Shown here: piece after piece, positions 1 through 64,000 of the stretch
Layout: each line of letters begins with the position of its first letter
Position numbering within the stretch: position 1 is the stretch's first letter
Program-made: the position numbers and the translations under genes
Notes under the pieces: generated by a model
Databases searched by the model: none
Told to the model about the DNA's origin: nothing
Seen by the model: the letters and a program-made list of their open reading frames with translations, nothing else
Assembly (NCBI RefSeq): GCF_003439125.1
Contig: NZ_QSUU01000005.1
Coordinates: 92,924 to 156,923, forward strand
Direction: 5' to 3'
Source: Collinsella sp. OM04-5
GTDB lineage: Bacteria > Actinomycetota > Coriobacteriia > Coriobacteriales > Coriobacteriaceae
Length of the DNA: 64,000 bases

Positions 1-510
1 TCCGAGAGCTTCCTGGCAGAGGTCCTGCGTCGCGTGAAGGCGAAGGGCGCCGAGTTCGTGCTCGATATCTCGAGCCATCAGCTGGCCGACCTCATTGCTA
101 TGGAGCCGTTGCTCATTAAGCCTAACGACGACGAGCTGCTCGACATCTTTGGCATTAAGGTGAGCGGTGGCGACGACGAGTCCGTCAAGGGCGCCATGGC
201 CGAGCTGCACGCCAAGGGCGCTAAGAATGTACTGCTGACGCTCGGCGGCGACGGCGCGTACTTCTCCAACGGCGAGCACATCTGGTTTGCCAACCGCACC
301 TTCGACGTCAAGCTGCTGTCGACCGTCTGCGCGGGCGACTCCTCGCTGGCCGCCTTCCTGTCCGTGTGGCACGACGCCCCCGAGCGCGTCGAGGATGCCC
401 TGCGCCTCTCGATGGCCACCGGCGCCAACGTGGTCGAGTGCCCGGGTCTGGGCGATTTTGCCAAGGTCGATGAGTATCAGAAGGGCATCGCCATCCGTCA
501 GGTCTGCTAA
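1..510 (+). CDS. fruK: 1-phosphofructokinase, PfkB family (5' end missing)
   Basis: C-terminal 169 codons of a ribokinase/PfkB-family sugar kinase; the frame is open from base 1, so the start lies outside the window. Visible family marks are PNDDELLDIFG, which matches the region where 1-phosphofructokinases read KPNxxEL, the glycine turn LTLGGDGA, and the ATP/anion-hole signature AGDSSLAAFL, whose Asp is the catalytic base of the family. These features favour fructose-1-phosphate kinase, which makes fructose-1,6-bisphosphate after PTS fructose uptake. Tagatose-6-phosphate kinase is the main alternative. The usual GAGDS is CAGDS here, a conservative change. A fruR/fruA context would be expected upstream but cannot be seen. 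Confidence 0.85.
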   Translation, partial: SESFLAEVLRRVKAKGAEFVLDISSHQLADLIAMEPLLIKPNDDELLDIFGIKVSGGDDESVKGAMAELHAKGAKNVLLTLGGDGAYFSNGEHIWFANRTFDVKLLSTVCAGDSSLAAFLSVWHDAPERVEDALRLSMATGANVVECPGLGDFAKVDEYQKGIAIRQVC

Positions 511-545
511 CGCAGCGCACGGACCTTGCATCTTTGCTTTGTAGA

Positions 546-580
546 GCACCCGTCTCGGATTGCCGAGGCGGGTGCTTTTT
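546..580 (+). terminator. Rho-independent terminator after fruK
   Basis: A 13-bp stem (546-558 with 563-575, one G-T pair) enclosing a 4-nt loop is followed directly by five T. It lies 36 bp after the fruK stop codon. Confidence 0.9.
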
Positions 581-711
581 CATGTTTGTAGTCGATGCCT
601 TGGGATCCAATCGTGCTTGAAGCGCGTTCGCGTGTGCGCCCGCTCTCATTTCTTGCTAGACTTCATGGAAACCATCAATCGATATGCCCGCAATTGCAGG
701 AGGCCACAGGA

Positions 712-2106
712 ATGTGCAATGTTTCGCTCAACGCTACGCAGCCGTCAGCCGCCTCTCTGTGCGTGTTGCGAGCCCTCGAGGATGCCGGTCTTGAGGCCTG
801 GTACGTGGGCGGTTGGGTACGTGACGCCCTGATGGGACGTCCCAGCCACGATGTCGACATGTGCTGTAGCGGCCTGTGGCAGGAGTCCAAGGCGGCACTC
901 GAGGCCGCCGGTATTGCCGTAGTTGAGTCGGGCATTAAATTTGGCGGCATTACGGCTATTTGCGATGGCGAGCGCATTGAGGTCACCACCTATCGCCTGG
1001 ACGGCTTCTATACCGACGGTCGTCATCCTCAGAGTGTGGAGCGCGCCGCTTCGCTTGAGGACGATCTGGCGCGCCGCGACTTTACCGTCAATGCCATGGC
1101 GTGGCATCCCGAGCGCGGCCTTGTCGACCGCTACGATGGCCAGGGCGACCTAGACCGCAAGCTGATTCGCGCCGTCGGTGATCCTAAGCGCCGCTTTAAC
1201 GAGGATGCCCTGCGCATGTTGCGCGCGGTGCGCTTTGCCTGCCGCCTAGACTTTGTGATTGAGCCCGAGACCAAGTGTGCCCTTGCCGAGTGCGCGCCGC
1301 TGCTCGATGCCGTGGCGCGCGAGCGCGTGGGCATTGAGCTCGAGGGTATCCTTTCGACCGGCCATGGGGGAGACGCGATGCTGCGCTACCCCGAGCTTGT
1401 TTGCGCCGCCGTGCCCGAGCTCGCGTCCGCTCGCGGGTTTGATCAACGCAGCGTCTATCATGCGTTTAACGTCTACGAGCATATCGCCCGCGTGCTGACG
1501 GTGGCAGGGGAGCTGGCGCTGTGCGACGGCGTCGCGCCCTCGTCGAGCCTTATGTGGGCGGCGTTTTTGCACGACGTTTCCAAACCCGAGTGCTTTACGG
1601 TCGATCACGACGGCAGCGGCCACTTCTACGGTCATCCCGAGCTCGGCGTCAAGAAGGCGCGTGTCATCATGGATCGCCTGGCGCTCTCGCACGATTTGGT
1701 GCGCGATGTGTGCCTGCTGATCAAATACCATGACAAGCCGCTGCGCCCCGAGCGCTCCTGCCTGCTCAATATGATGCGCGCGCTTTCGGGCGAGGGTGTC
1801 GATACGCCGCGTCTGATGGACGAGCTCATGGACCTTAAGCGTGCCGACACGCTCGGCAAGGCGCCCTCGTGCTTCTATTACGTCGAGACGATCGAGGAGA
1901 TGCGTACGCTCGCCCACGATCTGCTGCAGGCGGGGGAGCCCTATACACTCAAGATGCTTGCCATCAATGGTGGCGACCTGATCCGCGCCGGCGTCAAGCC
2001 GGGGCCGGAGCTGGGACAGCTTCTCAACGCCGCCCTCGACGCCGTGATCGAGGACAACATCCCCAACAACCGCGAAGCCCTCCTGACTCATCTCCACCTA
2101 GGGTAG
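712..2106 (+). CDS. cca: CCA tRNA nucleotidyltransferase
   Basis: 464 aa. Adds or repairs the 3' CCA of tRNAs. The class II nucleotidyltransferase core is at the N-terminus, with GGWVRD at residues 33-38 and the metal-binding DVD at 47-49. It is followed by the RNA-binding region (RFNEDALRMLRAVRFA) and an HD-type domain with His287-Asp288 in LHDVSKPE, as in bacterial CCA enzymes carrying an HD domain. The start at 712 is chosen because AGGAGG at 698-703 sits 8 bp upstream; an in-frame ATG at 595 has no ribosome site and would add 39 residues with no family match. Two tRNA genes follow. The stop codon lies inside an inverted repeat (2102-2136). Confidence 0.93.
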   Translation: MCNVSLNATQPSAASLCVLRALEDAGLEAWYVGGWVRDALMGRPSHDVDMCCSGLWQESKAALEAAGIAVVESGIKFGGITAICDGERIEVTTYRLDGFYTDGRHPQSVERAASLEDDLARRDFTVNAMAWHPERGLVDRYDGQGDLDRKLIRAVGDPKRRFNEDALRMLRAVRFACRLDFVIEPETKCALAECAPLLDAVARERVGIELEGILSTGHGGDAMLRYPELVCAAVPELASARGFDQRSVYHAFNVYEHIARVLTVAGELALCDGVAPSSSLMWAAFLHDVSKPECFTVDHDGSGHFYGHPELGVKKARVIMDRLALSHDLVRDVCLLIKYHDKPLRPERSCLLNMMRALSGEGVDTPRLMDELMDLKRADTLGKAPSCFYYVETIEEMRTLAHDLLQAGEPYTLKMLAINGGDLIRAGVKPGPELGQLLNAALDAVIEDNIPNNREALLTHLHLG

Positions 2107-2136
2107 CTAAAATAGCCCCGTCCCAAATTAGCTACC
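2102..2136 (+). terminator. Hairpin overlapping the cca stop codon
   Basis: 9-bp inverted repeat GGTAGCTAA/TTAGCTACC (2102-2110 and 2128-2136) with a 17-nt loop. There is no clear T tract, so its role as a terminator is uncertain. Confidence 0.4.
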
Positions 2137-2195
2137 TTGTTGACCTGCGCGTTCCATAACCTCGCGACAAAATTTCGGCAATTTGGAATTTCTTC

Positions 2196-2224
2196 TTGCG
2201 CTTGCGTTTTTTGTCCCGTAATAT
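2196..2224 (+). promoter_or_regulatory. Sigma-70-type promoter of the tRNA-Glu pair
   Basis: TTGCGC (2196-2201), a 17-bp spacer and TAATAT (2219-2224). The predicted start near 2231 lies about 28 bp before the first tRNA. Confidence 0.65.
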
Positions 2225-2258
2225 ATTTCCTCGCAGCACGGCAGTGCAGATGTCATGT

Positions 2259-2335
2259 GGCCCGTTCGTCTAGCGGTTTAGGACGCCGCCCTCTCAAGGC
2301 GGAGATCACCAGTTCGAATCTGGTACGGGCTACCA
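2259..2335 (+). tRNA. tRNA-Glu (anticodon CTC), copy 1
   Basis: Cloverleaf with acceptor GGCCCGT/ACGGGCT (one G-T pair), anticodon stem CCGCC/GGCGG around loop CTCTCAA (anticodon CTC, reads GAG), T arm with GTTCGAATC and an encoded CCA at 2333-2335. Copy 2 starts 99 bp later with the same sequence. Confidence 0.95.
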
Positions 2336-2357
2336 CTTCTTTTCTGCTGAGGCTTAT

Positions 2358-2434
2358 GGCCCGTTCGTCTAGCGGTTTAGGACGCCGCCCTCTCAAGGCG
2401 GAGATCACCAGTTCGAATCTGGTACGGGCTACCA
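2358..2434 (+). tRNA. tRNA-Glu (anticodon CTC), copy 2
   Basis: Same 77-nt sequence as the copy at 2259-2335, offset by exactly 99 bp, with a 22-bp spacer. Encoded CCA at 2432-2434. The two probably share one transcript that ends at the terminator at 2445. Confidence 0.95.
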
Positions 2435-2444
2435 CGCATCTGAT

Positions 2445-2476
2445 ACCCGGTCTTTCCACGGAAGACCGGGTTTTTT
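2445..2476 (+). terminator. Rho-independent terminator of the tRNA-Glu transcript
   Basis: Stem ACCCGGTCTT/AAGACCGGGT (2445-2454 and 2462-2471) followed by a T run. Confidence 0.9.
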
Positions 2477-2584
2477 ATTATCAAACAACTGTCTGTCATT
2501 CCCGTTTGAACAAGAGCTTTGCGTTCTGCTTATGGCCCTTACGGGTACAATAACCAAGATATTTTGACTGTTAGAAGGAGTCTC

Positions 2585-3892
2585 ATGACGGAGTCCTCTC
2601 AGCATACGTCCAAGCCCCAGGTCGAGGTTGAGGCCTCGGGCGGCGATGACAATAAGAGCGCACGCCGCGGCGCAATCTTTATCGGCGTTGTGCTGGTGGG
2701 TTATATCGTCTATCTGGTGGTAACCGGGCAGATGGGGCAGTTCTGGGCTGCTATGTCGAGCGTCCAGGCGCCCTGGCTCGTTGTCGCGTGTCTTTGCATG
2801 TTCATGTATCTGTTCTTTGGCATTGTGGCCTATGCGATCGCCGTCTGGCTCGACCCCAATTCACCCGTCGGCATTCGCGACCTGATCTCGGTCGAGGCGA
2901 GTGGCATCTTCTTTGGCAACCTGACGCCCATGATGATGGGCTCTACGCCTGCCCAGATCTACCGCCTGACCAAAGCGGGCCAAAACGTGGGCGAAGCGGG
3001 TGCCACGCAGTTCACCCGATTTATTGTGTATCAGTTTGGCCTAGTTGCCTGGGGCGCTATCCTATTGCTTGCTCGCATGCCGTTTTTTGCCGAGCGCTAT
3101 GGCGACATGACGCTGCTGTGCGTCTTTAGTTTTGGCGGTCACTGCTGCATCCTGCTCGGCATCTTCGCCGTCGCGCTCATGCCCAAGACCGTCACGCGCG
3201 TCGCCCATTGCATCATCAATTGGCTCGAGCGCATAGGTGTCTCGGCCACTAAGATCGATGGATGGCGCTCGTTTGTCGATGGCGAGATCTACTCCTTCTC
3301 CGAGAAGTTCAAGCTTTCGGCCGGACATTTTTCTTCCATGCTGCTCACCGTGTTTATCACCATGCTGCAGCTCGCGTTTTTCTATCTGGTGCCGTATTTT
3401 CTGATGCTCGCCTTTGGCCACCACGAGGTCGACTTTTTCTCGGTCATGGCCGCGAGCGCCTTTGTCCAGCTGCTGAGCTCTGCGGTTCCCTTGCCCGGTG
3501 GAACTGGTGGCGCTGAGGGCGGCTTTGCTTTGTTCTTGGGTCATTTCTTTGGGTCGGCTTCGACCGCCGGCTATCTGCTGTGGCGTCTCATTACGTTTAT
3601 CGCGCCGACCATTTTGGCTGCGCCCCTGCTGGGCCTTAAGAGCGCCCACAACGAGAGTATCCATGCGCGCTGGGATCGCGTGATGCGCAAGCTCGGCCGC
3701 GCTCCTCAGACGCCCTCTGCGCCCACTAAGCCGCACCCCACGAATGCTGTTACCGTTGATCCCAGGAAGCACGCTCAGAAGGCTTCTGGGACCGCTAAGC
3801 CGGCTCATAAAGCCTATGTGCGACAGACGGGCGACGGTATCCGCGTATCTCCGTCGGCACTCAATAAGAAGAAGCACCCTAAGTCGCAGTAG
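2585..3892 (+). CDS. UPF0104 / lysylphosphatidylglycerol synthase-type integral membrane protein
   Basis: 435 aa polytopic membrane protein. After a polar N-terminus come about eight hydrophobic segments, beginning with GAIFIGVVLVGYIVYLV. The family signature PLPGGTGGAEGG (PGGTGG from residue 304) near the last transmembrane helices is typical of the UPF0104/YbhN family, which equals the flippase-like transmembrane part of MprF without the synthase domain. In this family the role is thought to be lipid or isoprenoid-linked substrate flipping; the substrate here is unknown. The C-terminal 70 residues are Lys/Pro/Thr-rich and probably cytoplasmic. The start is set by GAAGGAG at 2574-2580, 4 bp before ATG 2585. 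Confidence 0.8.
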   Translation: MTESSQHTSKPQVEVEASGGDDNKSARRGAIFIGVVLVGYIVYLVVTGQMGQFWAAMSSVQAPWLVVACLCMFMYLFFGIVAYAIAVWLDPNSPVGIRDLISVEASGIFFGNLTPMMMGSTPAQIYRLTKAGQNVGEAGATQFTRFIVYQFGLVAWGAILLLARMPFFAERYGDMTLLCVFSFGGHCCILLGIFAVALMPKTVTRVAHCIINWLERIGVSATKIDGWRSFVDGEIYSFSEKFKLSAGHFSSMLLTVFITMLQLAFFYLVPYFLMLAFGHHEVDFFSVMAASAFVQLLSSAVPLPGGTGGAEGGFALFLGHFFGSASTAGYLLWRLITFIAPTILAAPLLGLKSAHNESIHARWDRVMRKLGRAPQTPSAPTKPHPTNAVTVDPRKHAQKASGTAKPAHKAYVRQTGDGIRVSPSALNKKKHPKSQ

Positions 3893-4008
3893 GACAGTCG
3901 TGCGTTCTTCATGATGCGGGGCATATTTGTGCTGTATGGGGGATAATCCTCTTACGTAGATTATCTCTCATCTGTTGATGAATGCCCGCATATCGAAGGG
4001 ACACGTCT

Positions 4009-4620
4009 ATGGACACCAGCAAACCGCGTCTTGATCGCCGCATCGTTCGCAGCCGCAATGCCATCCTTTCCGCTTTCGAGCGCCTGCTCATGGAAAAGCC
4101 GCTGGCAGACATTACGGTGAGTGCCATCGCGCGCGAGGCCAATGTCGACCGCAAGACCTTTTACGTTCACTTTGGTACGGTTGATGGCTTGCTCGATGCC
4201 ATTGCCGTCGATGTGGTGGAGATGATTGTCGACTCGGTTGAGAAAACGCTTGCCTCCATGGACGGCGACACCAACGAGCGCGCCCTGGGCGCGGCCGCGA
4301 CCTTCTTTAAAACCGTTAACGAGGCACTATGCAACAACTTGGTGCTCAATCGTCAGCTGATCGAGAACATTCCGCTCGATGATTTTATGGCTCGTCTTCG
4401 TGCGCCGCTCGAACACGAGATTGCCGAGCGCGATCTGCTGCCCCAAGGTCTCAAGGACGAGATGTTCGACTACTATCTGGCGTTCTTGCTGTCGGGTATT
4501 ATCGGTATCTATCGCACGTGGGCCCTGTCTGATGGCTCGGTTCCTATCGAGCGCGTCTCGGAGGTCGCCAACGACCTGACTCTCAATGGCCTATCGAGTC
4601 TGGAATCTCGCTTGGATTAG
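4009..4620 (+). CDS. TetR/AcrR family transcriptional regulator
   Basis: 203 aa. The N-terminal helix-turn-helix is clear: RIVRSRNAILSAFERLL, then ITVSAIAREANVDRKTFYVHFG, the conserved TetR pattern (residues about 10-55). The C-terminal ligand-binding part is divergent and resembles the TetR_C-type domain found in small actinobacterial and firmicute regulators. Start ATG 4009 has GAAGGGA 8 bp upstream; an ATG at 3982 would add nine residues. The neighbouring upstream membrane protein is a possible target but is not divergently arranged, so the regulon cannot be read from context. The gene ends one base before the transposase remnant. Confidence 0.85.
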   Translation: MDTSKPRLDRRIVRSRNAILSAFERLLMEKPLADITVSAIAREANVDRKTFYVHFGTVDGLLDAIAVDVVEMIVDSVEKTLASMDGDTNERALGAAATFFKTVNEALCNNLVLNRQLIENIPLDDFMARLRAPLEHEIAERDLLPQGLKDEMFDYYLAFLLSGIIGIYRTWALSDGSVPIERVSEVANDLTLNGLSSLESRLD

Positions 4621-4858
4621 GCGCAGGCTCGAGTTCGTGAGGCGCTTGTCGGGGTGCAGCCCGATCGACCAGGCGACGAGCATCCCGCCGAAGCAGTCGA
4701 TGACCGGGCTCAGGTAGACCTTCTCGCCGCCCGGGAGTCTGAACTCGGTGATGTCGGTGAGCCACAGCAGGTTGGGCTCGTCGGCGTGGAAATTCCTGTT
4801 TACGAGGTTCTCCGGCGCCTTGTAGACCTCGCCGGCGTAGGAGCTGTAGCCTGAGGAT
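4621..4858 (-). mobile_element. IS3-family transposase (OrfB, rve domain) remnant
   Basis: Translating the minus strand gives about 78 codons of an IS3-type integrase core: KAPENLVNRNFHADEPN, then WLTDITEF carrying the first catalytic Asp, then VYLSPVIDCFGG carrying the second. The N-terminal half of OrfB, OrfA, the catalytic Glu region and both ends are missing, and the frame runs into the TetR gene on one side and into non-coding sequence on the other. A longer minus-strand open frame here (4583-4945) is out of phase with this match. It sits at the left edge of the B12 region, which suggests that the junction was formed or scarred by transposition. Confidence 0.85.
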
Positions 4859-4925
4859 CATTAAAAGAAAGTCCAGTTTATCCTTCCCACTCCAATTGGG
4901 AATCCTCCGATGCGCCTTCGCACGC

Positions 4926-6194
4926 TCACATGACCTCGATACCATGCGAGCGTGCGAACTCGACGAGCTCTGCGTTGCGGGCGTTTATGGTGCCGAAGGC
5001 GGCGGGGCACACAATAAGGCGCGCGCAGTGGACGAGGAGCTCTTTGGCGCGGGCTATGGTTTTATCCCCGATCGGCTCGAAGGCGCGCTCGGCCACGCAT
5101 TCCGCTGCCAGGTCGCGCGCGAGCTCGCAGTCGATGTCCCCTTCGTGCAGAACGCCCGCGTAGAACGCCTTGCCCTGCCGGACGAGCTGGCGAAACACAG
5201 CCGACCCCGTACCTGCGCCGGCGATGACGAACGTGTTCGCATCGCCGTGCGGGCGCCCAATTTCCACGCTGCCGAAGCGCTCGTTGAAGGTGCCATGCTG
5301 AAGGCCGTAGAGCTCGCCAATCGTCTCGCGCGTGAATATGTCTTCGGGTGCGCCGGCGCGGAAGACCCGGCCGTCCTTCACGCAAATCACCTTGTCGGCG
5401 CTTTTCTGCGCGAGCTCGAGTTCGTGGATGGACATGATGACAGCCACATTCCGCGATTTCGCAAGGTGGCGAAGTATTCGCAGCAGGTCGATCTGGTAGC
5501 GGATATCGAGATACGACGTGGGCTCGTCGAGCACGAGCACACGCGGATCCTGCGCGATGGCGCGTGCGAGCATGACGCGCTGGCGTTGCCCGTCGCTTAT
5601 CTGCATAAAGTCGCGCTCGGCGAGCTCTTCCACATGTGCGGTTTTCATGGCCTCGTCGACCCGACTATGGTCGTCGGGCGAGAGTGTGCCCATTCGCCCG
5701 GTGTAGGGGTGCCTTCCTGCCTCTACGACATCGCGGCAGGTGAGGAGCTCGGTCCGGGGGCGATCTGTCAGCATAACGGCAAGGTTCCTTGCAAACTCCG
5801 CCGTCTTCCATCGGGAAATCTCCCGCCCGTCGAGCTCGACCGCGCCGGCAAGCGGTGCCAGATGGCGTGTGATGGTTTTCAAGATGGTCGACTTGCCCGA
5901 GCCGTTCGGCCCGATGAGCGCCACGACGTCGCCCGCGCGAACCTCCAGATCGACGCCTTCGACTACGACCTTCTTGTCGTAGCCCGCCGACAGGTCGCTT
6001 ATGTGGAAAAGCGGCGCTCCGTCAGCCTGCGTTTCGACCGTAGTTTCGAGGTTCGGCTCCGCTCGGAGGAGGCGTTCCGCGCGCAGTTCCGCACGAGCCG
6101 AAAGTGCCTTCTGGCGCTTTCGTGCGAGCTCAGGACTGTCTAAGCATGGAATGTCCCCTCCGAGCGTTTTGGGCCGCGGCACGAATTCCCCCAT
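4926..6194 (-). CDS. Fe3+-siderophore/B12-type ABC transporter ATPase with an extra C-terminal domain
   Basis: 422 aa. Couples ATP hydrolysis to import through the FecCD-type permease encoded just upstream. Walker A GPNGSGKS is at residues 95-102, the signature is ISDGQ at 199-203 instead of LSGGQ, Walker B VLVLDEP is at 219-225 and the switch His is in SIHELE. Typical FecE/BtuD proteins have about 260 residues. This one has about 60 extra N-terminal residues and about 110 C-terminal residues (from residue 312) with a glycine-rich AGAGTGSAVFRQL start and Rossmann-like alternation. The permease stop TAG is immediately followed by this ATG, so translation is probably coupled. Substrate: corrinoid, cobalt or iron tetrapyrrole is inferred from the operon. 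Confidence 0.88.
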   Translation of the reverse strand: MGEFVPRPKTLGGDIPCLDSPELARKRQKALSARAELRAERLLRAEPNLETTVETQADGAPLFHISDLSAGYDKKVVVEGVDLEVRAGDVVALIGPNGSGKSTILKTITRHLAPLAGAVELDGREISRWKTAEFARNLAVMLTDRPRTELLTCRDVVEAGRHPYTGRMGTLSPDDHSRVDEAMKTAHVEELAERDFMQISDGQRQRVMLARAIAQDPRVLVLDEPTSYLDIRYQIDLLRILRHLAKSRNVAVIMSIHELELAQKSADKVICVKDGRVFRAGAPEDIFTRETIGELYGLQHGTFNERFGSVEIGRPHGDANTFVIAGAGTGSAVFRQLVRQGKAFYAGVLHEGDIDCELARDLAAECVAERAFEPIGDKTIARAKELLVHCARLIVCPAAFGTINARNAELVEFARSHGIEVM

Positions 6195-7235
6195 CTACCT
6201 CACCCGCTTCTTCAACATGAGCGCGATAACCACCGGAGCGCCGAAGATGGCGGTGACGGCGCTGATGGAAAGCTCGACGGGAGAGAACAGCGTGCGCGCG
6301 ATCAAATCGCAGCCCGCGCAGAAGATGGCGCCTCCCAAGAAGCACGCAGGAATCACGCGGATGGGCTTCGACGACTTTAGCGCCGACTTCACGAGATGCG
6401 GAACCGCGATGCCTACGAACGACACCGGACCAGCGAACGCGGTCACGCAGGCGGAGAGCATGCTCGCTAGAAGGACGAGCACCACGCGGAAGCGTGCGAC
6501 GTTCACGCCGACGCTTTTCGCGTAGGCTTCTCCCAGCTGGAAGGCGGAAAGGGGCTTCGATATCGCGAATACGCATGCGCTCACGGTGATCACCACGACC
6601 GCGATGATCGCGATGTCGTCCCAGCTCGAACCCGAGAAGCTACCCAAAGACCAGTTGTGCAGGTTCACGATGGACTGGTCGTCGGCGAAGGCGATGAGGA
6701 AGTTCGTCGCCGCCGAGCAGATGTATCCCACCATGACGCCCGCCACGATGAGCATGGCCATGGAACTTATGCGCCGTGCGATGAGGAGCACGAAGCCGAT
6801 GGTGATAAGCGAGCCCAGAAACGCTGCGGCCACCATGGCCGGCGAGGACATGGCCTGGTTCGCGCCTAGAAGTACGATCATCGTAAGCGCGACGACGAAC
6901 TTTGCGCCCGAGGAGACGCCCAAGATGAACGGGTCGGCGATGGGGTTGTTGAAAAACGTCTGCAGCAGGAACCCGGAAAGCGAAAGTGCCCCGCCGAGAA
7001 GCACGGCTGAAAGCACGCGCGGCAGGCGAATCTCCCAGATGACCTGGCTTTCCATGGAATTGGCCGCGCCGCCCGAAAGGATGCCGGGGATGTGGTCTGC
7101 GGGCACGAGCGCGCTCCCGATGCACAGGTTGGCCCCGACGAGCACGATGAGGGCAACAGCGAGCAGCGCCGTCACGACGCGACACCGCGCGGCGCGCCCC
7201 GATTCGTCGTATGCCATGGAAAGCCGGCTTCTCAT
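6195..7235 (-). CDS. FecCD/BtuC-type ABC transporter permease
   Basis: 346 aa with about nine to ten hydrophobic segments, starting with VVTALLAVALIVLVGANLCIG. The family pattern is plain: WEIRLPRVLSAVLLGGALSLSG followed by LQTFFNNPIADPFILGVSSGA, and near the C-terminus the ATPase-coupling loop region with GPVSFVGIAVPHLVKS. It forms the membrane channel with the ATPase at 4926-6194 and receives substrate from the lipoprotein at 7240-8811. ATG 7235 follows the binding-protein stop by 4 bp. A second ATG six codons in (MAYDESG) is a possible alternative start. Confidence 0.92.
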   Translation of the reverse strand: MRSRLSMAYDESGRAARCRVVTALLAVALIVLVGANLCIGSALVPADHIPGILSGGAANSMESQVIWEIRLPRVLSAVLLGGALSLSGFLLQTFFNNPIADPFILGVSSGAKFVVALTMIVLLGANQAMSSPAMVAAAFLGSLITIGFVLLIARRISSMAMLIVAGVMVGYICSAATNFLIAFADDQSIVNLHNWSLGSFSGSSWDDIAIIAVVVITVSACVFAISKPLSAFQLGEAYAKSVGVNVARFRVVLVLLASMLSACVTAFAGPVSFVGIAVPHLVKSALKSSKPIRVIPACFLGGAIFCAGCDLIARTLFSPVELSISAVTAIFGAPVVIALMLKKRVR

Positions 7236-7239
7236 GGCG

Positions 7240-8811
7240 CTAACCGAGCTTCCTCAGATAATGGAAGTCGCTCGCGTCATCGCCGGTGAACGCCCCGTGC
7301 AGCTCGTCGATAATGTCGGCGGTAGAAGTCATCTGCTGGTACATGTCGGCGCTTGTGACCCAGACGTTGCCGTTCTTCACGGCTTTGAACTGCGACAATA
7401 GCGCGTTTTTGCCTACGAAGTCGTTCAAGGTGGCAACCGATTCGTCGATGGTGCCGTTGTAGACGATGATGTCGGCATCCTTCGCCGTCGCGTAGAAGCG
7501 CTCCATTTCGAGCGTTACTGACGAACCTGACGTCGACGCCGTCTGCGCGTCATCGAGCGCATAGCTGCCGCCTGCAAGCTCGATCATCTGCGCCACGTAG
7601 TCGCCCGCCCGCCGCGTGACGGCGGCCCCGTTCGAGTTAATGTAGAAATACGCCACGGTTTTACCTGACGACGCGAGCCCCGACGTTTGCTCGACGCGGG
7701 CCTTCTGCTCGTTGAACAGGTGCGCGGCCTCGTCTTCCTTGTCGAACAGAACGCCGAAAAGCTTAATCCACTCGACGCGCCCGAGTGCTTCGGGCTCGCT
7801 CGACGACTGTTCGGTGAGCACGACGAGCCCGAGCTTCTGCAGCTTTTCCTTCACATCGGGCGTGTGGTTGATCATGGTGTTCTCGATGGCGAGTGTGCAG
7901 CCCGAGGCCGATATTCGCTCGTAGTCGGGCGCGCTGTACTTGCCGCCGTAGGCGATCGCCCCACTTTCGAGCGCGCTTTTGAAGCCCACGACCGAGCAAT
8001 CGTCGGCCTTCGTGCCCGACATGATGATATTGTCGTTCGCATCGAGCGCGTCGACCAGGCACATCGTCGCCGACGACACGAGGTACACCTTGTCGGCGGG
8101 GCGCCTTATGACCGCGATGTCGGAGCTCAACCCATCAGGTACCTTCGCATCTTGCGGCACCACGAGGAAACGTTCCCCATTCGAAACGCAGATAAGCCGC
8201 AGACCGCCTTTGAACTCGTCGACAGTGAAGTGCTCGGCGTATTCAAGCTGAAGCGCCCCCGTCGGCTCCCAGCCACAGCCCAAATCGGCGTTGTGGAAGT
8301 CGGCCGCGGCGCTTGAAGCCGTTCCCACAGGGGAGCCGCCGCTTGCTTCGTCGCCCGATTTCTCCTTCATGGTGGATGAGTCGAAGTGGATCGTGTAGTC
8401 GATGGTGTGCGGCGTCGACATGGCGACGGTCTCGGCCGACACGGCGATGTCCTCGTCGAGCGTGACGGGTATCTCGAACGTGGAGTTGCCGCCGTCGTTT
8501 ACGGGCGCGTAGTCCACGCCGTCGACGGTCATCTTGTCGTAGTTCGAACTCGACCAGGTGATGGTCGCGGTGTAGGTGTCGCCATCCTTCACAATTGTGG
8601 TGGGTGAGGCGATGCTTGCGCGCCCTGACCCGCCGGAAAGCGAGACATTCACAGTGTATTCCTGAGAGCCCGCCGTGCCACCGGTCGCGTTCGGGTTCGC
8701 ACTGCACCCCGCGAAGGGAAGCGCGAGCAGGGCGACGAGAACGCAGGCGATCGCGCGCGCCGCGATGCTTCGGCGCTTCCTGTTTTCCCCCTTGGGAAGA
8801 ATCGACCGCAT
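7240..8811 (-). CDS. ABC transporter substrate-binding lipoprotein with an additional N-terminal beta domain
   Basis: 523 aa. A lipoprotein signal with lipobox FAGC (Cys36) anchors it outside the membrane. Residues of roughly 50-150 form a beta-rich module (VKDGDTYTATITWSSSNYDKM, then STFEIPVTLDEDIAVSAETVAM) that resembles the whole mature part of the neighbouring small lipoprotein. The rest is a FepB/BtuF-type periplasmic-binding fold, recognisable by DIAVIRRPADKVYLVS, the long backbone helix with VEWIKLFGVLFDKEDEA, and GKTVAYFYIN. Most relatives have 300-400 residues, so the extra module explains the length. Translation starts 4 bp after the upstream lipoprotein stop. The ligand is not determined by sequence; B12 control of the operon favours a corrinoid, cobalt or related tetrapyrrole. 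Confidence 0.85.
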   Translation of the reverse strand: MRSILPKGENRKRRSIAARAIACVLVALLALPFAGCSANPNATGGTAGSQEYTVNVSLSGGSGRASIASPTTIVKDGDTYTATITWSSSNYDKMTVDGVDYAPVNDGGNSTFEIPVTLDEDIAVSAETVAMSTPHTIDYTIHFDSSTMKEKSGDEASGGSPVGTASSAAADFHNADLGCGWEPTGALQLEYAEHFTVDEFKGGLRLICVSNGERFLVVPQDAKVPDGLSSDIAVIRRPADKVYLVSSATMCLVDALDANDNIIMSGTKADDCSVVGFKSALESGAIAYGGKYSAPDYERISASGCTLAIENTMINHTPDVKEKLQKLGLVVLTEQSSSEPEALGRVEWIKLFGVLFDKEDEAAHLFNEQKARVEQTSGLASSGKTVAYFYINSNGAAVTRRAGDYVAQMIELAGGSYALDDAQTASTSGSSVTLEMERFYATAKDADIIVYNGTIDESVATLNDFVGKNALLSQFKAVKNGNVWVTSADMYQQMTSTADIIDELHGAFTGDDASDFHYLRKLG

Positions 8812-8815
8812 GGCG

Positions 8816-9349
8816 TTACTTCAGTGCGTCGGCGCGTAGATCGACGCCGGCGGATTCGAACACGAGCGTGCGGTCGTACCACTGCTCTTTTCTAATACTC
8901 CACGCGGCACAGGCGGTGTCCTCGTCGAGCGCATCAACGGGCACGTCGTAGGTGTACTTGCCTTCCGCGTTTTCCACATAGGGGATGAAGTCGGCCTCGC
9001 TCGCGGCGGCAGCCTCGTCGCCCGTGCCCATGAAGAGCTTGCCGTAGCCCGTGCCGGAAAGCGTCATCACGCAGTGCATGGAGCCGTTTTCCACGATGAG
9101 CTGGGCGTCCACAATCCTGAACATGTTCGAGCTGGAATCTACGGTGATCGGATAGGTGCCGTCGGCCACCTTGTCGGCGGTGATGGGGGCAGCGCTTGCG
9201 CCCTCGGTCGCATCGGCCGCCTGCTCGGTCTTTTCCTGGGAATCGGTATTGCTTGCCTTTGCGCTGTCGCTTGAATTTCCGGCGCAGCCGGCGAGCGAGA
9301 ACGCGAGAAGCGCCGCCGACAGGGCGAAGACGAGGGTTTTCTTCAACAT
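8816..9349 (-). CDS. Small lipoprotein sharing a domain with the adjacent binding protein
   Basis: 177 aa. Signal peptide with lipobox LAGC (Cys22), a Ser/Ala/Glu linker, then one compact beta-rich domain: a short strand around MFRIVDAQLIVENG, then TLSGTGYGKLFMGTGDEA and YTYDVPVDALDED. The same order of motifs occurs in the N-terminal part of the next gene's product. I do not recognise a named family. It could be a surface ligand-capture domain that hands a metal or tetrapyrrole to the binding protein, by analogy with NEAT-type relays; this is inference. The start is set by AAAGGA before ATG 9349; upstream in-frame codons to 9424 lack a ribosome site. A 15-bp hairpin (9413-9460) separates it from cbiK. 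Confidence 0.7.
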   Translation of the reverse strand: MLKKTLVFALSAALLAFSLAGCAGNSSDSAKASNTDSQEKTEQAADATEGASAAPITADKVADGTYPITVDSSSNMFRIVDAQLIVENGSMHCVMTLSGTGYGKLFMGTGDEAAAASEADFIPYVENAEGKYTYDVPVDALDEDTACAAWSIRKEQWYDRTLVFESAGVDLRADALK

Positions 9350-9412
9350 GGAGGGGGTTCCTTTCAATCGCTTCGACCGCCCGTGCCGTGCGGTGGGCGG
9401 TCGGGATGCGAA

Positions 9413-9460
9413 TGCAACGGGCATGCGTCGTCAGTCGGGGAAAGGCGCATGCCCGTTGCA
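9413..9460 (-). other. Intercistronic hairpin between cbiK and the small lipoprotein gene
   Basis: Perfect 15-bp inverted repeat TGCAACGGGCATGCG/CGCATGCCCGTTGCA (9413-9427, 9446-9460) with an 18-nt loop and no T run. It is likely an mRNA processing or stability element inside the operon rather than a terminator. Confidence 0.6.
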
Positions 9461-9495
9461 CGGGGACGCGACCGGCGCCCCCGTGCGCGGCGAGT

Positions 9496-10422
9496 TTACA
9501 GCTTGGCGATGGCGTCGTCCACGTGCGAGACGTAGATGTCGTCGACCGCGACGTTCTGTCCCAGACCCTGGAGCAGGCACGTCACTTCGAAGCCGGCGGC
9601 CACGAACTTCGCAGCCCAGCTGTCGGGGTCGGTCTCGTCTGCCATGTCGTTGTTCGCGTGGTCGCCCGCGACCACCATGAACGGCGCGAGCACGGCCTTC
9701 TTGTAGCCTGCGGCGCTCGCGGCGGCGATAACATCCTCGCAGGTCGGTTCAGCCTCGACGGTGCCGACGAAGAACTGCGTCAAACCCTCGTTCTTGAACA
9801 CTTCCTGCATCTTGGCATAGTCGGCGTTGGAATCGGCTTCGGTGCCGTGGCCCATGAGGCACAGCGCCGTCTCGCCGTCGTCGAAGGACGCCATGTTCTC
9901 CTTAATGGCTGCGGCCACCTTTTTGTAGTCGTCGTCGGAGGTGAGCAGCGGGTCGCCGAGCGAGATCTTGTCGAACTTGTCGGCGTACTTGTCGAGCTCG
10001 TCTTTCACGTCGGCGTATTCCAGGCCAGCCATGAGATGCGTCGGCTGCACGACGATTTCCTTCACGCCGTCTTCCACGCAGCGGTCAAGCGCCTCGGTCA
10101 TGTTGTCGATCGTGATGCCGTCGCGCTTCTTAAGCTTGTCGATGATGATCTGCGCGGTGAAGGCGCGGCGGATGTCGTAGTCCTGCCAGTACTTCTCGCG
10201 GATAGCGTCTTCGATGGCGCCGATGGTGATGTGGCGCGAGTCGTTGTAGCTCGTGCCGAAGCTCGTGACGAGGATGACCGGCTTCGCGGCCTTCTCCTTT
10301 TCACTAGATTTCTCGGAACTCGCGGAGGTGTTGGAGCAGCCCGCGAGCGCGACTCCGGCGAGCGCGACGGCTCCGGTTGCTGCGGCGCCCATGAAGCCGC
10401 GGCGCGACATCTGGTCGGACAT
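9496..10422 (-). CDS. cbiK: Exported CbiK-type cobaltochelatase (Tat lipoprotein)
   Basis: 308 aa. Class II chelatase of the CbiK family, which inserts Co2+ into sirohydrochlorin or acts on related tetrapyrroles. VTSFGTSYND opens the chelatase fold, QPTHLMAGLEY follows, and His192 in LMGHGTEADSN and His255 in VAGDHANNDM match the two metal-handling histidines of the family. Unusually, residues 1-29 form an export signal with a twin-arginine motif (SRRGF, Arg7-Arg8) and lipobox LAGC (Cys29), so the mature enzyme should sit outside the membrane. The start at 10422 follows a purine-rich AAAGGAAAAA; in-frame codons to 10509 precede it without support. First gene of the riboswitch-controlled import operon. 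Exported CbiK proteins are known in Desulfovibrio. Confidence 0.9.
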   Translation of the reverse strand: MSDQMSRRGFMGAAATGAVALAGVALAGCSNTSASSEKSSEKEKAAKPVILVTSFGTSYNDSRHITIGAIEDAIREKYWQDYDIRRAFTAQIIIDKLKKRDGITIDNMTEALDRCVEDGVKEIVVQPTHLMAGLEYADVKDELDKYADKFDKISLGDPLLTSDDDYKKVAAAIKENMASFDDGETALCLMGHGTEADSNADYAKMQEVFKNEGLTQFFVGTVEAEPTCEDVIAAASAAGYKKAVLAPFMVVAGDHANNDMADETDPDSWAAKFVAAGFEVTCLLQGLGQNVAVDDIYVSHVDDAIAKL

Positions 10423-10539
10423 GGTTTTTCCTTTCCTCGGTTTGCCGGTCCCCCGGCGACAGTTGCTTGTCGGCACAAGCGAAAGAAAAGCGCACCCCTC
10501 GGGGTTCACAAGGAGCTAACGCCACGGCGATGCCGTGAG

Positions 10540-10690
10540 GAAAAGGCGAAGCAGTCTGGCTTGGGGCGCGAGGCGGTTCGCCCGCGCGTCCTATACAGTA
10601 ATGTCCCTTGCCCAGGATTCCCACCTGGTTCCCTCCGCAAGCCAGCGCGGGCTGTGCAGGCGCCGCGCCGGTCATTTCCTTTTATCCGAT
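10540..10690 (-). promoter_or_regulatory. Cobalamin (B12) riboswitch controlling cbiK and the import operon
   Basis: On the minus strand, 10635 down to 10590 reads GGGAACCAGGTGGGAATCC, TGGGCAAGGGACATTACTGT. This matches the conserved core GGGAAxxxGGTGxGAATCCxxxxCxxxxxxCxxxACTGT of cobalamin riboswitches. Further 3', AAGCCAGACTGCTTCGCC (about 10562-10545) corresponds to the conserved AGCCAGxxACCTGCC closing segment. The regulated gene cbiK starts at 10422. Between them lie GC-rich hairpins, including ACCCCGAGGGGT followed by a T-rich stretch near 10490, that could form the expression platform. The exact 5' boundary is approximate. Confidence 0.9.
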
Positions 10691-10720
10691 TGTCATATGC
10701 TCGTTGCCGAAACTTTTACT

Positions 10721-10749
10721 ATGATAGTGGGCACTTGTGAACGTGTCAA
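10721..10749 (-). promoter_or_regulatory. Promoter of the riboswitch-cbiK transcript
   Basis: Minus strand: perfect -35 TTGACA (10749-10744), a 17-bp spacer and -10 TATCAT (10726-10721). Transcription would start near 10714, just ahead of the riboswitch. The -10 region overlaps the dyad ACTATGATAGT (10718-10728). Confidence 0.8.
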
Positions 10750-10880
10750 AGCCAGCGCGGGCGGCATTGCGCCTCCTGCCTGCGTATTTGCGCCGATTGC
10801 TGCCGCAGGCGCCGTGTTTTGCCCGCTGCGCGAATGGCGGCGTAAACGGTTGCGATGAGAAACGGGAAGGGAAGGCTCGG

Positions 10881-11672
10881 ATGATTCATATCGTTGGCGC
10901 AGGTTCGGGCGCCGCCGACCTTATCACGCTGCGCGGGGCGCGTCTTCTACGCGCGGCCGACGTGGTCGTTTGGGCGGGGAGCCTTGTGAACCCCGAGCTG
11001 CTCGCCGAGTGCAAGGAATCCTGCGTCGTCTACGACAGCGCGCACATGACCTTGGAGGAAGTGCTCGACGTGATGTGCGCGGCGGATGCGCGGGGCGAGG
11101 AAGTGGTGCGCCTGCACACGGGCGACCCGTGCCTGTACGGCGCCATCCAGGAGCAGATGGACGCGCTCGACGCGCGCGGCGTGGTCTACGAGGTGGTGCC
11201 CGGCGTGTCGAGCTTTTGCGGTGCCGCGGCGGCGCTTCGCCAGGAATACACGCTGCCGGGAATCAGCCAGTCGGTCGTGATCACGCGGCTTTCCGGGCGC
11301 ACCCCCATGCCCGCGGGCGAGGGCATGCGCACCATGGCGGAAAGCGGCTCGACTATGGTCATCTTCCTGAGCTCGGGTATGCTCGCCGAGCTTTCCGCCG
11401 AGCTTTTGGCCGCGGGCCGCAGCTCCGACGAGCCGGCGGCGCTCGTGTACAAGGCGACCTGGCCTGAGGAGCGCGTGGTGCGATGCACAGTGGGCACGCT
11501 CGCCGATGCGGGCGCGCGAGAGGGCATCGACCGCACGGCGCTCGTGGTGGTGGGCCGCGTGCTCGGAGCTCGCGGCGGGCTTGCGCACAACGGCGGGCAA
11601 GCGGAGTCGTACGAGCGCAGCAAGCTTTACGACCCTTCGTTTGCCACAGGGTATCGGAAGGCGAGCAGCTAG
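10881..11672 (+). CDS. cbiF: Cobalt-precorrin-4 C11-methyltransferase
   Basis: 263 aa SAM-dependent methyltransferase of the tetrapyrrole-methylase fold; methylates C11 in the anaerobic corrin pathway. Family features are the N-terminal IHIVGAGSGAADLITLRG loop, LHTGDPCLYGAIQEQ and VVPGVSSFCGAAAAL, and the CbiF/CobM-type ITRLSGRTPMP segment. ATG 10881 is preceded by GGGAAGGG 9 bp upstream; an upstream GTG at 10737 in the same frame has no supporting features. It is the first gene of the 17-gene cobalamin operon. The next gene starts 2 bp after its stop. Confidence 0.94.
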   Translation: MIHIVGAGSGAADLITLRGARLLRAADVVVWAGSLVNPELLAECKESCVVYDSAHMTLEEVLDVMCAADARGEEVVRLHTGDPCLYGAIQEQMDALDARGVVYEVVPGVSSFCGAAAALRQEYTLPGISQSVVITRLSGRTPMPAGEGMRTMAESGSTMVIFLSSGMLAELSAELLAAGRSSDEPAALVYKATWPEERVVRCTVGTLADAGAREGIDRTALVVVGRVLGARGGLAHNGGQAESYERSKLYDPSFATGYRKASS

Positions 11673-11673
11673 C

Positions 11674-12858
11674 GTGGCCTTCGAGCACTACATATATACC
11701 GGGACGACCCGCCTGCGCTGCGGCTACACCACGGGGAGCTGCGCCGCGCTCGCGGCGAAGGCGGCCTGCGAGATGCTCTTGTCACGAAAGCCCGTCGGCC
11801 GCGTGTCGATCGTCACCCCCGGCGGGCTGCCCGTCGAGGCGAACGTGGTCGACGCATGTATCGGCGAGGGGTGCGCCCAGTGCGCCGTGCGAAAGGACGC
11901 AGGCGACGATGCCGATGTGACCGACGGCGTGCTCGTGTACGCGCGCGTGGAACATGCGGGGTCGGGCACGGGCGCTGCGGGCAGCAAGGGCGTGCCCGCG
12001 CGCGAATCGGAAGTTTCCGTCGATGGCGGCGTGGGCGTGGGGCGCGTGACGTTGCCCGGGCTCGAGCAGCCGGTGGGGGCGGCCGCCATCAACGCGACGC
12101 CGCGCGCGATGATCACTTCGGCGGTGCGCGAGGTGTGCGCCGCGCACGGCTTTTCTGGAAATATCGCTGTGACGATTTCGGTACCCGAGGGTGTTGCCCT
12201 TGCCGAAAAGACCTTCAACCCGCACCTGGGGATAGAGGACGGCATTTCCATCCTGGGCACGACGGGCATCGTCGAGCCGCGCAGCCTTGCTGCCTTGCGC
12301 GACAGCATCGAGCTCGAGATCCGGCAGCATGCGGCTATGGGGTGGCGCGGAGTCGTGCTCACGCCCGGCAACTACGGCGGGCAGTTCATCTCGGGGCATT
12401 TCCACCTAAACGGTGCACCGGTGGTCTTCATCTCCAACTTCGTGGGCGATGCGATTGATTGCTGCGTTCGCGAGGGATTTACCAATGTTCTTCTTGTGGG
12501 ACACATCGGCAAGCTGGTGAAGGTTGCGGGCGGCATCATGGACACCCATTCGCGTACCGCCGACTGCCGCGCGGAGATTCTGGCCGCCCACGCGGCCTTG
12601 GCCGGCGCTGGCGCGAAGACCGTGCGCGAGATCATGTCGTCGGTCACGACCACGGCGGCGCTCGAGGTAATCGAGGCCGCCGGCGTGGGGGACGCTGCGC
12701 GCGCCTCGCTCGCTGCGGCAATCGATGACAGGTTGCGCCGCCGCGCGGCGGGCGCATGCGACATCGCCGCGGTCGTGTTCGACGCCGAGCGCCGAGAGCT
12801 TTTCCGCACGTCGGGCGCCGATGCAGTTATCGGGGAATTGGGGGCTACGTATGAGTAA
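11674..12858 (+). CDS. cbiD: Cobalt-precorrin-5B C1-methyltransferase
   Basis: 394 aa. CbiD methylates C1 of cobalt-precorrin-5B and has no close aerobic equivalent, so it marks the pathway as anaerobic. The family signature GYTTGSCAALAAKA is near the N-terminus, and TFNPHLGIEDGISILGTTGIVEP and LTPGNYGGQF with NFVGDAID follow in the expected order. GTG 11674 gives the correct N-terminus, directly before the GYTTGSC block. A longer in-frame reading to 11506 only overlaps cbiF. It overlaps the next gene by 8 bp. Confidence 0.93.
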   Translation: MAFEHYIYTGTTRLRCGYTTGSCAALAAKAACEMLLSRKPVGRVSIVTPGGLPVEANVVDACIGEGCAQCAVRKDAGDDADVTDGVLVYARVEHAGSGTGAAGSKGVPARESEVSVDGGVGVGRVTLPGLEQPVGAAAINATPRAMITSAVREVCAAHGFSGNIAVTISVPEGVALAEKTFNPHLGIEDGISILGTTGIVEPRSLAALRDSIELEIRQHAAMGWRGVVLTPGNYGGQFISGHFHLNGAPVVFISNFVGDAIDCCVREGFTNVLLVGHIGKLVKVAGGIMDTHSRTADCRAEILAAHAALAGAGAKTVREIMSSVTTTAALEVIEAAGVGDAARASLAAAIDDRLRRRAAGACDIAAVVFDAERRELFRTSGADAVIGELGATYE

Positions 12859-13540
12859 AGGCGTGCTGTACGGGGTGGGCACGGGGCCTGGCGACCCCGA
12901 GCTGCTCACGATCAAGGCCGTCCGCACAATCGAATCGTGTCCGGTCATCGCCGCACCGCAGACGGCGGACGGGGCCATGGTCGCGCTCGACATCGTGCGC
13001 GGCGCCGTCGACCTTACAAGCAAGACGGTGATCCCCGTGCGATTCTCGATGACGCGCGACGCCGAGCGCCGCACGGCCGAGCATGCCTCGCTTGTTCGCG
13101 AGCTTGTCGCGCACCTGGATGCGGTCCGCGACGTCGCGCTGCTGAACCTGGGGGACCCGAGCATCTACGCCACCTTCCAGCGCATAGCGCCCGACGTGCG
13201 CGCCTGCGGGTTCGAGGCGCGCGCCATTCCCGGCGTGCCGAGCTTCTGCGCGGTCGCCGCAGCGCTCGAGCGCGACCTCACGCCCGAGATGTCGTCGCCT
13301 CTGCACATCGTGCCCGGCGGCTACGACGACGTGCGCCGCGCAATCGGCTGGCCGGGGACGAAGGTGGTCATGAAGGCGCGTCGCTCGCTTGCGGACACGA
13401 AGCGCATCCTTCGCGAGGAGGGCGCCTTCGACGGTGCCGAGCTCGTAGAGGACTGTGGGCTTCCGGGCGAGCGCGTGTATCGCTCGCTCGACGATGTGCC
13501 CGATCGGGGCAGCTACTTCTCGACGATGGTGGTGCGCTAG
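12851..13540 (+). CDS. cbiL: Cobalt-precorrin-2 C20-methyltransferase
   Basis: 229 aa tetrapyrrole methylase acting early in the pathway on cobalt-precorrin-2. The SAM-binding loop GVGTGPGDPELLTIKA lies at the N-terminus. LLNLGDPSIYATFQRI and AIPGVPSFCAVAAAL are the CbiL/CobI versions of the other two signature blocks. ATG 12851 lies 8 bp inside cbiD, the usual coupling in this operon. The product requires metal-loaded sirohydrochlorin, yet no cytoplasmic chelatase gene is in the cluster. Confidence 0.93.
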   Translation: MSKGVLYGVGTGPGDPELLTIKAVRTIESCPVIAAPQTADGAMVALDIVRGAVDLTSKTVIPVRFSMTRDAERRTAEHASLVRELVAHLDAVRDVALLNLGDPSIYATFQRIAPDVRACGFEARAIPGVPSFCAVAAALERDLTPEMSSPLHIVPGGYDDVRRAIGWPGTKVVMKARRSLADTKRILREEGAFDGAELVEDCGLPGERVYRSLDDVPDRGSYFSTMVVR

Positions 13541-14674
13541 ATGAGGGTTTCCTGCATAGCGTTCACTGAGAGGGGGTATGCGTTGGCGGAGCGCACCGCA
13601 CACGCGCTTTCCGATTGCGCGCAGACAGGTGAAGATGACCCTGGCTGGGACGTTTCCGTTTCGCGCGGGTTCGGCGAGGGGAAGGCCGACCTGCGCGCAT
13701 GGACGGCGCTCGCGTGGGAAGCGTCGGACGCGCTTCTGTTCGTGGGCGCGGCGGGCATCGCCGTGCGGGCGATCGCGCCGCATGTCGCCTCGAAGGCAAG
13801 CGATTCCGCGGTTGTGGCGATCGACGAGGCGGGGCGCTTTGCCGTCCCGCTTTTGTCGGGGCATTTGGGCGGTGCGAACGAGCTTGCGCAAACTGTGGCA
13901 CGCGCGGCAGGGGCCATCCCCGTCATCACCACGGCGACCGACGTCCGCGGCGTGTGGGCGGTGGATACGTGGGCGCGCTGTGCGGGGCTCGCCGTTTCGA
14001 ATCCCGAGGCCATCAAGCGAGTGTCGGCGCGGCTGCTTTCGGGCGGGCGCGTGGCGCTCTATTCCGACATGCCGATTTCGGGACTGCCGCCTGAGGGGGT
14101 TGACATTGCGTCCGACCGCGCTCGGGCCGATATCGTCGTGTCGCCGTTCGCTGGCGCGAATGCGGGTGCGTCCGTTCGCGCGGCGGAGACAACGGGCGAG
14201 GTCGTACCCGCCGGTGTGACGGGGAAGCCGGCGGGCGTGCGGGCGCAGGCGCCTGCGCCCGAGTCGCTTCGCCTTGTCGTGCCCTGCATCGTTGCGGGCA
14301 TAGGGTGCCGTCGCGGTGCGTGCGCCGAAGCGATCGGGGAGGCGTTTCTTCTCGCGTGCGGGCAGGCGGGCATCTCGCCTTCGGCCGTGCGCGAGGCGGC
14401 GACGATCGACGTGAAGGCGCACGAGGAGGGTCTGCTCGCCTTCTGCCGCGCGCGCAATATCCCGCTTGCGACGTATTCCGCAGAGGAGTTGTCGCAGGTC
14501 GAAGGCAGCGTTTCGCCATCTGATTTCGTGCGTGCGACGGTGGGGGTCGACAATGTGTGCGAGCGCGCGGCGCTCGCGGGCGGGGGCAAACTTATCTTCC
14601 CGAAGCTCGCTCACGGCGGCGTGACCGTCGCGTTTTCCAAGGTAACTATCGAACTTTCGTTTAAGGAGCGGTGA
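13541..14674 (+). CDS. cbiG: Cobalt-precorrin-5A hydrolase
   Basis: 377 aa. CbiG opens the delta-lactone ring of cobalt-precorrin-5A and releases the C2 fragment as acetaldehyde. The N-terminal domain shows LLFVGAAGIAVRAIAPHVASKA and LSGHLGGANELA. The C-terminal CobE/GbiG-C domain shows VAGIGCRRGACAEAIGEA and ATIDVKAHEEGLLAFC. The middle linker (about residues 195-245) is Ala/Gly-rich and variable. It starts directly after the cbiL stop, and its TGA overlaps the next ATG. Confidence 0.93.
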   Translation: MRVSCIAFTERGYALAERTAHALSDCAQTGEDDPGWDVSVSRGFGEGKADLRAWTALAWEASDALLFVGAAGIAVRAIAPHVASKASDSAVVAIDEAGRFAVPLLSGHLGGANELAQTVARAAGAIPVITTATDVRGVWAVDTWARCAGLAVSNPEAIKRVSARLLSGGRVALYSDMPISGLPPEGVDIASDRARADIVVSPFAGANAGASVRAAETTGEVVPAGVTGKPAGVRAQAPAPESLRLVVPCIVAGIGCRRGACAEAIGEAFLLACGQAGISPSAVREAATIDVKAHEEGLLAFCRARNIPLATYSAEELSQVEGSVSPSDFVRATVGVDNVCERAALAGGGKLIFPKLAHGGVTVAFSKVTIELSFKER

Positions 14675-15417
14675 TGGGAAAGCTCTTCGTGGTGGGGATC
14701 GGCCCGGGCGGCCCCGACGGCATGACGATTGCGGCTCGGCGCGCGCTCGAGGCGGCCGACATCGTTGTGGGGTACACGAAATACGTGGAGCTCGCGCTCG
14801 CCGCCGTGCCCGACGCGGCGCATCTCGCGACGCCGATGATGCACGAGGTCGAACGGTGCCGCCTGGCGCTTTCGCGCGCGCAGAGCGGAGAAGCCGTGGC
14901 GCTTGTGTGCAGCGGTGACGCGGGCGTGTACGGCATGGCGAGCCCCGTGCTGGAGCTTGCGGAGGACTACCCCGATGTAGACGTGGAAGTTATCGCCGGG
15001 GCCACCGCGGCTCAGAGCGGGTCGGCGGTGCTCGGCGCCCCGCTTGCCCACGACTTCGCGGTCGTGTCGCTCTCCGACCTGCTCACGCCGTGGGAGGTCA
15101 TCGAGCGCAGGCTCGCTGCCGTTGCGAGCGCCGACTTCTGCATCTGTTTGTACAACCCGCGCAGCAGAAAGCGCGCCGACAGGCTCTCGCGCGCGGCGAA
15201 GATTATGCTCGAATGGAAGGCCCCCGACACGCTCTGCGGTTGGGTACGCAACATCGGGCGCGAGGGGCAGCAGTCGGGCATGTGCAGGCTCTCCGAGCTG
15301 GGGGAGTTCGACGCCGACATGTTCACCACCGTGTTCGTCGGCAACGCGGACACGAAGCGCGTAGGCGGCCGTATGGTCACGCCGCGCGGGTATCGGGAGA
15401 TTCCATGCGAAAGGTAA
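14674..15417 (+). CDS. cbiH: Cobalt-factor III / precorrin-3B C17-methyltransferase
   Basis: 247 aa. Methylates C17 and drives ring contraction in the anaerobic route. Signature blocks are GIGPGGPDGMTIAARRAL, LVCSGDAGVYGMASPVLEL and the CbiH-specific LYNPRSRKRADRLSRAAKIML, followed by RNIGREGQQ. AAGGAG at 14663-14668 fits ATG 14674 (5 bp) better than the GTG at 14671 (2 bp). The start overlaps the cbiG TGA, and the 3' end overlaps the next gene by 13 bp. Confidence 0.93.
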   Translation: MGKLFVVGIGPGGPDGMTIAARRALEAADIVVGYTKYVELALAAVPDAAHLATPMMHEVERCRLALSRAQSGEAVALVCSGDAGVYGMASPVLELAEDYPDVDVEVIAGATAAQSGSAVLGAPLAHDFAVVSLSDLLTPWEVIERRLAAVASADFCICLYNPRSRKRADRLSRAAKIMLEWKAPDTLCGWVRNIGREGQQSGMCRLSELGEFDADMFTTVFVGNADTKRVGGRMVTPRGYREIPCER

Positions 15418-16877
15418 CGATCATCGGGGCGGGGCCCGGAAACCCCGACTTGCTCTCGCGTGCGGCGCTCGACGCGATCGACATCGCCGACGTGGTCATC
15501 GGCGCTCATCGCGCGCTTGTCGGCATCGACGTGCCGCCCGACGTGGTGAGATGCGAGCTCGTGAAGACGGCGGACATCGTCGCCGCGCTCACTGATGCGG
15601 CGTCGTGGCAGCGCGCCGTGGTCGTGATGACGGGCGATGTGGGGCTGTTCAGCGGCGCGCGCCGCCTGGTGGAGGCGCTCTCCGGCGACGCGCGGGTGGA
15701 CGTGCGCGTCATTCCCGGCATAAGCTCAGCGTCGTATCTCGCCGCGCGCCTCGCGCGTCCATGGCAGGATTGGCGCTTCGCGAGCGCTCACGGCTTGGCG
15801 TGCGACATCGTGGCCGAGGCCGAGCGCGCAGGTGAGCTCTTCCTCGCCACGTCGGGCGGGGAAGACCCCTCGCGGCTTTCGGGCGAGCTTGTGCAGGCGG
15901 GCTTCGCGGACGCGCGCGTGACGGTGGCCGAGCGCCTGTCGTACCCCGACGAGCGCATCACCTGCGCGACCGCAAGTGAAATCGCAGGTCAGACGTTCGA
16001 CGACTTGAACGTGATGCTTATCGAGTTCGCAGGCTGCGCCGGGTCGCCTGCGGGCTCTAGCGCAGCCTCCGAGGCGCCGGCCGGCGCGTCTGCGCCCGCG
16101 GCGGCTTCTTTCGCGGCGGACTCTGCGGGCGCATCCCGCGCCGCGAGCTCCCGCTGGCCGTACGCTTCCTCGGGCATTCCCGACGAGCTCTTCATCCGCG
16201 GCGACGTTCCCATGACCAAGCAGGAGGTGCGCGCCGTCGCGCTCGCGAAGCTGCGCCTTACCGCGACCGACACCGTGTGGGATGTCGGCGCCGGCACGGG
16301 GAGCGTGTCGATCGAGGCGGCGCTCGTCGCGCGAGCGGGGTCGGTATGGGCGGTCGAGCGCAACGCGGCCGGCGTGCGGCTCATCCGAGAGAACGCGGAT
16401 GCATTCGGGTGCGGCAACGTGCATGCGGTCCCCGGTGTCGCCCCCGAAGCGCTCGCGAAACTGCCTGTCCCCGACGCCGTGTTCGTCGGCGGGAGCGCGG
16501 GCGAGCTTCCCTCCATCGTGGAGGCGGCGCTCGAGAAGAACTCGCAGGTTCGCCTGTGCGTGCCATGCGTCACCGTTGAGACGCTCACCGAGGCGTGCGC
16601 GCTCCTCTCGGGTTCGCGCTTTAAGGGGTTCGAGGCGTGCCAGGTGTCGGCCGCCCGTGCCGAGGCTGTAGGCTCGCACCATCTTATGAAGGCGCAAAAC
16701 CCCGTGTTCCTCGTCAGCGCGCGTGGTGCGGGCGCGGATGCCGAGGAGCTTGCCGAAGTCGGCGCGCTTGCTGAGTCGCCTGTCGGGGAGGACCTCTCTG
16801 TCGAGGGGAACCCATCCGTCGAGGTAGTCTCGCTTGCTAACTGCGGCGCCGCAGGTGGGGAAGGCGGCGCCCGGTGA
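15405..16877 (+). CDS. cbiET: Fused cobalt-precorrin-7 C5-methyltransferase and precorrin-6B C15-methyltransferase/decarboxylase
   Basis: 490 aa. The N-terminal part (about 1-205) is the CbiE methylase: IGAGPGNPDLLSRAAL, VVMTGDVGLFSGARRL, VIPGISSASYLAARL. An Ala/Ser-rich linker follows (about 206-250). CbiT then begins with GIPDELFIRGDVPMTKQEVRA and has the class I SAM motif DVGAGTGSVSIEAAL and VFVGGSAGELP. The fusion equals CobL of the aerobic pathway in domain order. A further roughly 45-residue Glu/Gly-rich tail is not part of either family. ATG 15405 lies inside the cbiH 3' end. Confidence 0.93.
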   Translation: MRKVTIIGAGPGNPDLLSRAALDAIDIADVVIGAHRALVGIDVPPDVVRCELVKTADIVAALTDAASWQRAVVVMTGDVGLFSGARRLVEALSGDARVDVRVIPGISSASYLAARLARPWQDWRFASAHGLACDIVAEAERAGELFLATSGGEDPSRLSGELVQAGFADARVTVAERLSYPDERITCATASEIAGQTFDDLNVMLIEFAGCAGSPAGSSAASEAPAGASAPAAASFAADSAGASRAASSRWPYASSGIPDELFIRGDVPMTKQEVRAVALAKLRLTATDTVWDVGAGTGSVSIEAALVARAGSVWAVERNAAGVRLIRENADAFGCGNVHAVPGVAPEALAKLPVPDAVFVGGSAGELPSIVEAALEKNSQVRLCVPCVTVETLTEACALLSGSRFKGFEACQVSAARAEAVGSHHLMKAQNPVFLVSARGAGADAEELAEVGALAESPVGEDLSVEGNPSVEVVSLANCGAAGGEGGAR

Positions 16878-18256
16878 GCACGTCCATCCCGCGCTTCATG
16901 GTCGCTGCGCCCTCGAGCGGGAGCGGCAAGACGGTCGTCACGTGCGCGCTCCTGCGCGCGCTCGCGCGTCGCGGCCTTGCATGCGCGGCTTTCAAATGCG
17001 GCCCCGACTACATTGACCCGCTCTTTCACCGCCGCGTCGTGGGTGCGCGCTCGGGCAACTTAGACGGCTTCTTCACCGACGCCCCGACGCTGCGCGCCCT
17101 GCTCGCACGCGGCGCCGCGGGCGCGGATGTCGCGGTGCTCGAGGGGGTTATGGGCTTCTACGACGGCATGGCGCCCGGCGTGGCCGACGCGAGCAGCTAC
17201 CAGGTTGCGCGCGACACGGAAACGCCGGTCGTTTTAGTGGTGAACGGGCGCGGGGCGTCTTTATCGCTCGCCGCCGTAATCCGCGGCATCGCCGAGTTCC
17301 TGCCTTGTGCGAACGTGCGCGGCGTCGTGCTGAACAAGACGAGCGCCGCTGCCTGCGCCTACGCGGCGCCTGCGATCGAGAAGCACACGGGCGTCGCGGT
17401 TTTGGGGAATATCCCCGCCGACGAGGCGTTCTCGCTCGAAAGCCGGCATCTGGGGCTTGTGACCGCCGACGAGGTCGAGCAGCTCTCCGCGCGCATCGAC
17501 AAGATGGCCGAGCTGGTGGAAAAGAGCGTCGACGTCGACCGCTTGCTCGAAATGGCGGCGACGGCACCCGATATCCGCGAGGAACCTTACCGGTTGGAGC
17601 CGATCGCGGGAGCGCGGCCCATCGTCGCCGTTGCGCGTGACGAGGCGTTCTCGTTCTACTACGAGGAGAACCTGCGCGCGCTCGAGGATCTGGGTTGCGA
17701 GCTGGCCTTTTTCAGCCCCCTGTGTGATAGCGAGTTGCCCCGGGGGACAAGCGCCCTCTATCTGGGGGGCGGCTACCCGGAGCTCCATGCGCGGCAGCTC
17801 TCCGAGAACGCGCCGATGCGCGAGGCGGTGCGGCGCGCGGTGGAATCCGGCACGCCGACGGTCGCCGAATGCGGTGGGTTTCTGTACCTGCAGCGCGAAA
17901 TCGCCGATAGCGAGGGGCGGCGCTGGCCTGTTGCGGGCGCCCTTGAGGGCGCAAGCGAGAACGGGGGAAGGCTGTCCCATTTCGGGTACGTGGAGCTTAC
18001 TTCCCAACGCGACGGGCTCTACGGGCCGCGCGGCACACGCATCCGCGCGCACGAGTTCCACTACTGGCAGTCCACCTGCCCGGGCGGCGACTTTTGGGCG
18101 CAGAAGCCCCGGCGCGACAAGGGCTGGCCGTGCATGACGACCACCCCGTCCCTGGTGGCGGGCTTCCCGCATGTGTACTATCCTGCGAACCCCGACGTTG
18201 CGCGCGCGTTCGCGTCTGCCGCAGCGTCGTTCGCAGAGAGGAGGCGGCATGGCTGA
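16874..18256 (+). CDS. cbiA: Cobyrinate a,c-diamide synthase
   Basis: 460 aa glutamine- and ATP-dependent amidase that converts cobyrinate to its a,c-diamide. The N-terminal P-loop-like dethiobiotin-synthetase fold starts with VAAPSSGSGKTVVTCALL and AFKCGPDYIDPLFH. The C-terminal class I glutamine amidotransferase domain has YLGGGYPELHA and the nucleophile Cys in VAECGGFLYLQ, plus the late His in IRAHEFHYW. GTG 16874 overlaps the cbiET stop by 4 bp; the next gene starts 8 bp before the end. Confidence 0.94.
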   Translation: MSTSIPRFMVAAPSSGSGKTVVTCALLRALARRGLACAAFKCGPDYIDPLFHRRVVGARSGNLDGFFTDAPTLRALLARGAAGADVAVLEGVMGFYDGMAPGVADASSYQVARDTETPVVLVVNGRGASLSLAAVIRGIAEFLPCANVRGVVLNKTSAAACAYAAPAIEKHTGVAVLGNIPADEAFSLESRHLGLVTADEVEQLSARIDKMAELVEKSVDVDRLLEMAATAPDIREEPYRLEPIAGARPIVAVARDEAFSFYYEENLRALEDLGCELAFFSPLCDSELPRGTSALYLGGGYPELHARQLSENAPMREAVRRAVESGTPTVAECGGFLYLQREIADSEGRRWPVAGALEGASENGGRLSHFGYVELTSQRDGLYGPRGTRIRAHEFHYWQSTCPGGDFWAQKPRRDKGWPCMTTTPSLVAGFPHVYYPANPDVARAFASAAASFAERRRHG

Positions 18257-19391
18257 AGCAACCGAAACCGCGCTTGCCTGCATCCGCGAGGAAGTCGAGC
18301 GCGCGTTCTCGTCGGCGCCGGGCGCCGTGCTCGAAGCCGCGCTTTCCCGGATCGCGCCCGCAGACGAGTGCGCCCGTGCCGCCGCGTACGCCGCGTGGGA
18401 CTCCATCGCGCACCCCTTGGGGGGATTGGGCGACTTTGAAGACGCCGTCGCGTGTATCGCCGCAGCTCAGGGGAGCGCCGAGGTGGCCGAGTTTCCCCGT
18501 GCGCTCGCGGTATTCTTCTCCGACAACGGGGTCGTTGCCGAAGGCGTGTCGCAAAGCGGGCAAGATGTGACGCGAGCCGTCGCGCGCAACATGTGCGAGG
18601 GGGCCGCGAGCGCCTGCCGCATGGCGGCGTTCGCGGGTGCCGAGGTCGTGCCCGTCGACGTGGGTATGGCCCGGGGCATAGAAGACGCGCGCATGGTGCG
18701 CGCGAACGTGCGGCGGGGGAGCGGCAACATCGCTCACGGCTCCGCTATGTCTCGCGATGGGGCCGTGCGCGCGATCGAGGTCGGAATCGCCGTCGCGTGC
18801 GGGCTTGCCCGCGCCGGCGTGCGCCTTCTCGCCGCGGGCGAGATGGGCATCGGCAACACGACCACCTCGGCGGCGGTGGCCGCAGTGCTCATCCGGGCGG
18901 ACGCGCGGAGCCTTGTCGGGCGCGGCGCGGGGCTCTCGGACGCCTCGCTCGCGCGCAAGCGCGACGTGGTCGAGCGCGCTATCGACGCGAACTCGCCCGA
19001 TCCCGCCGACCCGATCGACGTGCTCTCGAAGGTGGGCGGCTTCGACATCGCTGCGATGTGCGGCTTCTACCTGGGGGCCGCGGTCTCGAAGGCGCCGGCG
19101 CTCCTCGACGGGGTCATATCCTGCACGGCGGCCCTGTGCGCGGCGCGCCTGTGCCCCAACGCCTTGGGCTACCTCGTGGGCACCCACGCATCAAGCGAAC
19201 CCGCAAGCCGGGAGCTCCTTCGCGAGCTCGGCATAAAGGCGCCCCTCGACGCAGGCATGCACTTGGGCGAGGGCGCGGGCGCCATGGCGTATCTCCCCCT
19301 TCTGGATTCGGCGCTGCGCGTGTACCGGGATGGGAAGACGTTCACGGCGACTGGCATGGCTGCTTACGAGCATTTCGAGGCCGGGAAATGA
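18249..19391 (+). CDS. cobT: Nicotinate-nucleotide:dimethylbenzimidazole phosphoribosyltransferase
   Basis: 380 aa. Activates the lower-ligand base as its alpha-ribotide. Family marks: FFSDNGVVAEGVSQSGQDVTRA, LAAGEMGIGNTTTSAAV, and the catalytic Glu in HLGEGAGAMAYLPLLD at the C-terminus. No bluB or bza genes for benzimidazole synthesis are visible here, so the base is imported or made elsewhere. ATG 18249 overlaps cbiA, and the TGA overlaps cobU. Confidence 0.94.
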   Translation: MAEATETALACIREEVERAFSSAPGAVLEAALSRIAPADECARAAAYAAWDSIAHPLGGLGDFEDAVACIAAAQGSAEVAEFPRALAVFFSDNGVVAEGVSQSGQDVTRAVARNMCEGAASACRMAAFAGAEVVPVDVGMARGIEDARMVRANVRRGSGNIAHGSAMSRDGAVRAIEVGIAVACGLARAGVRLLAAGEMGIGNTTTSAAVAAVLIRADARSLVGRGAGLSDASLARKRDVVERAIDANSPDPADPIDVLSKVGGFDIAAMCGFYLGAAVSKAPALLDGVISCTAALCAARLCPNALGYLVGTHASSEPASRELLRELGIKAPLDAGMHLGEGAGAMAYLPLLDSALRVYRDGKTFTATGMAAYEHFEAGK

Positions 19392-19936
19392 CGGTGACGC
19401 TCGTCATCGGCGCCGCCGCGAGCGGCAAGAGCGCCTACGCCGAGTCCCTGTGCCTCGGGCACGACGGCCCTCGCGTGTACCTGGCAACGATGGAGCCCTT
19501 CGGGGAAGATGGCGCCCGCCGCATCGCGCGCCATCGGGAGCTGCGCGAGGGCAAGGGGTTTTCCACCCTCGAACGCACGCGTGACGTGGGCGCCGCAGTG
19601 CCCGGGCTTCCGCGCGGCTGTACGCTTCTTTTGGAGGACGTGGGCAACCTGGTTGCGAACGAGCTCTTCGCGGAAGGCGGCTTGTCCCCGCGTGACCCCG
19701 ACGCCGCGGCGCGCGAGGTGCTCGGAGGCATTGAACGGCTCGCTCGGGCCGCTGCGCATACGGTGGTGGTCACCGTCGACGTGTTCGCCGATGGGATGCG
19801 CTACGATGAAGGGACCGAGGCATGGAGGCGCGCGCTCGCGCGCGTGAACGCGGGCGTGGCGGCGCTGGCCGACCGCGCAGTCGAAGTGGTATGCGGGATT
19901 CCCGTGTGGATGAAAGGCGAAGGACCTACAAGGTGA
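19388..19936 (+). CDS. cobU: Adenosylcobinamide kinase / adenosylcobinamide-phosphate guanylyltransferase
   Basis: 182 aa. Phosphorylates adenosylcobinamide and transfers GMP to it. P-loop GAAASGKSAYAE is near the N-terminus. ARRIARHRELR is the CobU RxxRHxxxR-type segment with the His that accepts GMP, and LLLEDVGNLVANELF is the Walker B-like block. The C-terminal NAGVAALADRAVEVVCGIP matches the CobU ending. ATG 19388 overlaps the cobT stop. A second, degenerate CobU-like domain is encoded two genes downstream. Confidence 0.92.
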   Translation: MTVTLVIGAAASGKSAYAESLCLGHDGPRVYLATMEPFGEDGARRIARHRELREGKGFSTLERTRDVGAAVPGLPRGCTLLLEDVGNLVANELFAEGGLSPRDPDAAAREVLGGIERLARAAAHTVVVTVDVFADGMRYDEGTEAWRRALARVNAGVAALADRAVEVVCGIPVWMKGEGPTR

Positions 19937-20700
19937 AGATAGTAGAGGCAATCGGCGCGGCGTTCGGAACGTTCTCGCGCATCCCCGTCCCGAAATCGGC
20001 CTGGACCGATTTCGGGTCAACCCATGCGCTTGCCGCGTTTCCCCTGGTGGGCCTTGCGGAAGGCTTCCTCATCACGGCGTGGGGACACGTTGCGAACCTG
20101 CTCGGCGTGCCCGCGACCATCGTCGCGGCCGTGCTCGTGGCGCTGTCTGTGGCGGTGACGGGAGGCATCCACCTAGACGGGCTCTGCGACACCTCCGATG
20201 CGCTTGCAAGTTGGGCCCCGCGCGAGCGAAAGCTCGAGATCATGCACGACCCGCGGGCGGGCGCCTTTGGGGTCATCGGTGTTGTCGTGTACCTTATTCT
20301 GCAGTTTTCCCTGTTCACCGCGCTGCCGCTTACGGCGGGGGCGTTCCTTGCGCTTCTGTGCTCGCTTGTGTTCTCCCGCTCGCTTTCGGGGCTCGCCGTT
20401 GAATGCTGGCCTGCCGCGCGGGCGGACGGCATGGCCGCGGGGCTCTCGCCTGCTAAGAAGCGCGCGGCGATCGTCGTGCCGCTTTGCGCTTTCGCTGCGG
20501 CTTCGGCCGCAGGGATGGTCGCGTGCGCTCAGGCCGTCGGTGCCCTTATGGCGGTGGCGGGGCTTTTGGCGCTCGCGTGGTACCGCCATGTTGCCCTGTC
20601 CCGCTTCGGCGGGGTGACGGGGGATTTGGCCGGATGGTTTCTGCAATGGGCCGAGCTCGCGATGCTTGCCATGCTGGTGGCGGGGGGCATGCTCCTATGA
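19933..20700 (+). CDS. cobS: Adenosylcobinamide-GDP ribazoletransferase (cobalamin synthase)
   Basis: 255 aa integral membrane protein that joins alpha-ribazole to adenosylcobinamide-GDP. The early TFSRIPVPK and FPLVGLAEGF blocks, GGIHLDGLCDTSDALASW with the metal-binding Asp residues, and IMHDPRAGAFGVIGVV are the CobS signature. About six hydrophobic segments follow. GTG 19933 overlaps the cobU stop and places the start just before the family N-terminus; upstream in-frame codons belong to cobU out of phase. Confidence 0.93.
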   Translation: MKIVEAIGAAFGTFSRIPVPKSAWTDFGSTHALAAFPLVGLAEGFLITAWGHVANLLGVPATIVAAVLVALSVAVTGGIHLDGLCDTSDALASWAPRERKLEIMHDPRAGAFGVIGVVVYLILQFSLFTALPLTAGAFLALLCSLVFSRSLSGLAVECWPAARADGMAAGLSPAKKRAAIVVPLCAFAAASAAGMVACAQAVGALMAVAGLLALAWYRHVALSRFGGVTGDLAGWFLQWAELAMLAMLVAGGMLL

Positions 20701-21698
20701 TGCTCGTGGTAGGTGGCGCGCATTCGGGGAAGAGGACCTTCGTGCGCGAAAAGCTCGGGTTCGCGGCGGACGATTTCGTCGACGCGGCGCAGCTTGCGGA
20801 GGGCGGCGTGCCCGCTGCTTTTGCCGGCCGCGTCGCATACCGTGCTGAGGAACTCGTACGCGCGCTCGACGCTGACCGGGCGCTCGAGCGGCTGATCGGC
20901 TTCGACGTAGTGATTCTGTCCTTGGTCGGCTCGGGGGTCGTCCCCATGCTTGCGGAAGACGCCCAATGGCGCGAGCGCGCGGGGCGCCTGGGATGCGCGC
21001 TCGCTGCGCGCGCCGACGTCGTCGTGCGCATGACGTGCGGGATACCCCAGGTCATCAAAGGAAACCTTGCCGATGCGCCTCGAGGGACGCAGGGCGCGGG
21101 CGCGCCTTTGGAAGTCGTCTTCGTGCGCCATGGTGCCACGGCGGGCACGGAAGACCATCGCTACAGCGGGGCGGGCACCAACGAGCCCCTGTCGAGCGCG
21201 GGCGAGCGCGCTTTGCGCGACCTCGCGTGCGATCGTGACGTGTTCCGTGTTATCACGAGCGGCATGGCCCGCACCGACCAGACGGCGCGCATCCTCTTCC
21301 CGAACGCGGAGCTTATGGCGTGCCCCGGTCTGCGCGAGATGGATTTCGGCGACTTCGAGGGACGAAGCGCCGCCGAGCTTAAAGAGGATGCGCGTTACCG
21401 CGCCTGGGTAGACTTCTGGTGCGAGACGCGCTGCCCGCATGGCGAGGGCAAGAGCGATTTCACCCGCCGCGTCGTCGCGGCGTTTCGGGAGGCGTGCGAA
21501 TCGGAGCGCGCCCAGGGGAGTGGGCGCGCCGTTTTCGTCGTTCACGCGGGTACCGTGAAAGCGCTGCTCTCCGAGCTAGCTGTCCCGACAATGGGATACT
21601 TCGACGTGCATACCGAGCCGGGCGGCGCATGGGTCGCCACATGGGATGGGCGCTGCCTTCGCGACGTTTACCCCGCTTCGGGGGGCGATGCACGGTGA
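20697..21698 (+). CDS. cobC: Fusion of a degenerate CobU-like P-loop domain and a CobC-type histidine phosphatase
   Basis: 333 aa. Residues 1 to about 125 look like a shortened CobU: P-loop VVGGAHSGKRTF, the LVGSGVVPMLAED block, and the CobU C-terminal pattern LAARADVVVRMTCGIPQVIK. The RHR segment with the guanylylated His is missing. Residues about 138-333 form a phosphoglycerate-mutase-like phosphatase with VFVRHGATAGTEDHRYSG at its start, GMARTDQTARIL, CPGLREMDFGDFEG and VFVVHAGTVKALL. The phosphatase half should supply alpha-ribazole-5'-phosphate phosphatase. ATG 20697 (or the adjacent ATG 20700) overlaps cobS. Confidence 0.88.
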   Translation: MMLVVGGAHSGKRTFVREKLGFAADDFVDAAQLAEGGVPAAFAGRVAYRAEELVRALDADRALERLIGFDVVILSLVGSGVVPMLAEDAQWRERAGRLGCALAARADVVVRMTCGIPQVIKGNLADAPRGTQGAGAPLEVVFVRHGATAGTEDHRYSGAGTNEPLSSAGERALRDLACDRDVFRVITSGMARTDQTARILFPNAELMACPGLREMDFGDFEGRSAAELKEDARYRAWVDFWCETRCPHGEGKSDFTRRVVAAFREACESERAQGSGRAVFVVHAGTVKALLSELAVPTMGYFDVHTEPGGAWVATWDGRCLRDVYPASGGDAR

Positions 21699-22672
21699 TG
21701 ACGATTCTTGCCGTCGCCGCCGGGTTCGCGGCTGACCTTGCCTTCGGCGACCCGCGCTGGCTTCCCCATCCCGTCGTCGCCATGGGGCGCGCGATCACGT
21801 GGGCCGAAGGCCGCCTGCGGGGCGCATTCCCGCAAACGTCCGCGGGCACGCGCGCCGCAGGGCTTGTGCTCGCCGTGGCGCTTCCGCTTGCGTGTGGGCT
21901 TTTGACCTGGGGAATCCTGCATCTTTGCGGCATGGTTCACTCCGGCTTGCGCTTCGTGGCCGAGGCATGGGCGAGCTATCAGATTCTCGCGGCATGCGAG
22001 CTGCGCCGCCAGAGCCTGGCCGTGGCCCGTGTGTTCTCGAGGGGCGGCCTTGTCGCGGCGCGCGAAGCCGTCGGGCTCATCGTGGGACGCGACACGTCTG
22101 TTCTCGACGAGCAGGGCGTCGCGCGCGCCGCCGTGGAAACGGTGGCGGAGAACGCGAGCGACGGCGTCATCGCGCCGCTTTTCTACCTTATGATCGGGGG
22201 TGCGCCCTTGGGCATGGCGTACAAGGCGGTGAACACGCTCGACAGCATGGTGGGCTACAAAAACGAGCGCTACATCGACTTCGGCTGCGCCTCGGCGCGC
22301 CTCGACGATGCGGTGAACTGGATTCCCTCGCGCTTATCGGCCCTGATCATGATCGCCGTGTGCCCGATCGTCGGGCTCGACGCGCGCGGGGCGGCGCGCA
22401 TCTGGCGCCGCGACAGGCGTCGCCATGCGAGCCCGAACGCGGCACAGACTGAGTCAGCGTGCGCGGGCGCGCTCGGGCTGCGCCTGGCAGGACCCGCGGT
22501 GTATTTTGGCAAGCTCGTTGAGAAACCGACGATAGGCGACGCGTCCCGTGAAATCGAGTGGGGCGACATCGCCCGGGCGACAAGGCTCATGCTCGCCGCG
22601 TCCGTATGCGCGCTCGTCGTCTTCGGTGCCGCGCGCGCGGCGGTCGTGCTCGCCGTGGGGGCGATGGCATGA
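21698..22672 (+). CDS. cbiB: Adenosylcobinamide-phosphate synthase
   Basis: 324 aa membrane protein that attaches aminopropanol phosphate to adenosylcobyric acid. Typical blocks: AADLAFGDPRWLPHPVVAMGRAI at the N-terminus, TVAENASDGVIAPLFYLMIGG, AYKAVNTLDSMVGYKNERY and SACAGALGLRLAGPAVYFGK with KPTIGD near the end. ATG 21698 touches the cobC TGA; a GTG one codon earlier is possible. The gene is followed with overlap by cobD, which makes its substrate. Confidence 0.94.
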   Translation: MTILAVAAGFAADLAFGDPRWLPHPVVAMGRAITWAEGRLRGAFPQTSAGTRAAGLVLAVALPLACGLLTWGILHLCGMVHSGLRFVAEAWASYQILAACELRRQSLAVARVFSRGGLVAAREAVGLIVGRDTSVLDEQGVARAAVETVAENASDGVIAPLFYLMIGGAPLGMAYKAVNTLDSMVGYKNERYIDFGCASARLDDAVNWIPSRLSALIMIAVCPIVGLDARGAARIWRRDRRRHASPNAAQTESACAGALGLRLAGPAVYFGKLVEKPTIGDASREIEWGDIARATRLMLAASVCALVVFGAARAAVVLAVGAMA

Positions 22673-23892
22673 GGAAAGACCACGCCGCGCCCCGGGCTGC
22701 CGGGGGAATCCTGCGCGCCCGTGCGCATGGGGGTAGCACGCAATCGCTCGGCATCGCTTGCGAAGGGGGTGCCTCCGACCTCATTGACTTCTCGGTGAAC
22801 GTGAATCCGGCAGGCCCCTCGCCGCGCGCCGTCGCCGCAGCTTGCAAGGCGCTTTCTCGAATCGACGCCTACCCCGATAGGGAAAGCCTCGCCCTCGTTC
22901 GCGCCCTAGCGCGCGCCCAGGGCATTCCCGAAGATACTATCGTCTGCGGCGCGGGCGCGTCCGACATCATCTGGCGGCTCGCCGCGGCGGTGCGCCCGAA
23001 ACGCATCGTCGTGTGCGCGCCGACGTTCTCTGAATATGCGGAGGCGGCATCGTACTACGGCGCATGCGTGCAGGAGTTCCCGCTCTCCGAAGCGGACGAC
23101 TTCGACGTGCCCGCCTCCTTCGCCCGCGCGATCGAGGGGCCGGGAGACGTGGCGTACCTCTGCAATCCGAACAACCCTACGGGGCGCCTCGTCGACCCCA
23201 GCGTGATCGATGCCGCGGCTTTCCGCTGCGAGCAGGTGGGCGCGCTGCTCGTCGTGGACGAGTGCTTCCTCGGATTTGCGCCCGACGCCCGCGAAAGGAG
23301 CGTGGCCGCACGCGCCGCGTGTTCGCGCCATGTGGCCGTGCTCTCCGCGTTCACCAAGCTCTACGGAATGGCGGGGTTGCGGTTGGGATATCTGATCAGC
23401 GGAAACGCCCAACTCATCGAGGGGATTCGCCGGGCGGGGCAGGCGTGGCCCGTCTCCTCGGTCGCCGAGGCCGCGGGCATCGCCGCCCTGGAAGACGTTG
23501 AATACGTCTCGCGCACGCGCGATGTATTGGCGGGCGAGCGAGCGTGGCTTTCCCACGAGCTCTCCTCGCTCGGGCTTTCCGTCGTGCCGTCGGATGCGAA
23601 CTTCCTTTTAGTCCGCACGCCGGCGAAAGACATCCCCGAGCGCCTGTATAATCAGGGTGTTTTGGTCCGCACGTGCGACTCGTTTTCGGTACTGTCCCGT
23701 TTCTGGTGCCGCGTCGCGGTGCGCACGCACAAGGAGAACGCCCGGCTTGCGATGGCGTTCAGCCGCGCGCTTCGGGCGGAAGGTGCATCGGGCGAAGGCG
23801 AACCCGACGAACGGGGCGGCGCTTCTTGCGGCGGCGCTATGGCGGGCGCGGATGGCCGAGGCTTGGCGAAGGAGGTCGATACCCGTGGGTAG
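22669..23892 (+). CDS. cobD: L-threonine-O-3-phosphate decarboxylase
   Basis: 407 aa PLP enzyme of the histidinol-phosphate aminotransferase fold. It yields (R)-1-amino-2-propanol phosphate for the nucleotide loop. IDFSVNVNPAGPSPRAV opens the fold, YLCNPNNPTGRLVD is the cofactor region, VVDECFLGF carries the PLP-binding Asp, and SAFTKLYGMAGLRLGYLI carries the Schiff-base Lys. The C-terminal 40 residues are Gly/Ala-rich and extend beyond the family. Some CobD proteins carry a C-terminal zinc motif; none is visible here. Assigned as CobD rather than HisC because it sits between cbiB and cbiP. Confidence 0.9.
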   Translation: MRKDHAAPRAAGGILRARAHGGSTQSLGIACEGGASDLIDFSVNVNPAGPSPRAVAAACKALSRIDAYPDRESLALVRALARAQGIPEDTIVCGAGASDIIWRLAAAVRPKRIVVCAPTFSEYAEAASYYGACVQEFPLSEADDFDVPASFARAIEGPGDVAYLCNPNNPTGRLVDPSVIDAAAFRCEQVGALLVVDECFLGFAPDARERSVAARAACSRHVAVLSAFTKLYGMAGLRLGYLISGNAQLIEGIRRAGQAWPVSSVAEAAGIAALEDVEYVSRTRDVLAGERAWLSHELSSLGLSVVPSDANFLLVRTPAKDIPERLYNQGVLVRTCDSFSVLSRFWCRVAVRTHKENARLAMAFSRALRAEGASGEGEPDERGGASCGGAMAGADGRGLAKEVDTRG

Positions 23893-25384
23893 GGCCAAGC
23901 CCATCATGATCCAGGGCACCATGTCGAACGCGGGGAAGAGCCTGCTTGCGGCGGGGCTGTGCCGCGTGCTTTCGCAGGACGGCCTGCGCGTGACTCCCTT
24001 CAAGAGCCAGAACATGGCACTCAACAGCGGTGTCACGGCCGACGGGCTCGAGATGGGGCGCGCCCAGATCATGCAGGCCGAGGCGTGCGGCATCCCGCCC
24101 GACGTGCGCATGAACCCCATCCTGCTCAAGCCTGAAAGCGGCCACCGAAGCCAGCTCATCGTGGCCGGCAAGGCGCAGGGAGCCTTCGCTGCGAGGGACT
24201 ACTTCGCGCGAAAGAAGGCGCTCATGCCGCAGATTTTGGAGGCGTTCGATTCGCTCGCGGAGGAAAACGACGTCATCGTCATCGAGGGCGCCGGCAGCCC
24301 CGCCGAAATCAACCTTGCCGAAAATGACATCGTCAACATGGGGCTCGCGCGCGCCGTGTCCTCCCCCGTGCTGCTTGCGGGCGACATCGACCCGGGCGGG
24401 GTATTTGCCCAGCTCTACGGCACGGTCGCGCTCCTTGCGCCCGAGGACCGCGCGCTTTTGCGGGGGCTTGTGGTAAACAAGTTCCGCGGCGATGTGGAAA
24501 TCCTGCGCCCGGGTTTGGCCCCGCTCGAGAAGATGTGCGGAGTTCCCGTCGTGGGTGTCGTGCCGTATCTTACGCTCGACCTTGACGACGAGGACTCGCT
24601 CGCGCCGCGCCTATCTGCCCGCGAGGCGCGCGGCGTCATCGACGTCGCCGTCGTGCGCCTTCCGCATTTGTCGAATTTCACCGACTTCGACCCGCTTTCG
24701 CGCGTGCCCGGCGTGGGCGTGCGCTACGTTTCCTCGACGACCGATCTGGGCCGACCCGACCTGGTGGTGCTTCCCGGCTCGAAGACTACGCTCGACGACG
24801 CGCGCTGGCTTGCGGCTAGCGGCATCGGAGCCTGTGTACGCGCGCTTTCGGGCGCGGGCACGCCGGTGCTCGGCATATGCGGAGGCTACCAGCTTTTGGG
24901 AGACGAGCTTTCCGACCCGCACGGCAGGGAAGGCGCTGGCACCGCGCGCGGGCTCGGGCTCATCCCTGCAAGTACGGTGTTCAAGGAGGAAAAGCGCCTC
25001 GCCCAGTCGGAGCTGCGCATCACGGGCGCCCAAGGCGCGTTCTCGGTGTGGAACGGCATGACGGCGCGCGGGTACGAGATTCACGACGGCGAAACGACCG
25101 TCTCCTGCGCTCCTGCGGGCACGATTGGCGGCAAACCGGAAGGCGCGGCCTGCGGAAACGTGTTCGGAACCTATCTCCACGGCCTGTTCGACGAACCGGG
25201 GGTTGCGCTCGCCCTCGCGCGCTCGCTCGCGCGCATGCGCGGCCTGCCCGAGAGCGTCGTGGGTGCTGCGGGCGCGGCGTCCGCGGCCGATCACCGTGCG
25301 CGCGAGTTTGACCGCCTGGCCGACGTCGTGCGCGGGGTGCTCGACATGGAGTATGTCTACCGCATTATCGAGGAGGGCGTATGA
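23885..25384 (+). CDS. cbiP: Cobyric acid synthase
   Basis: 499 aa glutamine-dependent amidotransferase that amidates four carboxylates of adenosylcobyrinic acid a,c-diamide. The N-terminal half shows MIQGTMSNAGKSLLAAGLCR, FKSQNMALNSGVTADGLEMGRAQ and VIEGAGSPAEINLAENDIVNMG. The C-terminal glutaminase has VLPGSKTTLDDARWL and the nucleophile Cys in LGICGGYQLLG, ending with GTYLHGLFD. GTG 23885 is chosen because AAGGAGG at 23869-23875 lies 9 bp upstream. It overlaps the cobD stop by 8 bp and shares ATGA with the next gene. Confidence 0.94.
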   Translation: MGRAKPIMIQGTMSNAGKSLLAAGLCRVLSQDGLRVTPFKSQNMALNSGVTADGLEMGRAQIMQAEACGIPPDVRMNPILLKPESGHRSQLIVAGKAQGAFAARDYFARKKALMPQILEAFDSLAEENDVIVIEGAGSPAEINLAENDIVNMGLARAVSSPVLLAGDIDPGGVFAQLYGTVALLAPEDRALLRGLVVNKFRGDVEILRPGLAPLEKMCGVPVVGVVPYLTLDLDDEDSLAPRLSAREARGVIDVAVVRLPHLSNFTDFDPLSRVPGVGVRYVSSTTDLGRPDLVVLPGSKTTLDDARWLAASGIGACVRALSGAGTPVLGICGGYQLLGDELSDPHGREGAGTARGLGLIPASTVFKEEKRLAQSELRITGAQGAFSVWNGMTARGYEIHDGETTVSCAPAGTIGGKPEGAACGNVFGTYLHGLFDEPGVALALARSLARMRGLPESVVGAAGAASAADHRAREFDRLADVVRGVLDMEYVYRIIEEGV

Positions 25385-25896
25385 TCCACGTGTATCATGG
25401 CGACGGCAAAGGCAAGACCACGGCGGCGATGGGCCTCGCCCTTCGCATGCTCGCTGCAGGCCGCCGCGTCGTCGTCGTGCAGTTCCTGAAAGACGGCGAA
25501 AGCGGGGAGGTGCGCCTGCTCGCCGAGCATTTCGGCGTGCCCGTGTTCGCGGGGAAGGTGTCGGACAAGTTTACCTGGTCGATGACGTCGGAAGAACTTG
25601 CCGCGACGTGCGAGCTGCACGATGGGAACCTTGCTTCCGCGCTCGCCGAGCTCGAGGGCGCGCAAGAGGGACTGCTCGTGCTCGACGAGGCACTCGACGC
25701 GCTTTCGAAGGGGCTTGTCGACGAGGCGCTCGTGGACCGCGCGCTCGATATGTCCGCGCGCGGCGTCGAAGTAGCGCTCACCGGGCGCGCGCCTTCCCGC
25801 AAGATCGTGGAGAAGGCCGACTACATAACCGAGATGCGGTGCGAGAAACATCCCTACGAGCAGGGGATATGTGCAAGGGAAGGAGTGGAGTACTAG
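25381..25896 (+). CDS. cobO: Cob(I)yrinic acid a,c-diamide adenosyltransferase (CobA/CobO/BtuR type)
   Basis: 171 aa. Transfers adenosine from ATP to the cob(I) corrinoid. The N-terminal P-loop with HGDGKGKTTAAMGLALR, VVVVQFLKDGESGE and the Walker B-like LLVLDEALDALSKGLVD are diagnostic, as is LTGRAPSRKIVEKADYITEM near the end. Length is usual for the family. ATG 25381 overlaps the cbiP TGA. Confidence 0.94.
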   Translation: MIHVYHGDGKGKTTAAMGLALRMLAAGRRVVVVQFLKDGESGEVRLLAEHFGVPVFAGKVSDKFTWSMTSEELAATCELHDGNLASALAELEGAQEGLLVLDEALDALSKGLVDEALVDRALDMSARGVEVALTGRAPSRKIVEKADYITEMRCEKHPYEQGICAREGVEY

Positions 25897-26538
25897 ATGG
25901 ATTCCAAGGAGATGGCGCCCGGCGACATCGAGCGGCGCAGCTTCGAGATCATCACCGAAGAGCTCGGCGGCCGCACGTTCCCGCCGCTCGAAGAGCCCGT
26001 CGTGAAGCGCGTCATCCACACCACTGCCGACTTCTCGTACGCCGATTCTCTCGTGTTCACCCATGACGCCGCGCACTGTGCGCTCGACGCACTGCGCGCA
26101 GGGGCCACGGTGCTCACCGACACGAACATGGCGCTTGCAGGCATAAGCAAGCCCGCGCTCGCGAAGCTCGGCTGCAAGGCCGTGTGCTACATGGCCGACC
26201 CTGATGTCGCCGCGGCTGCGCGCGCCGCGGGCACGACTCGCGCCGTTGCGAGCATGGACAAAGCTTGCGGCATCGAGGGTCCGCTCATCGTGGCCGTCGG
26301 CAACGCTCCCACAGCACTTCTGCGCCTCGCCGAGCTCATGGACGCGGGGAAGATCGCGCCCGCGCTCGTCGTTGGGGTGCCGGTCGGGTTTGTGAACGTG
26401 GTCGAGGCGAAAGAGGAGCTACTCGCACGACGCGTGCCAGCCATCGTCGCGAGGGGTCGCAAGGGCGGCTCGACCGTGGCGGCCGCCATTATGAACGCGC
26501 TGCTCTACCAGATCACGCGCACGGGTGGCGCGAAGTGA
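25897..26538 (+). CDS. cbiC: Cobalt-precorrin-8 methylmutase
   Basis: 213 aa. Moves the methyl group from C11 to C12, giving cobyrinate. IERRSFEIITEEL, the catalytic His in VIHTTADFSYAD, TVLTDTNMALAGISK and VGVPVGFVNVVEAKEEL are the family blocks; the last, with GRKGGSTVAAAIMNAL, closes the protein. ATG 25897 directly follows the cobO stop codon. The TGA overlaps the next GTG. Confidence 0.95.
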   Translation: MDSKEMAPGDIERRSFEIITEELGGRTFPPLEEPVVKRVIHTTADFSYADSLVFTHDAAHCALDALRAGATVLTDTNMALAGISKPALAKLGCKAVCYMADPDVAAAARAAGTTRAVASMDKACGIEGPLIVAVGNAPTALLRLAELMDAGKIAPALVVGVPVGFVNVVEAKEELLARRVPAIVARGRKGGSTVAAAIMNALLYQITRTGGAK

Positions 26539-27308
26539 CGGCCCCCGCATCCGTGCCGGCGCTGCGCATCTTCGCCGGCACCACCGAGGGCCGCCTTCTG
26601 TGCGAATGGGCGAGCGGGGCGGGCATCCCCGCCCGTGCCTACGCGGCAACCGAGTACGGAGGCGAGCTTTTGGGTGAGCTTCCGGGCATCGAGGTGCATG
26701 CGGGCAGGCTCGACGATGCCGACATGGAGCGCGAGCTTTCCGGCGCGCGCATCGTCGTCGACGCCACGCACCCCTTCGCTACGCTCGCAAGCGACAACAT
26801 CCGGGCTGCTTCGCTCGCCGTGGGTGCACGATGCCTGCGCCTTGCGCGCCCGGTCGAGGCGCTGCCCAAAGGCATCGTGCCGGTCGCGTCGATTGCCTGC
26901 GCGGCGCGCTTTCTCTCCGAGAACCCGGGTCGCGTTCTTCTCACGACGGGGAGCAAGGAGCTTGTTCCCTACACGCGCGTCGCCGATTTCGCGGAGCGCT
27001 TCTTCGTGCGTGTGCTCCCGCTGCCCGGTGCTATAACGAAGTGCATCGACGCGGGGTTTTCGCCGTCGCACGTCATCGGCATGCAGGGGCCCTTCACCCG
27101 CGAGCTCAACGAGGCGATGCTTCGGCAGGTGGGCGCCCAGTGGCTTGTGACCAAGGACTCGGGAACCGTAGGCGGCACGGCCGAGAAGCTCGCCGCAGCG
27201 CGCGCCGTGGGAGCGCGCTGTATCGTGGTCACCCGCCCCGCCGAGGGAGGCGGGGCCCTTTCGCTTCGGGAAGTGGAAGATGCGCTCTTACGGGAGTTCG
27301 CGCGCTAG
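26535..27308 (+). CDS. cbiJ: Cobalt-precorrin-6A reductase
   Basis: 257 aa NADPH-dependent reductase of the CbiJ/CobK family. RIFAGTTEGRLLCEWA is the N-terminal nucleotide-binding block, IVVDATHPFATLASDNI the central signature, and FSPSHVIGMQGPFTRELNEAML with WLVTKDSGTVGGTAEKL the C-terminal half. GTG 26535 overlaps the cbiC stop. It is the last gene of the operon, and its TAG lies in a 12-bp inverted repeat shared with a convergent gene stub. Confidence 0.93.
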   Translation: MTAPASVPALRIFAGTTEGRLLCEWASGAGIPARAYAATEYGGELLGELPGIEVHAGRLDDADMERELSGARIVVDATHPFATLASDNIRAASLAVGARCLRLARPVEALPKGIVPVASIACAARFLSENPGRVLLTTGSKELVPYTRVADFAERFFVRVLPLPGAITKCIDAGFSPSHVIGMQGPFTRELNEAMLRQVGAQWLVTKDSGTVGGTAEKLAAARAVGARCIVVTRPAEGGGALSLREVEDALLREFAR

Positions 27309-27330
27309 GCGCTCGCCGCGCCTAGCGCGC
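27300..27330. terminator. Hairpin shared by converging ends of cbiJ and a gene stub
   Basis: Perfect 12-bp inverted repeat GCGCGCTAGGCG/CGCCTAGCGCGC (27300-27311, 27319-27330). Each arm contains a stop codon: the cbiJ TAG on plus and the stub TAG on minus. There is no T tract, so its efficiency as a terminator is unknown. Confidence 0.6.
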
Positions 27331-27438
27331 CCTCCCGCCCGCGAGGAGGATCGCCCCGAGCAAGCTCGACCCGTACAAGCCCGTCATCCGCCAGAGCTCG
27401 AGGACGACGCCCGAAACTGGCGCAAACAGCCCTTCAAT
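27322..27438 (-). pseudogene. C-terminal stub of an unrecognised membrane protein
   Basis: 38 codons plus TAG in one minus frame, containing EGLFAPVSGVVLELWRMTG and LLGAILLAGG, a pattern like the last membrane helix of a polytopic protein. No start codon lies upstream: the frame is cut by the palindromic element at 27440. Codon use resembles the adjacent B12 genes. Probably what is left of a gene that once converged on cbiJ; the family is not identified. Confidence 0.45.
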
Positions 27439-27439
27439 G

Positions 27440-27506
27440 AGTTGCGGTGAAATAGTGTCTGTTTTTTCTGCTAGATAGCATATTCAGTCCCTAATTCACC
27501 GCAACT
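27440..27506. repeat. Palindromic intergenic element, TTGCGGTGAA type, copy 1
   Basis: 67-bp element with 12-bp perfect terminal inverted repeats AGTTGCGGTGAA/TTCACCGCAACT. Read on the minus strand, its interior (TTAGGGACTGAATATG, then AAAACAGACACTA) aligns with the element at 43772-43837. It begins 13 bp after the stop codon of the ABC permease and may act as that operon's 3' hairpin. Confidence 0.75.
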
Positions 27507-27519
27507 TGTTGGTGGTGGC

Positions 27520-28734
27520 TTACTGGTAGCGTAGGCACTCCACCGGGTCGAGCTTTGCCGCGCGTCGAGCGGGGTAGAAGCCAAAGATTACGCCGATGCC
27601 GACGGAGACGGCGAAGGCCAGCAGCACCGTGGCGATTGAAAAACTCGGGGTGATTTGCCCGCTGGCACCGAGCTCGCCAAGAATCCCGGATCCGGAGGCA
27701 AACATCGCGAGGCCCCAGGCCAGCAGATAGCCTATCAGGACACCCAGCAGGCCACCGGTGACGCACAGCGCCGAGGACTCGGCCAAAAACTGTGCGGTGA
27801 TATCGCGACGACTGGCGCCCAGAGCGCGACGGATGCCGATCTCGCGGATGCGCTCAGTCACGTTGGTGAGCATCATGTTCATAATACCGATACCGCCGAC
27901 AAGCAGCGAGATACTGGCGACAGCACCCATGATGAGCGAGAAGGCGCCCATAAAGGAATTGAGGGAGTCGATAGCGCTTTTCATGGAGGTAGCCGATACA
28001 CTGTCGTACTCATCATCCTCCGCGATACCCTTCATCGCGCGTACCTTGGACTCGATGGTCTTGCAGAGCTCATCCATGTCCGTGCCCTCGGCGGCAAGTG
28101 CCGTCACGCTGGGGAATGAAGGATTCTCGTCGCCAAATAGGCCGGAGATGGTTTCGCGTGGCATATACAAAGTGAGCGAGCCCATGGAGTCGCCGCCGCC
28201 ATCAATCACGCCTACAATCTGCACCTCGCCGTTGGACACTTTGATGGTTTTTCCCAGCGCATCCTGTTCGTTGCCGTAAAGCTGATCGGCGCCGCCGCGG
28301 CTGATGAGCGCCACGCGCGAGCCTGCCTTTGACTCGACATCGGTGTAGGTGCGCCCCGCAACGAGCTTACTGGCACCCACGGCGTCGAGCATGTCGCTAT
28401 CGACACCCTGTGCCATGACGGTATAGCTTTTATCGCCGGTCTTGTACTCGGTATACGCGCTTTTGACAATGCCGATCTGTTCTATCTGCGGCACCAGTTT
28501 TTTAAGCTTCTGGACGTCAGAATCAGAGAGTTCTTGGGACGAATAGATCTGAACCATGCGAGCTGCGTTGAGGCCAAGGCTGTTGACCAAGCTGTTTTGG
28601 ATGCCGCCGATGAGCGAAGTCATGGCAATGACCGAGGCGATGCCGATGACAATGCCCAGGATGGTGAGCAGGCTGCGCCCCTTGTTGGCCTCGAGCGAGT
28701 GAAGGGCTTCCTGGATAAGATCGCGGGCGCTCAT
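27520..28734 (-). CDS. MacB-type ABC transporter permease (FtsX domain)
   Basis: 404 aa. MacB-type permease without a fused ATPase. N-terminal helix LLTILGIVIGIASVIAMTSL, a roughly 200-residue extracytoplasmic MacB-PCD domain (containing LKKLVPQIEQIG and AGRTYTDVESKAGSRVAL), then three helices with the FtsX pattern: GGIGIMNMMLTNVTERIREIGIRRALGAS and a final region ending with FGFYPARRAAKLDPVECLRYQ. It works with the ATPase and adaptor encoded upstream as a tripartite-like exporter of peptides, antibiotics or lipids; the substrate is unknown. ATG 28734 overlaps the ATPase gene by 4 bp. Confidence 0.92.
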   Translation of the reverse strand: MSARDLIQEALHSLEANKGRSLLTILGIVIGIASVIAMTSLIGGIQNSLVNSLGLNAARMVQIYSSQELSDSDVQKLKKLVPQIEQIGIVKSAYTEYKTGDKSYTVMAQGVDSDMLDAVGASKLVAGRTYTDVESKAGSRVALISRGGADQLYGNEQDALGKTIKVSNGEVQIVGVIDGGGDSMGSLTLYMPRETISGLFGDENPSFPSVTALAAEGTDMDELCKTIESKVRAMKGIAEDDEYDSVSATSMKSAIDSLNSFMGAFSLIMGAVASISLLVGGIGIMNMMLTNVTERIREIGIRRALGASRRDITAQFLAESSALCVTGGLLGVLIGYLLAWGLAMFASGSGILGELGASGQITPSFSIATVLLAFAVSVGIGVIFGFYPARRAAKLDPVECLRYQ

Positions 28735-29504
28735 GCCATCACTCCTTTCGGCGGGTTGGCGGAGGCGGAAATCATGGGCAGGTTATCTACGGCGCTGCGT
28801 AGGGTCCGCGGTGCATGCGGAATATACGCGCCGTCGTGAATGCGACCGTCGCGGATGGTCACGGCACGGTCGGCCTCGGCGGCGATGCCGGGGTCGTGTG
28901 TGATAAGCACGATGGTTTTGCCGCGCTCCTGGAGCTTGTGGAAGGTTTCCATGACGAGCGCTCCCGTGGCGGAGTCCAGGTTGCCCGTCGGCTCGTCGGC
29001 CAAAATGATGGGTGGATCGTTGACAAGGGCGCGCGCGATGGCGACGCGCTGCATCTGGCCGCCCGAGAGCTCGGATATGCGGTGGTCCCAGTGGTCGACG
29101 GGCAGCGTGACGGCCTGCAGCGCGTGTACGGCGCGCATCTCGCGCTGGCTGCGCGGCACATTGGTGTAGGACAGCGGCAGCATGACGTTTTCGATCACCG
29201 TCAGGCGCGGCAGCAGATTAAAGCTCTGAAAGACAAAGCCGATGCTCAGCGCTCGCACCTCGGTGAGCTCGTCATCGTCGAGCTCGGCGACGTTGAGCCC
29301 TTGCAGGAAGTAATCGCCCGCCGTCGGTTTGTCCAGGCAGCCCAGGATGTTCATGAGCGTCGACTTGCCCGAGCCCGAGGGGCCGGTGATGGCAACGAAC
29401 TCACCGGGGTCTACTGCCAGGCTCACGTTATGCAGGATGTGGGCGCAACCGGCCTCGCTCTCAAAGATGCGGTGCACGTTGCGGATGTCGATGACGGGAC
29501 GCAT
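28731..29504 (-). CDS. MacB/LolD-type ABC transporter ATPase
   Basis: 257 aa. Walker [10 protein letters not shown] in the N-terminal third, signature [15 protein letters not shown], Walker [13 protein letters not shown] and switch His in LITHDPGIA. The Q-loop sequence [23 protein letters not shown] is typical of the LolD/MacB subclass. It starts one base inside the end of the adaptor gene and overlaps the permease gene by 4 bp, so the three are one coupled operon. Confidence 0.94.
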
Positions 29505-30925
29505 TACTTGCCCTCGTCGGCAGGCATGTTGTCGCCGCCGTCTGCCGTCATTCCTGTGCCGGTATCCGTCACGATGGTGTCGCCGTCGCGTAGCTTGGTA
29601 ACCGGGACGTCTGGATTGATCTCGTTGCCCTGGTCGTCGCGCTTGACCTGCGCCTTACCGACTACAGCCTCGTTGTCGTTTTGCGTCACGACGGTCACCT
29701 TCACGCGGCGCGTCTTTTTGCCCTCCGAATCGGTGGCCAAATTGACGTAATAGTGCTCGCCATCTTCGGTCATCAGCGCCATGGTCGGCACCATCACCAC
29801 GTCGTCGAGCTTCTCGGTCACTACCGAGACCTCGGCAGTCATACCCGGCTTAAGGCGACTGTCAGGTGCTTCGATGAGGATGTCGACGTTGAAGGTCACA
29901 CTGCCGCCGCTCCCGGAGGAGGAGTCGGAGTTTGCCACCGAGGCGATAGCCGTGACGGTGCCCTGGCTCACGATATCGGGAAACGCGGGGTAGGTCACGT
30001 TGGCGCTTTGGCCCACGGCAATTTTGACGATATCCTTTTCGCCCACCTGAACCGTCACCTTCATCTTGGACAGGTCGGCGATCTGCATGCACTGCTTGCC
30101 GCCGCTCGTATCGCTTTCGCCCATGATCATGCCGCCTGTTACCGTGGCGCCCACCTTGGCGTTGAGCGCCACGATGCTGCCCGAGCTCGGGGCCGTGACC
30201 GTACGGCTGGCGGCCTTGGCGTTCGCCTGATCGAGGTTTGCCTGGGCCGATGTGAGGCTGCGCTGCGCGGCCGATACGGCGTTCGTGTCCGCTGATGCGG
30301 CGGAGATGCCAGCCGCTGCGGAACCTCCGTCGACGTCCGTCGTTGGGTTGGCCTGCGCGGCAGCTGCGGCTTTCTTCGCGTTGGCGAGGTCTTCTTGAGC
30401 GGCTGCAACTGCACGCTGCGCCTCGGCAACGTTGCGATCGAGCTCTTCGTTTTTAATGGTCATAAGCACGTCGCCCTCGTTGACGGATTGGCCTGCCTGC
30501 ACGTTGATCGAATCGACCGTGCCGTCGGCAGAAGGGGAGACCACTGAGGACGAAATGGGTTTGAGCTGGCCTTTTGCCTCGACCGTTGTGCTAAACGTGC
30601 CCTCGGTCACCATGTCGGTCGCAGGCCTGCTATCGCCCTGTGGCTGCGCATTGATAACCAGGGTTGCAACAATAGCAATGAGCGCGATGACACCCACGAT
30701 GCCGGCGGCAATGCCGCGTCGAATCAGCTTTTTGCGTCGACGTTCGGCACGTTTTGCCTTGAGCTTGGCATATGCCTCTTCATCGGAAATCTCGGCCGTA
30801 TCGTTCGTGCGTCCGCTCTCCTTGTCGGCATGTACGTCTGTGATCAGAGGAAGCGTTTCGGTGGCACCTTCGGGCGTGTGCTCGGTATCATCCGGGCCCG
30901 GGGTGATGTTGGGGACATTCGGCAT
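29504..30925 (-). CDS. MacA/HlyD-type periplasmic adaptor protein
   Basis: 473 aa. About 75 charged cytoplasmic residues, one transmembrane helix (RRGIAAGIVGVIALIAIVAT) and an extracellular adaptor. The lipoyl-like half motif is seen in TVDSINVQAGQSVNEGDVLM, followed by an Ala-rich coiled-coil hairpin (RAVAAAQEDLANAKKAAAAA) and a beta-barrel with PGMTAEVSVVTEKLDDVVMVP. The start at 30925 follows AAAGGAGACGCT; in-frame codons to 30988 lack a ribosome site. In monoderm bacteria such adaptors bind MacB-like permeases to export peptides or drugs. The C-terminal tail is Asp/Gly-rich. Confidence 0.9.
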   Translation of the reverse strand: MPNVPNITPGPDDTEHTPEGATETLPLITDVHADKESGRTNDTAEISDEEAYAKLKAKRAERRRKKLIRRGIAAGIVGVIALIAIVATLVINAQPQGDSRPATDMVTEGTFSTTVEAKGQLKPISSSVVSPSADGTVDSINVQAGQSVNEGDVLMTIKNEELDRNVAEAQRAVAAAQEDLANAKKAAAAAQANPTTDVDGGSAAAGISAASADTNAVSAAQRSLTSAQANLDQANAKAASRTVTAPSSGSIVALNAKVGATVTGGMIMGESDTSGGKQCMQIADLSKMKVTVQVGEKDIVKIAVGQSANVTYPAFPDIVSQGTVTAIASVANSDSSSGSGGSVTFNVDILIEAPDSRLKPGMTAEVSVVTEKLDDVVMVPTMALMTEDGEHYYVNLATDSEGKKTRRVKVTVVTQNDNEAVVGKAQVKRDDQGNEINPDVPVTKLRDGDTIVTDTGTGMTADGGDNMPADEGK

Positions 30926-31057
30926 AGCGTCTCCTTTATAGAAAGAACCTTGATAAGTATATGCGCCCGCCGGTTGGGCCAGGCGCATAGGACGGTATCT
31001 TTCGGAATTGTTAGATTGGTCGCAGCAGTTGCATGTTGTATGAATGCGCGCGTTGCA

Positions 31058-32773
31058 CTACGAGTGGACAACCACGCACAGGCCGACTTTGATGCAATCG
31101 TGCAGCGCCTTGGCGTCGGCCAGGCGAAGGTTGATGCATCCGTGGCTGCCGCACCACTTGTAGGAGTTGGGATCGTCGAAACTCTTGTCGTTTTGCCACG
31201 TTGCATCGTGGAAGCCGACCATGTTTCCCTCAAACGGCATCCAATAGCTGACCGGGCTCTCGTATTTGGGCTTGCCGGTCTCGGGGTCCTTGGCACCGAT
31301 AAGCTTGCTGGCGCCATTGTTGCTGTTGATCTGCCATACGCCCTCGGGGGTGGCGTCCTCTCCCGGCTTGCCGGAGATAAAGTTGGCCTCCCACACGATA
31401 TTGCCGCTCTCGTCGTAGTAGCGCGCGTGCTGCTCGGACAGATCGACATCGACGTATGCCTTCCAGTCGGGCTCTCCCTTTGCAGTAAAGGTGTCGGCCT
31501 TCTGGGAGTACTTGATCTCGATTTCGCCGGTCTGCTTGTTGTTAATGGCGTCCTCGACCTGCTTGGCGAGCGAGCTGCTGTCGATGGACCAACCAAAGTC
31601 GCCGCCTTCGACGGCGCATTGCTTGCCATCGGCGCGCGTCCACCAGCGAGTGGAGCCCACGGTGTTAAAGCCGTTGGCGAGCTCGGCTGCCCAGCTGCCG
31701 ATCTGCGACGTATCGAGCGTGGGGTTGGCCGGATCGGCAAAGCTGATCCACTGCAACACGGAGCTGCCATCAACCTTGCCGGCATCCTCGCCGTTGAGCT
31801 TGAGGGTCACGTTGACGCCCAGGAAGTTGTTGGCGGCATCGCATGCGGCCTGAATCTGATCATCGGTCAGCGTTCCATTGAGCGGCTCATAGGCATCGTT
31901 GCCGAGCTTGGAAAGGTCTACGGTCTCGGACAGCGAGGCAAGCTCGAGCTCGGCATACTTAATGACATGCTCGCGGTCGAGTTTTTCGTTGGAGCGCGCC
32001 TTCTCGACGGTAAACTTGCCGGCCTGCTCGTCATAGGAGCTATTGGCCTCGAACGTGCCCGAACGGCCCTCGTTAAACTCATCGATGGCGGTGCCCAGAT
32101 CCTTCTCAAACTGCTTTTGGTCAAAGGTATCGGAGAGCATGGACAGGTCGACGTCTTGATCAAGATCTACTTCGTTGGAGGTAGCGGTTGTTTTGGTCTT
32201 GCCGCTTAAGGATTCTACAAGGCGGACCGGCCATACAAAGGCTTCGTTGTGGTTGATGATCTCTTTTGCGGCAGCTTCGCCGTCGACGATGGGCTCATCG
32301 GACTCGGGCTGATAGGTCCAGCTAAAGTCATCGCCCGCCACGGTGAGCTTATAGTGCTTCCACGCTGAGTTGACCTTGGTGGCGGCAGACGAAGCGTTGG
32401 AGAACGAGACGTCGACGCCGGCGATGGCGGTGTTGGGGTAGGCTACCTGCGAAAACGCTACGACGCCTACGATATAGACAATGACGATAAGACCCAGGAG
32501 GACAAAGAGCGTCGTCTTTTTGCCCGACTTATTGTTCCCGGTGGGTTTGCGCGCGGGGTCGCGATCGCCTCGACCGTGCGTGGGGGGCTGCTTGGGCGTA
32601 TTGCCGTTTGCCTGGCGCTGCTGGCGCTGCTGGTTCGGGCGTTGCGAAGCGTTTGCCGCACCACGCTGCTGACCGTGGCTCGGCGCGATAGGACGCGGCG
32701 ACTGAACGCCGCCGGTGTGCCTGCTCGGCTGCTGCGGATCGGGAATCAGTTGAGTTCGATCGTTTTGCGACAT
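31058..32773 (-). CDS. L,D-transpeptidase (YkuD) with a YoaR-like region, membrane-anchored
   Basis: 571 aa. A Gln/Arg/Asn/Pro-rich cytoplasmic tail of about 80 residues precedes one transmembrane helix (TLFVLLGLIVIVYIVGVVAFS). Two beta/alpha repeats follow (AGVDVSFSNASSAATKVNSA; LTDDQIQAACDAANNFLGVN) like the VanW/YoaR and PG-binding-4 modules. The C-terminal YkuD domain begins with YVDVDLSEQHARYYDESG and has the catalytic SHGCINLRLADAKAL, with the Cys nucleophile. It should make 3-3 cross-links in peptidoglycan or attach surface polymers. The second ATG (32773) is preferred, with AAGGA 10 bp upstream; ATG 32782 is too close to it. Confidence 0.9.
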   Translation of the reverse strand: MSQNDRTQLIPDPQQPSRHTGGVQSPRPIAPSHGQQRGAANASQRPNQQRQQRQANGNTPKQPPTHGRGDRDPARKPTGNNKSGKKTTLFVLLGLIVIVYIVGVVAFSQVAYPNTAIAGVDVSFSNASSAATKVNSAWKHYKLTVAGDDFSWTYQPESDEPIVDGEAAAKEIINHNEAFVWPVRLVESLSGKTKTTATSNEVDLDQDVDLSMLSDTFDQKQFEKDLGTAIDEFNEGRSGTFEANSSYDEQAGKFTVEKARSNEKLDREHVIKYAELELASLSETVDLSKLGNDAYEPLNGTLTDDQIQAACDAANNFLGVNVTLKLNGEDAGKVDGSSVLQWISFADPANPTLDTSQIGSWAAELANGFNTVGSTRWWTRADGKQCAVEGGDFGWSIDSSSLAKQVEDAINNKQTGEIEIKYSQKADTFTAKGEPDWKAYVDVDLSEQHARYYDESGNIVWEANFISGKPGEDATPEGVWQINSNNGASKLIGAKDPETGKPKYESPVSYWMPFEGNMVGFHDATWQNDKSFDDPNSYKWCGSHGCINLRLADAKALHDCIKVGLCVVVHS

Positions 32774-32882
32774 CGTATGCATATCCTTCGGATTTCGCCT
32801 TGCGGCTCATCGTGTTTTTACTGGGCTTGCATTATAGCGATTACCCAGTTGTTTGTGGTATGGAAACGGTGGCATTCAAAAG

Positions 32883-32904
32883 AGGTGGGACATTTGTCCC
32901 ACCT
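32883..32904. repeat. Short GGGACA palindrome between sdaA and the L,D-transpeptidase gene
   Basis: Perfect 22-bp palindrome: arms AGGTGGGACA and TGTCCCACCT separated by TT. It shares the GGGACA/TGTCCC core with the longer inverted repeats at 36246, 37975 and 41128. Confidence 0.65.
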
Positions 32905-32922
32905 TCGAGTCTTTCTTTGTCG

Positions 32923-34530
32923 CTATCCGCACACACCGCATTTTGCACAGGCCGAAAGTGCGGCCGGAGCCTGCGCGATGCCACCCTTTGCCGTCTCGCG
33001 CAGCGTGGCCGGCAACGCGTGGCCCACGGAGAGCATGACGTGCGCCATCTGGTCAAACGGCACCAGGCTCTTGATACCGGCAAGTGCAAGCTGCGCCGAG
33101 CTAAATGCCGCGGCCACGCCGATGGCATTGCGGTTTTGGCACGGCACCTCCACGAGGCCGCCCACCGGGTCGCAGACCAGGCCCAGCAGGTTGCTCAGGG
33201 CGATGGAGCTGGCGTCGAGTGCCTGCTCAGGCGTGCCTCCGAGCATCTGCACCAGCGCGGCGGCGGCCATGGCGGCCGCGCTTCCCACCTCGGCTTGGCA
33301 TCCGCCCTCGGCGCCGGCGACGCAGGCGCTCGTGGTGAGGTTGAGGCCGATGGCGGCGGCGCAGTAGAGGGCGTCCATGACTTGCTCATCGTCCAGTTGC
33401 AGATGGTCGGCGAGCGCCAGCACGCAGCCGGGCACGACGCCTGCGGAGCCGGCCGTGGGGGCGGCGACGATCACTCCCATTGTGGCGGAGCGCTCAAGGA
33501 CGGCCATGGCGCGGGCCACGGCATCGGTCTGGACGGCGCCCATCAGGCTTATGCTCAGATCGTTTCGGCTGGTGGCATCGACAAGCTTTGCCTCGCCGCC
33601 GATGAGGCCGCCGAGCGAGCGCTGTGGATTGGAAATGGGGGCTGTGGTCTCTTCGCGCATGACGTCGAGTACGCGGCGCATGGCGGCGATAGCGTGTGCC
33701 TCGCCGGTCAGACGTGCCTCGCGCACGGCCATGACGGCGCCGATGTTGAGCCCCAGTTCCTCGCACGCATCGAGCAGCTGCTCGCCGTCGTCGAAGATTT
33801 CCTTTGCCGAGACGCCGGGGGAGAGCGACGAGGCAGAACCGGGGAGCTCGATAAAGGTCGCGTAATCGACATTGTCGAGCTTGCGGAGCATGGGGACGAC
33901 GGTGTCGTCGGGGGCGCCGTCGGTCTCAAAGACGGAGTAGGCCTGGCCGCCCACTTCGGTGCGGTAGGTGCGGCAGAAGGCGATGTTCACATGGGCGTAG
34001 GCGAGGAGGTTGGTGAGCGCGGCGAGCACGCCGGGGACGTCCTGGTGTGCCACAAACAGCGTGGAATACATGCCCGAGATATCGACGCCGACGCCGTTAA
34101 TGCGGCTGATGCGCATCTTGCCGCCACCCAGGCTCTCGCCGCGTACCTGAGCCGTGGCTCCCGTGGCGTCGACCATGTCGATGTCGACCGTGTTGGGGTG
34201 GATGGAGGCGTCGTCGCCCTTGATGTCAAAGTGGTAGTCGAGGCCCTGCTCGCGTGCGAGGTCGAAGGCCTGCTTGATGTTCTCGTCGTCGGTGTCGAGG
34301 CCCAGGATGCCCGCGACGAGCGCACGATCGGTGCCGTGGCCGCGGTAGGTGTGGGCAAAGGAGTTCCACAGGCCAAAGGTGACCTTAGTGATGCGGCCTT
34401 CCAGCAGGCTGGCGGCAACTTGGGCGCAGCGCAGGGCGCCGGCGGTGTGCGATGAGCTGGGGCCGACCATGACGGGGCCCAAGATCTCGAATGCCGAGGT
34501 CGTAGCTAGTGTTTGCGGCTTGCCTGCCAT
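32923..34530 (-). CDS. sdaA: L-serine dehydratase, single-chain iron-sulfur type
   Basis: 535 aa. Deaminates L-serine to pyruvate. The beta domain comes first: FEILGPVMVGPSSSHTAGALR, then an ACT-like segment (TLFVAHQDVPGVLAALTNLLA). The alpha domain follows with APTAGSAGVVPGCVLALADHL, the CDPVGGLVEVPCQNRNAIG block with conserved Cys residues for the [4Fe-4S] cluster, and a Cys-rich C-terminus, CAKCGVCG. Many firmicutes encode the two parts separately; here they are joined as in E. coli SdaA. The start at 34530 follows AAAGGAGCAGCC. The longer in-frame reading to 34761 runs through an inverted repeat and is rejected. Confidence 0.93.
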   Translation of the reverse strand: MAGKPQTLATTSAFEILGPVMVGPSSSHTAGALRCAQVAASLLEGRITKVTFGLWNSFAHTYRGHGTDRALVAGILGLDTDDENIKQAFDLAREQGLDYHFDIKGDDASIHPNTVDIDMVDATGATAQVRGESLGGGKMRISRINGVGVDISGMYSTLFVAHQDVPGVLAALTNLLAYAHVNIAFCRTYRTEVGGQAYSVFETDGAPDDTVVPMLRKLDNVDYATFIELPGSASSLSPGVSAKEIFDDGEQLLDACEELGLNIGAVMAVREARLTGEAHAIAAMRRVLDVMREETTAPISNPQRSLGGLIGGEAKLVDATSRNDLSISLMGAVQTDAVARAMAVLERSATMGVIVAAPTAGSAGVVPGCVLALADHLQLDDEQVMDALYCAAAIGLNLTTSACVAGAEGGCQAEVGSAAAMAAAALVQMLGGTPEQALDASSIALSNLLGLVCDPVGGLVEVPCQNRNAIGVAAAFSSAQLALAGIKSLVPFDQMAHVMLSVGHALPATLRETAKGGIAQAPAALSACAKCGVCG

Positions 34531-34555
34531 GGCTGCTCCTTTGCCTTGTCTCGTC

Positions 34556-34676
34556 GTCCCGAGGGGCGGGGCATAAGGTCGCCTGCTCGGGCAGTCCTGC
34601 TCGCACGGAGAGCACATTAAGTGCTCTCCGGCTCGTGCGGAACTCGCGATCGACCTTATGCCCCGCCCCTCGGGAC
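34556..34676. repeat. Long inverted repeat with nested hairpin between sdaA and metK
   Basis: 26-bp arms, 34556-34581 and 34651-34676, perfect complements that start GTCCCGAGGGGCGGGGC and end GCCCCGCCCCTCGGGAC. The 69-bp interior contains a second hairpin, GGAGAGCAC/GTGCTCTCC. It lies just upstream of the sdaA start. One of five places in the window with GGGAC/GTCCC-ended repeats. Confidence 0.8.
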
Positions 34677-34770
34677 TAAGGATACATGGTAGAAGTGCGC
34701 ATGCTGCAAAATTCATTAGCTGGTGACGCAGCGTGGGCTCATATCGATATATCTTCACCACCGGATTAAT

Positions 34771-34803
34771 AAAAAAGAAGTACCGGTTGGAGCCGGTACT
34801 TCT
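34771..34803 (-). terminator. Rho-independent terminator of metK
   Basis: On the minus strand, a 10-bp stem GAAGTACCGG/CCGGTACTTC (34802-34793 with 34786-34777) is followed by six T (34776-34771). It lies about 40 bp after the metK stop. Confidence 0.9.
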
Positions 34804-34843
34804 ATTGGTGCGTTTCTATTTGGCTGTGGCTTTTCTCGTTAGC

Positions 34844-36124
34844 TTACAGGCCGCAGGCTGCTTTGAGTTCATCGACTCGGTCGGTTTTCTCCCAGGTGAA
34901 GTCGGCGTCTTCGCGGCCGAAGTGACCGTAGGCTGCCGTCTTTTCGTAGATGGGGCGACGCAGGTCTAGGTCGCGGATGATTGCGCCCGGGCGCAGGTCG
35001 AAGGTCTTCTCTACGGCCTCGACGATCTTGTCCTCGGCAACATGCGCGGTACCGAAGGTGTCGACCATGATTGAGAGGGGCTTGGAAACGCCGATGGCGT
35101 AGGCAAGCTCGACTTCGCATCGGTCGGCCAGACCGGCGGCGACCACGTTCTTGGCGACCCAGCGCGCGGCATACGCGGCGGAGCGGTCAACCTTGGTGCA
35201 GTCCTTGCCGCTAAAGGCACCGCCACCGTGACGGCCGTAGCCGCCGTAGGTGTCGACGATGATCTTGCGGCCGGTCAGGCCCGTGTCGCCCATGGGGCCG
35301 CCCACGACAAAGCGACCGGTGGGGTTTACGTAGATGTCGGCGCCGTCCCAAGGCATGTTCTCGGCAGCCATGACAGGCGCGATGACATGCTCGATGAGGT
35401 CGGCCTTGATCTTGCCCATGTCCTCAATCTCGGCAGCGTGCTGCGTGGAGATGACGATGGTCGTGACCTCCACGGGCTTGCCTTCCTCGTAGCGCACCGT
35501 GACCTGGGTCTTGCCGTCGGGACGCAGATAGGCGAGGGTGCCGTCGTGACGCACGGCGGCCAGGCGCTCGGCCAGGCGGCTTGCCAGGTAGTGCGGCATG
35601 GGCATGAGGGTCTTGGTCTCGTTGGAGGCATAACCGAACATCATGCCCTGGTCGCCGGCGCCGATCAGGTCGATCGGGTCGGTGGTGGCGCCGGTCTGGG
35701 TCTCGAAGGACTCGTCGACGCCCTGGGCGATATCGGGCGACTGCTCGTGGATAAGGCTCATAACGCCGCAGGTGTCGCAGTCAAAACCGAACTTGGCACG
35801 GTTGTAGCCAATGCGACGGATAACGCCGCGGGCGATTTCCTGTACGTCGACGTAGGCCTGGGTGCGAATCTCGCCGGCGACGATGACGGTGCCGGTGGTC
35901 ACGAGGGTCTCACAGGCGCAGCGGACGTTCTCCACGTTGGCAGGCACGCCGTTGGGGGCGATGTAGCCCTGCTCCTGGAGCTCTATTTCTTTGGCGAGGA
36001 TTGCGTCGAGGACGGCGTCGCTGATCTGGTCAGCGATCTTATCGGGATGACCTTCGGTCACCGACTCCGACGTAAAAACAAAGGACCCGTGTTGGGGTGG
36101 GATGGAACGAAGTTCTTCTGACAT
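34844..36124 (-). CDS. metK: S-adenosylmethionine synthetase
   Basis: 426 aa. Makes SAM from methionine and ATP, and so supplies the many methyltransferases of the B12 pathway among others. Signature blocks: [25 protein letters not shown] at the N-terminus, [12 protein letters not shown], and [22 protein letters not shown] near the active site. About 30 residues longer than E. coli MetK, mostly from inserts. The start codon follows GAAAGGACAATC. It diverges from gltX across a 296-bp spacer that holds an inverted repeat. Confidence 0.96.
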
Positions 36125-36245
36125 GATTGTCCTTTCAAAAACGTGTCCCGGCGACCGTTACCATTCCGCTGGGCTCTCTATGCAATGGCACATCATAGCG
36201 CGTAAATCAAACATTCACACCCTTTCCGCACCCTTGCGGCACTTT

Positions 36246-36335
36246 ACTCATTGGGGACAGACTTAAATGACCAGCCTTGCCTAAGTGCCGACAGGTTGCC
36301 CAAAGACTGATCATTTAAGTCTGTCCCCAATGAGT
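36246..36335. repeat. 25-bp-arm inverted repeat between metK and gltX
   Basis: Perfect arms 36246-36270 and 36311-36335, containing TTGGGGACAGACTTAAATGA and its complement, around a 40-bp interior. It lies in the divergent promoter region of metK and gltX. Similar TGGGGACAGACTT palindromes occur next to REP-associated (RAYT) transposases in other bacteria. Confidence 0.8.
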
Positions 36336-36420
36336 GGGTCGGTGCCCTTTGTGCGGAGGTGGGCATTGTTGCTTTATACTAATGCGGTTAGACATCCATC
36401 CTGCAATCGAGGAGATTTCC

Positions 36421-37896
36421 ATGGCATCAGACGTTCGCGTCCGCTTTGCACCCTCACCGACGGGCAAGCTGCACATCGGTGGCGCCCGCACCGCTATCTA
36501 TAACTGGGCTTTCGCCCGTGCAAACGGCGGCACGTTCATCCTGCGCATCGACGACACCGACCCCACCCGCTCTACCGACGAGAACACGCAGATTATCCTG
36601 CGCGCCATGCGTTGGCTGGGCCTGGACTGGGACGAGGGTCCCGAGGTGGGCGGCGATTTTGGCCCCTACGCCCAGACCGAGCGCCTGGACCTGTACAAGC
36701 AGGCCGCCCAGAAGCTTTGGGACGAGGGCAAGGCCTATCCCTGCTTCTGCACCAAGGAGCAGCTCGACGCCGATCGCAAGGCCGCGCAGGAGCGCAAGGA
36801 CCCCTTCCAGGGCTATCAGCGCCGTTGCCGCGACCTTGATCCCGAGGAGGCCCGCCGTCGCATCGAGGCCGGCGAGTCCTACGTCCTGCGCATCAAGGTG
36901 CCCGAGGACCGCGGCGACGTCGTCATCCACGACGCCGTTCACGGCGAGGTGACCTTCGACGCCAAGGGGCTCGACGACTTTGTCATCTTCCGCTCCGATG
37001 GCACGCCCACGTACAACTTTGCGACCGTCGTCGACGACGCCATGATGAAGATCACCCATGTCATCCGCGGCGACGACCACCTCTCCAACACCCCGCGCCA
37101 GGTCATGGTCTACGAGGCCCTCGGCGCGCCCGTGCCCACGTTCGCCCACATCTCCATGATTCTGGGCGCCGACGGCAAGAAGCTCTCCAAGCGCCACGGC
37201 GCCACCTCAGTAGAGGAGTACCGCGACGCCGGCTACCTGTCCGACGCTTTCGTCAACTATCTGGCGCTGCTCGGCTGGTCGCTTGACGGCGAGACCACGA
37301 TCATCCCGCGCGATGTCCTGGCCAGCAAGTTCTCACTCGACCGCATCTCCAAGAACCCGGCGACCTTCGACCCCAAGAAGCTCGACTGGGTCAATGCCGA
37401 GTACATCAACGGCATGTCCGATGCCCAGTTTGCCGACGAGATCATGGTCCCCGAGCTGCACGAGGCGGGTCTCATCGAGGGCAACGTCGAGTACGGCGAG
37501 GACTGGATTGACGCACTCGCTGCCATCGTCAAGCCGCGCACCAAGATGCCAGCCGACGCCGTGACCGTCGCCGCTCCCATCTTTGCTACGGCCGAGACGC
37601 TCGAGTATGATGAGAAATCCGTTAACAAGGGCCTGGCCAAGGAAGGCATGGGCGCCATCCTGGACGCCGCCAAGGCCGCGCTCGAGGGCGTGGACGAGTG
37701 GACAGCCGCGAACATCGACGCCGCGCTTGAGCCGCTGCCCGAGCAGATGGACCTCAAGAAGCGCGTGGTGTTCCAGGCCGTGCGCGTCGCCGTTTGCGGC
37801 AACATGGTGAGCCCTCCGCTGGGCGAGACCATGGCGCTCGTCGGCTGCGATGACTGCCTGGCACGCATCGACCGCGCCCGCACGATGGCGCTGTAG
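36421..37896 (+). CDS. gltX: Glutamyl-tRNA synthetase
   Basis: 491 aa class I aminoacyl-tRNA synthetase. APSPTGKLHIGGARTA contains the HIGH-type motif HIGG at residues 18-21, RIDDTDPTRS follows, and the KMSKS-type motif is KLSKR at 254-258. The C-terminal anticodon-binding helical domain is complete. It charges the tRNA-Glu encoded twice at 2259-2434. ATG 36421 follows GAGGAG 6 bp upstream; an in-frame ATG at 36334 is preceded by repeat sequence. A possible -10 TATACT is at 36375-36380. Confidence 0.96.
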   Translation: MASDVRVRFAPSPTGKLHIGGARTAIYNWAFARANGGTFILRIDDTDPTRSTDENTQIILRAMRWLGLDWDEGPEVGGDFGPYAQTERLDLYKQAAQKLWDEGKAYPCFCTKEQLDADRKAAQERKDPFQGYQRRCRDLDPEEARRRIEAGESYVLRIKVPEDRGDVVIHDAVHGEVTFDAKGLDDFVIFRSDGTPTYNFATVVDDAMMKITHVIRGDDHLSNTPRQVMVYEALGAPVPTFAHISMILGADGKKLSKRHGATSVEEYRDAGYLSDAFVNYLALLGWSLDGETTIIPRDVLASKFSLDRISKNPATFDPKKLDWVNAEYINGMSDAQFADEIMVPELHEAGLIEGNVEYGEDWIDALAAIVKPRTKMPADAVTVAAPIFATAETLEYDEKSVNKGLAKEGMGAILDAAKAALEGVDEWTAANIDAALEPLPEQMDLKKRVVFQAVRVAVCGNMVSPPLGETMALVGCDDCLARIDRARTMAL

Positions 37897-37919
37897 CAGC
37901 TGCGCAAACGTATGTATTC

Positions 37920-37955
37920 GAGCCCCGTTCACCCCGAGCGGGGCTCTTGTTTCTG
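37920..37955 (+). terminator. Rho-independent terminator of gltX
   Basis: Stem GAGCCCCG/CGGGGCTC (37920-37927, 37939-37946) followed by TTGTTTCT, 24 bp after the stop. Confidence 0.85.
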
Positions 37956-37974
37956 TACCGATGAGTGGGTTGCT

Positions 37975-38074
37975 GGGACAAAATAATCAGTGGTGTTTGT
38001 CCCGTGTTCGAGCGACGCAACAAGCTCGACACTCGTATCGGCCATGGGACAAACACCACTGATTATTTTGTCCC
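37975..38074. repeat. 29-bp-arm inverted repeat whose arms each run GGGACA to TGTCCC
   Basis: Perfect arms 37975-38003 and 38046-38074 around a 42-bp interior, between gltX and priA. Each arm begins GGGACAAAA or GGGACAAAC and ends TTGTCCC, so every arm is itself bounded by the same hexamer pair. Confidence 0.85.
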
Positions 38075-38107
38075 ACCCCTTTCAGGTCCGTTCGTTAGAG
38101 GTGGTGT

Positions 38108-40561
38108 ATGGCTCAACAACTGTCGCTGTTTGGTTCACCGGAACCGGAGGAGGCTCTGGTGAAGCTCATGCCTGCCGCTGCCTCGGCTCAGCCTAAGCCT
38201 GCACCTGAGCCCATCGCTGCCTACGCGAGCGTGGTTCTCGACATTCCTACCCGAGCGCTGTCCGAGCCATTCGCCTACGGCATTCCCGAGTCCCTTGCCA
38301 ACGAGGCCCAGGTCGGATCGACGGTCCTGGTCCACTTTGGCAACCGTGCCGCCGCAGGCTACATCGTCGATATTGCGCCCGAGCTGGGCGACCTACAAGG
38401 CAACAACGCCCTTGACCTTTCGCGCATCAAGCCTGTCGAAGCCATCCTCAGCAAACCGCTCTTTACCGCCGAGGCTGCACGCATTGCGCGCTGGATGAGC
38501 CGCGAGTATGTCGCGACGCTTTCCGAGTGCCTGCGCCTGTTTTTGCCACCGGGCGGCAGCCCGCGTGTGGTCAAGGGCGACGACGGCGTGTGGACGGTTG
38601 AACGTCCAGCCGTCAAACCCATCCAAAACCGCTGGGTGATGCTTACGCCCGAAGGCTTTGACTACACGCCACCCAAGACCGCGGTCCGCCAGCGCCAACT
38701 CATCGAGGCGCTCCAGTGCGGACCGGTCACGACGCGCGACCTCAACCTTCTCTATAACAGCATGTCGGCGACCATCAAGGCGCTCGAAAAACGCGGCGTT
38801 GTGGTGGTGGAAGAGCGCCGCGCCTGGCGTGGCTGCGGCGAGCAGGCCACGCTGTCCTCGGCAAGCGGCAAAGCGCCGGTCTCCCTTACCAGTGGCCAGC
38901 AACAGGCACTCGCGCAGATTGAGCGCGCCCGTCTGGACGCTCATGGCGACGTGGTGCTGGTCGACGGCGTCACCGGCTCCGGCAAAACCGAGGTTTACCT
39001 CTCCGCCATCGAGCGCGTGCTCGCAGCCGGTCGCTCGGCCTGCGTGCTGGTGCCCGAGATTTCGCTGACGGCCCAGACCGTCGGCCGCTTCCGTTCGCGC
39101 TTTGGCGAGACGGTCGCCGTGTTCCATTCGCGGCTTTCGGCCGGCGAGCGCCTGGACCAGTGGGATATGGTTGCCAGCGGTGCGGCCCGCGTGGTCGTCG
39201 GCGCACGTTCGGCGCTCTTTTGCCCGCTTGGCGACCTGGGCCTCATCATCATTGACGAGGAGCACGAGACCAGCTACAAGCAGGGGTCCAGTCCGCGCTA
39301 CCACGCGCGCGAGGTGGCGGCCGAGATGGCGCGGCGCTACCGCTGCCCGCTCGTGTTGGGCTCCGCCACGCCCTCGGCCGAGGCCCTCGACCACTGCCGC
39401 CGTGGAACGTATAACGGCACCACTTGGACGCGCGTCGAGATGCCCGAGCGCCCGGGACACGCCGTGCTGCCCGAGGTCCGCATTGCCGACCTGCGCCGCG
39501 AGTTTTCGCACGGTAGCCGTTCAATGTTCTCTAAACCGCTGATGGAAGGTTTGGAGCGCGTTGTAGAGCACCGCGAGAAGGCCGTGCTGCTGCATAACCG
39601 CCGTGGCTTTGCGCCGTTCCTGATGTGTCGCGAGTGCGGCTGCGTTCCCACCTGCAACCACTGCTCCACCGCGCTTACGTATCACGAGCGCACGCACACG
39701 CTGCAATGTCACACATGCGGATCCTCCTGGCGCGTGCAGCCGTATCCCGCGCCCACGAGTCGTTGCCCCAAATGTGGCAGTCGCTACCTGGCAAAAATGG
39801 GGCTGGGCACGCAGCAGATCGAGGACGCACTGCACCAGATGCTGCCCGAGGACGTCGCCATCATCCGCATGGATGCCGATTCCACGCGCGGCAAGGATGC
39901 GCACAAAAAGCTGCTCGAGCAGTTCGATGCTGCCGATTGCGCCGTGTTGCTGGGCACCCAGATGATCGCCAAAGGCCTCGACTTTCCCGAGGTCACGCTC
40001 GTGGGTGTGGTCAATGCTGACTTCGCCCTCAAGCTGCCGGATTTCCGCGCAGGGGAGCGCGCCTACGATTTGCTTGAGCAGGTCGCCGGTCGCGCCGGTC
40101 GCGGCGACCGCCCTGGCGAGGTCATCATCCAGACGTATCTGCCCGAGGATCCGGTCATTCGCGCCGTCGCCGAGCACGATCGCTCGATCTTTACCGACTA
40201 CGACCTGGACCAGCGCCGCGACGCACTGTATCCGCCGTTCGTGCGCCTGGTTAACATTTTGGTGTGGTCGGCAAGCCGCGACGATGCGCAGGATTATATC
40301 GGGCGCATTGCAAAGCTTCTTAAGCGCCGCTGGCATGCCGCCGCGCCCGACTTTTTGCGGGCGGGGAGCGCCGTGCCCCAGGTGCTGGGCCCGGCTTCGT
40401 GTGTAATCGAGAGAGCCAAGGACCGTTACCGCTTCCATCTGCTTGTGAAGTCGCCTGTGGGGTACCATGTCTCTGATGATATCGACGCCTGCCTCAAAGA
40501 GGTGGGCTCTGTGCGCGGCGTGAGCGTGAGCGTTGACGTCGATGCCTATGATTTGATGTAA
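38108..40561 (+). CDS. priA: Primosomal replication protein N' (3'-5' DNA helicase)
   Basis: 817 aa. Restarts collapsed replication forks. After a roughly 45-residue Ala/Pro-rich N-terminus, the DNA-binding domain starts at VVLDIPTRALSEPFAYGIP. Walker A VDGVTGSGKTEVYL, PEISLT (motif Ia region) and Walker B IIIDEEHETSYKQ follow. The zinc-binding insert has paired CxxC motifs (CRECGC, CNHC, CHTCG, CPKCGS). Motifs V and VI are seen in LLGTQMIAKGLDFPEVTLV and EQVAGRAGRGDRPG. The start has AGAGGTGGTGT just upstream. The next gene, def, follows 18 bp after the stop. Confidence 0.95.
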   Translation: MAQQLSLFGSPEPEEALVKLMPAAASAQPKPAPEPIAAYASVVLDIPTRALSEPFAYGIPESLANEAQVGSTVLVHFGNRAAAGYIVDIAPELGDLQGNNALDLSRIKPVEAILSKPLFTAEAARIARWMSREYVATLSECLRLFLPPGGSPRVVKGDDGVWTVERPAVKPIQNRWVMLTPEGFDYTPPKTAVRQRQLIEALQCGPVTTRDLNLLYNSMSATIKALEKRGVVVVEERRAWRGCGEQATLSSASGKAPVSLTSGQQQALAQIERARLDAHGDVVLVDGVTGSGKTEVYLSAIERVLAAGRSACVLVPEISLTAQTVGRFRSRFGETVAVFHSRLSAGERLDQWDMVASGAARVVVGARSALFCPLGDLGLIIIDEEHETSYKQGSSPRYHAREVAAEMARRYRCPLVLGSATPSAEALDHCRRGTYNGTTWTRVEMPERPGHAVLPEVRIADLRREFSHGSRSMFSKPLMEGLERVVEHREKAVLLHNRRGFAPFLMCRECGCVPTCNHCSTALTYHERTHTLQCHTCGSSWRVQPYPAPTSRCPKCGSRYLAKMGLGTQQIEDALHQMLPEDVAIIRMDADSTRGKDAHKKLLEQFDAADCAVLLGTQMIAKGLDFPEVTLVGVVNADFALKLPDFRAGERAYDLLEQVAGRAGRGDRPGEVIIQTYLPEDPVIRAVAEHDRSIFTDYDLDQRRDALYPPFVRLVNILVWSASRDDAQDYIGRIAKLLKRRWHAAAPDFLRAGSAVPQVLGPASCVIERAKDRYRFHLLVKSPVGYHVSDDIDACLKEVGSVRGVSVSVDVDAYDLM

Positions 40562-40579
40562 CAACCCGAAAGGATGGCC

Positions 40580-41116
40580 ATGGAAGCCAACGGAATCGTA
40601 CTGTCGCCCGACCCTCGCCTGCGTCAGGAGTGCGCCGTGATCGAGGAGATCACCCCAGCGATCGAGGCGCTTGCCGAGAAGATGAAGAAGATGATGTTCG
40701 ACAACGGCGGTTGCGGCCTGGCTGCTCCGCAGATCGGCGAGCTTATTCAGCTCGTCACCATTGACTGCGACTACAGCGACAAGAACGACTACGACCCGTA
40801 CGTGCTCATCAACCCTGTCATTGTTGAGCAGAGTGACCATCTGGTGCCGTTTAGCGAGGGCTGCCTGTCCATCCCTGGCATTAGCTGCGAGATCGAGCGT
40901 CCCGACCATGTCGTCGTAGAGGCGTACGACTTGGACGCAAACCTGATTCGCTACGAGGCTACGGGCGACCTGTTCTGCGTGTGCCTGCAGCACGAGATCG
41001 ATCACCTGCATGGCAACACTATGTTCGAGCGACTGAAGCCCATGCAGAGGCTCAAGGCCGTCAAGGAGTACCAGGACGCCCTGGCCCGCGGCGCTCGACC
41101 GGGCGAGACGGAGTAG
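40580..41116 (+). CDS. def: Peptide deformylase
   Basis: 178 aa. Removes the formyl group from new N-termini. All three motifs are present: GCGLAAPQIG at residues 44-53 (GxGLAAxQ with Cys for the middle x), EGCLS at 93-97 with the metal-binding Cys, and HEIDH at 138-142. GAAAGGA lies 5 bp before ATG 40580; an ATG at 40574 overlaps that ribosome site. Functionally linked to fmt, which follows 330 bp downstream beyond an inverted repeat. Confidence 0.95.
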   Translation: MEANGIVLSPDPRLRQECAVIEEITPAIEALAEKMKKMMFDNGGCGLAAPQIGELIQLVTIDCDYSDKNDYDPYVLINPVIVEQSDHLVPFSEGCLSIPGISCEIERPDHVVVEAYDLDANLIRYEATGDLFCVCLQHEIDHLHGNTMFERLKPMQRLKAVKEYQDALARGARPGETE

Positions 41117-41127
41117 GTTAATTGTCC

Positions 41128-41229
41128 GTCCCTGGGATGGGGCCCACACATATCATCCCGTGCTCAAACATTCTCGCTTTGCTGCGAAACTGCGCGCGGG
41201 ACGATATGTGTGGGCCCCATCCCAGGGAC
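41128..41229. repeat. 33-bp-arm inverted repeat after def
   Basis: Arms 41128-41160 and 41197-41229 are complementary over 33 bp with a single G-T mismatch, beginning GTCCCTGGGATGGGGCCC. The interior is 36 bp. It starts 11 bp after the def stop codon. The rest of the 330-bp def-fmt gap (41230-41446) is T-rich near its end and probably holds the fmt promoter. Confidence 0.85.
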
Positions 41230-41446
41230 TACGTTGTCGCTCTTCGTTTCGCCCGGGTGCCGTCGGGCCAGGGAGGGGCGTCTTCGCTGATAGGTGCTTT
41301 CTTGGGAGGGCTGCTTTTATGCGGCTCTTTCTTTGTTTTTGGGTATATTTGTTTCTGTTGAACTATTCTTGCGGCTGGGCGCGCTTGCGACCAGGAACGC
41401 TTTTTTGTAGCCGTCTCGGCTCGTTATTGAGAGGAGACTAACTTTT

Positions 41447-42367
41447 ATGCGTATTGTGTTTATGGGTACGCCTGATTTTGCTGTGCCTTCTTTGACTTCG
41501 CTTGTTGAGGCTGGGAATGAGATTGCGCTTGTTGTTACTCGTCCTGATGCTGTTCGTGGGCGTGGTAAGAAGCTGGAGCCGTCTCCTGTTAAGGCTAAGG
41601 CGCTGGAGCTGGGGTTGCCGGTCATTGAGGCGAATCGTATGACGCCTGAGGTTGTTGAGGTGCTCCAGGCTGCCCAGGCTGATATTTTCTGTGTGGCTGC
41701 CTATGGCTGCATTTTGCCCGATGAGGTGCTGCATATGGCACCGCTCGGCATTGTGAATGTTCATGCGTCCTTGCTGCCTCGTTGGCGTGGGGCTGCTCCT
41801 ATTCAGCGTGCCATTCTTGCTGGTGATGAGGTTGTTGGCGTTTCCATTATGCGCATTGGGCATGGCGTGGATACCGGCGCTTATTGCGCCCAGGCGTCTA
41901 CGTCGGTTGCAGGCAAGCATGCCGAGGCACTGACTACGGAGCTTGGCGAGCTGGGCGGCAAACTGCTTGCCGATACGTTTCCTTCTCTTGCCGATGGCAC
42001 CGCCGTGTGGACTGAACAGGATGAGGCGCTCGTTACCCATGCTGCCAAGATCTCCAAGCAAGAGATGCGTCTGGATCCGCACATGGCGGCGCTTGATTGC
42101 GTGCGTCATGTGCTGGCCTCGTCCGATACCGCGCCTGCTCGTTGCGTGATTGCCGGCAAGACCGTGCGCGTGCTCGACGCTGCGCCGGCTGATGTGTCGC
42201 TTGGTGAGGGGCTCGTCGCCATTCAGGCTAAGCGTGTTTACCTTGGCCTTTCCGATGGCTCGGTTGAGTTGCTCGAGGTTAAGCCTGATGGCAAGCGTGC
42301 TATGGCCGCTTCTGCTTGGGCTGCTGGCCTGCAGGGTGCCGATCTTTCGTGGGGTGTTTTGTCATGA
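41447..42367 (+). CDS. fmt: Methionyl-tRNA formyltransferase
   Basis: 306 aa. Formylates initiator Met-tRNA with 10-formyl-tetrahydrofolate. MRIVFMGTPDFAVPSL is the conserved N-terminus. The catalytic block NVHASLLPRWRGAAPIQ has Asn104 and His106, and IMRIGHGVDTGAY carries the active Asp. The C-terminal OB-like domain is present. GAGGAGA about 9 bp upstream sets the start. Codons of this gene end in T far more often than in its upstream neighbours (for example runs of GTT, CTT, GCT in the first 50 codons). Confidence 0.95.
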   Translation: MRIVFMGTPDFAVPSLTSLVEAGNEIALVVTRPDAVRGRGKKLEPSPVKAKALELGLPVIEANRMTPEVVEVLQAAQADIFCVAAYGCILPDEVLHMAPLGIVNVHASLLPRWRGAAPIQRAILAGDEVVGVSIMRIGHGVDTGAYCAQASTSVAGKHAEALTTELGELGGKLLADTFPSLADGTAVWTEQDEALVTHAAKISKQEMRLDPHMAALDCVRHVLASSDTAPARCVIAGKTVRVLDAAPADVSLGEGLVAIQAKRVYLGLSDGSVELLEVKPDGKRAMAASAWAAGLQGADLSWGVLS

Positions 42368-43764
42368 GCAAGCTGTCTCCCGCGCGCAAGCTTGCGCTCG
42401 ATGTGCTGATGGAGGCCGATCGCCGCGGCATGTACGCGCGCGACGTGCTCTTGTCCCGTGCTTCCGCCAGGGCCATTGACCAGCGCGATTCCGCTTTTGC
42501 CGCCCGCTTGGCGCTGGGTGTTGCCGCCACGCAGGGTATTTTGGACGAGCTGCTCGACCAGTTTCTCGATAAGCCCAAAAAGGTCGCTCCGCGTGTGCGC
42601 ATGGCGCTTCGTATCTCGGCCTTCGAGATGCTCTACCTGCATACGCCTGGCCGCGTTGCCGTAAGTCAGGGAGTTGAGCTGGTTCGCTGCGGTGCTAAGT
42701 CCGCCGCTGGCTTGGCCAATGCTGTACTCCATAAGGTTTCAGACAATGTTGAGGACTTTGCTACTGCGTCCGATGTGGATGAGTCTGAGCGACGCTTGGT
42801 TCGTCTGTCGCGTCTGATGGGTCTTCCTCGCTGGCTGTGCGCTCGCATTATGGCGTCGTTTGACACGCCAGAGGGTGCGCTTAACTTTGCCGGCAATCTG
42901 GCCCCCGCGCCGCTGGCCCTGCATGAGAACGCCTTTGCGACTAATCCCGATCCGTATATCTCGCAGCTTGTGGCACCCGTGTTCCCGGGTTGCCATGCCC
43001 CGGTTGATGCCCAGGTTACCGTTGCTTCGGGTGCGTTTGAACGTGCTGCCGCGGTGGCATCTGATCTCAACGCGCAACTTATCGCCACAGCTGCCACGCG
43101 CCCTGGTAGCTGCCTTGAGATTGGTGCCGGTCGTGGCACCAAGACCTATGTGATGATGTGCCAGGCCAAGCGTACGGGCTATGAGCGTCAGCATACGGCG
43201 CTCGATCTGCATGATCGCAAGTGCGATTTGAATCTCGCTCGCCTGCATAAGGCTGGTATTCAGGGCGTTCGCACGGTTTCGGGTGATGCTTGCGAGCTTG
43301 ATGAGGTGCTCACATCGTTTGATGCCATGCTTGGCGAGCCGGTTAAGTTCGACACGGTCTTTATCGATGCGCCGTGCTCTGGCACCGGCACCATGCGCCG
43401 TCATCCCGAGATCCCGTGGCGCCTGACCGAAAAGGATGTGACGGTTGAGCTACCCAAGCTGCAGCTGACGATGCTCAAGGAAGCCGCTGCGCGTGTGGCT
43501 GCCGGCGGCGAGCTCATCTATGCGACGTGCTCGGTCTTTGATGAGGAGAACACGCAGGTTGTGGATGCGTTCTTGGCGTCGCCCGAGGGTGCGGACTTTA
43601 GCCTGGAGCCGCTCTCCGAGGCGCAGATTCTGCAACTCCCCGATTTCGAGCAGGCCAAGAAACTGGTAGCCGTCCGTCAAAACGACCGTGGCCTCTTCCA
43701 AAGCGTCCCCGTAAACGCCGACTCCTACGACGGCCACTTCTGCGCTCGCCTGATCCACAACTAA
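42364..43764 (+). CDS. rsmB: 16S rRNA (cytosine-967-C5)-methyltransferase
   Basis: 466 aa. The N-terminal NusB-like RNA-binding domain (LALDVLMEADRRGMYARDVLL; AFEMLYLHTPGRVAVSQGVEL) is followed by a class I methyltransferase with SAM motif CLEIGAGRGTKTYVMM. The two Cys motifs of m5C RNA methyltransferases are DAPCSGTGTMRRHPEIPWR and LIYATCSVFDEEN. ATG 42364 overlaps the fmt stop (ATGA), a common fmt-rsmB arrangement. A palindromic repeat begins 8 bp after the stop. Confidence 0.94.
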   Translation: MSKLSPARKLALDVLMEADRRGMYARDVLLSRASARAIDQRDSAFAARLALGVAATQGILDELLDQFLDKPKKVAPRVRMALRISAFEMLYLHTPGRVAVSQGVELVRCGAKSAAGLANAVLHKVSDNVEDFATASDVDESERRLVRLSRLMGLPRWLCARIMASFDTPEGALNFAGNLAPAPLALHENAFATNPDPYISQLVAPVFPGCHAPVDAQVTVASGAFERAAAVASDLNAQLIATAATRPGSCLEIGAGRGTKTYVMMCQAKRTGYERQHTALDLHDRKCDLNLARLHKAGIQGVRTVSGDACELDEVLTSFDAMLGEPVKFDTVFIDAPCSGTGTMRRHPEIPWRLTEKDVTVELPKLQLTMLKEAAARVAAGGELIYATCSVFDEENTQVVDAFLASPEGADFSLEPLSEAQILQLPDFEQAKKLVAVRQNDRGLFQSVPVNADSYDGHFCARLIHN

Positions 43765-43771
43765 CTACTAA

Positions 43772-43837
43772 TTTGCGGTGAAATAGGGATTGAATAGCGG
43801 CTTCTACCTGCCAAACTGTCCTTATTTCACCGCAATT
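43772..43837. repeat. Palindromic intergenic element, TTGCGGTGAA type, copy 2
   Basis: 66-bp element with terminal arms TTGCGGTGAAATAGG and CCTTATTTCACCGCAA (one mismatch). Its interior GGGATTGAATAGCGG aligns with the inverted copy at 27440-27506. Like copy 1, it sits immediately after a stop codon (rsmB, 43764). Confidence 0.75.
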
Positions 43838-43885
43838 CATAAGGAAACCTGGCCTGATAATTAGCTACCCATTGCGCAAAGAAAT

Positions 43886-43915
43886 AGCCCCGCGATCGGT
43901 GTTGATCGCGGGGCT
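43886..43915. terminator. Bidirectional hairpin between rsmB and the zinc-ribbon gene
   Basis: 12-bp perfect stem AGCCCCGCGATC/GATCGCGGGGCT with a 6-nt loop, T-rich on both sides. It lies 9 bp beyond the stop of the minus-strand gene. Confidence 0.8.
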
Positions 43916-43924
43916 GATTGGTTT

Positions 43925-44161
43925 CTAGTGGCTGTGCGGGCAGTTGGCGCAGCAGCCACTCGTGGCGCTGGTGCTGGAGCCGCCGCTTCGCTGGTCGGTG
44001 TTGTAGAAGCCGCTGCCCTCAAACTTGATGCCGCTGGCCGAGAACGTCTTGGCGGCCGGAGCGCCGCAGTTGGGGCACACGACCTCGGGGGTCTCGGACA
44101 TGGGATGCTCAACCTCAAACACGTTGCCGCAGCTCGAGCACTTGTAATCGTAGCGCGCCAT
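43925..44161 (-). CDS. FmdB-family putative regulatory zinc-ribbon protein
   Basis: 78 aa. ARYDYKCSSCGNVFEVEHP followed by VVCPNCGAPAAKTFSASGIKFEGSGFY is the FmdB/CxxC-CxxC zinc-ribbon pattern with four Cys ligands. The C-terminus has a second Cys/His-rich stretch (GCCANCPHSH) that might bind another metal. The family is small and mostly uncharacterised. It may be co-transcribed with the glucan-degrading fusion gene upstream, although a hairpin at 44184-44205 lies between them. Confidence 0.85.
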   Translation of the reverse strand: MARYDYKCSSCGNVFEVEHPMSETPEVVCPNCGAPAAKTFSASGIKFEGSGFYNTDQRSGGSSTSATSGCCANCPHSH

Positions 44162-44183
44162 AATACTTCCTTTTCAGCACAAA

Positions 44184-44205
44184 GCGGGCAGATTACTCTG
44201 CCCGC
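44184..44205 (-). terminator. Hairpin after the GH13-GH77 gene
   Basis: 9-bp stem GCGGGCAGA/TCTGCCCGC with a 4-nt loop, followed on the minus strand by TTTG. Weak U tract, so partial termination is possible. On the plus strand it is followed by AAAAA. Confidence 0.6.
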
Positions 44206-44249
44206 AAAAATTCAAACGTCTGTAACTGTACCCTATATCGGGCGTTTTA

Positions 44250-47200
44250 TCACGCTTCGCCCCAGAATCTATGCGTGTTGCGCAGGAGCTGTGCGGTTTT
44301 GCTCTCGGCGGCCGCAACGTCGGCCTCGTCAGCCTGCCAGGTCCAGTTGCCCGTGGCCACGCCCGGTACGTTCATGCGCGCGTCGTCGCCCAGCCCCAGG
44401 ACATCCTGCAGCGGCATCATCACCAGGGGAGCGTCGCTTGTCAGCGCGTCACTCATCAGCTTGGCTGCCACCTCAACACCGCTCGGCTCGTCGCCGCCCG
44501 CAAAGGAGCGCGTGCACCAACCCGCGAGCGTCGACGTGTCGTGAGTCGATGTGTACAGGATCTTGCCGGGCGTAGGGTGCACGCCGCAACGAACGTCGTA
44601 ATCGCTAAACTCCAGTACGTCCATACCGGGGAAGCCGCAAGTCGAAGCCATGGCGCGAACACCGGGCGTCAGGTAGCCCAGGTCCTCGGCGATAAAGTTG
44701 AGCGGCCCCAGCTCGTCATAGGCGGTCTGGAACAGGTCCTTGCCCGGGCCTGCCAGCCAACGCCCGTCGGCGCAGGCCTTACCCGCGGGAATGCTAAAGT
44801 AGCTGTGGAAGCCCAGGAAGTGATCCAGGCGCACGCGGTCGTAGAGCGAAAATGCACGACGCAGGCGATCCATCCACCAGCTATAGCCGTTCTGCTTCAT
44901 GTGGTCCCAGCGGAACGTCGGGTTGCCCCACACCTGGCCCTCGGGCGCAAAGTTGTCGGGCGGCGCACCGGAGATCTCGATTGCCTTACCGGTATCGGAC
45001 AACCAGAAGTTCTCGGGCTCGCTCCACGCGTCGGCCGAATCGTCGGACACGTACATAGGGATATCGCCGATGACCTCGATGCCCTTCTTGTGCGCATAGT
45101 TCATGAGCTCGCACCAGGCCAGGTCAAAGCGGTACTGCATGTACGCCTGAAGCTCGGCCTCGTCGTGGAAGCGCTTGTCGTCGATCAGATGCTCGTTGTA
45201 GCGCGCGACATCTGCCGGCCAATCGTGGCGCGATTCGCCCTCAAAGTACTTTTTGACGGCCATGTAGACGCAGTACTTCTCGAGCCAATCGGCATTGCGA
45301 TGTTTAAACGCGGTGTACAGCGGATCGGCATCCTCGCCGCCGCGGGCCTTCCAGGTCTCAAAGTCGGCTGCCAGCTCCTCGTGGCTCTCGGGCAGCAGGT
45401 CGATATTGCCTGCAAAGGCCGAAGGACCGGCGTAAGGGGAGCGGAAGAAGTCCGTGGGGTTGACAGGCAGGACCTGCCAGTAGCGCATGCCCATAGCGGC
45501 CAGATGATCGATAAAACGACGCGTGGGCGCACCGATTGTGCCGGGGTTGCCGTCGTCAGTCGGCACCGAGGTGATGTGGCACACAACGCCCGCACCGTGA
45601 TCGAGCGGCTCCTGCAGGCGCTGCTCGGCGTGGTGATAGATGATCGACGACCCCAGCGGATACAGATCGAGCGTGACCGTACCATTGTGGATCTCGCACT
45701 CGTGACCGCTGATCACGTCGCTCGCGCATTCGCCGAGCGCTGGAATCGTCACGCGGTGCGAATTGCGCAGGCTGCGGTTGATGATAACCGTCGCGGACTC
45801 GCCATCCTTGCCCGTGCGGTTGTATGCCAGTACCTCGTCGTTGAGCGCGAAGGCCTTGATCTCGCCGTCGATCATAAATGGCAGAGCGCGGCGCACAGCA
45901 GATGCGTTCTTGACGATCGCGAACGTATCGAAGTCGTGCAGGTCTTCCTTCAAAGGCAGCGTGCGGCGATTGCCCGGATCGGTCAGGCCCTCCAAGCCGT
46001 ACTCATCGCCGTAGTAGATTGAAGGCACACCGGGGAAGGTCATCTGCATGAGCGTGGCGAGCCAAAAACGGCTCTTGGCCAGGCCCATCGAGTTCTCGTC
46101 CAGGCGCCATTTGCTGCGCTCGCACTCGGGCAGCTGCGACTCGTCGGGGCCGCCGCCGAGCACCGAGATGATGCGCGGACGGTCGTGGCTCGAAAGCAGA
46201 TTAAGTGCGCAGGACAGGGCCTCACGGGGATAGTTCTCGCGCAGGGTTTCGATATCCTCGGCTGCCTGGTAGGCGTTCTTGTAGCCCATCAAAAAGCCGA
46301 TGACCATGTCACGGAAGGGGTAATCCATAGCAGAGTCCAGCTCGGAGCCCTGCAGGTAGCGGCGCAGATGACCGTAGCTAATCTTGTTGGAGGCGTCTTC
46401 CCAGACTTCGCCGAGCAACAGTGCATCAGGCTTTTCGGCAAGTACGGCCTTCTTGATCTCGGCCAGAAAGGCGTCGGAAAGCTCGTCAGCGACGTCCAGA
46501 CGCCAACCATGGGCACCGGCGCGCAGCCATTTGCGGATCACGCCGTCCTTGCCCAGGAGCTTCTCGCGCACCAGCTCGGACTTCTCGTTGATGGCTGGCA
46601 TGTTGCCAACGCCCCACCAGCAGTCGTACGAGCCGTCCTCGTGGAAGGTAAACGCATCGCGCCACGGCGAATCCTCGCTCTGCCAGGCACCCACGCCGGG
46701 GTAGTTGCCGTAGCGGTTGAAATAGATCGAGTCATCGCCTGTGTGGTTGAAGACACCGTCCAGGATGATGGAGATGCCCAGCTTCTCGGCTGCCTGGCAC
46801 AGCTCGGTAAAGTCCTGCTCGATGCCCAGAATCGGGTCGATCTTGGTGTAGTCGGCCGTGTCGTAGCGGTGGTTGCTCGCGGCTTCAAAGATGGGGTTGA
46901 AGTAGATGGCCGTAAAGCCCAGCTCGGCGATGCGGGGCAGGTCTTCCTGGATGCCCTTGAGCGAGCCGCCGTAGAAGTCCCATGTCTTGATGGAGCCGTC
47001 CTCGGCACGCTCGTACACGGGCGGCTCGTTCCAGTCCTCGACCATGCGGCGCTGGATTCCGTTGCGCGGTTTTTCGACCTCGGCCAGCGTGCGCTCGCGC
47101 CAGTGCTCGTCGCGGGCATAGCGGTCGGGGAAGATCTGGTACACCATGCCGCGCTCGTACCAGGCGGGGCGGTTGTCGCGGTGCTTATAGACGGTGATCT

Positions 47201-47546
47201 GGAACGAAGGTACCTCGGCGTAGTCGTAGGTTACGCCTTCGCCGCCGGTGCGGCCCTGCGGTGCGCCCAGGCGAACCTCGGGCTGGCCCTCGATATTGCA
47301 GATAAAGCTGTACCAGATAAGACAGGGCTCGGTACACTCAAGCTCTACGGAAAATATGCCGTCGCCTTCATGCGTCATGGGATACCGAGACTCGCCGATC
47401 TCATCGACCCAGGTGCGCAGGGTGAGCGTTGCCTGGTTGGGGTCGGCATCCTCCAAGATCACCGAGAGCGAAACGGAAGTGCCAGTGGTAACAGCGCCAA
47501 ACGGAGTGCGAAACTGCGGCAGGCGGCTGTTGTGTATCAATCTCAT
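44250..47546 (-). CDS. Bifunctional GH13 alpha-amylase/neopullulanase-like and GH77 4-alpha-glucanotransferase fusion
   Basis: 1098 aa in one uninterrupted frame. Residues about 1-125 form an N-terminal beta domain as in neopullulanases. The GH13 barrel follows (MVYQIFPDRYARDE; nucleophile Asp351 in GWRLDVADE, acid Glu380 in LLLGEVWEDA, LLSSHDRPR). A C-terminal beta domain ends near 640. From about 650 an MalQ domain begins with CHITSVPTDDGNPGTIG, with nucleophile Asp908 in RLDHFLGFHSY, acid Glu954 in FIAEDLGYL, and STHDTSTLAGW. Together the halves could hydrolyse and rearrange alpha-1,4 (perhaps alpha-1,6) glucans during glycogen or maltodextrin turnover. No signal peptide, so cytoplasmic. 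No strong ribosome site precedes ATG 47546; a TGGTAAAACG-type site lies 125 bp upstream. Confidence 0.9.
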   Translation of the reverse strand: MRLIHNSRLPQFRTPFGAVTTGTSVSLSVILEDADPNQATLTLRTWVDEIGESRYPMTHEGDGIFSVELECTEPCLIWYSFICNIEGQPEVRLGAPQGRTGGEGVTYDYAEVPSFQITVYKHRDNRPAWYERGMVYQIFPDRYARDEHWRERTLAEVEKPRNGIQRRMVEDWNEPPVYERAEDGSIKTWDFYGGSLKGIQEDLPRIAELGFTAIYFNPIFEAASNHRYDTADYTKIDPILGIEQDFTELCQAAEKLGISIILDGVFNHTGDDSIYFNRYGNYPGVGAWQSEDSPWRDAFTFHEDGSYDCWWGVGNMPAINEKSELVREKLLGKDGVIRKWLRAGAHGWRLDVADELSDAFLAEIKKAVLAEKPDALLLGEVWEDASNKISYGHLRRYLQGSELDSAMDYPFRDMVIGFLMGYKNAYQAAEDIETLRENYPREALSCALNLLSSHDRPRIISVLGGGPDESQLPECERSKWRLDENSMGLAKSRFWLATLMQMTFPGVPSIYYGDEYGLEGLTDPGNRRTLPLKEDLHDFDTFAIVKNASAVRRALPFMIDGEIKAFALNDEVLAYNRTGKDGESATVIINRSLRNSHRVTIPALGECASDVISGHECEIHNGTVTLDLYPLGSSIIYHHAEQRLQEPLDHGAGVVCHITSVPTDDGNPGTIGAPTRRFIDHLAAMGMRYWQVLPVNPTDFFRSPYAGPSAFAGNIDLLPESHEELAADFETWKARGGEDADPLYTAFKHRNADWLEKYCVYMAVKKYFEGESRHDWPADVARYNEHLIDDKRFHDEAELQAYMQYRFDLAWCELMNYAHKKGIEVIGDIPMYVSDDSADAWSEPENFWLSDTGKAIEISGAPPDNFAPEGQVWGNPTFRWDHMKQNGYSWWMDRLRRAFSLYDRVRLDHFLGFHSYFSIPAGKACADGRWLAGPGKDLFQTAYDELGPLNFIAEDLGYLTPGVRAMASTCGFPGMDVLEFSDYDVRCGVHPTPGKILYTSTHDTSTLAGWCTRSFAGGDEPSGVEVAAKLMSDALTSDAPLVMMPLQDVLGLGDDARMNVPGVATGNWTWQADEADVAAAESKTAQLLRNTHRFWGEA

Positions 47547-47672
47547 AGTACGGTCCAGTTCAATAGAATCATGGCCTGCTGGCCATGGGCTTTACGCACA
47601 GGATGTAAGTATATCTGTTGTACACAGGCTGTATAAACAACATCCGTTTACCATCGGCGAACGGTTGTCCTA

Positions 47673-47690
47673 GAAAATCGTTTTACCAAC
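47673..47690. promoter_or_regulatory. Candidate operator upstream of the GH13-GH77 gene
   Basis: The minus strand reads GTTGGTAAAACGATTTTC (47690-47673), nearly the same as TTTGGTAAAACGTTTTTAG ahead of the HAD gene (57635-57653). A second, weaker TGGTAAACGG half-like site occurs at about 47653-47644 (minus). The AAAACG-TTTT-like dyad is typical of LacI-family sugar regulators; no such regulator gene is in the window. Confidence 0.5.
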
Positions 47691-47701
47691 TATCCACAGA
47701 G

Positions 47702-47728
47702 AAGGGGCGCCCGGTTGGAGCGCCCCTT
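47702..47728 (-). terminator. Hairpin after glgA
   Basis: 9-bp stem AAGGGGCGC/GCGCCCCTT (47702-47710, 47720-47728) between the glgA stop and the next gene's leader. The T tract is poor, so read-through into the next gene is possible. Confidence 0.55.
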
Positions 47729-47764
47729 ACTTATGGTTTGATGAGGTTTTGGATCGTCTGTGGG

Positions 47765-50092
47765 CTAGCGGCGCTTGCGGGTGGCCGTTGCCTTGCGGAC
47801 GGACGTCTTCTTGGACGGCGCTTTTTTCTCGGTCGCGGCGGCGGGGGAGACCGGGGGCTCCTTGGCGGGTTCGACCTTAGGCTCGGCCTTTGCCGTAGCC
47901 TTCGGAGCGGTTTTCGGTGCCGGCTTGGGCTTTGCCTCGGGCTTGGGCTCCTCTTTGACGGCGGCGGGCTTAGCCTCTGCCTTGGCAGCTGCGGCCTTGG
48001 TCGTGGACTTCTTGGCCGTCGTCGTTGCGCGCTTGCGCGTGGTGGTCTTGGCGGTCGGCTTGGCCTCGACAGCTGCCTTGGCCTTAGGCTCGGCGGCTGC
48101 CTCCTTAACCTTGACGGCGGGCTTTGTGGCAGCCTTCGGAGCGGCCTTGGTCGCAGTAGCCTTGGCGGCCGTCGACTTCGTTGCCGTGGTCTTCTTGGCA
48201 GCTGTTACCTTCTTGGCGGTCGTTGTCGCCTTCTTGGCAGCGGTCTTTGCCGGAGCCTTGGCGGCCGGCTTGGCCTCAGCGATCTCGGCCTTTACCTCAG
48301 GAGCGACCTCGGGTTCGGCGGCCTTCTTGGCAGCTGCGGTGGTGCGCTTGCGCGAGGTCGTTGTCTTGACAGCGGTGGTCTTGGTTGCCGTCGCTTTGGC
48401 CGCTGTGGCCTTCTTAGCCGTCGTCTTACGAGTCGTGGTCTTCTTAGCTGCAGGCTTCGCAGCTGGCTTGACCTCGGACTCTGCCTCAGGAGCAGCCTCA
48501 GCCTTCACCTCAGACTCGGCCGTAACGGGCTCAGCTTCAACCGGCTTCTCTTCGGCCTTGGGCTCCTCAGCGGCCACCGGCTCAGCAACAGCCTCAGGCT
48601 CGTCGACAACAGCCAGCGGGCGCTCGATCTCCGGGTGCATAAAGAAGTACAGATCCAGATACTTGTCTGCCGAGCGCGTCCAGCTAAAGTCCTGGCTCAT
48701 GGCCTGCGTGACCAGCTGGTTCCAAGCGTCGCGGTTATCCCAGAACAGGCGCGCTGCGCGGAAGACCGCGTCGCCCATCTCGTCGCCGTTAAAGTTGCTA
48801 AACGAGAAGCCCGTGCCCTCGCCGGTAAACTCGTTATACGGGATCACGGTGTCCTTCAGGCCACCGGTCTCGCGCACGATGGGCAGCGTACCGTAGCGCA
48901 TGGCGATGATCTGCGACAGGCCGCAGGGCTCAAACTTCGAAGGCATCAGGAACATATCGGCGCCAGCGTACATGCGCTGCGACAGCGCCGGATCGAACTC
49001 GATGCGCGCGGCCATGGTGCCGGGGTACTTGTCCTGGAAGTAGCGCAGGCCGTCCTCGTAGTCGCGGTCGCCGGTACCCAGCACGGCCACCTGAACGCCG
49101 CCTGCCAGGATGCGGTCGAGCGCGTACATGACCAGGTCCATGCCCTTTTGGCGCGTCAGGCGCGTGACCATCACCATGAGCGGACGGTCGTCGCGAACCT
49201 CGAGCCCCAGTTCCTCCTGCAGCTTGGCCTTGCACACGGCCTTGCCGGAACGGTCCTCCACGGTGTAGTTGGCGGCAATGCGCTTGTCGGTCGCCGGATC
49301 AAAGCCCGCGACGTCGATGCCATTCAAAATGCCCTGCAGCGCATAGGAGCGCTCGCGCAGCACACCGTCCAGGCCCTCGCCAAACTCGGGCGTCTGGATC
49401 TCGTTGGCATAGGTGGGGCTCACCGTGGTAATGGCGTCGGCATAGCGAAGCGCGCCCAGCATGTAGTTGACGCTGCAAGCGTCGCAACGCAGCTGTGAGG
49501 CGGCCGCGGGAATATGCGCCACACCCAGGATGTCCTCCATCACGGTGTCGCTAAACTGGCCCTGGAACGCCACGTTGTGGATCGAGAACACGGTCTTGAC
49601 GCGGTCGTACAGCGGCAGGCCCTGGTAGAACTCGCGTAAGAACACTGGTGCCAGCGCCGTCTGCCAGTCGTTGCAATGCAGGATGTCGCACTCAAAGCCG
49701 GCCGGCAGGTGCTGCAGGCTCTCGGTGATGGCCTTGGAGAAGAACGCGAAGCGCTCGCCGTCGTCAAAAAAGCCGTACGGATAGTCGCGCGCAAAGTAGC
49801 GCTCGTTGTCCACGAACATATAGGTGACGCCGTCGCGCTCGAGTTTCTCAAGCCCGCAGTACTCGTTTCGCCAGCCTAGGCTCACGTAAAAGTCGGCAAA
49901 GTGCTCCATCTGCGCCTTGTACTCGTCCTTGATGGTGGCGTACTTGGGCACCATCACGATAACCTCGGCGCCGGCGCGCACAAGCGCCGCAGGCAGCGAG
50001 CCCGCCACGTCACCCAGGCCACCGGTCTTTACAAACGGTGCGCACTCGGCCGAGGCAAACACGATCTGCATCTTTTTGCTGGAATCAGCCAT
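47765..50092 (-). CDS. glgA: Glycogen synthase with a long histone-H1-like C-terminal tail
   Basis: 775 aa. Residues 1 to about 490 are a GT5 glycogen synthase: SAECAPFVKTGGLGDVAGSLPAAL at the N-terminus (KTGGLGD from residue 22), LHCNDWQTAL, and the C-terminal lobe with PSKFEPCGLSQIIAMRYG. Bacterial GlgA normally ends near 480. Here a further 285 residues follow: first a Glu/Pro-rich acidic stretch, then a strongly basic Lys/Ala/Thr/Pro region with many AAKKT, TTTRK and KAAPK units, like histone H1 C-terminal domains. GGGAGA precedes ATG 50092; ATG 50104 has no ribosome site. Last of five glg genes in order B-P-C-D-A. The tail could bind polyanions, glycogen-bound phosphate or nucleic acid; this is inference. 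Confidence 0.92.
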   Translation of the reverse strand: MADSSKKMQIVFASAECAPFVKTGGLGDVAGSLPAALVRAGAEVIVMVPKYATIKDEYKAQMEHFADFYVSLGWRNEYCGLEKLERDGVTYMFVDNERYFARDYPYGFFDDGERFAFFSKAITESLQHLPAGFECDILHCNDWQTALAPVFLREFYQGLPLYDRVKTVFSIHNVAFQGQFSDTVMEDILGVAHIPAAASQLRCDACSVNYMLGALRYADAITTVSPTYANEIQTPEFGEGLDGVLRERSYALQGILNGIDVAGFDPATDKRIAANYTVEDRSGKAVCKAKLQEELGLEVRDDRPLMVMVTRLTRQKGMDLVMYALDRILAGGVQVAVLGTGDRDYEDGLRYFQDKYPGTMAARIEFDPALSQRMYAGADMFLMPSKFEPCGLSQIIAMRYGTLPIVRETGGLKDTVIPYNEFTGEGTGFSFSNFNGDEMGDAVFRAARLFWDNRDAWNQLVTQAMSQDFSWTRSADKYLDLYFFMHPEIERPLAVVDEPEAVAEPVAAEEPKAEEKPVEAEPVTAESEVKAEAAPEAESEVKPAAKPAAKKTTTRKTTAKKATAAKATATKTTAVKTTTSRKRTTAAAKKAAEPEVAPEVKAEIAEAKPAAKAPAKTAAKKATTTAKKVTAAKKTTATKSTAAKATATKAAPKAATKPAVKVKEAAAEPKAKAAVEAKPTAKTTTRKRATTTAKKSTTKAAAAKAEAKPAAVKEEPKPEAKPKPAPKTAPKATAKAEPKVEPAKEPPVSPAAATEKKAPSKKTSVRKATATRKRR

Positions 50093-50116
50093 ATTGTCTC
50101 CCATGTTGCAATTCGA

Positions 50117-50150
50117 GAATAGCCGCCTGGCGCTAACCGGGCGGCTATTC
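50117..50150 (-). terminator. Hairpin between glgD and glgA
   Basis: 11-bp stem GAATAGCCGCC/GGCGGCTATTC in the 90-bp spacer. On the minus strand it is followed by only a few T, so it may be an intra-operon processing hairpin. Confidence 0.5.
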
Positions 50151-50182
50151 TACATTTTACGAGCGATGTTGCGGTGCCAACG

Positions 50183-51310
50183 TTAACGTACGATGGTGGT
50201 GTCGGAAGTTAACGGAGCCTTGCCCAGCACCAGGATGTTCTCGGGCGTGCCGCGAAGCTCGGTGTTGGTGGGGACCACGTTGTTCTTGTCCAGAATGGCG
50301 TTCTCAACGCGTGCGCCGCTCTTGATGATGCAGCTCTGGTTGATGATCGAGTTGGTCACCGAAGCGCCTTCCTCGACCACGACGCCGCGCGACAGGATCG
50401 AGTTACGCACGGTGCCCTTGATGATGCAGCCGGCCGAGATGATCGAGTTGCACGCGTGGCTGCCGGTCGCATAGCGCGAAGGCGGCACGTCGTGAGCCTT
50501 GGTCAGGATCGGGCGCTCGGGGTCAAAGAGCTGATCGGCCACGGTCTGGTCGAGCAGGTCCATGCTGCGGCGGTACAGTGACTTCTCGCTAAACACGCCC
50601 ACGACCTCGCCCTTGTACTCGTAGCTGCACACGTCGATGTTGCCAAAGTCGCCCTGAAGTGCCTCGAGTAGGTCCAGATAGTCGGCAGCCTGGTAGTGGT
50701 CGATGATCTCGAGCAGCGTATCGCGGTTGACGATGCAGCAGTCCATAGAGGCGTTGTCGCCGTACACGACGCCAGCGCTCACGCCCGTCAGGCGGCCGTT
50801 CTCGTTTATTTCGAGTTTGGTCTCGTCATCGACGTTGCGCGTGGCCTTGCAGTACACCACGGTCATCTGGGCGCCGGAGTTCTCGTGCGCGTCGATGATG
50901 GTGTTGAGATCCATGTTAAAGATGATGTTGGTGCCCATCATCACGACATAGGGCTTATCCGAGCGCTGGAACAGCGTCTTGTTGGAGATGATGTCGCGCA
51001 GCAGGAAGCGCATGCCACCCTTGGTGGTGCCATACGCGTTGCCGGGCACCATGAACAGGCCGCCCTTCTTGCGGTCCAAGCCCCAGTCCTTGCCCGAGCC
51101 CACGTGGTCGATCAGCGAGCGGTAGTTTCCCGGCATGACGACGCCGACGGTCTTAATGCCGGCATTCATCATGTTGGACAGCGGGAAGTCGATCAGGCGG
51201 TAGCGGCCCAAAAAAGGAACGGACGCGATGGGGCGGTCCTTGAGCAGCACGCTGCCGTAGGTCGAAGAGTAGTTAGCGGTGATATAACCGATGGCCTTGC
51301 GATTGATCAT
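50183..51310 (-). CDS. glgD: Glucose-1-phosphate adenylyltransferase, GlgD subunit
   Basis: 375 aa. Non-catalytic or regulatory partner of GlgC in ADP-glucose synthesis. The N-terminal nucleotidyltransferase fold keeps VPFLGRYRLIDFPLSNMMNAGI, but the usual GGxGxRL loop is replaced by ANYSSTYGSVLL, as typical of GlgD. MMGTNIIFNMDL replaces the GDHLYRMDY block. A C-terminal left-handed beta-helix (NSIISAGCIIKGTVRNSIL) is present. The start at 51310 follows GGAAGGGGGA. It starts 5 bp after the glgC stop. Confidence 0.93.
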   Translation of the reverse strand: MINRKAIGYITANYSSTYGSVLLKDRPIASVPFLGRYRLIDFPLSNMMNAGIKTVGVVMPGNYRSLIDHVGSGKDWGLDRKKGGLFMVPGNAYGTTKGGMRFLLRDIISNKTLFQRSDKPYVVMMGTNIIFNMDLNTIIDAHENSGAQMTVVYCKATRNVDDETKLEINENGRLTGVSAGVVYGDNASMDCCIVNRDTLLEIIDHYQAADYLDLLEALQGDFGNIDVCSYEYKGEVVGVFSEKSLYRRSMDLLDQTVADQLFDPERPILTKAHDVPPSRYATGSHACNSIISAGCIIKGTVRNSILSRGVVVEEGASVTNSIINQSCIIKSGARVENAILDKNNVVPTNTELRGTPENILVLGKAPLTSDTTIVR

Positions 51311-51314
51311 CGGA

Positions 51315-52463
51315 TCATTCCCCCTTCCCGATAACGACGTCATTTCCAACGACGGCCGTATCCTTGGTGGTATCGACAGAGCCGAGCTTCACGCCCTCTT
51401 CGACCGTGGAGTTCTCGCCCAAAATTGCGCGGCAGATGTGCGCGCCGCTCTTAACGTGCGCACCCGGCAGCAGCACGGAGTCCTCGACCACGGCGCGTTC
51501 TTCGATGATGACATCGGTCGAAAGGATCGAGTGGCGAGCGGTGCCGTAAATCTTGCAGCCGTTGGAGACCAGGCAGTCGTCCAGGCGGCCGTCCGGGCCA
51601 ATGTAGTGCGGCGGACGCGTGGTGATGTTGGACATGATGGGGAAGTGCTTGTCGAACAGATCGAACTCGGGGTTGTTGCCCAGCAGGTCCATCGAGGTCT
51701 CGTGGAAGCTGGCGATGGTGCCGACGTCCTTCCAAAAGCCGTGGAACTCGTAGCTGTACAGGCGCTTGCCCTCGCCGAGCAGCTTGGGGATGATGTCCTT
51801 GCCAAAGTCGTGGCTCGAGCGCTGGTCCAGAGCATCCTCCTCGAGCGCCTCGATCAGCACGTCTGCCGAGAAGATGTAGATGCCCATGGACGCGAGGTTC
51901 GAATCGGGCTTATCGGGCTTCTCGGTGAACTTGGTGATGCGGCCGTCCTCGGGATCGGTGGTCAGGATGCCAAAGCGGCTGGCCTCCTCCCACGGCACGG
52001 GCATAACGCTCACCGTGAGGTCGGCGTTGTTCTCAATGTGCGTCTTGAGCATCTTGCGGTAGTCCATGCGATACAGGTGATCGCCCGAAAGAATCAGGAC
52101 GTACTTGGGGTCGTTAGCCTTGATGTAGTCGAGGTTCTGCGTAATGGCGTCGGCCGTGCCCGCATACCAGGCGCCACCGGTCTGCGTCTCGTACGGCGGC
52201 AGGATCGACACGCCGCCATCGCGGCTGTCCAGATCCCAAGCCTCGCCGGATCCCACGTAGGCATGCAGCAGGTAGGGGCGGTACTGCGTCAGAACGCCCA
52301 CCGTGTCGATGCCCGAGTTGGAGCAGTTAGAGAGCGAAAAGTCTATAATGCGGAACTTGCCACCAAAGCTAACCGCCGGCTTAGCGATCTTTTGGGTGAG
52401 TGCCCCCAATCGGCTGCCCTGTCCTCCTGCGAGGAGCATCGCGATGCATTCTTTCTTACTCAT
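51315..52463 (-). CDS. glgC: Glucose-1-phosphate adenylyltransferase, catalytic subunit
   Basis: 382 aa. Forms ADP-glucose, the donor for glycogen synthase. [22 protein letters not shown] is the nucleotide-binding loop, [16 protein letters not shown] and [16 protein letters not shown] are GlgC blocks, [13 protein letters not shown] carries the metal Asp, and [12 protein letters not shown] follows. The beta-helix C-terminus is intact. With GlgD it should form the heterotetramer seen in firmicutes that carry both genes. The ribosome site AGAAGGAG is 7-8 bp before ATG. Confidence 0.96.
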
Positions 52464-52503
52464 CGATTTCTCCTTCTGTCATCGATGTTCCTAAACCCAT
52501 TAG

Positions 52504-52534
52504 CGACGGGCGCGGCGCTCGGTCGCGCCCGTCG
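52504..52534 (-). other. Intercistronic hairpin between glgP and glgC
   Basis: 11-bp stem CGACGGGCGCG/CGCGCCCGTCG with a 9-nt loop, 38 bp after the glgP stop and 40 bp before the glgC start. No T run; probably processing or stability. Confidence 0.5.
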
Positions 52535-52571
52535 AGTAATGCCGTGCTGGCATAAGGGAGCTCGCGCGCCT

Positions 52572-54998
52572 TTACGCGTGCCAGATCTCGTCGCGGTACT
52601 CGCGAATGGTGCGGTCGCTCGAGAACCAGCCGGAGGAGGCAGTGTTGAGCAGGGCCTTGCGGTTCCAGGTCTCCTGGTCGCCATAGCTGCCGGTGAGCTT
52701 CTCCCACGCATCCACGTAGCTGCGGAAGTCTGCCATGACCAGGTCGGGGTCGTTGTTGTTCATGAGCTCGTTGTAGATGCTCTCGAAGTTGCCCGAAAGA
52801 CCCGCAAAGGTGTTGTCCTTGAGCTCGTCCATCACGCGGCCCAGGCGGTCGCGATCGTTGTTGAGCGTATCCCAGGCAAAGTAGCTGTTCGACGCCCAAA
52901 GCTGCTCGACCTCGGGAGCGGTCAGGCCAAAGATGGCCTCGTTCTCGCGGCCGGCCAGGTCGGCGATCTCGATGTTGGCGCCGTCGAGGGTGCCCAGCGT
53001 AATGGCGCCGTTCATCATGAGCTTCATGTTGGACGTGCCCGAGGCCTCCTTGCCGGCCGTGGAGATCTGTTCCGAGATCTCGGCGGCAGGGTAGATGAGC
53101 TGGGCGTTGCTCACGCGGAAGTTGGGGATAAAGCAGACCTTCATGACCTCGTTGACGCGCGGGTCGTTGTTGATGACGTCGGCCACCGAGTTGATCAGGC
53201 GGATGGTCTCCTTGGCAAAGGTGTAGCTCGAGGCTGCCTTGCCGCTAAAGATGAAGGTCGTCGGCGTCACGTGGAAGTTGGGATCGGCGATGCGACGGTT
53301 GTAGATGTCCATCACCTTCATGATGTTCATGAGCTGGCGCTTGTAGGCATGGAAACGCTTAACCTGAACATCGAAGACGGTGTTGGGGTCAATGACCAGA
53401 CCGGTCTCGGCCTTGACGTAAGCGGCCAGGCGCTCCTTGTTGGCGCGCTTGGAGGCACCCACGGCCTTCAGGAACTCGGTGTCGTCCTTAAACTCCTTGA
53501 GCTTCTCCAGCTCAAAGGCGTCCTTCAGCCAGCCATCGCCAATGGCCTCGGTCACGAGCTTGGCGTAGGTAGGGTTGGCCTCGGCAAAGAAGCGACGGTG
53601 CGAGATGCCGTTGGTCTTGTTGTTGAATTTCTCGGGCGTCAGGGCATAGAAGTCCTTGAGCACGATGTTCTTGATGATGTCAGAGTGGATCTTGGCCACG
53701 CCGTTGACGCTGTGGCTGCAGATCACAGACAGGTTGGCCATGCGAATCTCGCCGTCCCACAGGATGGCGGTCTGGCGCAGACGCTCCTGCCAGCCCTCCT
53801 GCGTGGTGTCGAACGACTCATGCCAACGACGGCTGATCTCGTCGATGATCTGGTACACGCGGGGGAGGAGCTTGGAGAACGTGCCGATGGGCCACTTCTC
53901 CAGAGCCTCGGGCAGGATGGTGTGGTTGGTGTAGCTCACGACCTGCGTCACGATGTTCCAAGCGTCATCCCACTCGAGCTTCTTCTCGTCGATGAGGATG
54001 CGCATGAGCTCGGGGCCGCACATGGCGGGGTGCGTGTCGTTGGTGTGGATGGCCACAAACTGCGGCAGCAGCTCCCAGTTCTCACCGTGCTCCTTCTCAA
54101 AGGTGTCGAGCAGGCTGTAGATGCCGGCCGAAACGAACAGGTACTCCTGCTTCAGGCGCAGCAGACGACCGTGCTCGCCGGCGTCGTTGGGGTAGAGGAT
54201 GGCGCTGATGGCCTCGGCCTCGGCGCGCTCGGCGTCGGCCAGGGCGTAGTCGCCGCGGTTGAAGGCCTCAAGGTCAAAGTGCTCCTCGACCGGCTCGGCG
54301 GCCCAGACGCGCAGCTTGTTGACGGTCTCGCCGGCATAGCCCACTACGGGGATGTCGTAAGGAACGGCCAGGATATCCTGCGTGTCCACCGTGCGGTAGA
54401 ATGTGCGGCCGTTCTCCTTAAAGCCCTCAACATGGCCACCAAGCTTAATGGTCACGGCCTTGTCCTGACGACGAACCTCCCAGGGATAGCCGTGGGTGAG
54501 CCACTCATCGGTGGCCTCGACCTGACTGCCGTTGACGATCTCCTGCTTAAACAGGCCGTAGCGGTAGCGCATGCCGTTGCCGTAGCCGGCAATGCCCTCG
54601 GCTGCCATGGAATCCAGGAAGCATGCGGCCAGACGGCCCAGGCCACCGTTGCCCAGCGCCGGATCGGGCTCCTGGTTCTCGATGACGGACAGATCAAAGC
54701 CCATGTCGTCGAGCGCCTCGGCGACCATGTCGCGCACACCAAAGTTGAGCAGGTAGTTGTCGAGCAGGCGGCCGATCAAAAACTCAATCGAGAAGTAGTA
54801 CACGCGCTTCTTGCCCTCGGCGGTGACGCGGGCGTCGCTTTTGGTGGCAACGGTGCGTGCCTTCTCGGCCACGAGCTTGGCCAGGGCGTTAAAGCGGTCC
54901 AGGTCGCTGGCGGCCTCGACGCTCTTGCCGCTGATGCTCATGACGGCATCGCGATAGAGCTCGGTAAACTCCTGCTTGTTGTCGAAGATCTTATTCAT
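52572..54998 (-). CDS. glgP: Glycogen phosphorylase
   Basis: 808 aa GT35 enzyme that releases glucose-1-phosphate from glycogen. Characteristic blocks: YYFSIEFLIGRLLDNYLLN, NGGLGRLAACFLDSMA, IHTNDTHPAMCGPELMRIL with the His-loop, and the PLP-binding Lys in EASGTSNMKLMMNGAITLGTLDGAN. Length is normal. The presence of a degradation enzyme between glgB and glgC means synthesis and breakdown are co-expressed. Confidence 0.96.
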   Translation of the reverse strand: MNKIFDNKQEFTELYRDAVMSISGKSVEAASDLDRFNALAKLVAEKARTVATKSDARVTAEGKKRVYYFSIEFLIGRLLDNYLLNFGVRDMVAEALDDMGFDLSVIENQEPDPALGNGGLGRLAACFLDSMAAEGIAGYGNGMRYRYGLFKQEIVNGSQVEATDEWLTHGYPWEVRRQDKAVTIKLGGHVEGFKENGRTFYRTVDTQDILAVPYDIPVVGYAGETVNKLRVWAAEPVEEHFDLEAFNRGDYALADAERAEAEAISAILYPNDAGEHGRLLRLKQEYLFVSAGIYSLLDTFEKEHGENWELLPQFVAIHTNDTHPAMCGPELMRILIDEKKLEWDDAWNIVTQVVSYTNHTILPEALEKWPIGTFSKLLPRVYQIIDEISRRWHESFDTTQEGWQERLRQTAILWDGEIRMANLSVICSHSVNGVAKIHSDIIKNIVLKDFYALTPEKFNNKTNGISHRRFFAEANPTYAKLVTEAIGDGWLKDAFELEKLKEFKDDTEFLKAVGASKRANKERLAAYVKAETGLVIDPNTVFDVQVKRFHAYKRQLMNIMKVMDIYNRRIADPNFHVTPTTFIFSGKAASSYTFAKETIRLINSVADVINNDPRVNEVMKVCFIPNFRVSNAQLIYPAAEISEQISTAGKEASGTSNMKLMMNGAITLGTLDGANIEIADLAGRENEAIFGLTAPEVEQLWASNSYFAWDTLNNDRDRLGRVMDELKDNTFAGLSGNFESIYNELMNNNDPDLVMADFRSYVDAWEKLTGSYGDQETWNRKALLNTASSGWFSSDRTIREYRDEIWHA

Positions 54999-55090
54999 AC
55001 GTTCCTTCCCCCGGGATGTTTCTCCCGGAACGGTTATGGCTTGTATCCTACGCCCCTGCGGGGCGGGTAATTGCAGTGGTAACGCTTTTG

Positions 55091-57358
55091 TTACGCTTTC
55101 CTGGCAGGAGCCTTAACAGCGCCTGTCTTGGCCTTGGGAGCAGCCTTTTTAGCGGTTGCCTTCTTGGCCGTGGTGGACTTAGCCGAAGCCTTGGCAGCGG
55201 GCTTGGCAGCCTTCGCCTTGGCCTTAGCCGGAGCCTTCTTAGCAGCTGCAGGCTTGGGCTTCACCGAGGACGTGCGCTTTTTGGGCGCAGCTTTGGGCTC
55301 CTCAACCACCGGCGGCTTGTAGCTGCTGGGACCGCGGCGCTTAAGCACTACGCCTGCCAGGCCGGGCACCTTCATCTCGATGGAGTCCATCTGCCCGTTC
55401 CAGGGATAGGGCTCGCTCGAGCAGGTGTAGGGCTCTTCACCGGCGTATCCGCTGCCACCAAACTCGGGACGGTCAGAATCGAAGATGACTTCCCAGTCGC
55501 CCTCGCGCGGCACGCCCACGCGGAAGCTCTCGTAGCTCGCTGGGTCAAAGTTGATCAGGATCACCAGGTCGTCATCGACGTCCTCGCCCTGACGCACAAA
55601 GCTCACGATGGACTGCCTGGAGTTGTCCGCGTCAATCCAGGTAAAGCCGTCGTCGGTGTAGCCGCGCTCGTACAGGGCGGGCTCGGCGGTGTACAGGTGG
55701 TTGAGCGCCTTGATAAACGCCTGATGATGGCGGTGTGTCTCGTACTCCTCGGTCAGGAACCACTGGATGGACTCGTAGTAGCGCCACTCAATAAACTGTC
55801 CGATCTCGTTGCCCATAAAGTTGAGCTTGGCACCGGGGTGCGTCATTTGGTAGAAGGCCAGCGTGCGCAGGCCGGCAAACTGGCGCCACCAGTCGCCCGG
55901 CATCCGGCCAATGAGCGAGCACTTGCCGTGCACGACCTCGTCGTGGCTCAGCGGGCAAATAAAGTTCTCGGTAAAGGCGTACATGATGGAGAACGTGAGC
56001 AGGCCGTGGTTGCCGGGGCGCCACGGAAAATCGGTCTGCATGTAGTGCAGGGTGTCGTTCATCCAGCCCATGTCCCACTTGTAGTGGAAGCCCAGGCCGC
56101 CGTCCTGCGGCGGATAGGTCACGAGCGGCCACGCGGTGGACTCCTCGGCCATCATCATCACGTCGGGGTAGTGCGCCTCTACAGCGCAGTTGACCTGACG
56201 GATAAACGCGCTGGCGTCCAGGTCCTCCTCGGTACCGTACTTGTTGAACTTCTTTTGGCCGGGATCGTCAATGCCAAAGTTGAGGTACAGCATGCTGGAC
56301 ACGCCGTCCATGCGAATGCCGTCCACGTGGAAGTTTTCGAGCCAGTACAGCACGTTAGAAACCAGGAAGGAGCGGACCTCGCCACGGGCGAAGTCAAACT
56401 TGTGCGTTCCCCAGTTGGGGTGAATCTCGTGCTCAAACAGCATGTGGCCATTAAAGGTGGCAAGGCCGTGGGCGTCGGCGCAAAAACCGCCGGGCACCCA
56501 GTCCATAATCACGCCGATACCTGCCTCGTGGCATGCATCGATAAAGTGCATGAGCTGCTGCGGGTTGCCGTAACGCGACGTGGCGGCGTAGTAGCCTGTC
56601 GTCTGGTAGCCCCAGGAGCCATCGAAGGGATGCTCCATAAGCGGCATGACCTCGATATGCGTGTAGCCCATGTCGCGCACGTAGTCCACGAGCTCCACCG
56701 ACAGGTCGTCGTAGGTATAGAACTCGCCGCGCTGCGCGGGGAAGGGATCCATGGGGCCGGGGTAGTTGCCGTACTCGTCGGGCTCGCCCTGCGGCGCGTC
56801 GCCGTGGCGCTTCCACGAGCCAATATGCACCTCGTAGATGTTAAGGGGCTGCGACATGTGGTTATGGCTGGCGCGGCGCTTGAGCCATGCGGCGTCGTTC
56901 CACTTGTAGCCATCGAGAGTCCACAGCACGCTCGCGGTACCCGGAGGGCACTCGGCCTTAAAGGCGTACGGATCTGCCTTGTAGAGCTTTTCGCCCTCGT
57001 TGGTCTCGATGAGATATTTATAGAGCTGGCCCTGCTCGGCGCCAGGAATAAAGCCTTCCCAAATAGCGCTCGTATGCACGGGTACCAGCGGGTTGGCATC
57101 CTCATTCCAGTCGTTAAATTCGCCAATGACATGGACACTCTTTACGTCGGGCGCCCAAACGCAAAAGCGCCAGCCGCGCGTACGGTTCTGCGTGTCGGGA
57201 TGCGCGCCCATCTTTTCCCAGCTGCGCTCCCACATACCAATGCCAAACAGGTAGACATCGTCCTTGGAGAGCTCCGGTGCGTGCGGAGCCGGTTTGCGGG
57301 TTGCGGGCTTTTTAGCCGTTGGCTTTAGCTTTGTATCGCTCACGTTTGATCCCATCAT
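55091..57358 (-). CDS. glgB: 1,4-alpha-glucan branching enzyme with a Lys/Ala-rich C-terminal tail
   Basis: 755 aa. A Lys/Pro-rich N-terminus of about 25 residues, then a CBM48 domain (RFCVWAPDVKSVHVIGEFNDWN), then the GH13 barrel: VMPLMEHPFDGSWGYQ, nucleophile Asp in VDGIRMDGVSSMLY, acid Glu in MMMAEESTAWP, and PLSHDEVVHGK. The C-terminal beta domain ends around 680. The last 75 residues (55091-55318) are basic and repetitive (AAKKAPAKAKAKAAKP, STTAKKATAKKAA), like the tail of GlgA. The start is uncertain: ATG 57358 or 57355, or GTG 57343, none with a strong ribosome site. First gene of the glg operon. Confidence 0.92.
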   Translation of the reverse strand: MMGSNVSDTKLKPTAKKPATRKPAPHAPELSKDDVYLFGIGMWERSWEKMGAHPDTQNRTRGWRFCVWAPDVKSVHVIGEFNDWNEDANPLVPVHTSAIWEGFIPGAEQGQLYKYLIETNEGEKLYKADPYAFKAECPPGTASVLWTLDGYKWNDAAWLKRRASHNHMSQPLNIYEVHIGSWKRHGDAPQGEPDEYGNYPGPMDPFPAQRGEFYTYDDLSVELVDYVRDMGYTHIEVMPLMEHPFDGSWGYQTTGYYAATSRYGNPQQLMHFIDACHEAGIGVIMDWVPGGFCADAHGLATFNGHMLFEHEIHPNWGTHKFDFARGEVRSFLVSNVLYWLENFHVDGIRMDGVSSMLYLNFGIDDPGQKKFNKYGTEEDLDASAFIRQVNCAVEAHYPDVMMMAEESTAWPLVTYPPQDGGLGFHYKWDMGWMNDTLHYMQTDFPWRPGNHGLLTFSIMYAFTENFICPLSHDEVVHGKCSLIGRMPGDWWRQFAGLRTLAFYQMTHPGAKLNFMGNEIGQFIEWRYYESIQWFLTEEYETHRHHQAFIKALNHLYTAEPALYERGYTDDGFTWIDADNSRQSIVSFVRQGEDVDDDLVILINFDPASYESFRVGVPREGDWEVIFDSDRPEFGGSGYAGEEPYTCSSEPYPWNGQMDSIEMKVPGLAGVVLKRRGPSSYKPPVVEEPKAAPKKRTSSVKPKPAAAKKAPAKAKAKAAKPAAKASAKSTTAKKATAKKAAPKAKTGAVKAPARKA

Positions 57359-57580
57359 GACGCGGCAGCGTGTTGCCTTGGTGACTAGATGCGAAAGGTC
57401 CAAGGCTGCACGAATCGAAGGGACGGCGATAGTTCTATGATTCGTTCCACCTCGCGTGCTCGGTGGAACTTTCGGCACAAAATAAGATAGCACCTGTACG
57501 TTACTTTTATGAACGAAAGAGGATTTGCGGTGGCGTTTAATCGGTAAGCGCCATGTTTATACCACTTGCAGAATTGCCGT

Positions 57581-57655
57581 GGTAAAACTCTTGACAGTTT
57601 TACCAATTAGGGTTTCAAGATAGTTGGGTTGACGTTTGGTAAAACGTTTTTAGCA
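57581..57655. promoter_or_regulatory. Operator-like dyads in the glgB-HAD divergent region
   Basis: GGTAAAAC (57581-57588), eight bases and its exact complement GTTTTACC (57597-57604), with a consensus -35 TTGACA in between (57591-57596). A second site, TGGTAAAACGTTTTTAGCA (57638-57656), is near-palindromic. Both resemble the site upstream of the GH13-GH77 gene. The rest of the 331-bp gap (57359-57580) is AT-rich and likely holds the glgB promoter; no clear hexamers were found there. Confidence 0.6.
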
Positions 57656-57689
57656 GGTTGTTTACCATTTGACATCGAAAGGTACGTTT

Positions 57690-58379
57690 ATGTTCCAGAC
57701 CGCCGCTCCCAATGCCGCTTTTATTTTCGATTGCGACGGAACACTGGTTAATAGCACCCCGGTTTGGGCCTATGCGCAGCCCGAGTTATTGCACCGCCAC
57801 GGTGTTGACGTGACGGTCGACGATTTTGCCCAGTTTGAGCATTTGTCGCTCGAGGACGAGTGCCAGGCCTACCACGACACCTGGGGTATTGGAGCGAATG
57901 GCGAGGAGCTGTATCGCGAGCTGAGCGACATTCTGATCGATGGCTACTCTAAGGTGCCGCCACGCGAGGGTCTGCTGACGTTTTTGGAGCAGGCGAAGGC
58001 GGCCGGTATTGCCATGTGCGTTGCCACGTCCACGCCGGCCGAGCTGGTGCAGTCCGCGCTCGCTGGTGCCGGGCTCGACGCTTACATGGAGTTTGTTACC
58101 ACGACGGGCGAGGCGGGACGCTCCAAGCAGTTCCCCGATGTGTACGAGCTGGCGCTGCGCCGTCTGGAGGGGCGCCATGGACACCAGTTTGACCGCGCAT
58201 GGGTGTTTGAGGACGCGGTTTTTGGCCTAAAGAGCTCTGGGGTCGCCGGCTTTAAGCGCGTGGGCATCTATGACCCGCACGGCCGTATGAAGCGCGACGA
58301 CGTACGCGCCAACTGCGATATCTTTATCGATGGCTATGAGGACCTGGATCTGGTCCGCGTGCTTTCGTTTGAGGGATAG
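57690..58379 (+). CDS. HAD-superfamily hydrolase (beta-phosphoglucomutase-like subgroup)
   Basis: 229 aa. Motif I FIFDCDGTLVNS has the nucleophile Asp14 and Asp16. Motif II is CVATSTPAEL, and motif IV VFEDAVFGLKSS with KRVGIYDP. A helical cap (residues about 25-95) places it with the phosphatases/phosphomutases of the beta-PGM type. Its position beside the glycogen operon, sharing the operator region, makes a sugar-phosphate phosphatase or beta-phosphoglucomutase plausible, but the substrate is not fixed by sequence. GAAAGG is 7 bp before ATG 57690. Confidence 0.85.
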   Translation: MFQTAAPNAAFIFDCDGTLVNSTPVWAYAQPELLHRHGVDVTVDDFAQFEHLSLEDECQAYHDTWGIGANGEELYRELSDILIDGYSKVPPREGLLTFLEQAKAAGIAMCVATSTPAELVQSALAGAGLDAYMEFVTTTGEAGRSKQFPDVYELALRRLEGRHGHQFDRAWVFEDAVFGLKSSGVAGFKRVGIYDPHGRMKRDDVRANCDIFIDGYEDLDLVRVLSFEG

Positions 58380-58388
58380 GCGAGGGCT

Positions 58389-59030
58389 GTGGCTTGCAAG
58401 GTATTAGTGGTCTGCGGCTCGCCCGTGGTGGCGAGCGCGGATCTGTTGCGTAGGCTAGCAGGGGAGTGCGACCACGTTGTCGCCGTGGACCGCGGACTCG
58501 ATGCGTTGCTGGGCGCCGGCCTGAGCTGCGACGTATATGTGGGGGATGCCGACACGGTGAGCGATGCAGGTCGCGCGCTGGTCGATGCCGCCACCGATTT
58601 TGAAGTTGAGCGCCACGATCCGTACAAGGACTATACCGATCTGGCGCTGGCGCTCGATTCCGTCCGACGCCGCTGGCCGGTTGCCGAAGTAGTTGCGACT
58701 TGCGCCACCGGCGGCCGCCCCGATATGGCCCTAAGCGTCCTAGGCCTATTATCCAACTACAAAGATGCTCCCGTCTGGATTGCCGAGGACAAGGTAGTCT
58801 CCCACATCCTTCGCGCAGGCGAATCGTGGGCCATCGAAGGCGCCGAGGGCAAGACGTTCTCCATCATCGCCATTGCCCCCAACACCGAGGTAAGCGAACA
58901 CGGCCTAGAATGGGAGCTAGATCACGCCCCCCTGGGCTTGTTAGCCGACACGGGCATTAGCAACGTCGTCAGGTCAACAGCCACGATTCAAGTCCACACC
59001 GGCATCGCCATCGCTTTTCTATATCAATAG
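58389..59030 (+). CDS. Thiamine pyrophosphokinase
   Basis: 213 aa. Converts thiamine and ATP to thiamine diphosphate. The N-terminal catalytic half shows VVAVDRGLDALLGAGLSCDVYVGDADTVS, HDPYKDYTDLALALD with the Asp cluster, and TGGRPDMALSVLGLL, all marks of TPK. The C-terminal thiamine-binding half has FSIIAIAPNTEVSEHGLEWEL and ISNVV. Starts with GTG 58389, 9 bp after the HAD stop, so the two are probably co-transcribed. Confidence 0.88.
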   Translation: MACKVLVVCGSPVVASADLLRRLAGECDHVVAVDRGLDALLGAGLSCDVYVGDADTVSDAGRALVDAATDFEVERHDPYKDYTDLALALDSVRRRWPVAEVVATCATGGRPDMALSVLGLLSNYKDAPVWIAEDKVVSHILRAGESWAIEGAEGKTFSIIAIAPNTEVSEHGLEWELDHAPLGLLADTGISNVVRSTATIQVHTGIAIAFLYQ

Positions 59031-59058
59031 GCATTTAGAGTCTGGCTCAAAAAAGTCC

Positions 59059-59087
59059 TTGCACGCCGTGCCAACTTCCCCTATAGT
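59059..59087 (+). promoter_or_regulatory. Promoter of tRNA-Ala
   Basis: TTGCAC (59059-59064), a 17-bp spacer and TATAGT (59082-59087); predicted start about 7 bp before the tRNA. Confidence 0.75.
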
Positions 59088-59100
59088 ATCTCCACGTCAC

Positions 59101-59176
59101 GGGGGCGTAGCTCAGCTGGGAGAGCGCTTGACTGGCAGTCAAGAGGTCAGGGGTTCGATCCCCCTCGTCTCCACCA
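59101..59176 (+). tRNA. tRNA-Ala (anticodon GGC)
   Basis: 76-nt cloverleaf: acceptor GGGGGCG/CGTCTCC with G-T pairs, D arm GCTCAGCTGGGAGAGC, anticodon stem CTTGA/TCAAG around CTGGCAG (GGC, reads GCC), T arm AGGGGTTCGATCCCCCT, encoded CCA. Confidence 0.96.
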
Positions 59177-59187
59177 TCGTGAATGCA

Positions 59188-59217
59188 AAGGTCTTCGGTA
59201 TTTCGAAGGCCTTTTTT
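59188..59217 (+). terminator. Rho-independent terminator of tRNA-Ala
   Basis: 10-bp stem AAGGTCTTCG/CGAAGGCCTT (one G-T pair) and a T run, 12 bp after the tRNA. Confidence 0.9.
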
Positions 59218-59624
59218 CATATGAAACACCACACGCCACAAACCCCACCTACGCCAACAAAAAGTTGCACAATTTATTTCCCATGTCTGTACATAGTTTG
59301 TTATCCAAACGCAATTACCAGTGCAGCTCGCTGCTCCAGTTTGGCTTCAGGAACGCACCTAATTATTGCCAGCACCCCAATAACCTGCGCCAACGTGAAC
59401 AACATCCCAAAACAACCCCCTTAATCACGTCAAATGAACGATATGTTGTCCAACGCAGCCCAAATCAGTTTCACTAACAGCTTGTGCTAGGATACCTAAC
59501 GTTACATGAGTTCAACTGTGCTCACGGCTCCAGCAAGTCATAAAGCGCAGGGTTGATCAGCATCCGGCCGTAACGGCGGTGCCAGAAACACCACGAGCTC
59601 CAATATCGATTGTCATGTGCGATT
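59218..59624. other. Non-coding stretch before the polysaccharide leader
   Basis: About 400 bp of lower-GC sequence with only short frames lacking ribosome sites and family patterns. I see no RNA gene or repeat in it. Confidence 0.4.
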
Positions 59625-59652
59625 TTGCACTTGCTTTGTGGCTATTTATAAG
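59625..59652 (+). promoter_or_regulatory. Candidate promoter of the polysaccharide operon
   Basis: TTGCAC (59625-59630), a 16-bp spacer and TATAAG (59647-59652). It would give a leader of about 300 nt before loaP. Confidence 0.45.
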
Positions 59653-59700
59653 CTCGCCATAGGCTGTGCAATATATTCTCATGACAAACCGCAGCAGTAT

Positions 59701-59802
59701 TCAGCTGTTTGCGTGCGGACCACTTTTGAACTCTCTTGACTGGTTCGCACGCAGTCAGCTGAGGTTGCTGGCATTCTTGCGATACGTGCCTGTGACCTCA
59801 GC
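59701..59802 (+). promoter_or_regulatory. Structured RNA leader with mutually exclusive hairpins upstream of loaP
   Basis: Hairpin A: outer stem TCAGCTG/CAGCTGA (59701-59707, 59756-59762) and inner 13-bp stem TGCGTGCGGACCA/TGGTTCGCACGCA (59710-59722, 59741-59753). Hairpin B: GCTGAGGT (59758-59765) with ACCTCAGC (59795-59802), plus an inner GGCA/TGCC pair. A's outer 3' strand overlaps B's 5' strand, so both cannot form fully at once. Such leader hairpins are the targets of LoaP-type antiterminators. Confidence 0.6.
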
Positions 59803-59959
59803 GCTGCTTGTATACATACCGTTCACGGTGGGGCAGAGCCACGTGCTTGTCTGACTGGGCTCAGGGTTTGAATATGGGGCGCCTTTGCGCACAAGCGCTC
59901 TGGCGTAGCCATACCCAAACCCCGTGAGCCACACGTAAGACAGCAAGGGGGTGGTACTC

Positions 59960-60505
59960 GTGTGGTATGTGATCCAGGTCATTAACGGTCGCGAAGACGT
60001 AATGCGCGAGCGCATCGAGCATATGGTGCCGGCAAGCGCCATGCAGGAGCTCTTTTATCCCCAATTTCAAACCGAGATCAAGGTACACGGCGAATGGGTC
60101 AATACGACCAAGCCGCTGTTCCCCGGTTATCTTATCTGCGACACGGCAGATCCCCGTACCGTGCAACAGTATCTGCTTCGCGTGGACGACTTTGCCCGGG
60201 TGCTATCCCAGGACGGTCAGTTTGTGCCGCTGGCAAAAGAAGAGGTCCAGCTTATTGGCAGCTTTACGCATAGGGGAGACCGCGTTGTGCCCATGAGCGA
60301 GGCCCTAAAAAACGGTGATCAGGTCGTAGTGACGGCAGGTCCACTGCTGGGCCACGAAGGCCTTATCAAAACCATTAACAGACGCAAAAACACTGCTTAT
60401 TTGGAGCTCGACCTGTGCGGTCGACGCGTGACTACGCGCGTTGGTCTTGCCGTGCTTTCGGCCGAGCAGCGTGTAACGCGAAACCTTAAAAAGGCGATCG
60501 CTTAG
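59960..60505 (+). CDS. loaP: NusG paralogue, LoaP-type transcription antiterminator
   Basis: 181 aa. WYVIQVINGREDVMRERIE is the NusG N-terminal domain start, PLFPGYLICDT the central signature, and DQVVVTAGPLLGHEGLIKTINRRKNTAYLEL the KOW domain. Specialised NusG proteins of the LoaP group are encoded at the head of long polysaccharide or antibiotic operons and let RNA polymerase pass terminators. GTG 59960 is chosen: AAGGGGG ends 8 bp upstream and this gives the usual WYVIQ start; GTG 59951 overlaps the ribosome site. The start codon lies in a CCACACG/CGTGTGG pairing (59929-59935, 59959-59965) that could limit translation. Confidence 0.85.
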   Translation: MWYVIQVINGREDVMRERIEHMVPASAMQELFYPQFQTEIKVHGEWVNTTKPLFPGYLICDTADPRTVQQYLLRVDDFARVLSQDGQFVPLAKEEVQLIGSFTHRGDRVVPMSEALKNGDQVVVTAGPLLGHEGLIKTINRRKNTAYLELDLCGRRVTTRVGLAVLSAEQRVTRNLKKAIA

Positions 60506-60556
60506 CTGCAGACGGTCGCTATTCAGAACAGGGAGGATCCCCGACCCGGGGACGAA

Positions 60557-61321
60557 GTGTTGGAAGAGAACGTGTCGGATAAAACTCAATATACAACGGA
60601 TGCGCCCGCAGGGGCGGCACTGATTGCTCAGGCCATGGACCGGCGCGAGGGCGTCGGCCGTTACAAGGCCATGCAATCCATCGTGGACTGGGATCGTTCG
60701 CGCCTGGCCTACCGCGCCGTTAAGCGCGCCTTTGACATCGTGTTCAGCGGCTGCGTGCTGGCCGTCATAGCCGTACCCAGCCTTGTGCTTGCCGCGGCCA
60801 TCCGCCTAGAGAGTGAGGGCAACCCCTTCTACAGCCAGATCCGCGTTGGTCAGACCTGCCCCGACGGCAGCCTGTCAACCTTCCGCATGTGGAAGTTCCG
60901 CTCCATGTACAGGGACGCCGACGAGCGCCTCGCCGAGCTCAAGGAGCAAAACGAGATCGCCGGCGCCATGTTCAAAATGAAGGAGGACCCCCGCGTCACC
61001 AAGATCGGGAAGTTCATCCGCAAGCACTCCATCGACGAGTTCCCGCAGTTCCTGAATGTGTTTCTGGGTCAGATGTCCGTGGTTGGCCCCAGACCGCCGC
61101 TGCCGAATGAGGTCGCGGAGTACACCGAGTACGACCTGCAACGTTTGGCCGTGAAGCCCGGCATCACCGGCTGGTGGCAGGTTACCGATCGTAACTCAAC
61201 TGGTTTCGACGGCATGGTCCGCCGTGATCTCGAGTACATAGCCAGGCGCGGAATTGTCACTGACCTCAAGATCGTCTTCCTCACGGTTCTGGAGGTCTTC
61301 AACGGGAGCGATGCGTACTAA
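60557..61321 (+). CDS. Polyprenyl-phosphate sugar phosphotransferase (initiating transferase)
   Basis: 254 aa. Bacterial sugar transferase family: one hydrophobic helix (AVKRAFDIVFSGCVLAVIAVPSLVLAAAI) directly before FRMWKFRSMYRDAD, KIGKFIRKHSIDEFPQFLNV, MSVVGPRPPLPNEV and VKPGITGWWQVT. It lacks the extra N-terminal helices of WbaP-like proteins. It transfers the first sugar-1-phosphate (Glc, Gal or similar) to undecaprenyl phosphate to start repeat-unit synthesis. GTG 60557 and GTG 60572 are both possible starts. The stop overlaps the next ATG. Confidence 0.92.
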   Translation: MLEENVSDKTQYTTDAPAGAALIAQAMDRREGVGRYKAMQSIVDWDRSRLAYRAVKRAFDIVFSGCVLAVIAVPSLVLAAAIRLESEGNPFYSQIRVGQTCPDGSLSTFRMWKFRSMYRDADERLAELKEQNEIAGAMFKMKEDPRVTKIGKFIRKHSIDEFPQFLNVFLGQMSVVGPRPPLPNEVAEYTEYDLQRLAVKPGITGWWQVTDRNSTGFDGMVRRDLEYIARRGIVTDLKIVFLTVLEVFNGSDAY

Positions 61322-62484
61322 TGCAGCATGTTTTCATCATCGGATCCAAGGGGATTCCGGCAAACTACGGCGGCTACGAGACGTTCGTGGAGAAGCTGAC
61401 CGAGAATCAGGTTTCGCCTGACATCAAATATCACGTGGCGTGCGCCGTGGATTCCGCCGAGCAAGTCGGCGAGTTCGAGCACAACGGGGCGCACTGCTTC
61501 AACGTGCTGCGCAGGCCTGTCGGTGCCGCGAGGGCGATCTTCTACGACATCGACGCCCTCAAGTGGTGCATCGCCTACATTGAGGAGAACCGAGTCCAGC
61601 ACCCCATCGTCTACGTGCTGGCCTGTCGCATCGGGCCGTTCTTCGGCAGGTACGTGAACAGGATCCACGCCCTTGGCGGCAAGGTCCTCGTGAACCCCGA
61701 CGGGCACGAATGGAAGCGCGCCAAGTGGAGCGCGCCCGTCCGCAAGTACTGGAAGGTCTCGGAACGCGGGATGGTCAAGCACGCCGACCTGATGGTGTGC
61801 GACTCCAAGAACATCGAGAAGTACATTCGAGGGGAGTATGCCGACCTGGACCCCGAGACGACTTTCATCGCCTACGGGGCCGACATCAGGCACTCCGCGC
61901 TCGCTGACGACGACCCCAAGTTCACCGGATGGCTCTCCGAGAAGGGCCTCGAGCCCTACGGCTACTACCTGGTTGTGGGACGCTTCGTGCCTGAGAACAA
62001 CTACGAGACCATGATTCGGGAGTTCATGGCTTCCGACTCCAAGCGGGATTTCGCGCTCGTGACGGGAGTGGACGACTCCTTCCTCGCAGAGCTCGAGCGG
62101 AAGACGCACTTCAAGTCCGACCCACGCATCAAGTTCGTGGGAACCGTCTACGACCAGGAGCTCCTAAAGAAGATTCGTGAGCAGGCTTACGGCTACTTCC
62201 ACGGCCATGAGGTCGGGGGCACCAACCCGAGCCTCCTGGAGGCGCTGGCATCCACGCGCCTTAACCTCCTTCTCGACGTCGGCTTCAACCGCGAGGTCGC
62301 CGAGGACTCGGCTCTGTATTGGAGTAAGGGATCCGGAGACCTGGCTGAACTTATTAACCGTGCGGACATGATGGACTCAAACTCGATCGAGGAGCTCGAT
62401 ACGGCCTCGACTTCCGTTATCCGCGACCGGTATTCGTGGCGGTCCATCACCGACAGCTATGAAGAACTTTTCCTCGGAAGGTAA
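61321..62484 (+). CDS. Glycosyltransferase, beta-1,4-rhamnosyltransferase-like (DUF1972 and GT1/GT4 domains)
   Basis: 387 aa. The N-terminal DUF1972 pattern [21 protein letters not shown] is typical of Cps2T/RgpA-type rhamnosyltransferases. [11 protein letters not shown] and [15 protein letters not shown] follow. The C-terminal GT-B lobe has [17 protein letters not shown] and [19 protein letters not shown], the donor-binding [12 protein letters not shown] region. It probably adds rhamnose as the second sugar, in agreement with rmlA and rmlB next door. Cytoplasmic, membrane-associated. Confidence 0.88.
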
Positions 62485-62491
62485 TAGTGCC

Positions 62492-63391
62492 ATGAAGGGC
62501 ATCATCCTCGCCGGCGGGTCCGGTACGCGCCTGTACCCGCTCACGCTCGTGACCTCCAAGCAGCTGCTGCCGGTCTACGACAAGCCCATGATCTACTACC
62601 CGCTGTCCACCCTCATGCTGGCGGGCATCCGCGACATCCTGGTCATCTCCACGCCGACCGACCTCCCCAACTTCGAGCGCCTGCTCGGGGACGGCTCGCG
62701 CTACGGCGTGAACCTCTCCTACGCGGAGCAGCCCAGCCCGGACGGCCTGGCGCAGGCGTTCACCATCGGCGAGGAGTTCATCGCCGGCGAGCCGTGCGCG
62801 CTGGTGCTCGGCGACAACATCTTCTACGGCAACGGCCTGTCGCGCCACCTGACGCGCGCCGTGCAGAACGCCGAGTCGGGCCGCGCCACGGTCTTCGGCT
62901 ACCACGTGGACGACCCCGAGCGCTTTGGCGTCGTGGAGTTCGACCGCGAGGGCCGTGCCGTCTCCATCGAGGAGAAGCCCGCCGAGCCCAAGAGCTCCTA
63001 CGCCGTCACCGGCCTGTACTTCTACCCGGGCGACGTGGCCGCCAAGGCGCATGGGGTGGAGCCCTCCGCCCGCGGCGAGCTGGAGATCACCGACCTCAAC
63101 CGGATGTACCTGGAGGAGGGGACGCTGTCCGTCGTCACCCTCGGCCGCGGCTACGCGTGGCTCGACACCGGCACCATGGAGAGCCTCCACGAGGCCGCGG
63201 AGTTCGTCCGCGCCGTGGAGCACTCCCAGGACCTGCCCGTGTCCGTGCCCGAGGAGATCGCCTGGGAGAACGGCTGGATCACGACCGCGGAGCTGGAGGA
63301 GGCCGCGGAGGCCTACGGCAAGTCGGTCTACGGCCGGCACCTGAAGAAGGTCGCCGCCGGCGAGATCGTCAACAGCCCGCGCGAGTACTAA
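62492..63391 (+). CDS. rmlA: Glucose-1-phosphate thymidylyltransferase
   Basis: 299 aa. First step of dTDP-L-rhamnose synthesis. [18 protein letters not shown] and [20 protein letters not shown] are the nucleotide-binding N-terminus. [35 protein letters not shown] and [13 protein letters not shown] complete the RmlA pattern. GGAAGG 9 bp before ATG 62492 fixes the start. From here on the sequence is much richer in C/G third positions than the preceding gene. Confidence 0.96.

Positions 63392-64000
<609 letters not shown>

Follow-up and report, generated by a model that had tools for sequence, protein, structure and literature searches.

We found that the glycogen synthase (GlgA) encoded in the window, which is the whole 64,000-nucleotide stretch of Collinsella sp. 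OM04-5 DNA analysed here, carries a long C-terminal tail resembling histone H1, and that this tail is real and under selection as protein. The strongest clue to its role, absent from the first-pass annotation of this DNA, is that the glycogen branching enzyme (GlgB) of the same gene row also has a tail rich in Lys, Ala and Pro. By analogy with the histone-like proteins of other storage granules, we see an even chance that the two tails are built-in, non-specific nucleic-acid anchors, which would keep newly made glycogen attached to the nucleoid and share it out at division. The features are collected in Table 1.

Table 1. Glycogen genes of the window and the parts of GlgA and GlgB (positions in the window).
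Feature	Position	Strand	Basis
GH13 alpha-amylase and GH77 4-alpha-glucanotransferase in one 1098-aa ORF, no basic tail	44250..47546	-	Pfam, end charge
glgA, 779-aa glycogen synthase with C-terminal tail	47765..50104	-	ORF list, Pfam, PDB sequence matches
GlgA C-terminal end KKTSVRKATATRKRR	47768..47812	-	[STKR]V[SRA] motif among relatives
GlgA basic histone-H1-like Lys/Ala/Thr/Pro block, residues 546-779 (234 aa), net +48, predicted disordered	47768..48469	-	Composition, charge, AlphaFold2, codon selection
GlgA acidic Glu/Pro linker, residues 491-545 (55 aa), net -14	48470..48634	-	Charge count
GlgA GT5 catalytic part, residues 1-490, net charge -21	48635..50104	-	Pfam, PDB matches, charge count, AlphaFold2
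glgD-like GlgC paralogue, no basic tail	50183..51349	-	Pfam, end charge; name glgD inferred
glgC, no basic tail	51315..52463	-	Pfam, end charge; name inferred from Pfam class and place
glgP, glycogen phosphorylase, no basic tail	52572..54998	-	Pfam, end charge
glgB, glycogen branching enzyme, longest frame 800 aa	55091..57493	-	Frame list, Pfam
GlgB Lys/Ala/Pro-rich C-terminal tail, 82 aa, net +24	55091..55339 (stop codon included)	-	Scan, charge count, relatives
Short basic stretch before CBM48 of GlgB TKLKPTAKKPATRKPAPHAPE, residues 54-74 of the longest frame	57272..57334	-	Translation

A single open frame encodes GlgA, and both domains of a GT5 glycogen synthase are found in it by Pfam, the starch synthase catalytic domain (GT5) at residues 13-251 (PF08323, 2.8e-81) and a GT1 domain at residues 303-446 (PF00534, 7.2e-12). 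The translation also contains FVKTGGLGDV and FEPCGLSQ, which we take to be signs of this family. GT5 structures in the PDB, which include bacterial and plant glycogen/starch synthases, align to residues ~12-490; in the ordinary GlgA of entry 2QZS, residues 1-477 of the 485-residue chain match residues 12-490 and no tail is present. Together with the AlphaFold2 model, these matches bear out the first-pass annotation, which had let the GT5 part end normally near residue 490 and the open frame continue. The chain runs ~289 residues past the catalytic domain, beyond the early end that is usual, though not defining, for GT5 enzymes, and the tail is an addition to the family, not a loss of the family's domain. 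The remark in the annotation that bacterial GlgA usually stops near residue 480 agrees with 2QZS and with a set of 39 loci that have no coriobacterium in the title: 38 show no tail (≤18 aa past the same point), and the other one (L058) is cut by a contig end.

From residue 491 onward, GlgA consists of 29% Ala, 20% Lys, 15% Thr, 11% Glu and 11% Pro. The tail had been described as 285 residues at positions 47768-48622, with an acidic Glu/Pro section followed by a basic Lys/Ala/Thr/Pro section, and the composition and the charge of the two parts agree with this. The description of it as full of AAKKT and TTTRK units slightly overstates the repeats; both are present in two copies each, along with four copies each of AAKK and KPAA. 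The layout is shared among relatives, in which the tail begins with a net negative 50-residue stretch in 48 of 56 and is positive over the remainder in 56 of 56. AlphaFold2, run with an alignment of 19 sequences in which the tailed ones are that of the window and those of six relatives, predicts a confident fold ahead of the tail and disorder within it, with pLDDT below 50 at residues 1-8 and 499-779, at least 70 at nearly all other residues, and no secondary structure at residues 499-779. Linker histone H1 has a winged-helix globular domain, and Pfam gives no match to this domain in GlgA, so the likeness to H1 is one of composition only.

The glgA gene lies among six genes of the same direction (glgB, glgP, glgC, glgD-like, glgA and the GH13-GH77 fusion), which we infer to form one operon. 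When every frame of 100 aa or more in the window was scanned, a 50-residue stretch containing ≥9 Lys and ≥8 Ala turned up in GlgA and GlgB alone; in the four remaining row proteins, the final 60 residues have a net charge of -4 to +1. Within the row, basic tails are confined to the two polymer-building enzymes, and this confinement argues for anchoring to nucleic acid. GlgB contains the CBM48 (PF02922), amylase catalytic (PF00128) and amylase C-terminal (PF02806) domains of a branching enzyme, and its tail holds 22 Lys and 25 Ala. Its true start is probably the ATG near residue 46-47 of the longest frame.

GlgA was found in all 43 genomes of the genus that were searched, and the frames measured from stop to stop are 612-986 aa long in 42 of them, while the remaining one (575 aa) has a contig end inside the tail. 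Among the database matches to GlgA, the best 120 of 7965 are 764-802 aa long, and the nearest named loci (L001-L020, from Collinsella aerofaciens, Collinsella sp. and uncultured Collinsella) are 95-99% identical in the catalytic part. Tails were measured in 85 genomes, and a quick maximum-likelihood tree was built from 84 of them (G033 left out) and six further loci (L036, L037, L041, L045, L050 and L052). In the clade containing Collinsella (SH-aLRT 100), a tail of 105-469 aa is present in 57 of 57 rows, which include G249, with its tail cut by a contig end, and G043, with an ambiguous base. This conservation, which also favours the anchor, answers the concern of the first-pass annotation that the tail might be absent in sister strains. 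The other concern it raised, a frameshift at the border between the domains, was rejected along with any assembly fault there, in view of the long frames across the genus and the codon evolution of the tail (dN/dS 0.15-0.25), since dN/dS values below 1 indicate that the reading frame of the tail is in use.

Outside this clade the tail is patchy, and this speaks against the anchor. The sister pair of the tailed clade (two genomes, genus code g5) has no GlgA tail, and outside family code f1 the tail is present (64-296 aa) in 7 and absent in 18 of 25 measured genomes, a fraction that is not a rate because these 25 were picked largely for long frames. The absences indicate that the tail is not needed for glycogen synthesis. 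The state of the tail changes at least five times on the tree, in which branches are long and the counts do not separate gain from loss. One of the seven tailed genomes outside f1, G315, belongs to a separate lineage and its tail also ends in an SVS motif, so common descent or transfer is possible. Among 31 matches from the phylum outside the order, none of the eight GlgA with the longest frames has a Lys/Ala-rich tail, and seven end within 10 aa. The eighth (L323, G579), which belongs to a different class of the phylum, has a 451-aa extension that is not Lys/Ala-rich and looks like a second enzyme. In G043 (L101/L161), the ambiguous base within the tail is followed by an Arg/Ser/Gly-rich composition, as if another frame were read.

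The selection on the tail was examined in 22 close GlgA sequences. The catalytic part has a dN/dS of 0.040; the tail gives 0.252 over its aligned columns, 0.155 over the gapless ones and 0.132 over the last 20, these tail figures resting on low-complexity alignments with many gaps. At Lys/Arg codons of the tail, 32 of 44 single-base variants are synonymous vs 10.9 expected (p ~1e-10), Lys-Arg interchange is seen in 0 variants vs 7.6 expected, and charge-losing variants number 12 vs 23.7 expected; for uncharged residues, 229 of 391 variants are synonymous vs 130.1 expected, and for Asp/Glu codons 13 of 48 vs 10.7 expected, all expected counts coming from a simple assumed mutation model in which transitions are favoured. 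Basic residues are thus held most, uncharged residues less and acidic residues hardly. The retention of Lys/Arg codons is in keeping with an anchor on nucleic acid, while the retention of uncharged residues and the absence of Lys-Arg swaps indicate that selection is not for charge alone, which tells against it. These values also bear on the idea that the tails are weakly selected low-complexity sequences, free to expand and drift, which persist only for the sake of solubility or as harmless ballast. The wide range of tail lengths, the many indels even between near relatives (224-313 aa among 21 close genomes) and a dN/dS ~4- to 6-fold higher than in the catalytic part would fit such drift; however, dN/dS is well under 1, synonymous variants are in excess at basic codons, no loss is seen in the 57 clade rows, and tails confined to two of six row proteins and ending in a recurrent motif are hard to reconcile with it, so that we regard ballast as very unlikely.

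The motif at the end of the tail, which the first-pass annotation did not contain, takes the form [STKR]V[SRA] within the last 19 aa in 43 of 55 GlgA tails (G043, with the ambiguous base, and G249, with the contig end, are left out) vs 27 of 662 control windows, a post hoc count because the pattern was loosened once the sequences were known. The first, stricter pattern had been found in 18 of 56, with 3 of a second form and 35 with none, and it missed the TSVRKAT form. Outside the closest group, the motif is present in 22 of 34 tails. While its recurrence is in favour of the anchor, its lack in 12 of 55 tails counts against it; four of the 12 share VPKAT or IPKIT, and eight have neither.

The ends of GlgB were read in 60 of 187 matched genomes and, besides these, in 20 further genomes. 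The part beyond the core has a net charge of at least +5 in 59 of 60 relatives, the exception being G027 at +3, which again supports anchoring; it is at least 40 aa long in 53 of 60 (median 85, range 23-186), and 51 of 60 ends pass a stricter composition rule (Lys ≥15%, Ala+Thr+Pro ≥35%). All nine measured genomes that lack a GlgA tail have a basic end on GlgB (23-164 aa). Among the 20 further genomes, GlgB of the same type has basic tails of 51-272 aa in G137, G338, G127, G390 and G366, while that of G250 stops after 19 aa with no Lys/Ala tail, which weighs against the anchor. GlgB ends within 26 aa in eight genomes of family codes f3 and f6 (G203, G257, G272, G279, G333, G342, G368 and G386), the 22 end residues of G272 being themselves basic, and is tailed in G271 and G366, which are also coded f3. 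Partial GlgB matches in G204 (f3) and G054 (f13) show no Lys/Ala-rich end, and no Lys/Ala tail is present in the second GlgB-like genes of G127, G137 and G338 or in the sole match of G246. The sole GlgB match of G307 is of another type, 37-40% identical to the query, and has a Lys/Ala tail, as does GlgB of the window; GlgA of G307 is tailed too, and this tail on a different type of GlgB argues for the anchor. In L278 and L279 (G283 and G276), the GlgB frame continues into a GlgC-like protein, which by eye is an apparent GlgB-GlgC fusion.

The acidic-then-basic layout of GlgA suits self-association as well, which is a point against anchoring to nucleic acid. The acidic part of GlgA could pair with the basic tails of GlgA and GlgB, two enzymes that act on the same polymer, and build an enzyme condensate at the glycogen surface without any role for DNA. 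The charge of both kinds of tail agrees with such an electrostatic scaffold, but the acidic codons of GlgA are nearly free to change while the basic ones are held, and GlgB keeps its basic tail in genomes with tail-less GlgA; we consider the scaffold unlikely. Tail length in GlgA does not follow that in GlgB (Spearman 0.23, p 0.12, n=48), which is a further point against the anchor, and a mutual compensation of the two lengths was rejected on the same figures.

In the single-contig relative G001, we searched the DNA for A[AT]KK[AT], K[AT][AT]K[AT] and [AP]K[AP][AT]K, which gave 25, 19 and 30 matches vs 8, 16 and 21 for the reversed patterns in the same order. The 68 loci around the matches (206,510 bases including overlaps), a pattern-led sample rather than a proteome census that does not include glgA of G001, contain nine ORFs passing the loose rule: GlgB, DNA topoisomerase I (TopA), L31, RsgA, Rho, L306, L182, L249 and L318. 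The L306 ORF has no Pfam match. Under the stricter rule, applied to the first 38 loci, GlgB, topoisomerase I and L31 remain. RsgA is a ribosome-associated GTPase, and the basic stretches found by pattern are mostly on nucleic-acid proteins (TopA, L31, RsgA and Rho), in line with an anchor of the same nature. Using the whole GlgA tail as the query gave GlgA as the sole match in G001 at E 0.01 (150 of 328 candidates scored), which does not favour the anchor. At L257 (G001:C1:1115200-1118100), ribosomal protein L31 has a long Lys/Ala/Glu-rich C-terminal extension.

Lysine-rich disordered tails bind many polyanions, and the tails may instead bind ribosomes or RNA, polyphosphate, or phosphorylated glycogen. 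Basic stretches on L31 and RsgA in G001 and the presence of PPK1 in 39 of 42 genus genomes would fit a partner of this kind, while the GlgA tail persists in G017 (214 aa), G025 (114 aa) and G027 (164 aa), none of which has a PPK1 or PPK2 match, and this weakens polyphosphate as an obligatory partner. Nothing in the analysis speaks against RNA, which may be a partner; taken as a whole, binding to one of these other polyanions is quite unlikely in our estimate. The proposal of the first-pass annotation that the tail tethers glycogen synthesis to a polyanion thus fits the selection on basic residues, the tailed GlgB and the nucleic-acid proteins of G001, and loses ground for polyphosphate; among the polyanions it offered, these sequences favour DNA or RNA.

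Nucleic-acid anchors of storage polymers have precedents. PhaF of Pseudomonas and PhaM of Ralstonia/Cupriavidus have a histone-like C-terminal region, disordered in PhaF, that binds DNA and spreads PHA granules (PMC13052382, PMC3574117), and AlgP of Pseudomonas aeruginosa has a long KPAA-type histone-H1-like tail required for the spacing of polyphosphate granules (PMC9239181). Actinobacterial topoisomerase I has a lysine-repeat C-terminus on a core that itself acts on DNA (PMC7398561), unlike the core of tailed GlgA; its AKKT/AKKA tail is of the same kind as that of GlgA, and one is present in G001. As far as these sources describe them, PhaF and PhaM resemble GlgA in being storage-polymer proteins with a histone-like lysine-rich C-terminal region, and differ in that their tail is on a separate granule-binding protein, whereas in Collinsella the polymerase and the branching enzyme themselves bear it and the polymer is glycogen; AlgP, as described there, is a stand-alone DNA-binding protein on polyphosphate granules, whereas the GlgA tail, which contains much Thr and Glu as well, forms part of an enzyme. 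GlgA has the histone-H1-like lysine-rich C-terminal region of these proteins, with its predicted disorder. Pfam finds no phasin domain in GlgA (glycosyltransferase domains only) or GlgB (CBM48/amylase domains only), and with no phasin or related non-catalytic granule-binding N-terminal part the tailed enzymes are not members of the PhaF/PhaM/AlgP type, although they may work like these granule tethers.

By this analogy, the catalytic domain would hold the growing glycogen, and the disordered lysine-rich block would bind the phosphate backbone of DNA as the regions of PhaF, PhaM and AlgP are considered to do, separating granules on the nucleoid. The acidic Glu/Pro spacer may keep the basic block away from the acidic enzyme surface, a role that the almost free change of the acidic codons makes less likely. 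Many tails on each particle could keep nascent glycogen on the nucleoid and spread along the chromosome, and tethering of this kind would keep clumping or polar exclusion in check and give each daughter cell a share of the store. In its full form, that the polymerase and branching enzyme of Coriobacteriales are a dedicated partitioning tether, each particle being nucleoid-bound from the first glucose and evenly inherited, and that GlgA gained the tether more than once, we hold the proposal only tentatively, at somewhat under an even chance.

The placement and sharing of bacterial glycogen are little known. GlgA-GFP collects at the old poles in csrA mutants of E. coli and, to a smaller degree, in the wild type (PMC4836754), and in the mutants glycogen accumulates there and the replicative lifespan is shortened; such a tether would solve this problem. 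In the open-access literature, titles and starts of abstracts gave no description of a tailed GlgA or GlgB. In a Chem Rev review of prokaryotic alpha-glucan enzymes, the words 'nucleoid' and 'DNA-binding' are absent from 300,000 of the 445,374 characters; Collinsella goes unnamed in a review of glycogen in gut commensals; and the main text of a 2025 review of bacterial organelle positioning, which treats carboxysomes, magnetosomes, PHB and polyphosphate granules, has 'glycogen' 0 times. The histone-like tether is a known device, and its fusion to glycogen enzymes was not found described in these sources. If the anchor is true, glycogen would join the storage polymers tethered to the nucleoid, its tether being part of the enzymes that make it, and the tails suggest that evolution has fitted one portable device to several storage polymers. 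With both of its glycogen-building enzymes tailed, this human gut genus offers a ready-made system in which removal of the tails could separate position from catalysis.

Several smaller features of the gene row were also seen. Of the two adjacent GlgC-type genes (50183-52463, - strand), whose listed frames overlap by 35 bases, the one at 50183-51349 scores weaker as a nucleotidyltransferase, as in GlgC/GlgD pairs. Long antisense open frames lie opposite glgA (47618-49498, + strand) and opposite glgC/glgP (51291-55070, + strand), and both are probably by-products of codon bias.
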